A DNA stretch of 64,000 bases from NCBI GenBank assembly GCA_029582155.1, contig CM055898.1, forward strand, positions 24,062,839 to 24,126,838. The letters are read 5' to 3'. Origin of the DNA: Panopea generosa. Its lineage: Eukaryota > Mollusca > Bivalvia > Adapedonta > Hiatellidae. The notes under the pieces are model-generated. The model worked only from the letters and a program-made list of their open reading frames with translations. It had not been told where the DNA came from and did not search any database. Made by a program: the position numbers and the translations under genes. Shown here piece by piece: positions 1-64,000 of this stretch; positions within the stretch are counted from its first letter, which is position 1; each line of letters opens with the position of its first letter.

Positions 1-76
1 TAAAATTTGCTTGTTAAATATGAAAATGGCAAAAAAAAAAAAGTAATAGTAGGTAACTAAAATATAATATAAATAT
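1..76. other. AT-rich sequence, nothing identified
   Basis: Short AT-rich lead-in to the first inverted-repeat element. No open frame or repeat recognised. Confidence 0.5.
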
Positions 77-204
77 AAGGATTATAAGCCGAATTTTGAG
101 TTTTCATCGGGTGATGAAATACATTGGACTTCAGTCTTCACAATCGTTAAAATGGGCAGTTTTTCATCATCTGACGAAAACTCAAAATTGGGTTTTTATT
201 CCTT
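77..204. mobile_element. MITE-like element with about 43-bp terminal inverted repeats
   Basis: The left arm (77-119) and right arm (160-204) are imperfect inverted copies. They share the core aattttgagttttc, followed by a gatgaaa block, and leave about 40 bp between them. The whole unit is about 128 bp and has no coding capacity, as expected for a miniature inverted-repeat DNA transposon. A target-site duplication is not clear, so the superfamily cannot be assigned. Confidence 0.6.
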
Positions 205-377
205 AAATAAGACATTGTTTGATCACTGGTCTGTACTAGCGGGCTTGACATTGCAGCCCTTGGACATCTAGTTATAATTATCTACTGTATCTGTAGAACC
301 TGTATCGGTCATCAAACCTGTCTGTTGTTGTCTTTGACTGTCCTCCTAGCCGTATGAAACTATATTCAGACAGGTCT

Positions 378-600
378 TACTAGCTCATTTGGCAACATGC
401 CTAACTGTTAATCCTGGGGTCATGAGTTTGAATACCGGCCGGCAACACTCCATGAAATGATAAGCCATGAACTGTGTGGTATGGCCATGAGTCTCACACC
501 TCTAAATATGTGGGGAAGCGGTCAGTAGCTTGAACAGGATGTGCTGAGTACAAGTCAATTTTCTAGTAGATGCCAGGAGTGATGACCAGGTGTGCTGACC
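378..600 (+). repeat. Degenerate tRNA-derived SINE head and body
   Basis: The segment starts with an A-box-like tagctcatttggcaacatg and continues with a B-box-like ggtcatgagtttgaatacc (about 419-437). That spacing is expected of a tRNA-derived Pol III promoter. Downstream sequence is diverged and runs into the inverted-repeat element at about 625. Confidence 0.4.
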
Positions 601-624
601 TCACTTACATGAATGAAATACTGC

Positions 625-1030
625 CAAACCTGTCTTTAGCAGCCACTCAAAGGAAATAGCAAAAATTAACCGTTATGGCCATTATAAATTTATTGCTAGA
701 TTATCATGCAATTTTTCTTAAAAACGGGAAGGGCAGGAGGATTTTTTTTTTTTTTCATTTTTAAAATTTTTGATGTAAAAAAAAAAATAATAATTTTTTA
801 TTTTTTTTTATTCATTTTTTTTTTTATGCAAATAACAAGGGTCTAGGCATGAAAATTAGGGGGCAGGCAGGGATGATAATCTAGCAATTAATTTATTATG
901 GCCTAAAGCTGGTGTCTGCTTTAAATACCGGTTGATTAAAACTAAAATTATAAACATAGTAAATAGAAATGGTTACTGCTTAAGACAAGCGGTTTCTTAA
1001 TACAGGTGACCACAAACACAGGTTTGACTA
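625..1030. mobile_element. Element B (inverted-repeat element), copy 1, interrupted by MITE A
   Basis: The left end carries caaacctgtctttagcagcc (625-644). The right end (about 1003-1029) carries its inverted counterpart, with accacaaacacaggtttga. The element is split by MITE A at 677-903; removing that leaves about 180 bp. Related copies occur at 14294-14425 and around the Tc1 element at 46.27-47.67 kb. Confidence 0.5.
677..903. mobile_element. MITE A, copy 1
   Basis: The 31-bp terminal inverted repeats (677-707 and 873-903) match ggccattataaatttattgc against its inverse, with a few mismatches. The interior is a poly-T/A-rich core flanked by G-rich stretches (ggcaggagg and gggggcaggcag). 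It sits inside element B, so it inserted later. A second copy in opposite orientation lies at 2666-2914. Confidence 0.75.
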
Positions 1031-1039
1031 CTTTTAAAA

Positions 1040-1890
1040 AAAACTTGAAAAAAAAAACAACACAAATTATTTACAAAACTATCCCTTCAGCACAATCTCA
1101 TTCTGTCATTTCCAGACATGGTTGAAAGTGTTATTATTTTCCAATCTTCTTTCCAGTAAACAGAAATCATAATGATAAACTGATTTACGCTGATAATTTA
1201 GAATTACACATTCTGTTTTCTCTAAAATATATTATAAGGACTCTACCATCATGCACGTAAGGGCAGTATTTGCTGAGCGAGACCTTTTTTGGCAGAATGA
1301 TGGAGCAATGTTTTCTTGTATGAATTTACACCAGGAAATTTATCAATAATTTACATAAAAGAGTTCTATATAGGCACAAAACTTTGGATCGAGTGTAATT
1401 TTCTGCGATCATTGTATAGCATTGAATGCTTTATAAAGCACAATTACTCTGTAATCTGACATTTGCACATTAATAACTTGTCTATTTACATATAAACCAA
1501 GTTATTTAACTGAGCAATTGTCCATTCGGAATACGTTCTCCATGATGGTTTTATGTTGTAATTTGGTTCATAAGTTCTGTTAATAATTATTTTCGTAGAA
1601 TTCTCGGGAGAAGGATTATGTCTGATATTATTTTCTAATGCTTACTAATCATTCTTAGAAATATTCTTAGACTTAAGCTTGAGAATAATTTTTTTTGTTG
1701 AAAAAAAAAAACAATACTTAGAGACCATCTTTAGGCCAAAATTTGCAAGCATGTAGGAACATAATAATATATACAGTAAAAAAAAAAACCATGACACATA
1801 TTCTATCTGTCATGATAACTTAGATATTTAATGGATTATCATGCTCAAATCTAAGAGTATTCTCAAGAATGGTTGGTGAGTATGACCCTC
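1040..1890. other. No gene or repeat recognised
   Basis: AT-rich single-copy-looking sequence. A 32-codon ATG frame starts near 1251 but has no splice or homology support. Confidence 0.4.
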
Positions 1891-1897
1891 GAGTTGA

Positions 1898-2057
1898 TTA
1901 CAATCTGTTGTTTAAACTTTGGGAAGGACACTTGTGATTGTACTCCCATTTGTTCTTAGCTATTTCCCTAACAACCAACAAAACTGAACACCTTATATAC
2001 CCAGAAATGTCATTTTTACCTTTAATGCATGGACACTGATTCTCATCAGCATCTTCA
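1898..2057 (-). CDS. Possible terminal exon, unrecognised
   Basis: On the minus strand a good acceptor-like tract (tatttttgtttag) ends at 2058. It is followed by a frame open to a TAA at 1898, beginning EDADENQCPCIK and ending near EIAKNKWEYNHKCPSQS. Four cysteines and mixed charge make it more protein-like than most chance frames here. A GTAAAA after AAAG at 2020 could instead be a donor, giving a 38-nt internal exon. No family is recognised and no upstream exon was found. Confidence 0.22.
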
Positions 2058-2257
2058 CTAAACAAAAATAGTTTTCTCACAAATTGACATTTTAATAATA
2101 TTTACCCCTAAAACTGAAAAATCACGTTTTTCTAAATAATCCCCCAAATTTTAAAAATCATGTTTTTTTCTCCACCCAATAAGCTACGGTGCATTTCTCC
2201 AAATTTCTCGGAAAATGACTTAATGTTTTGAAAATGTTAATATATCAATGCATTAAA

Positions 2258-2512
2258 GGGAATATATTAGAATTTTTCAAAACTATATCATGCCTTTATA
2301 TACTCACTGACCCCATATTGCTAAAATGATATCTATTTAAACATGCCAAAATGATATATCGAAAAGGGATTTCCTAACTTGGGCTAAGCGCATAGGTTAT
2401 ACTAAAAAACGATTTCCTGCTTAAATTGAAACATATTTTGTGATGCATTAAATGAGTCCCGTGGTTCGATTTCGATTTCAATTTGATCTGTTATTACAGG
2501 TTTATACATTGT
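2258..2512 (+). repeat. Dispersed repeat R, copy 1
   Basis: About 250 bp, clearly related in the same orientation to 54313-54592. Shared landmarks are a catgcc...tatatactyactgac block, taaacatgcca, a gaaaaggg..ttcct block, ggttcgattt/tgattctatt, and the end ttattacagg/ttatacacagg. No terminal inverted repeats or coding potential were seen. Confidence 0.55.
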
Positions 2513-2665
2513 AAAAGTGGTTTCATCTTAAAACGAGTCTGTATGATGATGCAAAGGTCATCAAGCAGTATACACATGTTGACTATTTTTCATTTTATGT
2601 TCACCAATTCAATTCAAATATAAATTTTGTTATGCTAAATTGGTGGATTCAGATTTTATTTATTA

Positions 2666-2914
2666 AAGCCATAATAAATTTATTGCTATATTATCATCAT
2701 TGCCCACCCGCCCCATAATTTTCATGCCGCCCGGATCCTTTTATTTTCATAAAAAAAAATTAAAAAATTAAAAAAAATAAAAAAAAATTTTTTTTTAATT
2801 TATTTAGAAAAACATTAAAAATTTTAAATATAAAAAAAAAAAAAATAAAATCCTCCTGCCCTCCCCATTTAATGAAAAATTTAGATGATAATCTAGCAAT
2901 CAATTTATAATGGC
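2666..2914. mobile_element. MITE A, copy 2 (inverted relative to copy 1)
   Basis: The terminal inverted repeats are gccataataaatttattgct on the left and its inverse ending atggcc on the right. The A/T-homopolymer core is flanked by cccgcccc-type and cctcctgccctcccc stretches, which are the reverse complements of the G-rich flanks in copy 1. This confirms one family present in both orientations within 2 kb. Confidence 0.75.
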
Positions 2915-2939
2915 CTAATGATAATTTGATGCTTTGTAT

Positions 2940-4380
2940 CCGTTTTAATAATAATTTCTATTTTCTAAGACATTTATAGCATTTTTTCTGATATACTCCC
3001 TTTAAGTATATATATGCCAATACAATCAGTACACTGTGTCAGTAAATTTGGAGAAAAAAAATCAGAATCCATATTTACCGGCTATTGTTCGGTTTACCCA
3101 TGAGAACACCTTGGCAAGCATTAATACTGGACTATGAAATGATGAAAGCCAATAAAATGGAAATGACTTCCAGAAAAGATATAGATAATTGAACAGTAGC
3201 GGCATACAAGGTGTAATTACTAGCATGCTTTATGACGTCTCGAACATGGTAATAACACCCTTAAGTATGTTCACTCTCAACTTGCCGTCAACTACTCAAC
3301 ATGCTGTACCGCAGGCCGGCCTCTCTGTATTATTGACTTTTCCAATAAAGTTTTTTTAATTATTCTTTTTTCTCTTTTATTTTCACTAAATGGGTCCCAC
3401 GAATTGAAGATAATTTTCAAAACTTGGCAATCAGTCTTATTGATGGGAAGAATATCTAAAATGTGTTTTTGTGAATCTGTGTGGAACGACCGATATTATG
3501 TAACTAGGGCATTTTCTCACATAAAGTTTAGAACCAAGCTGACAGTGGTCAAAGATAGGTAAATAATTTTTAAATGGTGCCTTGGACCACTTAGCCACAG
3601 ATATAATCTCATTCTAGGCCACCATTAAAAATTGTTCATTTCCTATTTCGGAACCATGCCATTTGGTGGTGTGTAAATAAGTTCTGGGTTTGTGATTTTT
3701 TTTTTTTTTTTTGCTGTCAATCAGAGAATCCTTTTACCGCACCAAAAAGATGTGAACTATGAATCAGTAGAACACTATAGTGACTAGTTAATGACATAGA
3801 ATATATAAAATGAATAACAATAATAATAAAAATGTTTATGACCAACAGTATTGTTATGGGTCTGTCAAAACAACAGCAGTTCTTCAATTTTAGGCTCCTT
3901 TGGCATTTAAACGAAAAATTTAAAGTAATGAATTTACAAACAAAGAGCCAAACCATGTTAACCCTAATTAGAATGCATGTTACTTGTACTCACAGACTGA
4001 TCAAGGTCATCTGGTATACTATTATATTAAATAGATAAATACAAATCTTGTAACACTGGTATGTAAACTTTCTCATAGTAAAAATAAATACAAAACTGAT
4101 TGGTTGACATGTGTACAGTTTTGTGAAGTAAACTTGAATTGTTTATAAGTATTTAAAAGAATTCTATGACCATACTGATGCTGGCTTGATGGCTAGATTC
4201 CAAACCACATTTTTAGTATTTTAACAATATAAAATAGTGTTTCAGTTAATCTTAAAATTGCAAATAACAAATGTCTTCCCTTTTATGTCACAGACAATAT
4301 ATGACCATAATGGTATTTAATGAATTAAGACACAAATTGATATTTACCAGGAAAACGTACATATATGTATATCTTTTATA
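2940..4380. other. No gene recognised; AT-rich with homopolymers
   Basis: Contains a poly-T run at about 3697-3714 and short overlapping frames at 3717-4038 on both strands that are not convincing. The stretch near 3540-3620 resembles a heavily decayed SINE in minus orientation. Confidence 0.35.
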
Positions 4381-4415
4381 AGTCTGTATGGCTGTTGCAG
4401 GTATTACAAGTCTGA

Positions 4416-4662
4416 GGGTCCTCTGTGGTCAAAGGTGCCTTCTCAAGATCACTTACCTGTCACTGCTTAGGTCATAGGTTTGAGTCCTGCTCATGCCAAA
4501 ACCTTAATGTTAGAAAGTTTGCCAGTTATTTGCGGATGGACGGTGGTTCTACTCAGTCTGAGGTCTTCCTTCACCAGTAAAACCGGATATGCTATAATTA
4601 TATAACCTGAAATGTGTTGAAAATGACATTCAACCCCATTCAAAAAAATAAAATAAAAAATC
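4416..4662 (+). repeat. tRNA-derived SINE, family C, near full length
   Basis: The head has an A-box-like ctctgtggtcaaaggtgc and a B-box-like aggtttgagtcctgc. The body carries the diagnostic ggtggttctactcagtctga and ttcaccagtaaaaccggata blocks. The 3' end is atgtgttgaaaatg...ccccattc, running into an A-rich AAATA-type tail. Other copies lie at 9680, 30357 (-), 31500 (-), 38400 and 46125. Confidence 0.75.
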
Positions 4663-4774
4663 ATAAGTCTGTAATGGTAAGCAGGTATAAACATATTAAC
4701 AATTGATGATGCTGTCAGCCAATGCCAATGTTTGTTAGTCAATGGAAAATCAGTAACTGCAGTTAAAGACCAAG

Positions 4775-4985
4775 ATGAGACTGAAACAAGACGGTCATAT
4801 ATTATGGCTGCTCAACCAGCAATCCCAGCCCTGGAGCACTCCTTATATCATATTAGGACTTAAACTTTGTCAAGTTAATCGGTTTGTTTATTTAGATAAT
4901 ATATTTATTCATTTTTATGCAATTGAGGAAGCTTTTAATACCATTTTTCAAGTATTTTGTATGCCCTGCCAAAGATGTAACCCAC
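4775..4985 (+). pseudogene. Possible scrap of Ty3/Gypsy reverse transcriptase
   Basis: The frame from 4775 contains SQPWSTPYIIL, resembling the SxSPWxSPxVLV motif of Ty3/Gypsy RT. It also contains FVYLDNIFIHFYAIEEAF, resembling VYLDDIxxxSxTxEEH, the catalytic YxDD block with its last D changed to N. The roughly 100 residues normally found between these motifs are missing, so this would be an internally deleted fossil. The similarity is short and could be chance. A SINE fragment follows directly. Confidence 0.3.
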
Positions 4986-5145
4986 TACCTTCTGCATGTG
5001 AGGCTGGCTCTCTACCTACCCCTAACCACTGAGGTTATTGCAATTGAGGGTTAACAGACAATCAGTTAACCTAACAACTCTTTTCTGGGATCCTGGTTGA
5101 ACCAGTAATAAGGCACACCCCATCTCAACAAGTAACTAAAAAAAA
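4985..5145 (-). repeat. SINE family D, 3' part
   Basis: Matches the minus-strand SINE at 59.7-60.0 kb in its 3' half: gggttaacagacaatcagtt, cctaacaactcttttctggg, and aaggcacaccccatctcaac followed by aagtaact. The tRNA-like head is missing. Confidence 0.55.
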
Positions 5146-5149
5146 CACA

Positions 5150-5930
5150 AAAAACATCGCTTATCAGTTTTTCTTACATATCTTTGGACCTCTACACAGT
5201 GTTTTACTTGAAACTGCAAAGACATTAATTTAAGTTGTTCTGTTTCGATCATGATTTGTGCATTAAATTACAGAAACACAGTCTAGATTGTGCTGCTTTA
5301 TATATATATAGCATGCTCGGTAAAATTAATGTAAAAACCCAATTATAAGACATTGTGCAATATTTAGTTGAAAAAACAATATTAAAGATAGAAAAAACTA
5401 CTTGAAATTAATTTTTCAAGGAGGAACTATTTATGAAATGTCAAATGTATATAATGTTTATGGGAAAATTATACCGCGGAAAAATGCTAGGTGAAGCTAG
5501 CTTAATATGTTTAGTTGGACACATGATCTTTGATTCTCTTTATGGATCTACATTTAAAATGTCATAAACGGATGAAGTAGGGTTTTTTTGTAGACGCTTC
5601 ACCGACATCTATTGGTTTTGTTACATAGATTTGAATTGCTTCATCAAATAGTTATAATACGAACCATTCAACATTATAAGGAAACAAGAATATATTGTAT
5701 TTTTTTTAATTTTCATCACATTTCCCCAAACAATTGGATGTAGTAACTGATTAATTTAGATTCGATCCATCAATTCTAAATTTTGCGGAGGAGTTCACTC
5801 TTGGCGGAAATTGATAATTTAATCACTTCCTTTATTGGAATTCAAAAAGTGTATTCAGTTGCGCTTTGCGATGATGTATAACCTTGTCTAAAGGGGCACT
5901 AGGTAGATTTCTTAAATTGTTAGGAAACAT
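5150..5930. other. No gene recognised
   Basis: AT-rich DNA without a convincing frame, splice-bounded exon or repeat. Confidence 0.4.
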
Positions 5931-5935
5931 TAGTT

Positions 5936-6645
5936 TTTAGTTTTAGTCTATTTTTGTTTGATGTATCTTTTTGTTTGATGCAGCTTTTTGATTATTGTAG
6001 CTTTTTGATCAATGAAGTTTTTAGTTTGATGTAGCTTTAAGTTTGATGTAGTTTTTTGTTTGATGTGGCTTTTTGAGTGAAGTAGCTTTTTGATTGCTGT
6101 AGCTTTTTGATTAATGTTTTTTTAACTTTGATGCAACTTTTTGATTGATCTGGCTTTTTGTTTGATGGAGCTTTTTGTTAAATAAAAGCTTTTTTATTGA
6201 TGCAGCTTTTTGATTGAAGTAGCTTTTTGATTGCTGTAGCTTTTTCTTAAATGTAGCTTTTTGTTTGATGCAACTTTTTGATTGATCTGGCTTTTTGTTT
6301 TGATATAGCTTTTTGTTTGATGTAGCTTTTTTATTGATGCAGTTTTTTGTTCAATGCAACTTTTTGATTGATCTGGGTTTTTTTTTTAATGTAAGTTTTT
6401 GTTTGATGTAGTTTTTTCATTGATGTAGCTTTTTGTTTGATGTGGCTTTTTTTCTTGATGCAGCATTTTGTTTGATGCAGCTTTTTGTTTGATGTAGCTT
6501 TTTGTTTGATGTAGCTTTTTTGTTTATTGATGTAGCTTTTTGTTTGATGTGGCTTTTTTTATTTGTGCAGTTTTTTGTTTGATGCAGCTTTTTGTTTGAT
6601 GCAGCTTTTTTAATTGATGTAGCTTTATAGCTTTTTGATTAATGT
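5936..6645. repeat. Minisatellite, about 20-21 bp unit
   Basis: About 33 degenerate copies of a unit like tttgatgtagctttttg, with variable spacing and substitutions (tgcagc, tggctt, tgatctgg). The frames that cross it are repeat by-products. Confidence 0.85.
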
Positions 6646-6649
6646 ATGA

Positions 6650-7435
6650 AAGAAAACTCATAATAGTTATATCTCCAGCCTTTGGGCATAATTCACTGAT
6701 TTTAACCACATCATCCAGCTGGAACTTAAGGTTACAAATTTGAGATAACTCTAGCCAAAATTATAGCCCTTTTTATACAGTATGTAAGATGTGATATGTT
6801 GTCTTCTTGTCATTGGTATCTTTCCGTCGATTCAAGTGAGAAAGTTATCAGTAATTTGTAGATATAAGTGTTCTTTAGTACTGGTCTTTAGTCTGTTAGC
6901 CCTCAATCACATAAAAATGATGATTATCTTAATTATGTTTAATAATTGTTTTGCAAAAATACTAAAAATATATATATTTTTTTATGATTTTTCAGACCCA
7001 AATTGGTGGTTGTGTTTATTAGGTGGGGAGTGTTTATTCAGGGCAATATGATATACCTGGGGTTCTAAATGAGGCTAACTTATATGAGACTTTCTTTTGT
7101 CTGCTAGTAGACGGATATCATACTTGAAAACAATATAATTTGTAATTGAAGAACGCAGTCTCCAGTATTGTTATTATCAAATTATGGTTTGCCTCAGGTA
7201 ATTGAATAGGGAAAAGCCCTGGAAATACTAATGAAAATCTGCATTTTAAATTATAATATTTGTGAAACACCTGCTTACTTACAGTCCTTTTGTTACATCT
7301 TGCAGGGTGGAAGAGGTGGGTGTTTGCGAGGCACAGTTGTATTTTCAATAAACACAAAATAAGTTTCTGCATGTCACATTTTCAGAGATTTCACTGCACT
7401 CATACTTGAGTTTGTTAAAAATTCCATGTCAGTAT
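6650..7435. other. No confident gene; one possible exon boundary
   Basis: On the minus strand a frame ending HLFHPARCNKRT stops at a GTAAGT donor near 7285, but the acceptor upstream is weak. No homology is recognised. The rest is AT-rich. Confidence 0.25.
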
Positions 7436-7439
7436 AATG

Positions 7440-8240
7440 CACCCAATCATGAGCATTTCAAATACCACATATACATTTTGAGAATTTAAAAATGCCACAT
7501 ATAAACTTTCCAAGATGCCCGAAGCTCACTTTCATAAACACACTTTTCAAAGATGACATAAAATTATGAAGAAGTGATGAGCTTTCAAAGATGATATATG
7601 TACACATGAGGTTTCAAAAATGAAATATGCAAAAGATGACATATTAATGATGTAAATTTAAGCTTTCAAAGATTACATATTCGTAGTGTCTTGAGATTTC
7701 AAAGATGACATATTTGCACTGTCTTGAGGTTTCAAATATGACCTTTTCACACTGTCTTGAGGTTTCAAAGATGACATATTCGCAAAGGTGACATTCACGC
7801 TGTCTTGAGGTTTCAAAGATGACATATTCACAAAGATGACATATTCACACTGTCTTGAGGTTTCAAAGATGACATATTCAAACTGTCTTGAGGTTTCAAA
7901 GATGTCATTTTCACAAAGATGACATATTCGCACTGTCTTGAGGTTTTAAAGATGACATATTCACACTGTTTTGAGGTTTCAAAGATGACATATTCACACT
8001 GTTTTGAGGTTTCAAAGATGACATATTCACACTGTTTTGAGGTTTCAAAGATGATATTTTCACAAAGATTACATATTCGCACTGTCTTGAGGTTTCAAAG
8101 ATGGTATGATTAGGCACACTTAAGCGTTTCATAGATGACATATGCACAATTGGGCATTTCAAAGATGACATTATGCATATTTTAGCATTTGAACATTTTT
8201 TCATGCACACTTGAACATTTCAAAGAACCATACTTATCCT
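7440..8240. repeat. Minisatellite, about 34 bp unit
   Basis: The core array at about 7665-8105 repeats gatgacatattcacactg followed by tcttgaggtttcaaa, with occasional shortened copies (cacaaagatgacatattc). Degenerate half-units built on 'tttcaaagatgacat' extend both ways to about 7440 and 8240. Repeats are directly adjacent without unique spacers, so it is not CRISPR. Long frames on both strands are periodic artefacts. Confidence 0.85.
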
Positions 8241-8684
8241 ACTTAAAAAAGCATCTTAAGAAAGCATTCATTTGCTCTTTTTTGCATTTTCAAACAATTT
8301 TAAAACACAATTAGAATTTTCAAAGACATGAAGTGCCTTAAATCTTTCAAGATTTACATTGTGAACAAACAGATCTCTTTGCAGTGCTTCCATGAAATTT
8401 TCAGAAATATCAATATTAACAAAAAGAACAGGACACACAGAGTACTTTATGCCTTTTTAACCACATTATTTTCTGAAACATAAAAGAATTATATATATTT
8501 TATAATAGAGATATTCCAAATTTTTCCATTGTAATGAGATATATGTATATATAATAACTATATATAATTTCTGTCCAAGAACACGCAGGTTTGGACAAGT
8601 TCTGTATAATTTTTCATGTGGCATTTCCAGCATCATATATTTTTGCAACTGTTGTTGACCCTGGCTTATTTGAAACAGCTGAGA
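8240..8684. other. No gene recognised
   Basis: AT-rich flank of the minisatellite with no supported feature. Confidence 0.4.
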
Positions 8685-8718
8685 GACTGATATATATATA
8701 TAGAGAGAGAGAGAGAGA
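8685..8718. repeat. Compound TA/GA microsatellite
   Basis: A (TA)n run passes directly into a (GA)n run and abuts the left end of the fold-back structure. Confidence 0.8.
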
Positions 8719-9268
8719 TAATTATTTGTGAATAACTAAGACATAAATGTACAGACCAGACTACAGCGAGTGCGCCTAGCTACAATGCAAACCATAGATA
8801 CAATATCAAGGCCTCTGCCAAACCAATAAATTTGGTGTCGACCATGACTTATCTGCTATGGAATTACATGCAACACATCTGGACAGGGTAGACAAATTTA
8901 CATACATGAAGTGATAGCTTTATATGAGTAGGATCCAGTTAAGGATTCATGATTACTCACATGCTATATAAAGGACAGATTTATAAACCCGTTGGATCAT
9001 ATAGATACAGTGAATTCATATATATTTAATTTCATAAAGGGAGATAATTAAATTCACAACAACGGAATTTACGATTTTTGGGATCTTTTCAGATGTTCAT
9101 TCACAATGCATGATATAAATATGGAGATAATTATAGTCTGTACATTTATAAATGTCTTGGTTATTCACAAATAATTATCTCCATATATATATCATGCATT
9201 GTGAATGAGCATCTGAAAAGATCCCAAATATCGTAAATTCCGTTGTTGTGAATTTAATTATCTCCCTA
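8715..9268. mobile_element. Nested fold-back element
   Basis: Two inverted repeats overlap. The outer pair is 8715-8757 and its inverse 9136-9180 (ataattatttgtgaataac against gttattcacaaataattat). The inner pair has arms of about 96 bp (9038-9134 and 9171-9266), nearly perfect, separated by only about 36 bp, containing aacggaatttacgatttttg and its inverse. Arm ends read gggagataatt. The inner spacer is itself the right arm of the outer pair. There is no coding capacity. Confidence 0.8.
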
Positions 9269-9299
9269 TATATATATGTATGTGTATGTATGTATATAC

Positions 9300-9675
9300 A
9301 TATATTAGTCAGTGTTAAATATTAAGTATTGAAGGATTCTGGAGAAATGTCACTTATGGTACTTTTATAGACTAAATAAGACTTGAATAATTAATTGTCC
9401 AAGTATGGTGATATGTTAGTAATTGTTATAGTGCCCTGTGTTATACATACAGGTAGCTCTGCATGCATGTGATGATTGGTTCTTTGTTGAACCCAGCAAT
9501 AACATACCGTTTGTCCTCTTCTGAGCCTAGGCAGGCAGAAATCCAATTCTCTATTGTGAGACTACATCATTAACCTACCATATAAGTGTTATTTTGTAGT
9601 ATAATAGGAGATTCATTATAACATGAAATATATCAATATTAAGTGTGTTATATCATGTTCGTTCTGATAGCATAA
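9300..9675. other. No gene recognised
   Basis: AT-rich DNA between the fold-back element and a SINE fragment. Confidence 0.35.
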
Positions 9676-9775
9676 GTTGTAATGGTTTGGAATCGGTCAT
9701 CCCAAATGTCTGATGGTTCAATCTGAGGTATTCCTCAACCAGTAAAACTGGATATGTGATGTATGTCATGTGTTA
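9676..9775 (+). repeat. SINE family C fragment
   Basis: Carries ggttcaatctgaggtattcc and the cagtaaaactggatatgtga block, as in the copy at 4.4-4.66 kb. It is truncated at both ends. Confidence 0.5.
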
Positions 9776-9884
9776 TTATGACATTAAAACCTATTTCCTT
9801 TCTTTCCCTTGTTGCAAAGTTGAGTTATGCTAGAATAAACTTGAATAAATTCACTGGGTGTGATTTTATGAGACAGGATACCGC

Positions 9885-10385
9885 AACAATGAGCATCTGG
9901 CACTTGAGCATCTTTCTCGCATGCAAAGGTCATGGGTTCGATCAGCGATCATGTCAAAGACTTGAAAAATGTTGCTAGAAGCTTCCTCTCTTGGCGCTCA
10001 ACATTTAGAGGATAGTTCTAGGTCTGATTGGCCCTTTGTCAGTATAATGTGACTTGGTCATGTATCATACCATGTACGTCTGCTGCATGAAACTACTGTA
10101 ACCCAAGTAGACACCGTCATAATATGACTGGGTGAGGTATCATACCATGTACGTCTGCTGCATGAAACTACTGTAACCCAAGTAGACACGGTCATAATGT
10201 GACTGGGTGAGGTATCATACCATGTATGTCTGCTGCATGAAACTACTGTAACCCAAGTAGATACGGTCATAATGTGACTGGGTGAGGTATCATACCATGT
10301 ACGTCTGCTGCATGAAACTACTGTAACCCAAGTAGACACGGTCATAATATGACTGAAAAATTTAAACACCATACAACAACTTAAT
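9885..10385 (+). repeat. SINE family E whose interior is tandemly amplified
   Basis: The head has a B box (aaggtcatgggttcgatcag). The body has ctagaagcttcctctcttgg and tcagtataatgtgactt, and the tail is aaacaccatacaacaac. All match the complete copy at 60051-60367. Between body and tail, a 75-76 bp internal segment is repeated about four times (10047-10350), each unit containing ggtatcataccatgtacgtc and taacccaagtagacac. A normal SINE has it once. Confidence 0.85.
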
Positions 10386-10434
10386 GACACAGAAGACGTG
10401 TGCTATTGGACGTTATTAGTTATGGAAGTAGTCC

Positions 10435-10550
10435 GAGCCTTCTCTGACCCTTACACAGCCTTTTTTACGACTTTTGACATTTCATTTTGCTGTGTAGGCC
10501 TAAGCCGCAAAAAAAAAAAAAAAAATCTATTAGGGTCAGAGAAGTCTCAG
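10435..10550. mobile_element. Small inverted-repeat element
   Basis: Near-perfect inverted arms gagccttctctgaccctta (10435-10453) and tagggtcagagaagtctcag (about 10531-10550) enclose about 80 bp with a poly-A run. Possibly a very short MITE. Confidence 0.4.
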
Positions 10551-10559
10551 ATTATTATG

Positions 10560-10985
10560 GAAGGTGACTGTGGCGCAAACATCGGCTCACAAATTTGTAT
10601 TATAGTCTGTAGACCTTAACATTGTGTCAAGCTGATTAGATACATAAAGCAATCATGTTTCCACATCTATCCACATGATAGGGAACTGACACATAATTAT
10701 ATAAAAGATGACTCAATAAATTTATAGATTGGTCAATCTGGTATCTACCAGAGGTAAGTCAAATTTATTGCGATTTGGCCTGGATATATATTTTGTGATT
10801 ATCCCCGACTTTTGTGTTATAGTTTTGTAATGGAGCCTTAAATTATGTTCCAGAAACAATGTTGTAACTGAAATGGTCACAAGTGGATTTGGAGACGTAC
10901 CACACACTTGAGTCTGGCTTCTTCATTTGATGGAATATTTAGTTCTTTGTATAAAACAAATCTAAAACTGTAGGATCTTTCATTA
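10560..10985. other. No gene recognised
   Basis: AT-rich DNA. Short frames on both strands have no splice or motif support. Confidence 0.35.
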
Positions 10986-10994
10986 GAGTAGAGT

Positions 10995-11135
10995 GACAAT
11001 GTAGTCTCGTGGTAAAGCAACAGACTCTTGACCAGAGGGTCATTGGTTCAATCTCCCTCCAAAACCATGATTATGTTAAGCCATAGAAAAAACATTTAAT
11101 CTATGTAATGCCTAGTACTGGTTCTACCCAGGAAG
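10995..11135 (+). repeat. SINE family F, 5' part
   Basis: An A-box-like tagtctcgtggtaaagcaac and a B-box-like gggtcattggttcaatctcc are followed by a remnant of the tagtactggttctacccagg block seen in the copies at 44.6 and 45.9 kb. Confidence 0.6.
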
Positions 11136-11395
11136 GATATTTATACCCAAGAGAAAATATCCCAGCAGGATAAAAACATGGGATTTCTGGGATTTCCGAT
11201 TGGGATCCTGGTAATTCCCGGCTGGGAATCCCAGAAAATTCCATGTTTTTATTCTGCTTGGATCCCGTTTAATCTCGGCTAGGATTTTGCCGGGATTCCT
11301 GTAATTCCCAGTTGGGATTTGCTGGGATCCCATCAGGATAAAAACATGGGATTTTCCAGGATTCCGGATGATTCCCGACCAGGATTTTGCCAGAT
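11136..11395. repeat. Palindromic 'gggatcccgg' repeat
   Basis: A cluster of gggatccc/cccggg-type half-palindromes. The segment aggataaaaacatgggattt at about 11168 is inverted at about 11236-11265 and repeated directly near 11335. The outer end, tacccaagagaaaatatccc, is found inverted at about 22430-22458, so the two loci are one family. A frame on the minus strand is a by-product. Confidence 0.6.
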
Positions 11396-11805
11396 ATATA
11401 TCAATATAAACATTGTGATGGTCAGAGAAGTCACAATTTTTACAGCTCAGTTTTGAACCTTCAAATTGTGATGTATGAGATTCCAATGCAGCTGGGATAC
11501 CCGCATGCCAGCATAGTTTTGATTTTGAAAATGATATCATGTGAAGCAATAATGGCAAATATGTTACTTGGTCATATTGGCTAGTCTGGCTTAATTTTTG
11601 TTTTTTTAAATCGTGCATGTATTAAATATATATAAAATTAAACAAAACTTCCAAGATAATTAATCTTTTTAATATACACAATACTGCAGAGATCAGACAG
11701 ATTAAATGATCACACAAGCATAACTATACTTTATTTAAGTTCAGCAAAAATAAATTGAGCGGATGAATTATGATCACAAAAGCTACTTTTTTATAAACCC
11801 AAATC

Positions 11806-11811
11806 TTTATT
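11806..11811 (-). promoter_or_regulatory. Candidate polyadenylation signal AATAAA
   Basis: AATAAA on the minus strand, about 420 bp beyond the first in-frame stop of the 17.25-12.2 kb gene model. It is the first clear signal after the possible extra exon at 12003-11836. Confidence 0.3.
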
Positions 11812-11835
11812 TCCTTTTTATCAACTAATTTTTAA

Positions 11836-12003
11836 TTTTCCTTCAGGCTGTTTTTTTTAATGTTCTGCACTTTCTCCAAGATCTCCTGTATGTCAGCTTT
11901 GAAAATGTTACTTTAAGTATGGATCCTAAAATGTTAAGAAAGTTGGCATCCAATGCAAAACGCATTTTCCCAACATTACACCGTTTTCTTTCCACTAATT
12001 GAA
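11836..12003 (-). CDS. Possible alternative or decayed 3' exon
   Basis: Minus strand: a good acceptor (ctattttctacag) precedes a frame open for about 55 codons, containing CNVGKMRFALDANFLNILGS, that ends TAA-free at a TGA near 11846. In the next frame the end reads ADIQEILEKVQNIKKNSLKE, a coiled-coil-like helix. The two look like halves of one peptide split by a small indel close to an A8 run. It may be an alternative last exon of the upstream gene, a separate remnant, or 3' UTR. Confidence 0.25.
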
Positions 12004-12227
12004 TGATTATAACAATTTCACCTGTAGAAAATAGCACAAATAAAAGTATGCTAATTCAAGACAAGAAAGAATCACCAGGCACAATGGAACCCTCGAATTC
12101 ATTCCTCCTAAACCTGTTATATTTCAGCCCCGAATTTATGACACAAACTTCACTGCTTTCTTAGGTACAGATTCTGCCTCAGTAGCTTGTTTTGGTGCCA
12201 AAACTCGTCGTATTTGTTCTCATAGAC

Positions 12228-15160
12228 TCAATCTTCTCCTCCAGTGACCTTTTCTTCTTTGAACTGAAAATATTTTCTTTTCACTTATTTTAAGGCTGGA
12301 AAGATGCATTTACAAACACATACATATACCGATAACGGCATAGTTTTCTAATCTAAACAATATATTTGAAATAAAAATAAAATTATGATTACTAGACAAC
12401 ATATTATATTACACAACAATGATATATAAACTTGCAGGAAATTGTTATTTTAACCCTTTACTTCATATAGAGGCCTTTGAATACCTCTAATATAGACGCC
12501 TTTGGACACCTCTAATATAGACACCTTTGGACACCAAATATAGAAGGCTTTTGAATTATTGGGTGAATTATGTTTATATTAACTGACAGAGTGGAAAACA
12601 GTGCAGGAAGTCCTGCGCTGTTTTCAAAGACCTTCTGTGATCAGTGCAGAAAAACGCGTATCTATGGAGTAAAGGGTTAAGGAAAGGAACCCTATTCAAC
12701 CTTTTAAAAATATTAAGTATATTAAACTTGACACATTGTAATATAAACAGACCTTACAATAACATAACAAATATCATCATAGAATGTATTATGAAGAATT
12801 GTTATTAGATTTGACTAGCCAGGACTCCAATAGAAGCTGGCCAAATCTGGTAACAACTATATTCAAAAAGAGTTTTCAGAGGACAACAAAGCTCGCCAAT
12901 GGTATTAAATTCATCACACATGCAAAGATTGAGATTGAAGGCAAACACCAAAACTTTAATGCTAAACGCAAAAGTTAAACCTAGACGACAAATTAAGTCC
13001 AAAAGGACCATAACTTTGCCAACATGCAACCCCCGAATTATGGTTTTTGTCTCTGTGTGCTCCATTGATGATGGTGAACACACATGCAAAGTTTTCATTC
13101 ATATCCAGTGAGTGGTTCCATAGATATCTTACCTGATAAAAAAACTTTAACCTGAAAAATTAAGTCCAAAAAGGGCCATAACTCTGCCAAAATGCAATCC
13201 ACAGTTATGGTTTATGTCTATGACGTGTGTGTTTCATTGATGATGGTGTACACACATGCAAAGTTTCATACAAATCCAATGAGTGGTTGCATAAATATCT
13301 TAAACTTAAACGCAACTAAATGAAAAGTTTAACCTGGGTGTCTAAGTTCAAAAAGGGCCATAACTCTGCTAAAATGTAATCCAGAGTTATGGTTCTTGTC
13401 TCTGTGTGTTCCATTGATGATGCTGAACACACTGTTTCATTCATATCCAATGAGTGGTTGCATAGATATCTGTAACTTAAATGCAAAAGTTTAACTTGGT
13501 GTCTACAGACGCTGCTGCCGATGGGTCATGGCAATAGCTCTCCTTGGGCATTCGTATTAGAGAGCTAATAATATAGCACAAAATATGTTGGTGATAAATA
13601 TCTTGGCAAGTGAACCTTTAATCATAGCAAGTTACTTTTCAGCCAGGGCAAGTAGATGTCTTCCAACATACTTGCCCTGGGCTTGTCTCCTATTTATTTT
13701 GAGCACTGTATATACCTTAAGTTACACCTCTTACACATAAAATGTTGTCCAATAATTGATTATACATATATCCAAAACGGTTAATAGTTTTGTGTGGCCA
13801 GCTTTGAGCCATGGGACAAATAAATATTGAAATTTGAAAATCAAATGCTATTTGTTCATTTTTTGGCCATTTATAAATTGTTTCTGCCTGTTGATAAAAA
13901 AGGAGTTATTTTAAGGGTTCAAACATCTTACCTTGGGGGTGTCTTGTCTTTGTGAAACGGCTCCTTCAAATTCAGTACTAGAATAGATAAATGCACACTT
14001 AAAATGATATAAAATAACTAACTGTTTTTTTTTTAAATTAAGAGTTCAAGCCTTCAGAATAATGTTATGTAATGAAGTGAATTGTCAAAGAATGTATTGC
14101 ATTTCAATATGCGTGGTCCTGTTTGCTAAGTCGGTAGCACATCTGACTATCAATCAAGGGGTTGCGAGTTCAAATTTCGGCCTGGCCAGTCACCATGATG
14201 ATTGATAAACAACGTAGCATCTCATTATCACTCGCCTGAATCAAGGGTGATAATTGTCAGTCACATGTGAAGATGTTGTTCTGATTACCATCATACCTGT
14301 CTTAAGCACCAATCAAGGGAAAAAGCAAAAGTGGTCTTTTAAGAAGGATATTGCTTAATACAGATTTATTTGTTTTACAAGTATAGAAATGGCAAATGGC
14401 TTAATAGGTGACCACTTACACAGGCCAGAAATTATTTTTAGCTCGTCTTTTTCGAAGAAAAAAACGAAAAGCTATTGTCACGACCCGTGCATCGGTGCTG
14501 GTGTTGTTGTTGTCCGCTAGTTAAAATTTTATGTTTAGCTCAGCTTTTTTCTCTGTTTCTGAACAAACTACTCATGTTATGGTGACTAAACTTCATAAAC
14601 ACATTCATATTATGTTAAATAAACAATGTATAGCTAACTTACCTACATTTCTATACTTTGGGCTCTAAAACCTTTGGTTAAAGTTTTTTGTTTAGCTTGG
14701 GTTTGATTTTTTTTTTAATCAATCTTTTTTTATTAATCAATCTTATTTTTCAGTAATACTATTCATTCTGTTAAGTCCTCACCATCAACTACAAAAAAGT
14801 TTAAATCACTAACCTTGACCTATTTAATGGACTTGGTTAATACTGTCATTATCCGGTTAAAAGTTTGGTTAAAATTTTTTTGCGCCCAAAACTGTTATTA
14901 GGTATTTATATGCATCGTTGCACATGTAAATGTAGCTAGATTGATAAATAGATCACAGATTGGAAAAACTTTGTAACTATCATTGTTTGAATTTCATGGT
15001 TCCTTATCTACTTGGGTACCTGCCCGAACCCAACCAAGACCCCCACCCTGCTGCCCATTTTATTTTTTGTTTTAATCAATTACTCTACCCCATTTCAACT
15101 TTGTTACCAACCCCAAGACCCTTACCCCCAAGACCCTTACCCCAAGACCATTACCCCCCC

Positions 15161-15198
<38 letters not shown>

Positions 15199-17254
15199 CC
15201 CACCCTCCACCCCCTTTTTTTAACCCCCACCCAATATTTTTTTAAAATTTTATATTGGTTTTAAATTAAATACTCTGCCCCATTTCAACTTTGTTACCGA
15301 CACCAACACCCTCACCCCTACCCCCACACACATCTTTGTCCATTTTTTCAATTATCTAGTAGTAACAGAAAATTTACCTCCTATAACAATGACAGTATTC
15401 ATCATTATAACAATAGTTATAAAAGCTGTCATCTCATGCAATTATTTTAAAATATATACATCATATTCATTATAAAAACAACAAAATTAAGTAAAACTCA
15501 TTTCCCCCTCAACCAAATTGTCCTGGGGGGTTCTTATTGGTAATAAGATGATCTGTTATCGGGCGGCGGAGATTCAAAGTCAGGACCCCTATAGCAATTA
15601 AAACATACCTTTCATAAACTGTAGTATATGGGATGCTGCCTTTACTTGAAGTGTTTTTCTCACAAGTGCTACCTTCAAGTCCTTTTTGCTGGAGACAAGC
15701 TGACATTAATGGAAGACACAGCAGTAAACAAACTGATACCAGCATGCATAAAAAAATTATTATTGTGATAAAGTTAAATACGTAAATGATGTTGACCAAT
15801 GATGCATTTTAGGCACATGTGATAAAGTTAATACCTAAATGATGTTGATCAATGATGCGACTTTTAAGATTAGTTTTGAAGTGTGACAACAAAATGAATT
15901 GTTTTTGTTTTTAAGCTTAACTGTATTTGATAGTAAGAATTAATGAATAACCAAATTATCTGCATGTAATTATTATTTTTACCAGATTGCTTTTTGGCTA
16001 CCAAATATGGAAACTTGTGTGGCAACTTCGACTGACTCCACAGATACTTTTTATTGGCTGTAAATATATACAACAAGCATATTTTTTTAAATATATATAA
16101 TCATTTTTGAAGACCAAAGTCATAAATTTGTAAACCATAGCAGTCTGAGTCACTCGAAGTGTTTTGTCATTAAATCAGTGATTTTATTCATTATTTTGAG
16201 AAACTGTTTGTACATTTTACCTTTAAACTTGGAAATGAGGTGGGTGAGGATTAAGTAGGCATATTTTTTTAAAGCAGACTTCATTACTAATGCATCTGGA
16301 TAATTCAGATGTCCTCAAGAGCCCATATTCTGAATTGTGATGTAAGACAAATTATTTAATAATATATATGAATTCAATAAAATGGACATTTGCCATGAAA
16401 ACAGTCACTTGCATTTAAAAATCAGTTAGTTAATGCTTCTTTTGTGACATTACTGACCAAAACACAATCAAAACAAGTACTAAATATAGTTTTAGCATAC
16501 ACACTACACAATATGAAAGCCATTTCAATGTGCGACAATAACTTTTTTATGAACTTTTCAGTTGTCATGGACCAAGCTAAATTAACATGGCCCTAACGAT
16601 CGAGCTTCATGTTTAGCATTACTTAGCATTATATTCCTTGGAAAACAAAACTATATTGTGTTCATTTTCCAAAAGCATTTCTCTTCTGGCTCATAGTTGG
16701 ATTCATTTTATGAGTAATATTACCTTAAAATAAAAATAATAATAATAAAACATTTTATTGGTAAGGCCAGTTGTTGTTTTTTAGTTTTACGAACCGGCTG
16801 ACTGCAAGTTTTGCCAACACAAAAAAAAAAATTCCAACAAAAAAAGTTAAAAGCTATACACCGCCAATTTACAGTTTGTTGCCATTAATTTTCACAGTTT
16901 ACATGGTATTTTAATATTTTAAACTATAAAAAAAGAATGCCATGATGATTTAAACACTTAACAATATGTTTAGTTTCATTTCCTAAATAAACGTTACCAA
17001 TGATTTGTTTATGTCATGGGTTTTCGCGTCAAATTGTGCTTTCGGAGTTTCTCAAAGTTATTGGAATTTAATGCTATAATTATATACATAGAAGTTTTTG
17101 TTTTAAACAACCAAAATTCGTCAAAGAAAACAACAAAGCTGAGTGGACCAATCTGGCAATGTTCTTTGAAATACTTACTTTGAATTTCACAAACAACTGC
17201 GTCGTATGGTCTTCCCATACTGAACCACACACTAAATAAAAAATCGTATGCCAT
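12228..17254 (-). CDS. Novel five-exon gene, small unrecognised protein
   Basis: Exons on the minus strand: E1 17254-17179 (ATG in gagaaaATGG context, MAYDFLFSVWFSMGRPYDAV.., donor AAA|GTAAGT), E2 16057-15983 (acceptor atatatttacag, KKYLWSQSKLPHKFPYLVAK, donor CTG|GTAAAA), E3 15699-15609 (acceptor attaatgtcag, donor AAAG|GTATGT, three Cys early), E4 13977-13932 (acceptor tctattctag, TEFEGAVSQRQDTPK, donor AAG|GTAAGA), E5 from 12263 (acceptor tattttcag). Phases are 1, 1, 2, 0. The only stop-free frame of E2 is the one E1 demands, and E3-E4 join in frame. About 96 residues precede E5. In the direct frame E5 adds FKEEKVTGGED and stops at 12228. No family is recognised and there is no clear signal peptide. 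Introns hold SINEs, a MITE and tandem repeats. Confidence 0.5.
12450..12680. mobile_element. TTAA-flanked piggyBac-type MITE, copy 1
   Basis: A TTAA at each end (12450-12453 and 12677-12680) encloses inverted ends beginning CCCTTTACTYCATA. TTAA duplication with CCC-starting ends is the hallmark of piggyBac-group elements. The interior contains ctgacagagtggaaaacagt and is non-coding. A second copy in opposite orientation lies at 20250-20449. It sits in intron 4 of the gene model. Confidence 0.75.
12680..12880. other. Intronic, nothing recognised
   Basis: Within intron 4 of the minus-strand gene model. Confidence 0.4.
12885..13505. repeat. Three tandem copies of a 167-182 bp unit
   Basis: Blocks beginning aagtccaaaaagggccataa start at 12995, 13162 and 13344. 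Each is followed by a tctctgtgtgttccattgat and a catatccaatgagtggttgc block. Divergence between copies is moderate. The unit type is probably the core of a dispersed molluscan repeat. Confidence 0.75.
13506..14095. other. Intronic; holds exon 4 of the gene model, otherwise nothing
   Basis: Apart from the exon at 13977-13932, this stretch is AT-rich without repeats I recognise. The inverted pair gccagggcaagtagatgtc / acttgccctggg at about 13632-13682 could form a hairpin. Confidence 0.35.
14105..14290 (+). repeat. SINE family D, diverged copy
   Basis: Head: gtttgctaagtcggtagcac (A box) and gttgcgagttcaaatttcgg (B box). Body: agtcaccatgatgattgata, as in the full-length copy at 59.7-60.0 kb. 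The 3' half is lost at the junction with element B. Confidence 0.65.
14294..14425. mobile_element. Element B, copy 2
   Basis: The left end tacctgtcttaagcaccaat and right end ggtgaccacttacacaggcc are the inverted termini also seen at 625-1030 and at 46.27/47.67 kb. This copy is uninterrupted and about 130 bp. Confidence 0.5.
14434..14960. repeat. Dispersed molluscan-type repeat starting with a tagctcg hairpin
   Basis: It starts with the short palindrome ctttttcgaagaaaaa in tagctcg...aaaagctattgtcacg, then runs through tgttgttgttgtccgctagt and repeated 'ggttaaagttttttg'-type motifs (about 14676 and 14856). I recall similar beginnings as widespread in bivalve genomes; that is background knowledge, not tested here. 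No coding capacity. Confidence 0.45.
15005..15340. repeat. C-rich tandem repeat with a (CA)n run
   Basis: About 12 CA dinucleotides lie at about 15166-15195 amid cccaagacccttacccc repeats. The segment ctctaccccatttcaacttt at about 15082 recurs at about 15278, so a unit of roughly 200 bp is partly duplicated. Intron 3 of the gene model. Confidence 0.7.
15340..15600. other. Intronic, nothing recognised
   Basis: Intron 3 next to exon 3 of the gene model. AT-rich. Confidence 0.35.
15769..15865. repeat. Two-copy tandem duplication, about 56 bp
   Basis: gtgataaagttaaatacgta and gtgataaagttaatacctaa each begin a unit that ends caatgatgc. Intron 2 of the gene model. Confidence 0.6.
16080..17175. 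other. Intron 1 of the gene model, no other feature
   Basis: AT-rich with homopolymers. No repeat or other exon recognised. Confidence 0.4.
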
Positions 17255-17600
17255 TTTCTCAAAATGACCGCGACTTCATATAATTTTTGCAATCCAATCA
17301 TGTACGTCATTACATATGTTTTAGCTGACTTGTTTGCTAATGTCGTCTGAACTACATTAAGGATATTTTAATTATCTTAAAAAAAGGATATATTAATTAT
17401 TTTAAATCCATTCTTATTCGTGTCGACAGCGCTGATGGAAAAATGGGAATTCACGCGGTTTCTGGTGAATGTTGTTGTTGTTTATTCACAAATAAACATT
17501 GATCACCAATATTTTCCCTTTTCAAACTCATTTTTAGACTGATTTCAACTTATCAATGGTCAAAGATTTGTTTTGTTAAAGGTCGAAACATTTGATAAAA
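17255..17600. promoter_or_regulatory. Candidate bidirectional promoter
   Basis: Lies between the minus-strand ATG at 17254 and a plus-strand ATG at 17601. It contains clustered CpG (cgcggtt, gtcgacagcgctgatgg, ccgcgacttc) in an otherwise CpG-poor window. No TATA box is obvious. Both flanking ATGs carry A at -3 and G at +4. Confidence 0.35.
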
Positions 17601-17774
17601 ATGGCTTCAAACGCCGAGGTGATAGAGACGCGATTATTCGACGAAACAATCATGATGTCTGTTGTTTATGAAAATAAACAGAGGAAATGAACAACTATGA
17701 ATGCAACATATGACATCGTGTCCTGTGTTCGAAGAATTCTGTTTAGATCTATCATCTCTTCAGCTTATAAAATG
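17601..17774 (+). CDS. Possible 5' exon of a plus-strand gene
   Basis: ATG at 17601 in aaaATGG context opens a 29-codon frame (MASNAEVIETRLFDETIMMS..) ending TGA at 17688. A second ATG at 17697 in the same frame runs NATYDIVSCVRRILFRSIIS.. into a perfect GTAAGT donor at 17775. Either the first frame is an upstream ORF, or the TGA breaks a longer exon. CpG-rich for this window. No downstream exon was placed; the next 1 kb is a tandem array. Protein not recognised. Confidence 0.3.
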
Positions 17775-17906
17775 AGTAAGTATAAATTCAACGCATATCT
17801 CAGCTACCGGTCAAAGTATCGTACCTAGGACCCCCACCTCCTACTGTTTTTGTTTTTTGTGGTAGTCCTGTGTGTAATATATGGTTATAATATTATGTTC
17901 ATTTTG

Positions 17907-18965
17907 TGTCCGGCCTGTAACTTTGTCATGCATAGATGGATTTTATAGATACTTGCTATATATGATCAATATAACATGACGACCTGTCACGAGTAAGACC
18001 CACACCCATATCTCAAAGGTCAAGGACACACTTTGAATTTGTTGAACAACACTTACAGTCCGTGAGATTTTGTGTCTGGCCTGTAACTTTGTCCTGCAAA
18101 GATGGATTTTGTAAATACATGCTACAAATGATCAATATAACATGACGACCTGTCGCGAGTAAGACCCACACCCGTACCTCAAAGGTCAAGGTCACACTTT
18201 GAATTTGTTTAACAACACTTACAGTCCGTGAGATTTTGTGTCTGGCCTGTAACTTTGTCATGCATAGATGGATTTTACAAATACTCGCTACATATGATCA
18301 ATATAACATGACGACCTGTCACGAGTAAGACCCACATCCGTATCTCAAAGGTCAAGGTCACATTTTGAATTTGTTTAACACTTACAGTCTGTGAGATTTT
18401 GTGTCATGCCTGTAACTTTGTCATGCATAGATGTATTTTGTAAATACGTGCTACAAATGATCGATATAACATGATGAATTGTCGCAAGTAAGACCCACAC
18501 CGTACCTCAAAGGTCAAGGTCACACTTTGAGTCTGTTTAACAACACTTCCAGTGTGATTATGTCCGGCCTGTAACTTTGTCATGCATAGATGGATTTTAT
18601 AAATACTTGCTACATATGATCATCAACATAACATGAAGTGTCAAACATTATATGTCAAGGTCACACTTTGAGCTTATTTGACAACACTTAAGTCTGTTTG
18701 AGATTTCAAGTCCAGTCTGTAACTTTATCATACATAGATGGATTTCAAAAACACTCACATTTATCAATTGATAAACATAATATGATGATGTGTCCTGTGT
18801 AAGACCCAGAACCTTACCTCAAAGGTCAAGGTTACACTTTCAGCTTGTTTGATATTTCATGTCTGGTCTGTAACTTTGTCTTACATGGAGGTATTTTGAA
18901 AATAGCTTGACACAAGTGATCAAGATGTCAAGTCAAGGTTACATAAAGGTTACGGTCACATTTTA
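17907..18965. repeat. Seven-copy tandem array, unit 166 falling to 148 bp
   Basis: ctgtaactttgtcatgcata-type blocks start at 17915, 18081, 18247, 18410, 18569, 18717 and 18868. The spacing is 166, 166, 163, 159, 148 and 151. The first copies are nearly identical and later ones diverge and shrink. The same unit occurs about twice inside the element at 35.05-35.40 kb, so the array derives from that family. Confidence 0.85.
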
Positions 18966-20245
18966 ATGTAATAAAACATGAGATTGCGTGTCTAGTATGA
19001 AACACCAGTCCATTACTCTTGATATTCATGGATACATCACTATATAATTATATACCTATTATAAAATATATTGTTATTTTCACAGACTGATTGGTGTGCA
19101 TTTGATACTACCCAGGTTGCCACTTAGCCATCAATAGACTGACTGTGTCCTAGTGATGTCTAAGTTTTTATTTTCCCTTGCGCTTTGAACTGGTTATTTT
19201 GGCGAGACATTCCTATTTGGATAATTTTTATGTAGAGAATATACATATATAAATATACATTATGCCAAAATTGTTATATTTTTGATAATTTTTAGGTCCA
19301 CTAAAAAGAGTGAAAAAGAAATAAAGATACCCCTGACTACCTTGCATATTGAAAAAAGATGTTTTCTAATGAGATTAGTATGGAACCACAAGATACAAGT
19401 TTTGAGAGCAATGTTAAAGAAGTAGCAGGTAATAAAAAGCAAAGTTTTGTGTTGCACTAAAAACTGTTATGGCTAGGTAGATCTATTAAATATCTGAAAA
19501 ATTCTTGATACTATCTTGCATATAGTTTAAAGTATCACTGAAGTGGCGAAAATTGCAATGTTTGCAACAGCATTGTCATATTCAGCTGAAACTCTTGGCC
19601 CAATTGTATAAAGGGTGATTAGCTTAAAGGTTTTTGAGGTTGGATCTGATTGGATTTTCTTTTTCACAAGATTTTTTCATATTTTTTATTTCAAAGTGAA
19701 CAAAATTAAGGCTTGTGTCAGGTCAGAATTTTATGGTCTGTCAGGAAAGAATTTTACGGTCTGTCAGGTAATCTTAAAAATGCCTGTCGTTCTTTGTCTA
19801 CTGACATTTATCTTGCACCATCATTTTTTCGTTGGATATTATCAAAAACCATAAAATCTTAAACGAGTTCTTGATCCAGCCAGATCAACCATAACTACTA
19901 CAGTTATGAGTCACCTTGTTTTAGCAGACAATACCTTATCTACAAAATATAGCACATTTTTCTGTGATCTTTATCCGACGTTAGGAACAGGTTGACCTCT
20001 ATAAAATCTTTTGGAGTTCTTGAATCAGCACATTTAGAATTTATTTTGGCAGAGATATGCGCCCGTGAATGATAAAATGAACATTTTTGTTTTACACCTT
20101 AATTTTTTCTTTGATCATCATAAAACTAAGAATCGGTAAATATATATGATATTTTAAATGAATTCTTGATCGGCATGTTTGAACAATTTCTGATGGAGAA
20201 GTTATGTGCCATTGAAAAAAATACATGTTTTTGTATTGTTAAAAC
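18966..20245. other. No gene recognised
   Basis: AT-rich. Short frames near 19260-19860 lack support. Confidence 0.35.
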
Positions 20246-20249
20246 AAGG

Positions 20250-20449
20250 TTAACCCTTTACTCCATAGATACGCGTTTTCCCACATCAATCACAGAAGGT
20301 CATTGAAAACGAGCAATCTGAACACTTCCTGCACTGTTTTCCACTCTGTCAGTTAATATAAACATAATTCACCCATTGCTGATACGTGGTGAATTGATAC
20401 TTTCAATATTAGAGGTGTCCAAAGGCGTCAATATGAAGTAAAGGGTTAA
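20250..20449. mobile_element. TTAA-flanked piggyBac-type MITE, copy 2
   Basis: TTAA at 20250-20253 and 20446-20449, inner ends CCCTTTACTCCATA and its inverse, with shared interior motifs (ctgcactgttttccactctg; ttaatataaacataattcac). Inverted relative to copy 1 and about 30 bp shorter through an internal deletion. Confidence 0.75.
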
Positions 20450-20635
20450 AACTTGTTTCCTTTATAAACTGAATAACAGATGTTAAATCTCAGACTTAAT
20501 TTTTGTTTAACTACTGGGTATTGCTCTAATTAAACCACATTTGGCAGAGTTGTCAAGTAGTACTAGTAGAGGTGTATAGACCATCTTATGTGCTTTTGTT
20601 TTGCTTGATATAATTCAATCCTTTTTTTTCCTCAG

Positions 20636-21400
20636 GTCAACCGGAAAAATGCTAAGCACTTGCACAGCAACTGGAACATGATTTAAGATGAGAACACTGA
20701 CCCCAATATTACAGATATTGCGGATGGAACTTAATTTGTATAAACATTTAATGAAAGAAAAACAACTTTTTGTCTTAAGACAAAAATACAAATGTATCAA
20801 GCTACTATCAATACAGATGGTGTGTGTCTATACTGTTCTTAAAGTTCAATTATGGTCAATATATCTTGTAATAAATGAATTAAGTCCAAAGATTTGCAAG
20901 AAAAAATATTATAATCACAGGAATTCGATATGACAATGACATAACTGTTGAAATGGATGACCAGATAATCAATGTGAAAGTTTGAGTAATATGTGCGACT
21001 GTTGACTTACCAGCAAAGTTTGCTATGTTAAATATGATGCAATACAATGGTGCAGAATCATGCATAACCTGTGAAAGCCAGGCAAAACTGAAACAAGGAA
21101 AGGAGTTGTTGCTTCCCATTCAGAAACGAGGAAGGAAAATACCAATTAAGAATGGAAAGTGAAAACTGCAATGAACAACGCAAATGAAAATCATAGATTT
21201 AAAGGTGTTCCTGGTCTTGCATCTCTGAAAGGGTTTAATATAGTAAATGGAACAGTTCCTGACTATAATGCATTGTGTATTATTAGGTGTAACAAAAAAT
21301 CTGATGAGCAAATGATTTTCACCAACAAGTGCTGGGAAACACTATTTTGTTGGTAAAGAATTAAAAGTAATTTCTGAAAAATTGATTACATATCAACTGG
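20636..21400 (+). pseudogene. EnSpm/CACTA-like (tnp2-type) transposase fossil
   Basis: Spread over shifting frames in the expected order are NITDIADGT (DIxDG block), ATINTDGVCLY (NTDG block), INELSPKICKKK (INEL block), ATVDLPAKFAMLNMMQYNGA followed by CITC (VxDxPAK and CxxC), GVPGLASLKGFNIVNGTVPD, then MHCVLLGVTKNLMSK (DYMHxVLLGVxK block). These are conserved landmarks of the tnp2 transposase family of EnSpm/CACTA elements. At least three frameshifts and several stops show it is dead. A pyrimidine-rich tract ending cctcag precedes it. Terminal repeats were not found. Confidence 0.6.
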
Positions 21401-21404
21401 TATT

Positions 21405-22335
21405 TTTACTTTTTGCTTCAAAAACTGACATTTTACTAAAATATTGTTAAAGTAAAAGTTGATTTTCAATGGTTTGACATCTGAAACAATGTCAGTTGCA
21501 CATTAGTTTGGTATTTTATAAAAATAACACATTTTATTTTTTAACCAATTTGTCGCATGTGTAACACTTTTTGTATGAACATAACGTTACCATATTTATT
21601 TCGTCTGATACTTTTTAGGAGAAAGGTTAGTTAAAGTTTATGAACTTCTTTTATATGATAAAGTTTCACTGGCAACTAAAAAGTATTGAATAAATTACTC
21701 TTAAAAACAAAAAAAAATATTAAAAATATGTTTGATAACTACTAAAAAACAGAATTTAAGGCCATTTCAACCAAATCAGTGATACCGGTATTTAAAAGTG
21801 TATTGTTATTGACTGATGTCTTTTTAAATGTTGCCTACCGATAGTTGTATCACAAGTGTAACACTTTTTCAATGTATATACATGTTTGTTTCAATTTTAT
21901 GATAAAGTGTTTCCTCTTCATCTGAATGAAATTTGATATAGTTAAACACTTTTCTGTTGGCCTGAGTAACTTTAAAGCAGACCATTTTTTTCTGTTTACA
22001 ACTTGTTTCTGCCAGTTTTAAGTTTAACTTAGCGATGTAATAAGATCGAAGGTGTGGCCTCAAAAATGGCAAAAATTAGTAAAAATTAATATTTAATAAA
22101 TTAAGTCATTGAACATATTTCATATGTATATAAATATATGTTTGATCAAAAGTACCAAATAAAAATGTTGTCTTTCATTTTAACTCATTGTATGAGAAAT
22201 TTTAAGATATTTGTCGTACAAAATAAAAATAAAGTTGTTATAAAATATTTATTTAAGTTTGTTTTTCAAGTGATTTTCAAGTTTTTGATATATTTGTAAA
22301 CTACAGTATATGTACTTCTTTATGACATGAAAGCA
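21405..22335. other. No gene recognised
   Basis: AT-rich flank of the transposase fossil. It may include its 3' non-coding part. A near-repeat of cgcatgtgtaacactttttg (21555) and tcacaagtgtaacacttttt (21851) hints at a diverged direct repeat of roughly 290 bp spacing. Confidence 0.35.
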
Positions 22336-22339
22336 TTAT

Positions 22340-22460
22340 GACATTTCAAAGATCCCGGTTTAAATGCTCTTTTCTCGCAAAATCCCAGCTGAAATTTACA
22401 ATCCCACCGGGATCCCAGAAAATCCCGGTGGGAATCCCATGTACTTTTCTCTTGGGTAGA
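22340..22460. repeat. Second copy of the 'gggatcccgg' palindromic repeat
   Basis: Contains aagatcccggtttaaatgct, accgggatcccagaaaatcc and the end gtacttttctcttgggta, inverted relative to the 11136-11395 locus. Shorter and simpler than that locus. Confidence 0.55.
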
Positions 22461-22464
22461 AGTT

Positions 22465-24030
22465 GGACAATGTAGAATGAGATACAGTCGCCTTCCATTG
22501 GCGATAACTCTCTTACACATACATAGATCGGTTTTAAATACAAATTTACCTATCAGTGATTCTAACATGCAAATTGTCTTAAAATTTCTGATGATATTTG
22601 CCCATACGCCTGTGACAACCATACATGCTCAGCAAATTTCATCATCCTTAAACATTAAAATAAAATGCCTTGTCATGGGTCAGAGTTGAACCCAGATCAC
22701 TTGTGCAACAATCCACAGCTCTGTCCACTGTACTATATCCAAGGAATATTTATTTGGTCGAAAGATTTAATTATGTTTATAAAACTATGTTCATATTGCA
22801 TTTTTAACAAATGATACCCAGACATTTCTGAACATTTACAGATGTAGCCGAGATGAGACAGGCTTAACTATTGATGTTATTATTTGGGTCGGGTCTAATT
22901 CAAATATAGGCGATAAGAGCAATTTTAAATGTGTTTTTTTGGAAGGCAAGCAAAGCTCTGACTTCCTTATCTGTTGTGTAGCCCTAGCAATCTGTTATAA
23001 AGGTAACGTATGGCAGGAATTGCCATATTCATCTGACCGATAAAGTAGTTCACAAGTTTCAAAACGCATTTGCCGTAGAAGTGGACGTATTATATAACAA
23101 AAGATTCAAAGTTTTTTTATTTATTGCAGATTTTTTTCTGTATAAAAATTCAAAGATACGATACGTGAAGCATACAATTTCCTTTTAAATGTGGAAGAAT
23201 ACACTTATCTCTCTGTGCTCTTAAAAAAAACGTGGCAATTTTCATTGATAACAATTTTTACGCATTTACTACTATGCATAGTGACATCATCTGGCAGTGG
23301 GGGGGGGGGAGGGGGGATATAATTTCTAACACCATTCAACTGTAATCACGTGTAATCATTGACAGGGTGAAATATTGACATGTTTTCGATATAATAAGTT
23401 ATAGTTTGAGTAAAAATAGATTGTTAGTGTAATTTCATTCACTATTGAATGTCCTCTTTGATTTTGATAGTAAAATAAAGAAATTAGGTTCAGGGCTATT
23501 TTTGTTGCTGTCAGAAAAAAACGCGCCAATCTGTCATCTTATGCAAGCAGTGTTTTGATGTTGATGTACAGATCCACCGCTCAAAGTAATTGATTTATAT
23601 ATACATTCATAATTTCATATATATATTTACCCTTATCATATACTGTTGTATTGCTACTCAATTTTTGTTGCTAATTAGTTTATCCAAACATATTTAACCG
23701 TTAATTAGGTCATCCGACCATTATGTTTGTTGTGTCTGTGTTGTATTTTTTAGATTGATTAAATCTAGGTCACGCAAAACCGTTTATAATTGATAATTTA
23801 TATTGTTGATTGAAAGCTTTATGAGAATCGAACATAACTAAAGTCGATATTCACGTAAATCTGTAAGTAGGTCATGTTTGTTTTGTTCTGGACAAAGAGT
23901 TCTGGATATTGTGTAGTATATTCTCGGACAATCAGGAACATTTTGTGCTGAATGTGTTTCGTTATCCATAAATCATTACTATTGAACTGGAGATATTAAA
24001 ATTGACTGGAGTTGTAGCACAAAATATATG
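22465..24030. other. No gene recognised; tRNA-like scrap and a G-run
   Basis: gtcagagttgaacccagatc at about 22678 resembles an inverted B box of an old SINE. A run of ten G followed by aggggggat at 23300-23320 could form a G-quadruplex. The rest is AT-rich. Confidence 0.35.
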
Positions 24031-24043
24031 ATTGCCAGACAAG

Positions 24044-24205
24044 ATGATTCATGGAAAAACAAAATCTGGAGTTGAAGTTAAAATATAATATATATCTGGA
24101 ACTGAATCGTTGAAATTCTTGCTTGAGGAGTTGGACAAGTTAAGAGTTCAGTTGACTCATTTGATCAATACTCTATCAAAAAGTCAAACTTCAGAATATG
24201 AAGGT
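24044..24205 (+). CDS. Possible coiled-coil-coding segment, broken
   Basis: ATG at 24044 (gacaagATGATTC) gives 14 codons and a TAA at 24086. The same frame then reads TESLKFLLEELDKLRVQLTH.., heptad-like with leucines, followed by a weak donor (GAAG|GTTTGT) near 24202. With no acceptor between the TAA and the helix, it would have to be a broken or chance frame. No family recognised. Confidence 0.18.
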
Positions 24206-25830
24206 TTGTTTGTCAAGCTTTTTATATAGGTTGTTCATGTTGATAATTTTTATGTGGTGATGTGGAAAGGATTCCTGGACCACCACGTTACTAGTTTACA
24301 AAATTGCCTGTAAATGGCAATTTTCACCAGGGTCATCGAATATTCAGTCAATTTTCACAGGGAAGACAGTGTGTACCATGTTGTTCAGCATTTTTTGCAA
24401 ATGCAAAATTAAAACCGTAGGATAAGTACTGTTGGAAAAGTATTGATATGGATTCTGTATTGTATGCAGGAGATTATTTATACAGATACACAATGAAATA
24501 TCAAACACTGCATTCTTTTCTAAATCCAAATAAATTGCCTTCTTATTTAACATAACGGAAATCTAACTAAGTTTTCCAATTTCCCAAACCTACATTTTCG
24601 AATTAACACAAGCAGGGAGCTTTCCCTCAGGCCTTTGAGGCCTTTGATTATACTAAAGCAATGGTATTTTGCACTAGATAAGAGCAAGATAGTCACAACT
24701 TATGTTAGATATTACAGTTATACAAGTTTCTTTATTGCACAACCATAATATAACTTACTGGTTAGGCCACTTTAATTGCTATTTGTTGAAACCAACAATT
24801 TTTTTTAAGTTATAATTGAAAAAATAGTGAAAATGTCATTTGTAATTTCACTATTTTTCAAATGACGTTATCAAAAATCATCTATAATTCAACCCAAAAA
24901 CATAAAATAAACTGCCGCAGCTGTTAATGCATGGGTATTTACATAGGAATATAGGAATTTATACACAAATGAAATGGTATGTTCTCTGACAGATTCAACT
25001 GGGCAGATATTGAACTGAACAAGAGTTAGGTTAATTACGTCCCTTTTGGTTGGAAGCTATTGACAACTTGATATTAAAGTTCTAATTATACTGACAACTT
25101 TCCAATTGCCAGTTTTAGTAAAATAAATAATAATAAAATTATGTCTGTTGCATTCATCAATACACAAGCTGTACAGGTGTAGCAGATCACTGTTGATGGA
25201 ATCAATGTTGCTCATATTGCAGTCTTGTTGAAAGTGGAACAATTGCAAACCTGAAATTCCCAAAACTGCAGTGGGATCCAAGAACACTAGGGTACCGATA
25301 TGACATGTTTGTGTGGTGCCAAACAATTGAACTGTGATAAAGTGTGAGCCGCGTGATAAACATTGTGGCTATAGTTCCAGATCTGGAATGATATGTCGTC
25401 TGTGGACCAGTTTTTAAATATAAAGCATAACTTATATTAAAATGATTGCATGCATTGTTTCTATTCTCTAATCATATTTTACTTTTGTATATATTGGTAA
25501 TTTGACTTTTGTTTTGAGACAAAAACATTCTTTGTCAGCCATCTTTAATGCGCTTTGCATCACCATTGACACATGATTCTACCCAGTAAGCCACCTTGGG
25601 ATAAGTTTAAATTAACAGCTCATGATTAGCATTTATCCATAAAGTGTGGTATTTAAAAGTATAAACAATATTGACTTTGTGAAAAACATGACAAATTATG
25701 TGTGATAAACAAGACAGACCGTTGTTTGTCAGCATAAATCAATTAAATAAGATATTATGACTATCATCAGGTGAGTCAATTATATAGTTGCAATTGATGC
25801 ACAAATTATATTTGGTAGCCATTATAACAA
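24206..25830. other. No gene recognised; one hairpin
   Basis: Inverted repeat tgaaaaaatagtgaaa / tttcactatttttca at 24818-24860 with a 12-nt loop. A 90-codon minus-strand frame at 25057-25326 has no recognisable motif. Confidence 0.35.
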
Positions 25831-25839
25831 GTTTCCAAA

Positions 25840-27175
25840 ATGAAGCTAAATGAACATGAATACAAAATGAAGTTAAATCAACAAGAACTCATCAAGAAGT
25901 TAAACATAAGCTCAACAAAAAGTTATATAAACAAGAACTGACAACATGGAGTTAAATTAACAAGAACTGACAGCATGGAGGTAAATTAACAGGAACAGAC
26001 AGCATGGAGGTAAATTAACAAGAACTGACAACATGGAGGTAAATTCACAAGAACTGACAGCATAGAGGTAAATTAACAAGAACTGATAACATGAAGCTAA
26101 ATTAACAAGAACTGACAATATGAAGTTAAATTAACAAGAACTGACAACATGGAGGTAAATTAACAAGAACTGACAGCATGGAGGTAAATTAACAAGAACT
26201 GACAGCATGGAGGTTAATAAACAAGAACTGACAGCATGGAGGTAAGTTAACAAGAGCTGACAACATGCAGGTAAATAAACAAGAACTGACAACATTGAGG
26301 TAAATTAACAAATATTGACAACATGAAGTTAAATAAACAAGAACTGACAACATGAACTGACAGCATGAAGTTAAATAAACAAGAACTTACAACATGAAGT
26401 TAAATAAACAAGAATTGACAACATGAATGTAAATTAACAATAACTAAGAGCATGAAGTTAAATTAACAAGAACTGACAACATGGAGTTAAATTAAGAAGA
26501 ACTGACGACATAAAGTTAAATTACCAAGAACTGACAACATGAAGGTGAATTAACAAAAACTGACAGCATGGAGGTAAATTGACAAGAGCAGACAACATGG
26601 AGTTTAATTAACAAGAAATGGCAACATGGATGTTAATTAACAAGAACTGACAACATAAAGTTAAATTACCAAGAACTGACAATATGGAGTTAAATTAACA
26701 AGAACTGACAACATGAAGTTAAATTACCAAGAACTGACAACATTGAGGTGAATTAACAAGAACTGACAGCATGGAGGTAAATAACCAAGAACTGACAACA
26801 TGGAGGTAAATTAACAAGAACTGACAACATTAATAAGAACTGACAGCATGGAGGTAAATTACCAAGAACTGACAACATGGAGGTAATTTAACAAGAACTG
26901 ATAACATAAAGTTAAATCAACAAGAACTGACAAATGAAGTTAAATTAACAAGAACCGACAACATGGAGTTAAATTAACAAGAACTGACAACATGGAGGTA
27001 AATAAACAAGAACTTACAACATAAAGTTCAATCAACAAGAACTGATAAATGAAGTTAAATTAACAAGAACTGACAACATGGAGGTACATTAACAAGAACT
27101 GACAACATGGAGTTAATGAAACAAGAACTGACAACATGAAGTTATATAAACTAGAATTTACAACATGAAGTAGTT
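25840..27175. repeat. Minisatellite, about 29 bp unit
   Basis: About 45 copies of taacaagaactgacaacatg followed by gaggtaaat or aagttaaat. Variants (gcatg, taacat, accaag) are interspersed rather than grouped. No coding signal. Confidence 0.9.
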
Positions 27176-27189
27176 GGGCAAGAGGCTGT

Positions 27190-29610
27190 TGTATTGTTTT
27201 TCAGAAATTATTTTTGATCAAGATGTGAAATGCAATTTAGAAACATAATATAGTAAGTTGTTTTGTTATAAATCTGACAAATCTAAAAGAAATGACCTGG
27301 AGGAATTTATACCACCCAATTAAAATTCAAGTCATAGATACTTATCCACATGTAGGAAACTGATCAGACATGCAAATCCATTTTTCTTTCAAGTTTTATT
27401 TTTCATTGTAATGTTTTAATGTCTGATTGCTGTTATTTTGTATCATTTCATTTGTATATTTCCATTAAAATTCTCAGCAATTCTCCAGACGTTTGCTTTT
27501 CAGCAGACAACATGTTCACTACATGCTTATTTTTGTTTATAAAACTTGTAGGGAGAAAATAGATGATGATCAGAAAGCAATTGTTTTGGCTGGAATATGA
27601 TATATTGAGCAGGAGATAGAAGTTTTACCTGTTATCAAAGATGATAGCTTTAGTGCAGAGACTGCTGTAATGCACTTATAACTTGCCTATTTACATAAGA
27701 ACCTCCCGGAGGTCTACTTGATTTCTCCATCTTCTCAAGAAGACTGCATATAAAAGTCAACACAGTACAATGATCCCGGTGTTTAAGATAGAGTCTGCAA
27801 TCCTACAAGGATTGTCTGAGAGGTTTCTCCATAAATATAGCAAAAGATGATTTTGGAAAATTCAGTAGCGTTTACATTCTTCTTTCAGTAGTCTTACAGC
27901 AGCCTTTTGATAAGATACGAGAGGAGTTTGTAAACATTATACCTTCATTATCTCTTGACATCGGATGGAGTTTACGAAAATGTTTAAACACATAAAATGA
28001 TGACTTGCACAAGTAAGTTGGACTGTATTGTTAGGTACCAGTATTTTATTGTCTACATCAGCAATGTTGTTGCTGTTGTTGTTAAAAAAAATATTTAAAG
28101 AGAATGAAACTTCTCAAGAAGCCCATATTAATGAAAATCCAATGTAAAGACATAACAACATAAGTTGTTTTGTAATAAACCAGACAAAACTAAAAGAACT
28201 GATTTGGAGGAATTTCCATCCAATTAAAGTTCTAGTGATAGATATTATAATCTAATGTAGAAAACAGATCAGACATGATTCTCTCAAGTTGAATGTCCCA
28301 TGTAATTCTCCAACATCTCATTGTATTTTGTATTATACAACCTTTAAATGGATTGTGAGTAATCCAAAACTTCTCATTTGTCTTTCAATAGCCCTTAAGC
28401 AATGTCTTTTGGTAAGATAAGAGAGGAGATAACTTAGAGACAAAACATCCAGCCATTGGACTTCTCCAATTTATTAGATGGAGCTGAAGTTCTTAAACTA
28501 AAATTAATGCACAAATTAAATGGACTGTATTTGTTGTGTGCTGGTGTGTGATTGTCTACAAAAACACCGTTCTTGTTGTTCAGAAAAAGTTAAATGCTGA
28601 AAAGTACTTCTTTATAAACTGATCATTTCCTTCAAACCAAACATGGTGGCTAAATTTAGAACATCCACGCATAATCTAATGATTAAACAAAAGTTGTTGT
28701 ACATGTATTGGATTAGAAGGAAATTTTACATTGTGTTCAATATGTTTTCAGAGAAATATTTTTGTAATTAAATCTGAATTTCAATTTTTATTGAGTGTAC
28801 AACGTATAAAATTTTTTAAGCGGGGCGGTTTTGTAATGGATAGAGTGTTGGCAGCTTTCGCCAAAGGTTGCGGGTCGATCACCTGATCCACCAGACGCCC
28901 CCCCCCCACCCACTTTCATATCTCCATCTTCTCAAGAAGACTGCATATAAAAGTCCACATAGTTAACAATCTGGGCATTTAAGATAAAGACTGCAATCCT
29001 GCAAGAATTGTCTGAGAGGTTTCCCAACAAATATAGCAGTTTAAAAAAGATGATTGGGGAAAATTCAGTAGCATTTACATTCTTCTTTCATTAGTCTGTC
29101 AGCAGCCTTTTGATAAGATAGGAGTTTATATATTCATAAGTGTGCAAACTTGTTAGTACAGAATTTGAAGTTACGAAAATAAACAGCAGTAAATTCATTA
29201 AGTGTTTTGCTTATTTCATTTTACAAAATTTCGTAAGCCTTGAAAATAATTTTGTTTTTTTGAATTTGCAAAAATACTACACCAATGACATGTTCTCAGG
29301 TGTAACATTTTGCTCGTACGAAAATCTCAAGACTTACAAAGTTAGTGAAACGGGCTTCTGATGCCTTCATTTACGATCTGCAATATGATGGACGGAGCTG
29401 ATGGAAATGTGTGAAAACTTAGAAATGATGACTTGCCGAGTTAATGATACCTCTCCTGTATGTTATGGTCTACAGCAACATGTTGATGCTGTTTGTCAGA
29501 TAAAAAATAATTAAATGAGCGTTAAACCAGGGAAGCTTGTAAATTAAAATCCAATTAACAAAGACATAACTTTGTACGTTATTCTGTTTTAAATCTAAAA
29601 GAAACGCCCA
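27190..29610 (+). repeat. Degenerate tandem triplication, units 0.5-1.1 kb
   Basis: Three copies of an ordered set of blocks. Block 1 (taagttgttttgttataaat) is at 27255, 28160 and, diverged, 29575. Block 2 (tctccatcttctcaagaaga) is at 27724 and 28921. Block 3 (cagcagccttttgataagat) is at 27900 and 29102, with a shorter version at 28400. Block 4 (gatggagtttac / gatggagctgaag / gacggagctgatgg) is at about 27964, 28494 and 29391. Unit 3 has extra sequence at 28800-28910 (tRNA-like) and 29125-29370. No coding exon is evident. Confidence 0.6.
28805..28905 (+). repeat. tRNA-like SINE head
   Basis: An A-box-like gttttgtaatggatagagtg and a B-box-like ggttgcgggtcgatcacctg lie inside the third triplication unit, followed by a C-run. 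It looks like a SINE insertion after the duplication. Confidence 0.45.
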
Positions 29611-29619
29611 GGATCATTA

Positions 29620-29785
29620 CTGTGCATGGTTATGCGAGTTGTGTGTTTAAACAAGACACCTAATATGCATATGCTTGTAGTTCTGGTTTTACCCAGGAAG
29701 ACTTCGAGTATGATTTGCCTAAGTTGTAAGAAATTGTTTCACAATCAATGTAAAATAAATAAGTTTAAAAATTAAATTTATTAGG
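29620..29785 (+). repeat. SINE family F, 3' part
   Basis: tagttctggttttacccagg, aagacttcgagtatgatttg and attgtttcacaatcaatgta with an AAATAA end match the 3' body of the copies at 44.6 and 45.9 kb. The head is degraded. Confidence 0.6.
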
Positions 29786-29789
29786 CGAT

Positions 29790-30350
29790 CTGAAACATGA
29801 GTGCCGTAAGTAGAAGATAAACGATACAAATGGATATCAATCTTTATAAAACGAATAATATCTCTTTTTTTTTCTCTTTTTTTATTTATGCTTTTATTTT
29901 CCCGTCATTAAGTGTGTTATAAGTCGGGGTCATCCCATCGCACACTGTTCAATGTTAACATATATTTAAGCTTTTCTAGTCTTCACTCTTTCTCACTTAT
30001 ATTAAGTATTATCATACTTGGATAAGTGTATAAACACGGATTCTTAATAAGTTCAGGGTAAAATGATATTTTCTAATTGCTTCCAGAAAACAATTTTTTT
30101 TTAAAAATAAGAAAAATTGAAAAAATGAAAAATATCTTGTCATTTACGCTGATCAGGACCGACAGTCTTCCATCTTGCTAATGTTTCTAAGACCAGAAAA
30201 TAAATGGGAATTTGATTTATTTGGAGGTGAAAGAAATTCACTTTGGTCCAAAAAGTATACCATTCTTGGTCAGACTGCCTGGACAGTAAACTTGCTTCTT
30301 GACTGAAACACCATGTTATTTCCAGAATTCAGTGCAACAATTTCTACATA
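29790..30350. other. No gene recognised
   Basis: AT-rich, nothing supported. Confidence 0.4.
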
Positions 30351-30356
30351 TAAACA

Positions 30357-30612
30357 TTTTTTTTTTTAAATGGGGTTTAATGCCATTTTCAACACATTTC
30401 AGATAATATATAGCATATCCAGTTTAACTGGTGGAGGAAGACCTCAGACTGAGTAGAACCACCATCCTTCCGCATATAACTGGAAACTTTCTCACATAAA
30501 GTTTTTCGAGCATGCGGGACTCAAACCTATGACCTTAGCAGTGAGAGGTAAGTGATCTTGAGATGATGCCTTAGACAACTCGAACACGGAGGACCCTATA
30601 TAGAGCAGTGTT
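30357..30612 (-). repeat. SINE family C, near full length
   Basis: Reverse-oriented copy: an oligo-T start, atggggtttaatgccatttt, ctcagactgagtagaaccac, then the inverted B box gggactcaaacctatgacct and the A-box region. Collinear with 4416-4662. Confidence 0.75.
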
Positions 30613-31495
30613 ACATTTAACCATCAATCATTTTGTTAAATGTAATTGATACTTTTTGTTAATTAATCGTGACTTTATGTAGAATGAATAATAAAAGATG
30701 GATCGGATCTTAAATCATATCTCTCTTTTAAATACCAAAATCACGTAACCAGTTTTCCATTATCTGCATGCAACAAGTTTTCTAAACAAAAAAATCTATA
30801 CGCATTTTGTGGTTTTGAGTGCAGTTGACACTAGAAACTTTCGTAGATTCAGATATGTATTAATAATTCAGGACTACCAGTAGAATGAAGCAAGTTGTAG
30901 TATGTGCTAGTCATTTGAATCTATTATTTGTTGTATATGGGAAAAGTTGCGGACCAGTGTGTAGCAGAAGATAGTAAAACATTTATTTCTATAGTTGTTA
31001 TTATAAATAATATATTTTTATGCTAAATGTGATTTTATATTGTGGTGTTTTTAAAAGTTGTGAAAAGGAACAAAACTGATCAGTAATGCTTAAATAATAA
31101 ATAAGTACTTGTAACATTACCATATCCTTAAATGGCATTCATTTAGATTTTGTTATATCAGTAGTTCTAACTGATAAATTTTGAATTATACTTTTTGCTT
31201 TATTTAGCAGTAATTGTTGTGTTGCAATTACAAGGAGCAATTCCATATTCTTATTTGGAAGTCTTTGGAGTGTGCTAATATACTGGAAAAAATGTCATAT
31301 TCCTTATTTGCAATCATTTGATGTTCATAAACTGGAAGCAGTTTTTTATTTTTTTTATTTTGGCATTCTTTGGATTATTTTATTGGAAGTGCTGAACAGT
31401 AAATTTTGGATATACCTAATACTCAATTTACAGGTATTTATTTATTTATTTATTTTGTTTAATGTGGTGTAATTGATACATAGATATTATTGAAT
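30613..31495. other. No gene recognised; TTTA microsatellite
   Basis: (TTTA)n at about 31436-31456. A frame at 31272-31472 is hydrophobic and AT-driven, without support. Confidence 0.35.
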
Positions 31496-31499
31496 CAAG

Positions 31500-31690
31500 T
31501 TGTATTGGTTGGGGAAGACCTCGTAATGAATCTGAGTAGAACCACTCCTCTCCTAATCTGTAAATTAAGATTTCTCACATAAATATTTTTGACAAGCCGA
31601 GCTAAAACCCAGAACCTTGATGGTACATGACAGGCAAGTTATATGAAGAAAAGGCCTTAGACCGCTTGGCCACAAAGGAGCCCCCAAACG
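31500..31690 (-). repeat. SINE family C, diverged
   Basis: ggggaagacctcgtaatgaa, tctgagtagaaccactcctc, and a head region ending gaccgcttggccacaaagga, the inverted A-box area. The 3' tail is lost. Confidence 0.55.
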
Positions 31691-31944
31691 GTGATAATAA
31701 AATAGGTCAATAAAATGTAGTTAGTACTGATGTTTAGTGACCATTTATCACACAGAAAATGCCTTCCTGTTTATGAGGATATATTATTATCGAGTTAAGA
31801 TTCACTGATGCAGGCCTTTAATGAATTCATAATTTTTTATTATTTATATATTCTCAGTATATTTCTAGTACATGAAGTTTTCTACAAAGAAAACATTCAT
31901 ATACCAACATGACTGATCAATTTTTACCATTTTCACTCATCAAA

Positions 31945-32155
31945 TCGATCAAGCAGGGAGGTTACTGATTTCATTGAGTAGAGTGTTAACCCCTCATGCC
32001 ACAGGTTGCTGGTTTGATACAAGACTCAACATGATAACCAACCCCCACCAAAAAAAACCCAACAAACAACACTCAGCTTAGTAACAGACTTGAGAGTAAT
32101 TCATGTAAGCTGTGAGCTTAATTATCAATCAAGCTAATATAAATTGGCAAAAACT
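31945..32155 (+). repeat. Old tRNA-derived SINE
   Basis: A-box-like ttcattgagtagagtgttaa and B-box-like caggttgctggtttgataca at tRNA-like spacing, followed by diverged body sequence. Confidence 0.4.
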
Positions 32156-32159
32156 AAAT

Positions 32160-33115
32160 CTATCACTGCATAAACCCATATGGTAATAATTGTCTACATA
32201 GTGCTTATAATTGAAACTTCTTATTAAAAAATATTAACATTTTATTTTATTAAACTAGTTCTAGATATGAATAAAAAAAAAGCCCGGATATTATCTGAGT
32301 TTTTTTACTGTCTGAAAGACTGATAATGCTGTATTTATATAAACTGCCGTGATGTTTTTTCTCTAACAAACTAGTGATAGAAATACAGCATGATAGATCG
32401 ATAAATTTTTAACATCATATGTAAATTCAACAGAGATCTTTTAGCCAGAAGTGAATATTCTGCATTTGCTAGTAGCAGATCACCATCAAAGTCAAAATTC
32501 ACGAAAATTCAATCTTTGGTTAAGAACTGCGACCTGTCCATCAGTTTAAATACAGTTGGCAACAGTGTATTGTAAAAAAACACGAAGCATTCTAAATGTG
32601 TGTAATCTGTACTGATTGAGAATTAATTTTTATGTTTTTTAGCTCAGCATTGTAGACAAGTACCGAAGAATGTTTTATCCAATTTGATTTCAAAAATTAT
32701 TTTCACATTATTTTAAAATTAATGCACTGGTGCATTATAAAAGTGATAGTGCACTTGTGCAAGTCAAGAAAATACTACACTAAAAGACTATGTTAGTGCA
32801 AATGTTGAAAAAAAATGCAAAGTTTATTTTCACTACAACAACTACACGTTCTATTGCAGTATAAGTCTACTATAGACCTGATGATCTATATGACAGAATC
32901 TTGAAAATGAGTGCCAGTGTTATATCTAAAACAGTCACAAAAATATTTTACTTTAGTTGAAGAAAAGGAATATAACAAAAGTCAAATTAGCCAGTCACAC
33001 CAAATTTTAAAAAATGGTTTTAAAAAAAAAAAAAAAGACAAAAATTTCCATTCTTCTTATTCTATCTCGAGAGACATGTTTGTAATAGTGTTCAGTCCTT
33101 AATTCTTCTTTATTG
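32160..33115. other. No gene recognised
   Basis: AT-rich, with a 14-A run at about 33021. May include the upstream part of the LINE fragment but no motif is readable. Confidence 0.35.
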
Positions 33116-33124
33116 TATGGAAGA

Positions 33125-33525
33125 CAATCAGGGTTCAGATCTGATCATTCATACGAAACAGCATTAATTTAACAGTGACGGTAGATGACAGCTATTGATC
33201 AAAACAGAATATCTGGAACCATATTTCTTGACCTATATAAAGAATTTGGTCTGGTTGATCATAGTTTACTGCTTGAAAAACTAAATAAATACCATTTCCA
33301 TAAAGAAGTACAAAATTGGTTTAAATCCTATTTATGTACAAACACTAACAAAAAGTTTCAATATCTGATACACTTAGACTCAGTAGCATGTGGTGTACCT
33401 CAAGGATCTGTTTTAGGCCCACTTCTTTTTATTATCTTTATCAGAACAGGACATTTTCTTTATTCAGGAAAACACAGATTACAAAATATACACATGTACA
33501 TATTTTGCAATAACAATTAAAGTGT
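33125..33525 (+). pseudogene. LINE reverse transcriptase fragment (Jockey/CR1/L2-like)
   Basis: One frame reads QSGFRSDHSYETALI, stops, then TIFLDLYKEFGLVDHSLLLE (consensus FLDLSKAFDTVDHxxLLxKL), WFKSYL and GVPQGSVLGPLLFIIFI, the RT block 4 signature. Order and spacing match non-LTR retrotransposon RT of the Jockey/CR1/L2 type. The catalytic D of the KAFD motif is replaced (KEFG), stops precede the frame and the YADD block is unreadable, so this is a short dead fragment. Confidence 0.75.
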
Positions 33526-33529
33526 ACAA

Positions 33530-34950
33530 ATAAACAGTTTATAAGAATTACATGAGTGTTATCAATGTTGACATTTTTACTAATTGAGGGGAGGTTGGTA
33601 ATTGTGTCATATAAATTAAAAATATTTTCATAGACGTTATATTATTTAAGTCTTCTGTTACAAATATAAGATACAATTGTTATTTTATGATGTTGACTTT
33701 TAGGAAATGAATACTGATGTAAAAGAACTATTTAGTAAATTTTGGTCAGTCACTATAAAAAATATTTACATAGATCTGTTGACCCTCAAGTAGGGCATTA
33801 AAACAACACGTGGGCGGGCATGGAAATAACTACTCCTTTAACAGGATTTCATTCATGAAATATTGCTTGAAAAAGTAGTGGATTCCTTGTGATGGTTGGG
33901 ATTTATTTACGCTTGTTGGGTCTTGGATTAATGAAAATTACTAGCGATAAGTACTTATATTATAGAAAGCATAATTCTTAAAAACATACTTTAAATGAAA
34001 TGATATATGTATGATTGTAATAGTACCGGTATGTGTGTATTATATAAAAACTTATGTCAGTGCTGTAAATTATACATGCAAAATTTTGTAAATGTTTGAT
34101 GTTATATCAGACATATTGCAAAACTCTTATATACTTTGGATCCAAAATCTTGAATTCCCCTCCAAAAGTACTTCATTGGTTCAAGAATTTTAGAGATATT
34201 ATTTAACATTTAAATATAACAGTCCCCTGTTGTCACAACAAAGTTAATTTTTCAAAACATTAAACTGAATGTTTCCTCATTGCAATATTTATTATTGATA
34301 TAATTAAACAAACATTATCCATTGTTAATCAAAATGTGCATTATTAATTGATATTTCTACAAAAATGATTCACTATTTTGTTTATGTTTGTGAATTGTAT
34401 TGATTCTGTTGAATAACTTGTTGTTTATATTTTGTCATTACTCACTGTTGTTAATGTGTATAATGGAGGGCCACAGGGAAGATTGGAGATTGTTCCAACT
34501 CTTTAAATGAAGACTCAAAGTGCGATTTCAAAAATTGTTTATAATTTAGTTATCCCATAACAATAAAAACGAAGCAAAGAAAATTAATTTTCTTCTAATT
34601 CTTATTTTAATCAGTTTACAAGGAAAAATATTTTATTTTGGAATCTTGTAATATTTTCATAGGGATAGGCACCATAATCCCCTTGTCAAAAAAGCTACGT
34701 AAAACATACTTTTAACAAATCTTAATTATTCAAGCTAGTATGATTCTCTATAAAATAATACAAAAATACCATTTTAAAAATAAAATCGCTGTTGCTTTAG
34801 CATTTTTGTATTAATTTCAGTTTAAATAAACAGTATAATCAAATTGAAAATGAAATTAAGCCTTTTATATCAATCAGCAATCGCTTTGGCACTTCATTGT
34901 TCTGCAGCATGCAAGTTTTATCTTCATCAGCTGTGGGAATTAACAATTAT
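33530..34950. other. No gene recognised
   Basis: AT-rich DNA between the LINE scrap and the mariner. Nothing supported. Confidence 0.4.
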
Positions 34951-35049
34951 AGCTTTTATGAGGGACATTCAATAAATTCTGTCACTATAATAAATGGCCT
35001 TCTGTAAAAACAATGTTGTGTAAAAACATGAAAAACTTGTGCAATTTTT

Positions 35050-35396
35050 ATTATGCCCCCCAAAAAATTTTTTGGGTGGCATATAGTAATCGCAGCGTCA
35101 GTCCGTCCTTACTTCCGTCCGTCCTTCCGTACGGTATTTCGGCTTGTAACTTTGTCATGCATAGATGGATTTTGTTGATACTTGCAACAAATGATCAACA
35201 GAACATGACGACGTGTTGCAAGTAAGACCCACACCTGTACCTCAAAGGTCAAGGTAACAATTTGAGTTTGTTTGACAACACTTTGAGTTTATGTGAGATT
35301 TTGTTTCTGGCCTGTAACTTTGTCAAGCATAGATGAATTTTAATGATACTTGCTACAAATGATCAACATAACATCATGACATGTTAGGGGGCATGT
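35050..35396 (+). mobile_element. 'atgcccc...ggggcat' element inserted in mariner
   Basis: It starts ttatgccccccaaaaaattt, has a GTCC-rich stretch (cagtccgtccttacttccgt), then about two units of ctgtaactttgtcatgcata type. It ends gttagggggcatgtgac, so short inverted termini atgccccc/gggggcat are present. The repeated unit is the one amplified at 17.9-18.97 kb. It inserted after the mariner, between its 5' end and the transposase. Confidence 0.65.
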
Positions 35397-35520
35397 GACA
35401 GTGACATTTCTTGTTTTGGAATGTTTATTCAATTCTCAATTTAATCTGATTATAATTGACCGAGATATTCATTGTTGAATTGTTCACATTCATGTACAGT
35501 GGTTATATTTCAATGTCATT

Positions 35521-36521
35521 ATGAAACCTGAAGAAAAATTAGAAATAAATGCTTACATTAAAGCCCCAGTTTCTTTGCAGTTATAATTGCCAAAAGAGAT
35601 TTATTATGATTTGTGTGGTATACATGTTAGTTCTACCGTAACATTAAGAACTGTTTTTCGTTGGGTTAAGAATTTTAAGGAAATCAAAGGAAAACATTGG
35701 TGCTGTTAGAGCTGTGGTGAAAAAAGATAGACGGTATACTGTTTCCCAGATAGTTTATAGTTAAGGCATTTCAGAAGGCGCCATACATCATATTCTGACT
35801 AACTGTATGAAATTAAAGAAGCTTTGTGCTAGATGGATCCCCCACTTGCTGACACCTGATCAAAAGGCCATGGCAAGTGTTTAGATTGTGTTAAAAAAAC
35901 TCTGAAAAAATATAAAAATTGTAATCCTAGGAAAATTTCTGACTTAGTCACTGGGGATAAAACTTGGGTTTATTATTTTGAGCCCCAACAACATATCAAT
36001 AACAAACAATGACTTGGTAAAAAGCAGGCTAGGCCGATCATAGCAAAGAGGACAAGAAGTGCCAAGAAGGTTTTATATGCAATTTTCTTCTATTCTAGTG
36101 GTCCTGTTGTACGAATTCCTTGCAAAGAACAATAACAGGCAAGCTTTACAAAGATAAAGTACGCAAATCTGTCCAAAAATTTTATCAAAATAAACGCCCA
36201 AGTAAAGGTTTTGAATGCATACAGCTTGTTCAAGACAAAGCTTCTGCCCACAAAAGTAAAAATGTACATTCTTTCTTATAACAAGAAAAGGTTACTCAGG
36301 TTGAACATCCCCCTTTTCCCCCTGACTTAAGCCCCTGTGACTGTTTCCTATTTCCCATGCTAAAAAAAATGCTTGCAGGTAAATGCTATGCTACTAGATT
36401 AAGACTAGTGTGCTTGGATCTGCAATTTTTCAGTGTCTGAATAGTATACCAAGGGGAGACTACTTTGCGGCATATATGTTGTGGTCAACAAGACTTCAAA
36501 AGTGTGTATCCGTGTGCGGTG
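35521..36521 (+). pseudogene. Mariner transposase, DD34D, inactivated
   Basis: From ATG 35521 the N-terminal HTH region reads KPEEKLEINAYIKAPVSLQL. It is followed by TLRTVFRWVKNF, ISEGAIHHIL, CARWIPHLLTPDQKAM, then catalytic blocks TGDKTWVYYFEP (normally GDETW), VQDKASAHKS and FPPDLSPCDCFLFPMLKK. Exactly 34 residues separate the second and third catalytic Asp, the mariner DD34D signature. The C terminus continues in another frame as SAIFQCLNSIPRGDY. Several stops (in LQL*, VYS*, SFL*) and at least two frameshifts kill it. All three catalytic Asp codons survive. Confidence 0.9.
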
Positions 36522-36570
36522 GGTGGGTGGGTGTGTAAGGGGGTGGTGGGGGGGGGGCTGGGGGAAATAC
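36510..36570 (+). repeat. G-rich low-complexity tract
   Basis: Runs of ggtgggtgggtggg and g10 near the mariner 3' end. Several G3+ runs suggest quadruplex potential. Confidence 0.6.
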
Positions 36571-36894
36571 TTTGAAAAAATAGCATTTCTGTGAAAATCT
36601 TAAATATCTGAAGACCAGTGACAGAATATATTGAATGCCCCTCGTATAAACACAATTGTTGAGTATTTGAAATATTTAGTGGCATGTCCAATTTCATGAC
36701 TTGTTTTAAAATAATTATACAGATTCTATACTGAAATTAAATAAAAAAGTGAAAAGGGAGAATTTTTTCTGCCTGGAATACTCTTTTTTTTCTCTTTTTT
36801 TTTAGTTTTAGTTCTGATTTTCTTGTAAAGAAAAGAAGAAGAGAGAGACTATTTATCATGCGATCCAGGGTTTCTGTTTTCTACAGTTTTAACA

Positions 36895-37130
36895 TTTGAC
36901 TCTCTTTTTTTAAAGCCCGTGTGGTTCTGGCTAAGAATAGAATCACTGTCGATCTCTGCAGAGGGGTAGGAATCCTCTGAATGGGTGTCATGTTCATTTT
37001 ATCATTTTTTGTCATGTTCACTATTGTGGTTAAATTATCAACCCCTGTGTGGTTCCAGGGAGCCATGAGTGATGGCAAGAATAGGATCAATGTGGCTTAT
37101 GCATGTCGTAAGAAGCGACAAATTGAGTAA
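36895..37130 (-). repeat. Element X, copy 1 (inverted)
   Basis: Inverted relative to 38110-38345: gtgtggttctggctaagaat here is attcttagccggaaccacac there; ccagggagccatgagtgatg here is catcactcatatggctccct there. It forms the left arm of a 1.45-kb structure that encloses the 42-bp array and two direct copies of X. Confidence 0.7.
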
Positions 37131-37134
37131 ATTG

Positions 37135-37570
37135 TCTAGTTGAGATATCAACCATTTGTTTATATCACAAAAAATTGTCTAGTTGAGATGTCAACCATTT
37201 GTTTATATTACAAAAACTGTCTAGTTGAGATGACAACCATTTGTTCATGTCACAAAAACTGTCTAGTTGAGATGACAACCATTTGTTTATATCATAAAAA
37301 CTGTCTAACTGAGATGTCAACCATTTGTTCATGTCACAAAAACTGTCTAGTTGAGATGTCAACCATTTGTTTATTTCACAAAACTGTCATGTTGAGATGT
37401 CAACCATTTGTTTTTATTACAAAAACTGTTTAGTTGAGATGACAACCATTTGTTTTTATCACAAAAACTGTCTAGATGAGCTGTCAACCATTTGTTTATA
37501 TCACAAAAACTGTCATGTTGATATGTCAATCATTTTTTTATATCACAAAACTGTTTTGTCGCATGTCATC
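37135..37570. repeat. Minisatellite, 42 bp unit
   Basis: About ten copies starting tgagatgtcaaccatttgtt and ending cacaaaaactgtctagt. Spacing is 43, 42, 42 and so on. It begins right at the inner end of the left arm of element X. Frames on both strands are periodic artefacts. Confidence 0.9.
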
Positions 37571-37574
37571 ATAT

Positions 37575-37890
37575 AGCAGTGATATATGTCACCAACATGA
37601 ATCAAGGAATCAATATTCCAGGCTCACTCTTCCATGTACAAAAACAACATCAAATTAATGAAAATAAAACACTTCAACAAATGAATTTGTTGCCTGTTTC
37701 AACATACATTTGCAGCATTGGCCCTATTTATATGATTGCCATTACTCATTGGCACCCTGGAACATACCACACAGGGGTTTAACATTTAACTCTGATTATG
37801 AACATGACAGCAATGATAAAATTAACATGACCTCCATTTGGAGAATTCTTACCTCTCTGTAGAGATTGACAGCCATCCTATTCTTACCCT
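37575..37890 (+). repeat. Element X, copy 2 (partial)
   Basis: ttccaggctcactcttccat, cattactcattggcaccctg, a cacacaggggtttaacattt block and agattgacagccatcctatt match the copy at 37985-38345 in order, at lower identity. Confidence 0.6.
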
Positions 37891-37904
37891 TTGGCCAAAA
37901 GAAT

Positions 37905-38345
37905 TTATATGAATAAATGAATGAATGAATGGGGTTTTACGGCATACCAACACATTGTAGGTTATTTGACGCCAACAGAAAGGAAGATTCCAGGTTCATT
38001 CTACATGTACAAATTTAAAAACAACAAATTAACTTACATATTAAAAAAAAATCACATAAAAAAATGAATCTGGAGAATGAACCTAAAACCTTGATACCTG
38101 CAGAACTGCAGAGTGTGAGCAAATTCTAGCGTATTACTCAAATTGTCACTTCTTGCGACATGTATGAGCCACAGTGATTCTATTCTTGCCATCACTCATA
38201 TGGCTCCCTGGAACCACATGGATGGTAATTTAACCACAGTAATGAACATGACAAAAATGATAAAATGATCATCAGACCCCCATTTGAGAATTTCTACCAC
38301 TCTGCAAAAATCGACAGTGATTCTATTCTTAGCCGGAACCACACC
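37905..38345 (+). repeat. Element X, copy 3, with AATG microsatellite
   Basis: (AATG)n at 37913-37930 precedes gggttttacggcataccaac. Then come gattccaggttcattctaca, tgcagaactgcagagtgtga, ttgccatcactcatatggct and cgacagtgattctattctta. Its 3' part is the inverse of 36895-37130. Confidence 0.65.
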
Positions 38346-38379
38346 GCAGGGGCTAATTTATGTGAAGAAAATTTGCCAG

Positions 38380-38495
38380 TTCTGGTACTTATGAAGAAAA
38401 ATTTGGCTATAATCAGATTCACACTTCTACCGATATAAATAATTATATGTAATGTGTTGAAAATTGTGTTGCACCTCATTAAAGATTGTAGTGCA
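38380..38495 (+). repeat. SINE family C 3' fragment
   Basis: Ends with aattatatgtaatgtgttga then aaaattgtgttgcacctcatt, the family C terminus. Confidence 0.45.
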
Positions 38496-38574
38496 CTCTA
38501 GCCATTTCTTAACTGAATTATTACATCCCAGACATCTACCAGACATTATTTTCTTTTCAGCAGAAAAAAATTAA

Positions 38575-38645
38575 TGACCAATCAATACAGAGACTGTGAT
38601 GAGGGTGGGATTCAAATTCACGACCCCTAGATTCCCATCCGATTA
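38575..38645 (-). repeat. tRNA-like SINE head, copy 1
   Basis: caatacagagactgtgatga, ggtgggattcaaattcacga and cccctagattcccat repeat almost exactly at 39490-39550. It contains an inverted B box. Confidence 0.55.
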
Positions 38646-38649
38646 TACA

Positions 38650-39475
38650 GTTTTGAGAATTTACAAGTCTTAGTTCAAAAGTAGCTATCCCTGAACTTGC
38701 TGAGGGCCATTCATGAAACATTTAAGTACATTTGTAAAGTCTTTGGAATTACCTGGTAATGGTGTGTGTTTTTTTTTTTTGTTCCTTTCTTTACATTATG
38801 TGCGTCCCTTCAAAAAGACACATTGCTTATCTAATTCATCAACTTTTGAAAAAACAGGAGCCAAAAAATTGTTTTTGTCCACAAGCAAATATCAGTTAAA
38901 TTTATGTTGGCATTTTCAAGTAATGTTTTTTTAGAATGGACATTTACTGTTTTCATATAAAATAATTATACAAACACTAGTGTTGTGTAATAGTTTCTTC
39001 CTGACAATGTGTTACAGAATTTAACTAGTTAACCGTTTCTTTGCTTCACAATTAGCAGGGTGAAATTCTTGTCACTTTTTCAGAATTGTTTTAGCATCCA
39101 GTATAGGAGTGAAAACATTAGCAGCAAAAGGATATTATTTGCTGTGTATAGGTTATGTTGCCATTAAGTTGATCTAAGTTCACACCCAAGGAAAAGTTTC
39201 AGGAAAATGTATGAATTTGGGATGCCAGTTAACAGGTGGGGTTCACTTTTGTTCCAGTGCTAACTTAAACTTTTCAATCAGTTTAACTGTTTATTTTCTT
39301 TTAGAGTGGCATCTATCCATCTGGAGCCTGTAGTGTATTACATGCCAGTTGTAGCAACATTTTTTTTTCAGTTGTATCACAATGGCACCTACTTTAAACA
39401 GTACATAATTATAATCATGATATAAAACATTTTCTTTTGATTGTCTGTATCGGGCTTTGCAATTTTCTCTTTAGC
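38650..39475. other. No gene recognised
   Basis: AT-rich with homopolymers. The frame at 38713-38934 has no support. Confidence 0.35.
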
Positions 39476-39477
39476 AG

Positions 39478-39595
39478 AAAAAAAAAAGACAAATCAATAC
39501 AGAGACTGTGATGAGGGTGGGATTCAAATTCATGACCCCTAGATTGACTGTCAAAGCATTACGGTCACTGAGCTAGCCATGCCCAGATATTTAAA
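39478..39595 (-). repeat. tRNA-like SINE head, copy 2
   Basis: On the minus strand: ggctagctcagtgaccgtaa (A box) and ggggtcatgaatttgaatcc (B box), ideal tRNA-like spacing, followed by the body shared with copy 1. Confidence 0.65.
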
Positions 39596-39737
39596 ATAAT
39601 TATAATACATTATAAAATTACTATTTTATTGAACTTTATGATACCACCAACAAGCAGCAAAAAGAAATATGTTTATATTTTCTACATAAAAATTAATATA
39701 CATGTACATGTATTGTCAATTTGGAGTGTTTATGGTT

Positions 39738-40030
39738 TTTTATGCCCCTGCCATTAGAGAATGGTGAAGAGGTATACTCCCTGTCCATCCATTTGTTTGT
39801 TTGTTCGATCAATCGTATGTCTGTCTGAGGTCAAATATTGGTTTCGGTCATCAACTTCTGAAGAGGTCTATGTATTTGATTAATATTTGGTGTGTAGCTG
39901 AGGTAAAATTCAGTGCAAATTCACTATTTGTCAACCTTTGTCAAATTTTACAGGAGTAATAATTGGCACTTATTTGATTTGAATTTTCAGTAAAAAATGG
40001 TTTCTGATCAATAGAAGGGGCATTCATGTC
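39738..40030 (+). mobile_element. 'atgcccct...aggggcat' element
   Basis: It starts tttttatgcccctgccatta with a following gaggtatactccctgtccat, and ends agaaggggcattcatgtca. Same architecture as the 35.05-kb and 63.4-kb elements (inverted atgcccc ends, guc-rich lead) but a different interior. Confidence 0.5.
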
Positions 40031-40034
40031 AACC

Positions 40035-40410
40035 GACACATTTCTATGTTTTAATTGCTTTATAAAATGATCGACAATTTTTGTTTTGTTTTACCGGTAA
40101 TCATTTTGCTATTTGATTTTATTATTTTCATAAACCAATTAGCTATGTGGTCCTGTAGGAGATCAGATAAACAGGTTAAAAAAACAATCTATTATTAATG
40201 GTACACAATCCTGTACCTTGCCTGGGAATCATACAGAAGTAAAGGAAGTGACAGTGTGAAATAGAGCAAAAAAATGGGTTCCAACATCATTAAATTATTA
40301 TTTTTGAGGTATTGATAGAAAAGTCTATTGCAGTGAAGAATAACTAAAATCATTAGATAACAAAATTATAGTTTGTTTGTCCCATTTTGTTTAGTATTAA
40401 TCCAACTAAT
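40035..40410. other. No gene recognised
   Basis: AT-rich. Nothing supported. Confidence 0.4.
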
Positions 40411-40411
40411 A

Positions 40412-40575
40412 TTTATGGTAGAGCATTGAACCCTGGGTTGAAGAGTTGTTAGCAGATGCCAGGATTGATCCCCCACCAGGACTTTGTGTTGAACATCTCA
40501 CATCATTAGTCCACGTTCTTCCCTGAAGACGAGCATTTTAAATGTGTCACAATTAATGTAAAAAAACGTAACTTC
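40412..40575 (+). repeat. SINE, tRNA-like head with family-F-like body
   Basis: atggtagagcattgaaccct and ccaggattgatcccccacca at A/B-box spacing, then ttccctgaagacgagcattt and gtgtcacaattaatgtaaaa, resembling the family F 3' body. Confidence 0.5.
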
Positions 40576-40579
40576 AGTA

Positions 40580-40978
40580 TGGGCAAGACTTTTATGATAT
40601 TTGTTGACCTCAAGAGTATTGCCCCTTTTTACCCCAGTGATTAAACCTCTGGCATAAGAAGTCTCCTTTCACTCCACCCTACTTTACTACTGTCCAGCTT
40701 AGTATTGAATGACCTTCATAATTATGGTTTTTACATATTTATATGTATGCGTAAGAGATTAGGTATTATAAAGTTAATGATAATTTCACTGTAATTTGCA
40801 TCATTGGGTCCTTGTGTTCTTTGTACTAAGTATGTAAAGCTGTGTGGTATTTGTTGTTCTTGAACTGCTAATTATTAAAATTGCTTTGAAATGACCTTTC
40901 AAAAATGGTCCAATGGATTTTGGTAATATTTTCACAGATTCATTTATTTTGGTTAATACTGTATACAATTCAGACATG
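40580..40978. other. No gene recognised
   Basis: AT-rich flank of the next minisatellite. Confidence 0.4.
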
Positions 40979-40981
40979 TCC

Positions 40982-41705
40982 TCTAGCTACCATTAACTCT
41001 AGCTGTCACTTACTCACTCTAGCTGTACCACTTCCTCAAGCTACCACTCACTCTATGTACCACTTACTCTAGCTACCACTTACTCACTCTAGCTGTACCA
41101 CTAACTCTAGCTACCTCTCACTCTAGGTACCAACTCTAACAACCACTTACTCACTCTAGCTGTATAACTAACTCTAGCTACCACTCACTCTATGTACCAC
41201 TTACTCTAGATACCACTCACTCTATGTACCACTTACTCTAGCTACCACTGACTAACTCTAGCTGTATCAGTAACTCTAGCTACCACTCACTCTAGCTGTA
41301 CCACTAACTCTAGCTACCACTCACTCTATGTACCACTTACTCTAGCTACCACTTACTCACTCTAGCTGTACCACTAACTATAGCTACCACTCACTCTATG
41401 TACCAGTTACTCTAGCTACCCCTTACTCACTCTAACTGTACCACCAACTCTAGCTACCACTCACTCTATGTACCACTTACTCTAGCTACCACTCACTCTA
41501 GGTACCACTCACTCTAGCTACCTCTCACTCTATGCACCACTCACTCTAGCTACCACTCACTCTATGTACCACTTACTCACTCTAGCTACCACTCACTCTT
41601 GCTACCACTTACTCTAGGTACCAATTACTCTAGGTACCATTTATTCTAGGGACCACTTACTTTAGCTACCACTTACTCACTGTAGGTACCACTTACCTAT
41701 TCCTT
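40982..41705. repeat. Minisatellite, 15-16 bp motif in higher-order arrangement
   Basis: The basic motif is tctagctaccactcac, alternating with variants tatgtaccacttac and tctagctgtaccactaac. Several variants recur in the same order with a longer period of about 70-100 bp, so it has higher-order structure. Confidence 0.85.
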
Positions 41706-42118
41706 AGATAGGTGTAGTGAAATGCTGTAATTATTGAAGAACCATTCCTGCAGTTGATTTTCAGTGGACTTTGCTGGAATTGTTGATGGCAGCGTTGTGA
41801 TATGGGAGTTGGCATCTTGTTGGAGAGACATTTTTACTAAGTGCTCATAGTTGTAATAGTGAAGATATTGGTTTCTTTACTTGATTATTATTTTGTTTGG
41901 ATTTTGCTTGTGTGAAAAGGTTTGTAACTTTTATTTATTGCATGTTTTATCATATTTGTATGAGATTTTATTCTTTACACCTCTCAAATAAACTCAGTAA
42001 TTGGTTAAGAGGTTTGAATTTAGATGTGTTTTCTGTGACGCTGTACCTCAAGCAACACTCTTTTATTAACTGATAGACGGTATTTTTATTCATGTTCTTG
42101 AGGGTGCCATACAGAGAC
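41706..42118. other. No gene recognised
   Basis: Spacer between two arrays. Confidence 0.4.
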
Positions 42119-42119
42119 T

Positions 42120-43435
42120 TAGTTGTGAATAATCCAGATATGTCATATTTTCCCCAAGGAATTCAGATTGTGATAGAAAAATGGTTCACCTTGCAGCAAA
42201 TGTTTCAATTAGGCTATGTTAACATGTCTCTTTCTGTATTTATCAGACTATAAAATGTACACTTCACAGTAAATAGTGAACTTACGCTATGTAAACATGT
42301 CTCTGCCTATATTAGCCTATAGAATGGTGCACTTACAGTAAATATTTAACTTGGTCTGTTGACATGTCTCTTCCTATAAATTTTATTAGTCTATAGAATG
42401 GTGCACTTCACAGTAAATATTTAACTTAAACTATGATGACATATGTCCCGTCCTATATATATTAGCCTATAAAGTGGTGCACTTCACAGTTAATATCTAA
42501 CTGAGGCACTGTTGACAAATCTCTTCCTATATTTATTAGCCTATAAATTAATGCACTTCACAGTAAATATTTAACCAAGACTTTGTTGACATATCTCTTC
42601 CTATATTCATTAGCCTATAAACTGGTGCACTTCACAGTAAATAATTTAACTTGGACTATGTTAACATGTCTCTTCATATATTTATTAGTCTATAAACTGG
42701 TGCACTTCACAGTAAGTATTCAACTTGGACTATGTTAACATGTCTCTTCATATATATTTATTAGCCTATAAACTGGTGCACTTCACAGTAAATATATAAC
42801 TTGGACTATGTTAACATGTCTCCTCCTATATTCATTAGCCTATAAACTGGTGCACTTTACAGTAAATAGTTAACTTAGGCTCTGTTGACATGTCTTTTCT
42901 TATATTTATTAGCCTATAAACTGGTGCACTTCACAGTAAATATTTAACTTGGACTATGTTGACATGTCTTTTCTTATATTTATTAGCCTATAAACTAGTG
43001 CACTTCACAGTAAATATTTAACTTGGACTATGTTAACATGTCTCTTCACATATTTATTAGTCTATAAACTGGTCCACTTCTCAATTGATATTTAACTTAG
43101 GCTATGTTAACATGTCTCTACCTACATGTATCAGACTATAAAATTATGCACTTCACAGTAAATATTCAACTACGGCTATGTTGATATGTCTCTTCCTGCA
43201 TTTATTAGCCTAAAGAAAGGCACACTTCACAGTAAATATTTAACTTGGGCTATGTTGACATGTCTCTTCCTATATTTGTTAGCCTATAAATTGGTGCACT
43301 TCACAGTAAATATTTAACTTGGACTATGTTAACATGTCTCTTCATATATTTATTAATCTATAAACTGGTGCACTTCACAGTAAATATTCAACTTGGGTTA
43401 TGTTGACATATCTCTTCCTATGTTCATTGTGGTGT
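42120..43435. repeat. Minisatellite, about 73-75 bp unit
   Basis: About 17 copies of a unit with ttattagcctataaactggt, gcacttcacagtaaatattt and actatgttaacatgtctctt. The central copies are the most alike; edges are diverged. Confidence 0.9.
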
Positions 43436-44112
43436 ATTTACAGTATGTAAATATTTAGTTTAAGCTTAGTATACTTATGTTAGTCCTATAATTATTATCT
43501 ATAAAGTGGTGATTTAAAGTATGTAAATATTTAGTTTAAGCTTAGTATAATAATGTTAGTCCTATAATTATTATCCTATAAAGTGTATTTAAAGTATTTA
43601 AATATTTAGTTTAAGCTTTGTATAATTATGTTAGTCCTATAATTATTATCCTATAAAGTGGTGTATTTAAAGTATGTAAATATTTAGTTTAAGCTTTGTA
43701 TAATCATGTTAGTCCTATATTTATTATCCTATAAAGTGGTGTATTTAAAGTATGTAAATATTTAGTTTAAGCTTTGTGTACAAACGTTAGTCCTATATTT
43801 ATTATCCTATAAAGTGGTGTATTTATTTAGTTTGAGTTATGTTAGTCCTGTTTATCACCCTATAAAGTGGTTTATTTAAAGTATGTAAATATGCAGTTTA
43901 AGCTTAGTATAATAATGTAAGTCCTATATTTATTTGCCTATAAAGTGGTGTATTTATTTTTCTTTAAGCTATGTTAGTCCTATATTTATCTGCCTATAAA
44001 GTGATGTATTTAAAGTGCATAAATATTAAGTTTAAGCTGTGTTTATTAGTCTTTGTTCTATATTTATTAGCTCATAATTTGCATAAATATTTAGCTTAAC
44101 CTTTCTAAATTG
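43436..44112. repeat. Minisatellite, about 77 bp unit, related to its neighbour
   Basis: About eight copies with atgtaaatatttagtttaag, ttagtcctatatttattatc and ctataaagtggtgtatttaa. Units align with the preceding array (tattagcctataaa / tattatcctataaa; gtaaatattta), so both arrays descend from one ancestral unit that split into two homogenised blocks. Confidence 0.85.
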
Positions 44113-44630
44113 GTCTCTGTGTACATATATCTTACAATTCTTGTGAAAACTTTTAACATAACAATGGCATAGGCATACCTAGTTGTACTAACTAGATTCA
44201 TTTATTTATGATAAAATGTAATTCCTCACAAATATCAAAATTTAACCCATTTTACTAGAAAAACAGAGTGATAATAAAAAACAATCAACCCCCCATTACT
44301 TCATTATAAAAAGCAAGCATTGAGATAGCAGCCCAATATGAGGCAACCATCCAACATTTTTCTTTATTTGTGTCATGAAAAATACTTGATTTTAGAATTA
44401 TATCCTTATTAGGAATTGATGGATCATTTAAAGTAATTATTTTGCATAAACAGTCAGGGTTAATTTTAAAATAGACATTTTATATAAAACTTCTCTTTGC
44501 ACTTAGCAAAGAGTGACATGGGTTTATGCTATTTTAAACAACATCTTGGGAAGTTATTTGACATTGGATGTTTGAAAAAGTAAATGAAAATACCGTATCA
44601 GTTTGTTTATAATTGGTCACTAAGAAGTGT
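44113..44630. other. No gene recognised
   Basis: AT-rich. Nothing supported. Confidence 0.4.
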
Positions 44631-44631
44631 A

Positions 44632-44845
44632 GTGCATTGTCTAGTGGTACAGCAGTGGACCCAGGATCAGAGGGCCGTGGGTTAAATCCTCTGCCATGGC
44701 TAGGTGTGGTGTCCTTGAGTAAAACACTTTTTCTGCATATATGCTTAGTACTGGTTCTACCCAAGAAGACTTCGACCACAATTTGCATAAGTTGTATAAA
44801 ATTGTTTCACTTCGTAATTGATGAAAAAATAAATAGTTTAAACTA
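44632..44845 (+). repeat. SINE family F, near full length
   Basis: A box cattgtctagtggtacagca, B box gggccgtgggttaaatcctc, body gtgtccttgagtaaaacact, tagtactggttctacccaag and agacttcgaccacaatttgc, then a 3' end attgtttcacttcgtaattg with an aaaataaata tail. Frames on both strands here are SINE by-products. Confidence 0.8.
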
Positions 44846-44893
44846 ACTCAGGAGACTAAAGAAAGTTGGTTTCATGTTTGATGAAGTCGGCAA

Positions 44894-45046
44894 TTAAATA
44901 ATTTGCCATGGATCTCTTTGAAATTCAATGCCACAGTTAAGCAGTCCATCAATAATTTGTTGTCTGGTATACAAATGAAGGCTGAGCTCTGTGGCTGCAG
45001 CATAGCCAGTCTCACAAATCAAAGGAGGTGACATTGGAGGAACTCC
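44894..45046 (-). CDS. Possible terminal exon, unrecognised
   Basis: Minus strand: an AG acceptor (tagtaattag) at 45047 is followed by 50 open codons, GVPPMSPPLICETGYAAATE.. to ..GIEFQRDPWQII, then TAA. Codon use is noticeably less AT-driven than surrounding chance frames, and the peptide is amphipathic with two Cys. The upstream pyrimidine tract is weak. No family is recognised and no partner exon was found. Confidence 0.3.
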   Translation of the reverse strand, partial: GVPPMSPPLICETGYAAATELSLHLYTRQQIIDGLLNCGIEFQRDPWQII

Positions 45047-45199
45047 CTAATTACTATCAATTATTCAAATTGAATTTAAAATTAAAAGCTGGTATGCAAT
45101 AAGAGAATGCTGAATTAGGGCTTTGAGTGGTTTTAGACATTTTATTGAGGGAGAAGAAGGAAACGCAAATAAAAATTAGAAAAGTTAGAAAGTTTTTTG

Positions 45200-45470
45200 T
45201 TTGTATGGTGTTAAGCTTTGCTTTCATTTTTTTCAGCTATATTGCGACATGGGACAGTATTCTAAGTGCTGCCACACTGGGTTATCATGGTATGATACTC
45301 CACCAAGTCACATTATACTGACTTAGGTCAATCAGACATTGAACTATCCTCTAAGCTTCACTTCTAGAACCATTTTTCAAGTCTTTGGTATGATCTGGAC
45401 GCGGGATTGAACTCATGACCTTTGGCATGAGATGCATACGCTCTACCCCATGACCGCTGCTGTGGTTAAG
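45200..45470 (-). repeat. SINE family E
   Basis: Reverse-oriented: ttcagctatattgcgacatg, a cagtattctaagtgctgcca block, ggtatgatactccaccaagt, tctagaaccatttttcaagt, then the inverted B box gggattgaactcatgacctt and A box gctctaccccatgaccgc. Same order as 60051-60367. Confidence 0.7.
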
Positions 45471-45474
45471 TTAG

Positions 45475-45890
45475 AAAGAGCGGAGTCTTAGTGACTTCAT
45501 GCTATATATCATATACTTAATTGTGCAGTAACGTGAGAAGGAAATATAAATTGTGTGGGGTTTTAGGTCACATCAGTTTATAACCGGTACTTAAGCCTAC
45601 ATTAACATGAAATGGCTAAAACTTGTTCAGTTTATAAGACTTAGTGTTGTGTGGTTACATGCAATAGAAATTTTGATTGGGCAGCTAATGTATTTAAAAC
45701 CGTATTTCAACGGCAAATAATTGCATTAAAATTTTTAATGAATTTATAATCTCCTTATTCCCAGGACCAGGTGTTGTGTGCTTGAGCAATATGCATTTAT
45801 ACATTTGTTAAGCTTAAAACTGGTTCTTTCTCAAGGAAATTGACTTGTTTTAAGTTATATATTTATATGTGGTTTTGCACCTTATTACCA
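45475..45890. other. No gene recognised
   Basis: AT-rich. Nothing supported. Confidence 0.4.
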
Positions 45891-45894
45891 ATTA

Positions 45895-46105
45895 TATAAT
45901 GTGGTCCAGCGGTAGAGCATCTGACCCGTGATCGGAGGGTCATTGGTTCAATTCTTTTCAGGGCTATTTGTGGTGTTCTTGAGCAAAACACTTTTTCCAC
46001 ATATGCTTAGTACTAGTTCTTCCCTGAAAGACTTTGTGCGTGATTTGTATATTAAAGTTGTTTCACAATCGAAGTAGAATAAATAGTTGTTTAAACTAAT
46101 ATAAT
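45895..46105 (+). repeat. SINE family F, full length
   Basis: A box atgtggtccagcggtagagc, B box gggtcattggttcaattctt, ttgagcaaaacactttttcc, agactttgtgcgtgatttgt, and the end gaataaatagttgtttaaac. Confidence 0.75.
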
Positions 46106-46124
46106 GTTGCTGAGGTCTGCTAGA

Positions 46125-46258
46125 TGGTTAACCACTGCTAGAGACTACAAGACATTTTCAAGTGACTGACTACGTAACCCCATATGGATATGCCATGATC
46201 ATATATAACCTGTCATGTGTTGAAAATGGTGTGAAACCCATTAAAAAAAAGTAACATA
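46125..46258 (+). repeat. SINE family C 3' fragment
   Basis: gatatgccatgatcatatat then aacctgtcatgtgttgaaaa and gaaacccattaaaaaaaagt, the family C terminus. Confidence 0.5.
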
Positions 46259-46374
46259 ATTATAAAACAGTCAATCAAACCTGTGTAAATGGCCACCTCT
46301 ATTAAACAGCCATCTGTCTTAAGCAACAATATTTTCTATTTCCCATTTCTATGCTATCAGAGTAAATTAACATA

Positions 46375-47587
46375 TACTCAGGAAAACTAGAAACGTCCCT
46401 GTTTTATAGCCGGTGAAACTTTGTCTGTGTAGTTGCTACATGTTCAATGTACATGTATTTTAAACCCTGGCGATGTTCAGAATACCATCGTGTACAGTTT
46501 ACCCGATACGCACGGTTTACGTATCGGCCAGTAACCGGAACGGTCATTTGCACGTTTTGCACGTGCACGCTATACATGTCATCCGTATGTTGATTCAGTT
46601 CATGTCGTACCATTCATGCGATAGGGGCTATTCTGAAAAATTTTTCTTTAATTTTTCACTGTTTTCGATATGCCACAGCTTTCCGAAAACAAGCGAAATC
46701 AGGCAAATGGGATGCTTGTGGGTGGGACGTCCGCCAGGGTAGTCGCGCGGTGGTTCGGGTGCTGTCGGAAGACGATTGATCGTCTTGCATCCCGGTACCA
46801 ACAGACTGGGGCTGTTCACGACCGGCAGCGACCTGGTAGGCCTCGTGTAACGACGACTAGAGCCGATCGTTTCATTACATTGACGCACTTACGTCAATGT
46901 CAATTGGCAGCCACAGTCACTGCTAGGCAATATGGTGTCTCAGAGCAGACCATTCGCAACCGGTTGCGTCGTAACGCCCAACCAATCAGGACACGCCGCC
47001 CGTACACTGGTCAGATAATGACCCAACGTCACCGTGCTGCCAGGCTGTTATGGGCGCGACGTCATCTGATTTGGAGAAGGGCTGACTGGAACCGAGTTTT
47101 GTTCACCGATGAATCTCGGTTCACAGTTAGTCATGCTGACGGAAGATTACAGGTATACAGGCGTAAAAATGAAAGATTCACCGATTGTTGCATTGTTGAG
47201 AAGAACAGGAATGGAGGAATTTGCCCAACGCACTGGTATTGCGTTACGTTACGTCGATGCGGCGTAGGATCATTGCATGCATTCATGCAAATGGTGGCCA
47301 CACTCGGTACTAATGAGATTTATTGGATTTGCCACATTTCTTATTGAAATTCCATCACTAAACATTCAATAACACCTTTCTGAGTTTTTGGGATTTTTGA
47401 TTTTGACCCCTACCTCTCTTGACCGGTTATCTCTCGAAAAGTTAACAAGATAGCCAGATGTTATTAATTTGTTTTGATACAGAAATGAATGAACTTGTTT
47501 TTCTATTTTTATTCATAAAAGTAACCCTTTTGGTTTTCGATAAATCTTTCCTGAAATATAGAGGGACGTTTCTATTTTTGCTGAGTA
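46375..47587 (+). mobile_element. Tc1-type transposon, internally deleted
   Basis: 24-bp terminal inverted repeats at 46377-46400 and 47562-47585 (CTCAGSAAAAMTAGAAACGT..) differ at two positions, and each is flanked by TA. Length is 1209 bp, shorter than the usual 1.5-1.7 kb because about a third of the transposase is missing. High inverted-repeat identity and a long open frame suggest recent activity in trans. Confidence 0.85.
46670..47347 (+). pseudogene. Tc1-like transposase, internal deletion
   Basis: From ATG 46670: a first HTH (ARVVARWFGCCRKTIDRLAS), then a GRPR-type linker (RPGRPR, about residues 54-59), a second HTH (ARQYGVSEQTIRNRLR, about 85-100), and the first catalytic block RVLFTDESRF with Asp at about 147. 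After residue about 180 the frame jumps into what should be the extreme C terminus. In another frame this ends MRRRIIACIHANGGHTRY then TAA at 47311, the typical Tc1 end. The segment with the second Asp and the Glu/Asp of the DDE triad is deleted, so it cannot catalyse transposition. GC content is higher than its surroundings. Confidence 0.9.
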
Positions 47588-47669
47588 TATATTAAGTAAC
47601 AACCTGTCTTAAAAGGCCAATTTTGCTCCTTCCCTTGACTGGCTGCTTAAGACAGAATTGACTGTATTA

Positions 47670-48250
47670 TCAAAAACCAAATATTTCCATAATCTGCATT
47701 TTCAAAATGTTGTAAAAGCTGATTTTTAGAAGTGAGTAATATCTGTTTTTAGCACTGGATAAAAATCATTTATAATTAGTCAGATACAGCAATAGTTATT
47801 TCTGGAAAAGTATTCGTAAACAGTTCTATGTGCAAATTTGCAACATTCACGAAATATTATGGCTCAAAAACTTCACGTTGTCATAAGCATAAATCAAGTC
47901 TTGAAAGTTGGTATATTTCATATCACTAAAATAGAGTTTATAGAACCAACAAAAAACTTTTTTCGTTAAAGTTTGGATCGTAACATGAATACAGGAAATT
48001 AAAGTGGAATAACAATTTAAGAGATAAAATTTACGACACTCGAGACAATTCAATAATCATGTTGAAGCTGAAAGCTGTCCTTTTGGTACCTCAAGGGCAT
48101 ATCCGAAATATGTAAGGAAGAAATAACATGGGATGCAGCTGCACAAAATCATGTTACTGTGTGAATTCTGCGGGGTTTTCGATCAAACATTTTAGGTTTT
48201 TTAACCTCCCTGTCTCTTGCACACATAAATGTACTCCCCCTTATGCATAT
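47670..48250. other. No gene recognised
   Basis: AT-rich. The minus frame at 47847-48053 has no support. Confidence 0.35.
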
Positions 48251-48258
48251 TGCCCAAT

Positions 48259-48477
48259 ACAGTATCTCAAGTACAAATTAACATAAAACTGACAGAATGT
48301 TCATGTCAGAGGAATTTAAAATTCAAATTTAATAAGGCTCCTAAATTGTGGTTTTCTCAATTGAGATGTTATAAACAGTATGGAGACTTTTATAACATAG
48401 CCGATGTTCGCTGCTTGTGTAAATCATTAAAGATGATTATACAGAAGTTTACTCCTGAAGAAATTAACTGCAATTGA
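48259..48477 (+). CDS. Possible terminal exon, unrecognised
   Basis: An acceptor-like tgcccaatacag ends at 48258. The frame then stays open for 72 codons to TGA at 48475, with KAPKLWFSQLRCYKQYGDFY and NIADVRCLCKSLKMIIQKFT and several Cys. AATAAA occurs about 215 bp downstream (about 48694). No family is recognised. It could be a chance frame. Confidence 0.22.
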   Translation, partial: TVSQVQINIKLTECSCQRNLKFKFNKAPKLWFSQLRCYKQYGDFYNIADVRCLCKSLKMIIQKFTPEEINCN

Positions 48478-48479
48478 GT

Positions 48480-49238
48480 CCTTACTTTGTCAGACAATAT
48501 TTATATCCATTGTTTTTATTTCATCATTAATTTTCATACCAGTCCCAATCTCATTAAAATCACATAAACTTGAAGCTTCCATTCTCTCCCTGTTTATAAT
48601 TTCATTATTATATAAATTGTACAGTATTTGCAAAATGTGCTCAGGACTCGTTGCTTTGTCCTGATCAAATTTTCACAATCATGTAAAACTATATAATAAA
48701 CATAGACTGGAAAATATTACAATGGTTAAACAAGAATTAGAAATTCATGCATGCTCGATACCTTACAAACATAAAACTTAATCAGCCCTGACATTATCAT
48801 CGTAAATAAACTAAAGGTAACATGATTTTATTGAAAAGATTCATAATTTTCACATTTCAAATTTGGTATATATATATAGTGCAAGTTGTTGCAGCTTACA
48901 TGCACAATTTTTTTGAAATTTAAAAAAAATGTCATGGCCCAATTTAAAATTTATGTTAGCCCAAGACAATTTATGATAGCTCCAACCAAACAACCACCAT
49001 CAAGTATTGTGCACACAAACTACAGTCAGCCAGTTAATGTTAAATACAAAAACACAACTACAAAGTAATGATTTATTGAAATATTAAATGACCGAATTTC
49101 ATTTCATTTCATAGTTCATTGGCACCATTTCATTAGCTTTTTTGAGAGAGATTAAAAATATTGCAGAACATTTTAAACACACAAGGTCACTGAGATGAGT
49201 TTGTTCAATATATGTCTCTTGAAGGTGACCTTCAGTTA
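48480..49238. other. No gene recognised
   Basis: AT-rich. Nothing supported. Confidence 0.4.
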
Positions 49239-49239
49239 A

Positions 49240-49402
49240 TCATTTTAATAACAACATTTGCAGACACTGCCTTGTGTAAAACATATCTCTCTTGGGCATT
49301 TTTGTTATTTCTCTACGAGTCACATGCACCCTAACAGCAAATGGTGCATCAACAGCTGCCATCAGTAGCAGACGACACCAGAATTCCTGTTTCCTAGAAT
49401 GG
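49240..49402 (-). CDS. Possible exon, unrecognised
   Basis: Minus strand: after a pyrimidine-rich tract (gtcttcttttgttatctg) and AG dinucleotides at about 49403, the frame reads RKQEFWCRLLLMAAVDAPFA then VRVHVTRREITKMPKRDMFY and ends TGA near 49240. An internal ATG (MAAVDAPFAVRVHV..) could be a start. Balanced composition and codon use make it one of the better isolated frames. No family is recognised. Confidence 0.3.
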
Positions 49403-49579
49403 CCCTAGGCGCTTGTCAGATAACAAAAGAAGACTGCAGGCATAAGGTGCAGCTTGTAGTTAAGTATTTGACTTCTTCCACTTCCCAGTTTTGAAATCTG
49501 TATCGGGTACCGGTATTTGCTTCTTCCTTCCTTCCTCCCATCTCATCCATCATTGACATTACTCTTCAACTAAGAAGGT

Positions 49580-49705
49580 ATAGTTTGGTGGTTTCATAAT
49601 TGAACCTGAGGATTTGAAGGTCTTGGGTTTGATACCTCGGCTGCTATGGTATCCTTGAGTGTAAATATTTTATCCACTTGCTTGTTATATAATTGATTCT
49701 ATTGA
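49580..49705 (+). repeat. SINE family F, 5' fragment
   Basis: B-box-like aggtcttgggtttgatacct then ggtatccttgagtgtaaata and a ttttatccacttgct block. Confidence 0.45.
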
Positions 49706-49724
49706 GAGAGACTAATTCCAGCAT

Positions 49725-49885
49725 GATTGCTAGATGTTGGTTGGTTGTATGGCGTTTAGCATCACTTTCAAAACCATTTCAGTTATATCGCAACAGTTTC
49801 TACTTGAAACAGCGCTGCCACACTGGAGTATCACGCATGATACTCCACCCAGTCACATAGTACTGACACCGGGCTGACCGGACCT
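49725..49885 (-). repeat. SINE family E, 3' half
   Basis: ggttggttgtatggcgttta, tcagttatatcgcaacagtt, cagcgctgccacactggagt and tgatactccacccagtcaca match the inverse of the 60.1-60.37 kb copy. Confidence 0.7.
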
Positions 49886-49889
49886 AGAT

Positions 49890-50600
49890 GTAAAATCTAA
49901 GATCCAACAAGAAGAATCTTTACACTTATTCAGTCATTGCAGTTTATAAAATACGCATAGAACATGTAAATAGACAGTACTTATGAAATTGTTGTGTGTG
50001 TGATGGGGAGGCAATTATGATACTCCAAGAATCATGATGGTATTAGGAATTGGGGTATCGGAAAACTTGGATGTGTGTCCGTCACTGTTCTATAAATAAC
50101 TTTCTAAAAGGATTTGATGAGACTCAGAAAAACAACAGATAAAGTGAACAATTTGACAGAACCATTCTGCAGGCATTGTGTTTGATTCAATAAAGATTAT
50201 AGCAGGTGTCAAGATAATGAAATCATATCGCAGAGTTTGACACATTTGTACAGACTACAAGACAGCTTAACCGGTTACAGATTTATCAATCTGATTTAGA
50301 TCCTTGCAAAAAACTCAGAGAAGGCATTGAATGGAAGTCTCAGATTAAAGGCTGATAAAGGTTCATTTTACGTGTCTTTTAGAATTTGATAGCATAATTT
50401 CTATTGACAATTTATCTGATAGTTTTTTATACTGCCTTGATTTCTGATTTTGGTTGATGCTGATCACTTCTCAGTCACTAGATTTTCAAATGTCCATAAG
50501 GCTCTGGATGAAAAATTATGAAAGAATAATTTATGGGTTTCATATGATAATGGTGTACCAACATATATGACAATGGGAAAGAGGATTCCAGGTTAGCCTA
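49890..50600. other. No gene recognised
   Basis: AT-rich. Nothing supported. Confidence 0.4.
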
Positions 50601-50604
50601 GTCA

Positions 50605-50815
50605 GCAGCTGTCTGACTATCAATTCAGGGGTGATATGCTTCTCATCGTCAATCATTACTTGCAGAGATGGGTGTTCTCGAGTACTGGTTAACTTTCTAT
50701 AATCCTAGGAAACAGTGGATAGGTTAACTTGTCATTTATTAGCCCTTAATGGCATAAAAATGATGCTAGATACTCAAACAATCAAACAAACAAACAAACA
50801 AACAAAGATTACTCT
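50605..50815 (+). repeat. SINE family D
   Basis: Head partly lost; ctgtctgactatcaattcag, tacttgcagagatgggtgtt, gagtactggttaactttcta, then tggcataaaaatgatgctag and a (CAAA)n tail. Confidence 0.65.
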
Positions 50816-50837
50816 CATCAGACAGCCTCTACACTAC

Positions 50838-51080
50838 AGGCCCCAGTTTCACTAAACATCTCAACTTGAGATTTTCCTTAACTATTTCTTTTTAAATGTC
50901 ATAACTCCATTTACATTGACCATTTTGCATGTTACCCTTTACCAACAGGTTAAGATTCGTTCCTACTTCAATTCTGTGTGGACATTTGAAGCTTAATGAG
51001 TTCTAGCAATTGTTAAGAGAAGTTGCGAATTATGAGTTGAGGAAAATCTCAGCTTGAGATGTTTAGTGAAACTGACCCCT
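50838..51080. mobile_element. MITE with about 37-bp inverted ends
   Basis: cagtttcactaaacatctca at 50844 and its inverse tgagatgtttagtgaaactg at 51055 begin arms of about 37 bp (50844-50880, 51037-51074). The interior of about 160 bp is non-coding. It sits directly behind a SINE tail. Confidence 0.75.
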
Positions 51081-51084
51081 GACA

Positions 51085-51900
51085 GATCTGCTTTACCCTA
51101 ATGTAGAAAAACCAGGAATTTCCTGCCCGCCTCACAGTTCATGTCACTAATGCATTTACCAAATTGTCATGTGGATTGGTTTCGGCTGAAACAACTGACA
51201 AATCAGTATGCTTGTATATCTCTGCCATGTAATGGCAATGGCTCTCAAGTTTATGTATTATATATAACTTTGAAAATGGTACTATTGGTGTAGTTACCGT
51301 ATGTATTAATGATGCATTGCCTATAACACTTTGTTCAATAAATGATGGAAAGTTTATTGAATCACAAAGAGGAAGGTCCCATTTGGAAATAATGTTTGAT
51401 TCCGTCCTTGTAGTTTATCTTTATTATGAGAAATTCATCAAAACACAGGGTGACATTTTCCTTTTTATTCGTCAATGTTTTAGCAGAACCCGATACTGAC
51501 CGATGAGTGATTTTATCGTGGGATGAGATTTAATATTTGGTCATCAAAATTAAAGAATTTTACATCACAGAGACAAAATAGAATATAAGTTATTGAACAG
51601 AATCGTTATAACAAAAGATATTTGATATAAATTTGCAGTTATATTGCTATGATCCAAAATATATCGGCGATGTAGGCAAGGCCTCTTTAATAAACTGATT
51701 ATTGATGTATTGATGTAACAGCAAGTTTCTGTTTGCTTGGTGTAAACTACAGGTAATGTATATTTAAAAAAAACATTTAGTAATAAATGTGTGATTAACT
51801 CACAACCTGATCAAGGTCAACAAGGTTTGGCTCTCAGTCTGTTAATTCTTACCACTTCACCACACCTGCTGTAGAAAAAAAAAATCTTGATTATATTTAA
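51085..51900. other. No gene recognised
   Basis: AT-rich. The frame at 51317-51499 has no support. Confidence 0.35.
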
Positions 51901-51919
51901 AAACCCAACATTTGCTGCT

Positions 51920-52140
51920 TCAGTTTACCTCACCTAGAGCCTGGGCACAGTCTCCATGATGATTGATATATGACACTGCTTCTCACTGCCATTCATGTCT
52001 CGCCACTAATTCAAGTGTAAAAGTTATCAGTTACTTGCAGAGATTGGTGTGCTCAAGTACTGGTTAATCTTCCAGGTTACCAGAAAAGAGTGATTATCTG
52101 TTAGCTCTTGATGGCATAAACATCTAAATATTAAAGCAAA
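51920..52140 (+). repeat. SINE family D
   Basis: cacagtctccatgatgattg, tctcgccactaattcaagtg, agagattggtgtgctcaagt, gagtgattatctgttagctc, tgatggcataaacatctaaa, and a short aaacaa tail. Confidence 0.65.
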
Positions 52141-52144
52141 CAAG

Positions 52145-52550
52145 CAAAACCCCTGATGTCATTATCAATCTTTCTTTAATGTGTCATTTTATACAATATG
52201 TATCAATAGGAAGACTAAAACTACAAAAACAACGAAAAATCAAAATTTGTGTTATGAAAAACAATTCAAAAATGATATTGATAACTCAGGTAATACCGGT
52301 ACATATAATTTCAATGTATTTTAAAATATCTGTTGCACTATTAAACTTGAATAATAATAATTTATATATAAAATTAGTGTTCCATCATTATATGCTTTTT
52401 TCAAAATATCTTGCCTGCAGGCAGTGTATGGCTGTCCATAACAAACTAATGTGTATTGTATGTACTACCAGAATCACTGTTTTCACAAAATAACCTTTAA
52501 ATGATATTACATTTGTTTAATCACCTTTGTAAGTTTGCAATCTCTGCTCT
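52145..52550. other. No gene; one long AT-driven frame
   Basis: A 104-codon plus-strand frame (52179-52493) is rich in I, K, N and L from AT bias. It has no motif, no splice support and no codon-use signal. Treated as chance. Confidence 0.35.
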
Positions 52551-52554
52551 TCTT

Positions 52555-53955
52555 CTCTCACCTGGAATATTCTTTATGGCATTTTACAGTTGCACTTGTG
52601 TTTTCTGGAGTTGATGTGTTCCTTCTTCTTGTCTCATCTGGAATCTTCCTTATGGCTTCTTTGAGTTCAATAGTGTTTTCTTGAATTGGTGTGCTCCCAC
52701 TACTTTTCTCATCTGGAATCTTCCTCATGGCTTTCTTGAGTTACATTAGAGTTCTTTGGAGTGGTGGGTGTTTTCACTCTACTTTTCTCATCTGGAATCT
52801 TCCTCATGGCTTTCTTGAGTTACATTAGAGTTCTCTGGAGTGGTGGGTGTTTTCACTCTACTTTTCTCATCTGGAATCTTCCTCATGGCTTTCTTGAGTT
52901 ACATTAGAGTTCTCTGGAGTGGTGGGTGTTTTCACTTTACTTTTCTCATCTGGAATCTTCCTCATGGCTTTCTTGAGTTACATTAGAGTTCTTTGGAGTG
53001 GTGGGTGTTTTCACTCTACTTTTCTCATATGGAATCTTCCTTATGGCTTTCTTGAGTTACATTAGAGTTCTTTGGAATGGTGGGTGTTTTCACTCTACTT
53101 TTCTCATATGGAATCTTCCTTATGGCTTTCTTGAGTAACATTAGAGTTCTCTGGAGTGGTGGGTGTTTTCACTCTACTTTTCTCATCTGGAATCTTCCTC
53201 ATGGCTTTCTTGAGTTACATTAGAGTTCTTTGGAGTGGCTGGTGTTTTCACTCTACTTTTCTCATATGGAATCTTCCTTATGGCTTTCTTGAGTTACATT
53301 AGAGTTCTATGGAGTTGGTGTGTTGTACTCTACTTGTCTCATCAGGGATATTCCTTATGGCTTTCTTGAGTTCAATAGTTTTTTTATAGAATTGGTGTGC
53401 TCCCACTATTTTGAATTAGAGTTTTCTGGACTCTCCTTTTTACATTTGAAATCTTCCTCATGGCTTTCTTCAGTTGTATTAGAGTTCTCTGGAGTTGGTG
53501 TGTTGGCTCTACTTGTCTCATCTGGAATCTTCCTTATGGCTTTCTTGACTTCAGTAGTGTTTTCTGGACTCTCCTTGTCTCAACTGGAATCTTCCTCATG
53601 GCTTTCTTGAGTTGCATTAGATTTCTCTGGAGTTGTTGTGTTGACTCTACTGGTCTCATCTGTAATTTTCCTCATGGCTTTCTTGAGTTGTATTAGAGTT
53701 TTCTCGAGTTGTTGTGTTTCCTCTTCTTGCCTCATCTGGAATCTTCCTTATGGCTTTCATTAGATGCATTAGAGTTCTCTGGAGTTGGTGTGTTACCTCT
53801 TCTTGTCTTATCTGGAATCTTCCTCATGGCTTTTTTTAGTTGCCTTAGAGTTTTCTTGAATTTTCCTTATGGCTTTCTTGTGTTCATTAGAGTTTTCTGG
53901 AGTAACTGTTGGTGTTCTCGTTTCATCTTAATCTTCCTTAAGGCGATCTTGAGTC
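52555..53955. repeat. Minisatellite, 79 bp unit
   Basis: About 17 copies of ctcatctggaatcttcctca, tggctttcttgagttacatt, agagttctctggagtggtgg and gtgttttcactctactttt. Spacing is exactly 79 in the left half (52710, 52789, 52868). The right half is more diverged, with shortened units. Frames across it are artefacts. Confidence 0.9.
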
Positions 53956-53959
53956 CATG

Positions 53960-54310
53960 AGGTATACTTATGAAAACAAGTTTGCATTTTTTTTGTTTAT
54001 TATTTTGAAGTAACATATTTCTAAGAAATGCATGTTTAACAATTAAGCATCATCTTTACCAAATCCTTTTCAATTTCTCTTATATGTTCCAAACTACAAT
54101 TATGTTCCATAATTTGTCTTCCATATAGTATAGGGCCTTTCTTCTGTCAATCGCTCAATCATCTGTCAGTTTTCCTTGTATAGTATTCCATTATAAAAGT
54201 AAATATGTTGAAAGCAAACTTTCTACAGACTCATATCTGTATTTCACGCAGCAATAAAAATGCAGCATAACTAAGTCTTTTGACAATTATTATATCAATA
54301 ATTGTTGCAG
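53960..54310. other. No gene recognised
   Basis: AT-rich spacer. Confidence 0.4.
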
Positions 54311-54312
54311 TT

Positions 54313-54592
54313 TAAAGGGAATTGATCAGGATTTTCCAGCTTTTAAAATTGGCTAAAAACATATTTTCCAAATATACCATGCCTATATATACTTACTGAC
54401 ACTGCACAGTATTGCCAAAAATATATTTAATTAAACATGCCATAATAATATATTGAAAAGGGCTTTCCTGATTTGGGCTATGCGCCTAGGTTAGGCCAAA
54501 ACAGATTTCCCGCTTAAATCGCAACATGTTTTGTGACGTATCAAATGAGTTGCGTGATTCTATTTTGATTTCAAACTGATTCGTTATACACA
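54313..54592 (+). repeat. Dispersed repeat R, copy 2
   Basis: Same orientation as 2258-2512. It shares aaagggaatt, accatgcctatatatactta, taaacatgccataataatat, gggctttcctgatttgggct and the gtgacgtatcaaatgagt block. Two copies 52 kb apart mark an interspersed family of unknown type. Confidence 0.55.
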
Positions 54593-54594
54593 GG

Positions 54595-55058
54595 AGTGGA
54601 TCCCCGATTTAAGTTAAGAGGCCTGAGGGGTACAACACAAAATCTGAATGGGTGCACATGTTTTTCAGTAGAAATATAGTGAATCTTAATAAAATATAGG
54701 AGTTTATTGGCAAGATGGGGGCATGCGTAATTTTTTTAAAGAATAGATCCACTATTGAAACAGGCTTTCACATAATAACAAGTTGGCTGCTTTTAAAAAG
54801 CATCCAATGGTTAGTTCTTAGAAAAGAGGTGGCAATTAGTAAATGAATGTGTAAGTTTGAGTTTGTACGAAACATGCTTGTTTATTGATGTAAAGATGTA
54901 AATTATAGTCAAACAGTATATATATATTTTTTTGAGCCATATTATGAGCCGTTTAATATTAATACGTACATACAAACATAACATGACAACATAAATGTTT
55001 GATTTGAATAAGCATATATTTTTCATTCAATAATCAATCATGAATTTTTCATTAATTA
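54595..55058. other. No gene recognised
   Basis: AT-rich. Nothing supported. Confidence 0.4.
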
Positions 55059-55059
55059 A

Positions 55060-55200
55060 TTAAGTTCTATAATTCTTTGTTTGTTCATTCATTCATATAT
55101 TTGGTAACATTTATTCACTCATATGTTCTGTTGTTCATTCGTCAGCTCATTCATTCGTTTTTCATTCTTTTATTCATTTTTTATTAATACATTATTATAC
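55060..55200. repeat. Imperfect (ATTC)n microsatellite
   Basis: ttcattcattcat-type repeats directly beyond the 3' end of the minus-strand LINE, equivalent to a (GAAT)n tail on its sense strand. Confidence 0.6.
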
Positions 55201-55209
55201 AGGTGTAGT

Positions 55210-57440
55210 TATCGTCAGTTAACGCATTTGTCGTCTGCAAGTCTGATCAATACTTAATCGCGGTTTTATTTTCTCACCTTGGATTTAGCCATTTTATTTG
55301 GTCTGTTATTGAGCGAATAATAATTGATGAGAGTGTATCAGAGTTGAATGACTTTTTGTCAAATTTAAAGCTGTTCCTATATTTCCATATATGCCACTTG
55401 GCTGCAGATATTACAGTATTTAAGATATTGCATTTCATAGGAGGCTTGTAAAAGTCAAGTGCTATTTAATTGTAATTCAAATTGCGCGGTTAGATGTCGA
55501 TTTTATCTATGAGATCATAAATTATGATTTCTAGATATTTTATGACGGGTTTTATATTATCGCATCTAAAGAATAGATGAATTAATGTTTCTCTTTCCTT
55601 TTTTGCATTTGTTACATAATCCATTTGATAATCACATTATATATTTGTGTTCCCTAAAAATTGCATTATGAAGAAATGTCCATTGGAACTCAGCAGCTTG
55701 GCTTTGCTGGAACTTTTAATATTCATCCATATATGCTTCCACTCGACATTATTTACTAAAAGTTGCTCTTCCCATTTTATTTCTGTATTTCTGTATTTCG
55801 TGACGGGTTTTTATTGCTATGAGAATTTGTAAAGACAAGTATTTGTTTCGTCTTGAGTTTATTTGGTGGAATAAGTTCTTTCTTAAAAATTAGAATGTTT
55901 GTGTCTTTCATAAGTAAATTAGAAGTTAAATTTTGTATTATTTGATAATCGTTTGTCTTTAAGTCATCAATAAATTTTTAACCTCGGTGATCCTGTTTTG
56001 GGCGAACTGTAGCTTGCCAAGGAACGTGTTTTCAGAAATAAAGGTTTTTGCGTTCGTGTCTCATATATCAGATAGTGTTTTAATGTTGCTTTTTGAAAAT
56101 GATTTTAGAAAGAGAGGTTTATTTGAAAAAGAAATCTCATGATTTCCAAACACTCGGTTTTGATTTGGATATTGAAGACCTTCAATACAGGAGCATTGAC
56201 ATAAGAAGTAGTCTTGTGCAAATTGTGTGTCTACAGATTTCAGATTATATTTTCCAAAAGCATTCCAGTGGTCAAGTTCCATATTTAAAATCTTATATAA
56301 AATTGTAGTCTTAATTTGCATATATCGAATAACATTGTTAAGATTAATCATACCAAGTCTGCCATATTTAGTGTTTTGGTAAATTTTTGCCTTCAAAACT
56401 AAAAGTTTTTTATTTTTTCAAATGAAGTGTAGCATAATATTTTGTAAGTCAGATGCATATCTATCTGGAATTCTTCACATTTTTAATTCGAAATTTATTT
56501 TAGATAATGCAAATGTTTTCAAAATAAGAACATTTCCTTGATAGGTAAGATTGCACGACTTCCAAACTTGTAAACACATTTTTATTTTATTGATCTTATC
56601 GATCCATATTGCATCATTATCAATGTCATATCCATGGGATACACCTAGTGTTTTCACAGTAGATTTGGTCCATTTGATTTGTTTGAAAGTAGATGTTTTA
56701 TCTTTAAGTCTGCCTATAAAGAGGCCTTGAGTTTTATCTTTATTTATTTTAGCACCCGATGTGTTTTCATATACTCTTAATTGTTTAAATATGAACAGCA
56801 ATGATTTTTCATTTCTTGCGTGTTGTCAACATATTTGTTTAATTTGGTTTCAAGTTGTATATTGTTATGGGCTGGAAGCAGTATTCCGTTTATATTATTA
56901 TCATTTCATATAGCACAGGCCATAGCTTCTGCTTGAAGAATATATAAAATCGGCGCTACCGGACAACCTTGCTTTATTATCTAAGATCTCGATATCTCGA
57001 AATATTCTGATATAAAGCTGTTGGTTTCTATAACAGTTTTTGATGATTTTAATGACATGAAAATCCAGTTTGTGAATTTTTCACCAAAACCAAAGCGATT
57101 TAAGCATTAGTAAATCCATTTCCATTCCGACCTATCGAAAGCCTATATTTTATCTAGAAAAACTATAATACCATTAATGTTTTCAGTGTCTGCATATTCT
57201 ATAAAATCTTGAATTAACCGATTAGCTTCGTTGATATACTGTCCATTAATGTAACCTTTTGATTTGAGTGAATGAGTTCCGGTAATAGAGGTTTAATTCT
57301 TTCAGAGAAACATTTGGCTATTATTTTGTAGTCATTATTTAATAATGTTAAAGGGCGCCAGTTCTTGAGATTTTCACATTTGCCATTATTGTAAATAAGG
57401 GAGAGTATTCCTTTGCACTAGGAACTAGATAGAGTCAAAC
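55210..57440 (-). pseudogene. L1/Tx1-like LINE fossil: RT and C-terminal zinc-binding region
   Basis: Read on the minus strand from 57.44 kb: KCENLKNWRPLTLLNNDYKI (RT block 1), FIEYADTENINGIIVFL, RFGFGEKF-like, IIKQGCPVAPILYILQAEAM (about 56980-56920), YVDNTQ in place of YADDTQ (about 56833), SGAKINKDKTQGLFIG, TVKTLGVSHGYD and LTYQGNVLILKTFALSKI. Then come YGRLGMINLNNVIRYMQIK and a GLCNKC...RETLIHLFFRC zinc-binding end (about 55610-55560). The order is that of L1/Tx1-type ORF2. The catalytic YADD is altered and many stops and shifts interrupt it. The endonuclease is absent, so it is 5' truncated, as is usual for LINE copies. Confidence 0.8.
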
Positions 57441-57444
57441 AGCA

Positions 57445-58238
57445 TATTTAAGTTAAGAAAGGTAAAAACAACTGCGCACAAGGTAGTAAATTATTGTAAC
57501 ACGGGTGATACCAAATCCTGACCAGGTTCCGGCTAAAACGGCCAATTTTGGCTGCAGGGAAAAGGCAAATGTGGTGTGGTTAATGGAAACTTTTGATTTG
57601 CATATAATTTTAAAAAAAATGTATTGAAACTTACCTTATACATTTTGTAACATATTAACTGTTTTGTAATATAAAATTTACTACTGTTATGTGATCATAT
57701 ATATTTTAAAAAAATTGTATACATATTTTAAATTAATTTGTGGATATATTATTTTAAAAATACAATTAAACAACTACTGTTGTTTTTTCTTCAAAACTTG
57801 TTGGGCGATATGTCTGATTCTGGCAACGTGCTGAAAGTACACCACACCAGTCAACTCATCTTGTTTTTAAAGTTTTTTTGTTGTTTATTCTATAGTAAAT
57901 AATAAAAGTTTAAAGGCTTGCCATTCACAAAGAAACCCATATAAAAGAAGTGAAACTTACAGTTTACTGTTTGTCAACCTCTGCACTACCAAAATATGAT
58001 GAGAAAAATAGGGGTCATGTGTCATATAAGAGATTTTTTCTGCTCATTGTATACACTGTTGACAAAGTGAAAGTAAAAATCATATATTCATACCCCAATG
58101 TCCAAGCATTAATTTTTTTCTAAATTCACAATTTGAAATGTTCAAAATACATTAATAATGCCATTCAAACAAAAAAATGAGCATTAAAATAAGGAAAATG
58201 CATTTTTGAAGAAGAAGACAGTACAGTACGCATGAAAA
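57445..58238. other. No gene recognised
   Basis: AT-rich. Inverted gtggtgtggtt (57570) and accacacc (57841) are too far apart to interpret. Confidence 0.35.
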
Positions 58239-58240
58239 CA

Positions 58241-58291
58241 TACCCGAGCAAACCCCAGTTTCTGTTCTAAACGGTGGGGTTTGCTCGGGTA
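58241..58291. repeat. Perfect 17-bp hairpin
   Basis: tacccgagcaaacccca at 58241-58257 is exactly inverted at 58275-58291 across a 17-nt loop. GC-rich in an AT-rich setting. Could be a minimal MITE, a structured RNA or a processed hairpin; no flanking evidence decides. Confidence 0.6.
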
Positions 58292-58594
58292 CAGTGTATG
58301 AAGAAATATGAAGAAAGAGTTTCTAAACCAAACCGGTTAAAAATAATGTTGTTATCAAATATTTATGCTTACTCTATACTTTTTGGTTAGTTGATTTAAA
58401 TATGTTTATTATGGTAAATAACCATGAAAATTACTGCACCAACATGCAATCCTTAACACTGTGGCGTCACCACCCATCAAAATATAGTGCGATATTTATG
58501 TGATTAATTTAACTAAAATCAAAGTATTTTTGTTCTATAATTAAGAATATAAAATACTTTGCTTGGAATAATGAGTTCAGTTATTTGCAAAGTA

Positions 58595-58650
58595 ATACAT
58601 CGAGTCATAACGAAGCTACTGCTGTCTGTCCGCGCCATTTTAGAAGTTTC
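58595..58650 (-). CDS. Possible first coding exon
   Basis: Minus-strand ATG near 58645 in taaaATGGCGCGGAC context opens MARTDSSSFVMTR, with locally raised CpG. A weak donor (GAT|GTATTA) follows. Isolated and unrecognised. Confidence 0.18.
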
Positions 58651-58651
58651 T

Positions 58652-59140
58652 GTCAATGGTGTCAGATGTATTTTAGATGATTTAATAACTAAGTAAGCCA
58701 GAAAATGCACTTTGTTGGGAAGCTTTTAAATTTAATAAAAAAATTGGTACACATATTTTCTATCGGATGTATAAATAACCCTTATCATGTTTTACTATAA
58801 GCTGTGAAATACACCTTGCGGCAATAACATTCGATTAACAATTGTCACCCGCTGTGCGAAAGGAGGTCAATTTTGATATACGTCTTGCCGCAATGTATTA
58901 ACTTGTTTTTTTCTCCAAGTGGTCAAAGCTGGGACTTTCGGACCGAAAATTGCTTGCGTCATTAAACTATTTGATAAAAACCCGCAGTATTACTTGTTTG
59001 CTTGAGTTTTTTAACAATTACTTTGATTATAATATAAATAACATCAATTAAGGAAAGTTATCAAACCTGGACCGATTTATTTTGATGTCGGACCGGAATT
59101 GTTTGCGTTAGCCATAACGTTTGGAAAAATAGTTGTAGTT
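58652..59140. other. No gene recognised
   Basis: AT-rich with scattered CpG. Diverged pairs (tcaattttgatatacgtctt; gaccgaaaattgcttgcgtc / gaccggaattgtttgcgtta at 58941 and 59091) suggest a partial duplication of about 150 bp. Confidence 0.35.
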
Positions 59141-59144
59141 TAAA

Positions 59145-59352
59145 CTTATTTATTTTACTTTGATTGTGAAACAAGTTCTTACAACTTAGACAAATCACGC
59201 TCATAGTCTTCCTGGGTAGAACCAGTACAAAGCATATGCGGAAAAAGTGTTTTGCTCAAGGACACCTCCCATAGTTGTGGCGGAGGATCAAACACACGAC
59301 CCTCCGATCATGGGTTCGGTGCTCTACCACTAGACCATGTGCTCCACATTAA
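59145..59352 (-). repeat. SINE family F, full length
   Basis: Reverse-oriented: tgattgtgaaacaagttctt, catagtcttcctgggtagaa, aaagtgttttgctcaaggac, inverted B box gatcaaacacacgaccctcc, and inverted A box gctctaccactagaccatgt. Confidence 0.8.
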
Positions 59353-59354
59353 TA

Positions 59355-59700
59355 GTTGTCAGAGTACTGATCTGTGCATCATCAACGTAACTTGAACTAA
59401 ATAATTAATATAAAATGTCCATACCGTTTATATATCTTATCAATTAATTTGACATATTTCCTCCATATTACTAACTTGGCAATCCAAAAACATGCTTCAA
59501 TTTTCAAAAAGAAATGACATAAACATGTCACTTTCAAGGACTTGAAATCATGTACGTTTCACCCTTACAATATCCTTTTGATGTTAGCTGAGGCATGGTG
59601 ACATCACAGTCATCAAAGAGACAACAGCAAACGTGTTGTTTCATTCAATACATGCAATGAAATTGTGCAGTTCTTTTTCACATAAACTCTCTCCTTAGGT
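59355..59700. other. No gene recognised
   Basis: AT-rich. Nothing supported. Confidence 0.4.
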
Positions 59701-59704
59701 TGCC

Positions 59705-60005
59705 CTCATAATAATTGATTGATTGATTGAATATTTAGCGTCATTTTTATGCCATCGAAGGTTAATTAACAGATGATCAGTTAACCTAACTACTGTTTCC
59801 TGGGATTAACCAGTACTAGAGCACACCCCATCTCCACAAGTAACTGATAACTTTCCCACTTGAATCAGTGGTGAGAGACGAATGATAATGAGGCACAATG
59901 TCGTATATCAATCATCACGGAGACTGTTGCCCGGCGGGGGATTCGAACTCACGACCCTTGGATTGATAGTAAGACGCGTAACCGACTGAGCTAATCAGGC
60001 TCATA
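59705..60005 (-). repeat. SINE family D, full length (reference copy)
   Basis: On the minus strand: A box gcctgattagctcagtcggt, B box gggtcgtgagttcgaatccc, body cagtctccgtgatgattgat, acttgtggagatggggtgtg and tagtactggttaatcccagg, the end tggcataaaaatgacgctaa, and a (TCAA)n tail. Its boxes are close to consensus, so this is among the youngest copies. Confidence 0.85.
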
Positions 60006-60050
60006 ATAATTGAACGTACGCTCATGTGTATATGTCTGTTTTCGTAAGGT

Positions 60051-60367
60051 GACCGCGGCATGGTCTAGTGGTAGAGCGTCCGCCTCGCATGGGGAAGGTC
60101 ATGGGTTCGATCCCAGGCCGGGTCATACCATAGACTTTAAAAATGGTACTAGAAGCTTCCTCGCTTGACGTTCAGCATTTAGAAGAGAGTTCTAGGTCTG
60201 GTCAGCCCGGTGTCAGTATAATGTGACTGGGTGGGGTATCATACCATGTGTCTGCGGCATGATAATACAGTGTGACAGCGCTCAGAATACTGTCGCAAGT
60301 AGACATCGTCGCGATATGACTGAAAAATTGTTGAAAGCGACGCTAAACACCATACAACAACAACAAC
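60051..60367 (+). repeat. SINE family E, full length (reference copy)
   Basis: A box catggtctagtggtagagcg and B box aaggtcatgggttcgatccc, near-perfect Pol III promoter boxes. The body has ctagaagcttcctcgcttga, agtataatgtgactgggtgg, the small palindrome ggtatcatacc and a tcgcaagtagacatcgtcgc block. The 3' end is tgttgaaagcgacgctaaac followed by accatac and an (ACA)n tail. No CCA-less mature tRNA gene is implied. Confidence 0.85.
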
Positions 60368-60369
60368 TG

Positions 60370-62600
60370 TTTTGGTAAAGTTCAAATTGGTCCTGTTTAG
60401 CTTTCGAATAAATTCAATGATTTCTTAAACCACATGAATACTGAACATGCATTTAGTCCGTATATTTTATGTATGTACAGAAAAGGAATATAAATGCAGA
60501 CATACAGATAGTCATACTACCGGGAGCTTAATTAATTTACGCTGAGTTTTTGTTTCATTTAAATGATATAAGTATTATGGATTTTGATAACTAAATATTT
60601 AATTAATTGAAAGTATTTACAATATGTTAAAATGAATTGTTATGTGTTTGACTTTTTTAATTATTTCTTTCCTATTTAATCACATGCCGCGGGTTCATTC
60701 ATCTGGCACGTGTTACAATCAAATATACATATCAGCAGGGTTCTTTCGTGATCGGTGTACCAATAAGGCACCAGCTGACTTGCAATTTGACTGACACATG
60801 TGCGATACTATGACATAACACAACAAGGGGTCCATATTACTGAGTGCCATACAAGTAGCAGTATAGCACATTGTGCGTTTTTCAACCAAGTTGTAAATCT
60901 TTGTCATTATATATTATGGTATAAACATAAATAATAATTTCAGATTTTTTTTATAAGTTTCATTGGACTCCATTTTAAATTGAAATTTTCCAAAAGTACT
61001 TCCAGTGCACTTATTAATTTTTTGTACCCATGCGATATGCGTATAACATAATGATATCGCATCAGAAAGATTTATGAAGCCACATTCGAACCCCATTTGA
61101 GAAAAAAAAAACAGATTAAAATTTTAAAGCATTAGGTTAACTTCTAGTGCATTTCTCAAAATATGTTTTTGCATCTGTGTAAAACAAGTTAAATATAATA
61201 ATAACGGGAAAAAAATAATGTCAGAAGTCAACTTCAAAGTTCCAGCGCACAGATCATAATATAACTGTATGAATCCATGCATTACGCATTGAATATAAAA
61301 CCAATTTAATTTGAATATTTACAAAACAAATTTTTTTTTATTCATATAATTTTGCTACCGACGAGTAATGAATGGGGAAGGGTTGATTTCATCATTTATA
61401 AATATTTTTAAGAATCAGTATACAAAAGTACTCGTAATCAATCTTGTATACTGAGAAATATAGCAAAAAATATGTAAAAAGGTATATGTTAAATATGCAT
61501 ACAATGATTTTTTTTTAAATAAGTGTCTGTTTAGATTTTTGTTTCAAAATGATTGCTGAGAACAACGCTATAATTTAATTACGTAATTTATAAGATGAGG
61601 GTGGGATTATAAATAGCTACTATTAAAGTCCTCCAGACTTATAATTACTTGCCTAAACCAGTGACTTAATTAATTGTTTATATGTCTGCCTAAACCAAAT
61701 AGGACAATGGGCTTTAACATTTCAATATCGAAATGTCAAAAGAACAAACATTTTAGTTTATAGGAACACACGAGAACACACACGGCAATGTTGTTCCTAT
61801 CATTTTAGTCATGTATTAGTATCTCTAATTGAAGCTTTAACCTTTTTTATAATACAAACTAGTTTTCAAAATATCAGCAGACATATAAATTATTAAGTCG
61901 CTGATTTCAGTAAAAAAAAGTTTTAAGAAAATGTTATCCGATGATTTGTTTCTATCATAAATTGTTAAAAATGGAATAGTTGGTACATTTGTTGTCATGT
62001 ATAGATAGACCCGTGTAAGTACTGTTATGTATGGTATGCGATAAGGTCATCAGACTACACATTGGATCTAAATATAGACCAAATGGGTTTGTAATAACGG
62101 TATTAATAAACAGGACAAACTGATGAACACATCGGCATCCGAGGTGATGTACATGTAGTTACATGTAATTACAGACCTGAGCCACATATATTTATTAAAT
62201 ATTACAGATGCTTGTCAGTATTTCCTTTACAATGCTGTTTCGAATCTAAAAAATCAACTGTTTTAAATTATTTTATTGTCGCGAAACATTTTCCGGTATT
62301 GCATAACGTATTGTGCATATTATTATGAACTAATTACATACGAAACCCTCAACAAGCACAAATGTTAAGGTAATTAATTATCATTACAGAATATGGGTAT
62401 TTACCGTCTTTAATTGATGTGCACAAATGACTTTTTAGTCAAACAAAAATATATAAATTCCTTATTATGGTATCTTACATTGTACATAACACGGCCTTTA
62501 CACCGGATCATATAAGTGTATGTAATTATGTAAATACAGAACTGATACCCATAAAACCCACTTTACCGAATCCTTATCAGTATACGAAACTCCTTACCAG
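60370..62600. other. No gene recognised
   Basis: 2.2 kb of AT-rich DNA with homopolymers. Short minus-strand frames near 60719-61096 have no splice or motif support. Confidence 0.4.
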
Positions 62601-62607
62601 CAGAAGC

Positions 62608-62661
62608 ATGGCTACTGGCGGGAAATCCCCATCGGGTGGTAGTGGGGGGAGAGTACCGTGA
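62608..62661 (+). CDS. Possible first coding exon, Gly/Ser-rich
   Basis: ATG at about 62608 (gaagcATGGC) opens MATGGKSPSGGSGGRVP and stops TGA at 62659. Weak donors (AGA|GTACCG, CC|GTGAAA) lie at the end. A Gly/Ser-rich N terminus and local GC rise are typical of animal first exons. It would belong to a gene running right, but none is visible before the window end. Confidence 0.22.
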   Translation: MATGGKSPSGGSGGRVP

Positions 62662-62706
62662 AAGTTTTCCTGCCGAAAAAAAGTAGTACCGAGTTTCATG
62701 AAAGTG

Positions 62707-62716
62707 GTCACGTGAC
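62707..62716. promoter_or_regulatory. GTCACGTGAC palindrome (E-box)
   Basis: A perfect 10-bp palindrome with a CACGTG core, the site type bound by USF/TFE-class bHLH factors, about 50 bp beyond the Gly/Ser-rich frame. Suggestive of promoter-proximal DNA only. Confidence 0.3.
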
Positions 62717-62719
62717 AGT

Positions 62720-63400
62720 TTACTTAAACGCTCATGGGTAGGAACATGTAATGATAACCGCCATTATGCGACTACTCCAGAAGCACATCCATTTCTAATG
62801 GTGGCTATGCCTATCATAAACCTAATAAAAATGTTTTTCTAATTACCTCTTTTTTACTAAGTACTATCAATATGCAGTAATCCTGCCAAGTTTTAGGCAT
62901 GAAGTACTGAAACTTTTGTCAGAATACCACTTTCTTCATGGTCATTATATACAGGCGCGAGATGTTGACAGACATGCAATTTTGATGTGTTTGACTAATT
63001 TTACCGCCCCAAAAATTTCTGGACCAAGTTTAATTAAAAATTTTACACCAAAATAGTCTCATGACATATTGAAGACATTATCTTATCAAAATCCATTACT
63101 CAATACTACGCAAATGCAAAATATTGCACATTTCAACAATTGAAAATAAAAAATGTTTACAATTTTGTCATTTTTCATGAAATTTCATTGTAGATATGCA
63201 CATGTATGCTTTATTTTAGGCATAAATATTACAAAATTTGTTTATTACGAAGAAAATGTCTCCAATTTGTCATTTAAGACCATGAGAGTGTAAAAATGAG
63301 GTTCATTTACCTACAATTAACATTTTGGGAAATCACCCCCATATCTCACTGAAGTCTGTTTTGTAAGAAACCTTAATTCTATTACTTTACTTATTACTTC
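62720..63400. other. No gene recognised
   Basis: AT-rich. Nothing supported. Confidence 0.4.
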
Positions 63401-63403
63401 TTT

Positions 63404-64000
63404 TTATACCCCCGACAAACGAAGTTTTGAGGGGGTATATTGGAGTCACCCTGTGGTCGGTCTGTCGGTCTGTCGGTCGGTCTGTCCATTGCAATTTTCC
63501 TTGTCCGGAGCATCACTTGAAAAGTACTGGATGGAATTTCATCAAACGTCATACAATGGTAGAATATAATGAGAGGAAGTGCAGTGTACAAGAAACATAA
63601 CTCTATTCTTGCTAATTACAGAGTTATTGCCCTTTGATATTTTTTCTTGTGTGGAGCATAACTTGAAAAGTACCGGATGGAATTTCATCAAGCTTCATAC
63701 AATGGTAGAATATAATGAGAGGAAGTGCAGTGTACAGGAAACATAACTCTATTCTTGCTAATTACAGAGTTAGTGCCCTTTGATATATTTCCCTTGTCCG
63801 GAGCATTACTTTTAAAGTACTGGATGGAATTTCATCAAACTTCATACTATAGTAGAATATAATGACAGGAAGTGCAGTGTACAAGAAACATAACTCTATT
63901 CTTGCTAATTACAGAGTTATTGCCCTTTGATATATTTCACTTGTCTGGAGCATTACCTTTAAAGTACTGGATGGAATTTCATCAAACTTCATACAATGGT
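63404..64000 (+). mobile_element. 'ataccccc...gggggtat' element with 146-147 bp tandem core, cut by window end
   Basis: It starts ttttatacccccgacaaacg and folds back with tgagggggtatattgg. A (GGTC)n-rich stretch follows (cggtctgtcggtctgtcggt), then tandem units at 63511, 63657, 63804 and 63951 (spacing 146-147). Each has a catyacttgaaaagtac start and a taactctattcttgctaatt end. Same layout as the 35.05-kb element. Confidence 0.75.

Follow-up and report, generated by a model that had tools for sequence, protein, structure and literature searches.

The systems that come closest to the locus described here are the CpG-rich, possibly bidirectional promoters of animal genomes and the small multi-exon animal genes that are taxonomically restricted (‘orphans’). 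In the Pacific oyster, promoters are generally unmethylated, and methylation climbs sharply past the transcription start site (PMC4378273). The locus, on the minus strand of a 64,000-nt stretch of DNA (‘the window’), resembles such CpG-rich promoters in displaying a local CpG observed-to-expected ratio (o/e) of 1.31 within a depleted window and candidate first exons on both strands; it differs from them in that no more than a short ORF stands as its partner on the plus strand, and any transcription from it is predicted. With orphan genes it shares short exons, GT-AG introns and the lack of a match in Pfam, NCBIfam or PDB sequences; a restriction to one lineage is putative, and the absence of a match may simply reflect the collections searched. 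A small protein-coding gene is, on balance, probably present, and the exact protein proposed in a first-pass annotation of this DNA is not established. The reading preferred here, and held tentatively, is a minus-strand gene with a CpG-rich promoter, spliced as E1-E3-E4-E5, encoding a 117-residue protein (in ‘frame C’) and ending near 11.8 kb.

The first-pass annotation had described five short exons (E1 to E5), their junction phases and an initiating ATG, all of which are found in the letters where it placed them (Table 1). The context of that ATG is good, as claimed (A at -3, G at +4); E1 leaves one base, E2 is open in f2 only, and E3 in f2 and E4 in f1 fit. E1 to E4 comprise 96 codons, in line with the estimate of about 96 residues before the last exon. 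Each of E2 to E5 is preceded by AG, and each of E1 to E4 is bounded by GT on its 3' side. GT-AG sites, agreeing phases and an ATG-to-stop reading thus occur together, and do so for more than one frame; shuffled sequence yields in-phase chains as well. Agreement of phase argues weakly for a gene, because two of the three frames are open in E3 and likewise in E4. The AATAAA at the distal end, one of 142 on the minus strand of the window, accounts for the end point of the original annotation.

Table 1. Positions of the candidate exons, reading-frame landmarks and associated features in the window.
Feature	Position	Strand	Remarks
Top CpG o/e tile of the window	17201..17800		1.31; promoter-like; level at two decimals with 46301-46900
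Short ORF MASNAEVIETRLFDETIMMSVVYENKQRK	17601..17690	+	within the 17-kb CpG peak
Exon 1, containing E1, with upstream frame C start	17179..17310	-	donor AAA/GTAAGT
Frame C ATGs in exon 1	17310; another at 17301	-	alternative starts
Frame A ATGs in exon 1	17254; further one at 17218	-	same frame
E1 (frame A ATG to donor)	17254-17179	-	76 nt; f0, leaves 1 base
E2	16057-15983	-	75 nt; phase 1 at both ends; only f2 open; doubtful or optional
E3	15699-15609	-	91 nt; two open frames, f0 (C) and f2 (A); donor AAG/GTATGT
E4	13977-13932	-	46 nt; two open frames, f1 (A) and f2 (C); donor AAG/GTAAGA
E5, coding part	12263-12179	-	weak acceptor; frame A stop ends 12228, frame C stop at 12179
AATAAA, possible poly(A) signal	11811-11806	-	common by chance
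Unrelated chain, same stretch	16523-16458, 15355-15316, 13183-13133, 12113-12022		score 22.17

The window is depleted of CpG (o/e 0.46 overall), and among 635 overlapping 600-nt tiles the median o/e is 0.40 and the 99th percentile 1.21. E1 sits on the margin of the 17-kb peak, where an o/e of the order characteristic of unmethylated promoters (about 1 or more in depleted surroundings) is reached. By the oyster pattern of promoter methylation (PMC4378273), a peak at this position suggests a promoter; the stretch looks like an unmethylated one, its lack of methylation being presumed from its CpG content. Stretches resembling E1, running from an ATG to a donor, number six in the window: two are nested in E1 and four lie in tandem arrays, the latter with a CpG o/e of 0 to 0.13. 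The tile tied for the highest ratio overlaps a Tc-type transposase ORF, and CpG-high tiles without a known gene occur elsewhere, for example at 58601-59200. This tile lies within the next-highest peak, 58501-59200 (o/e up to 1.24), which is away from the 46-kb transposon and is a possible promoter of another gene. The short plus-strand ORF within the 17-kb peak, which has no match in Pfam, is followed on its 3' side by a GTAAGT donor at 17776 and is possibly the start of a divergent transcript; the peak itself could belong solely to a plus-strand transcript.

Chance was assessed by searching for chains of an ATG exon and three in-phase internal exons whose summed splice score was at least that reported, with the E5 acceptor not counted. 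Of 2000 dinucleotide shuffles of the region, 62 contained a chain as good or better, as did 63 of 1500 block shuffles and 4 of a smaller initial set of 120. Across the roughly 23 non-overlapping 5.5-kb strand-tiles that the window can hold, chance should thus supply close to one chain of this kind. Among 62 overlapping tiles of the real sequence, one reaches the score, and it is the sole tile to contain E1 to E4 whole; none of 62 does so in the reversed sequence. The best chain of that tile exchanges E2 for 14235-14194 (23.4 versus 22.19), and in tile 11701-17200, which lacks the E1 ATG, a chain with no exon in common scores 22.17 versus 22.19. Judged on splice sites alone, the annotated chain is no better than a window of this size would give by chance; splice sum and coding score per codon of E1 to E4 were both matched in 0 of 3000 further shuffles. 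The shuffle counts, and the equal score of an unrelated chain from the same stretch, are what would be expected if there were no gene at all, only chance splice-like sites in AT-rich DNA adjoining an unrelated CpG-rich stretch; that reading, which is unlikely but carries appreciable weight, leaves the location of E1 in the top CpG peak and the length of the open frame to coincidence.

Consensus splice sites had been reported throughout the chain, and the AG and GT dinucleotides are indeed all present, but the sites are not all strong when scored with metazoan weight matrices (which are not mollusc-trained). Among all GT in the window, the donors of E1, E3 and E4 fall within the best 1.7%, 0.5% and 0.2%, respectively, and that of E2 is moderate (top 5.5%); the acceptors of E2, E3 and E4 rank in the top 2.1%, 4.0% and 12% of all AG, and that of E5, at 62%, is undistinguished. 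E2 and the E5 acceptor are the weakest elements of the proposed set. A generic gene-finding run did not return the annotated chain, a miss that carries no weight against it because the thresholds excluded the E2 donor and the E4 and E5 acceptors.

When E2 is included, ‘frame A’ reads MAYDFLFSVW...QDTPK over 96 codons and runs a further 11 codons into E5 (FKEEKVTGGED) before its stop, for a total of 107 amino acids. A frame of 107 codons was equalled on the shuffled five-exon sequence in 14 of 4000 trials, a count that is biased because the exons had been picked for their openness. Its coding score is 0.17 bits per codon; the 315 ORFs of at least 50 codons in the window average -0.07 (sd 0.14), and 5.1% of them reach 0.16. 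This five-exon protein, beginning at ATG 17254 and ending GED in E5, enjoys the best Kozak context, phases that agree at all junctions, and a coding score that, jointly with its splice sum, no shuffle equalled. However, codon periodicity is absent when E2 is present (its period-3 value was matched in 555 of 3000 shuffles for all bases and 184 of 3000 for G, and the value for E1 to E4 is reached by 65% of null chains), the E2 donor is weaker and the E5 acceptor weak, the chain is at chance level and equalled in score by an unrelated one, and the stop falls early in E5, beyond which frame C continues. With these features, and a longer in-phase frame available across E1-E3-E4-E5, the specific five-exon protein is improbable; what survives of the annotated multi-exon gene is a gene starting at E1, as suggested by the CpG peak and the longer open frame.

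That longer frame, frame C, is obtained when E2 is left out, and extends from ATG 17310 to the stop at 12179 with phases in agreement at all three junctions. Its 117-residue translation (MTYMIGLQKLYEVAVILRKW...SFGTKTSY) is rich in lysine and carries, close to its C-terminus, a basic KKKR stretch that we take to be a possible nuclear localisation signal. An ATG frame of at least 117 codons arose in 2 of 4000 shuffles of the spliced E1+E3+E4+E5 sequence, and 1 of 552 pseudo-mRNAs cut at real sites in the window reached that length. The codon-position composition of frame C was matched in 9 of 3000 shuffles for all bases and in 0 of 3000 for G. The G enrichment lies at codon position 3; coding DNA is usually highest in G at position 1. 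Of the same 315 ORFs, 8.9% have a coding score at least as high as that of frame C (0.115 bits per codon). The frame C model is thus favored by the CpG peak, the rarity of E1-type stretches, the 117-codon length, the codon-position composition and three agreeing phases; it is weakened by a chain at chance level, a weak E5 acceptor, a modest coding score, G at position 3, the exon-choice nulls given below, the lack of a detected homologue, the absence of any preference over frame A, and a CpG peak that may belong to the plus strand.

The same four exons also accommodate frame A from ATG 17254, as a protein of 82 residues, and the two frames were therefore compared on their common nucleotides. 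Codon log2-likelihoods are -466.9 for frame C versus -464.8 for frame A without E2, and position log-likelihoods -329.7 versus -327.4, so that the two are about equally likely, with a slight lean to frame A. The 82-residue product has the best Kozak context and a period-3 signal matched in 9 of 3000 shuffles for all bases and 1 of 3000 for G, with the G peak at codon position 1; it is, however, the shorter of the two, and if transcription starts above 17310 the ATG of frame C precedes its own within exon 1. Frame A finds no homologue in Pfam or PDB sequences. The 82-residue protein is a quite unlikely product. Over the common exons, G periodicity is matched in 2 of 5000 shuffles without E2 versus 309 of 5000 with it. 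Among 1092 null chains from which one exon could be dropped, 14.6% are at least as periodic as E1+E3+E4 when all bases are counted and 1.4% when G alone is; the G statistic had been picked after the composition was seen. The coding signal is good without E2 and absent with it, and is weaker once exon choice is allowed for.

If the frame C model is correct, transcription would start at about 17.2-17.8 kb in a promoter rich in CpG and free of methylation, which may also serve a divergent plus-strand transcript; ordinary GT-AG introns would be removed to join E1, E3, E4 and E5; and the transcript would end near 11.8 kb, with the 117-residue protein as its most likely product. E2 would then be spurious, or else an optional cassette that, when included, is predicted to terminate frame C at a TAG stop in the frame that would carry it onward. 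That E2 acts as a switch between two overlapping proteins of one transcript (frame C when it is skipped, the 107-residue frame A when it is included) is very improbable. A missing exon that would lead from frame A in E1/E2 into frame C in E3 was also considered: no candidate lies between E2 and E3, and the coding scores of two candidates of suitable phase between E1 and E2 (16853-16795 and 16576-16458) are negative. Poor scores were likewise obtained for an alternative E2 donor (TTG/GTAGCC, -1.4) and an alternative E3 acceptor (-8.4).

The statement that the protein matches no known family holds for Pfam and NCBIfam (hmmscan, frames A and C) and for PDB sequences (phmmer, frame C, frame A and a hybrid of both), with nothing above cut-off. 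A Ciliary neurotrophic factor (PF01110) match to frame C (12.9 bits, E 0.072) was taken as chance, since the gathering cut-off is 22.7 bits, as were those to pieces and to a hybrid (12.7 and 13.4 bits). Degenerate scans confirmed no relative among prokaryote genome contigs (130 stretches for frame C, 27 for frame A) or viral contigs (8 and 4, respectively), collections that, being prokaryotic and viral, are expected to hold few relatives. Rfam gave 0 matches in the window at gathering scores, and a transposon origin of the exons was rejected when blastn located none of the five anywhere else within the 64,000 nt. The absence of a homologue in the protein and contig collections, the ambiguity of the frames and the CpG peak would also suit a spliced non-coding or divergent promoter transcript, with a real promoter and accidental open frames; this is doubtful, slightly more so than the complete absence of a gene, as a 117-codon frame that is also periodic would be a rare accident.

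If real, the frame C gene would be one more small gene missed by long-frame searches and otherwise ordinary, from which little would be learned of any new mechanism; it would suggest that CpG contrast may flag first exons in a CpG-depleted, invertebrate-like genome.

Several other features are present in the window. The 231-codon plus-strand ORF at 46652-47347 encodes Tc-type transposase helix-turn-helix domains (HTH_28, E 1.2e-10; HTH_Tnp_Tc3_2, E 2.5e-07, just below cut-off), and the GC-rich, CpG-rich patch around it probably marks a recent transposon insertion. On the minus strand, 57217-57417 is a reverse-transcriptase-like fragment (RVT_1, E 1.7e-04, below cut-off); the same retroelement may also have left the neighbouring ORFs on that strand at 55-57 kb, of which the one tested, 56478-56825, gave no match. 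An inverted repeat pair, 88% identical, lies at 12560-12680 and 20250-20375; the intron that separates E4 from E5 contains one of the two copies. Long tandem arrays, with reported periods of 17 to 222 bases, occupy 5951-6626, 25930-27171, 42194-43428 and 52547-53856.
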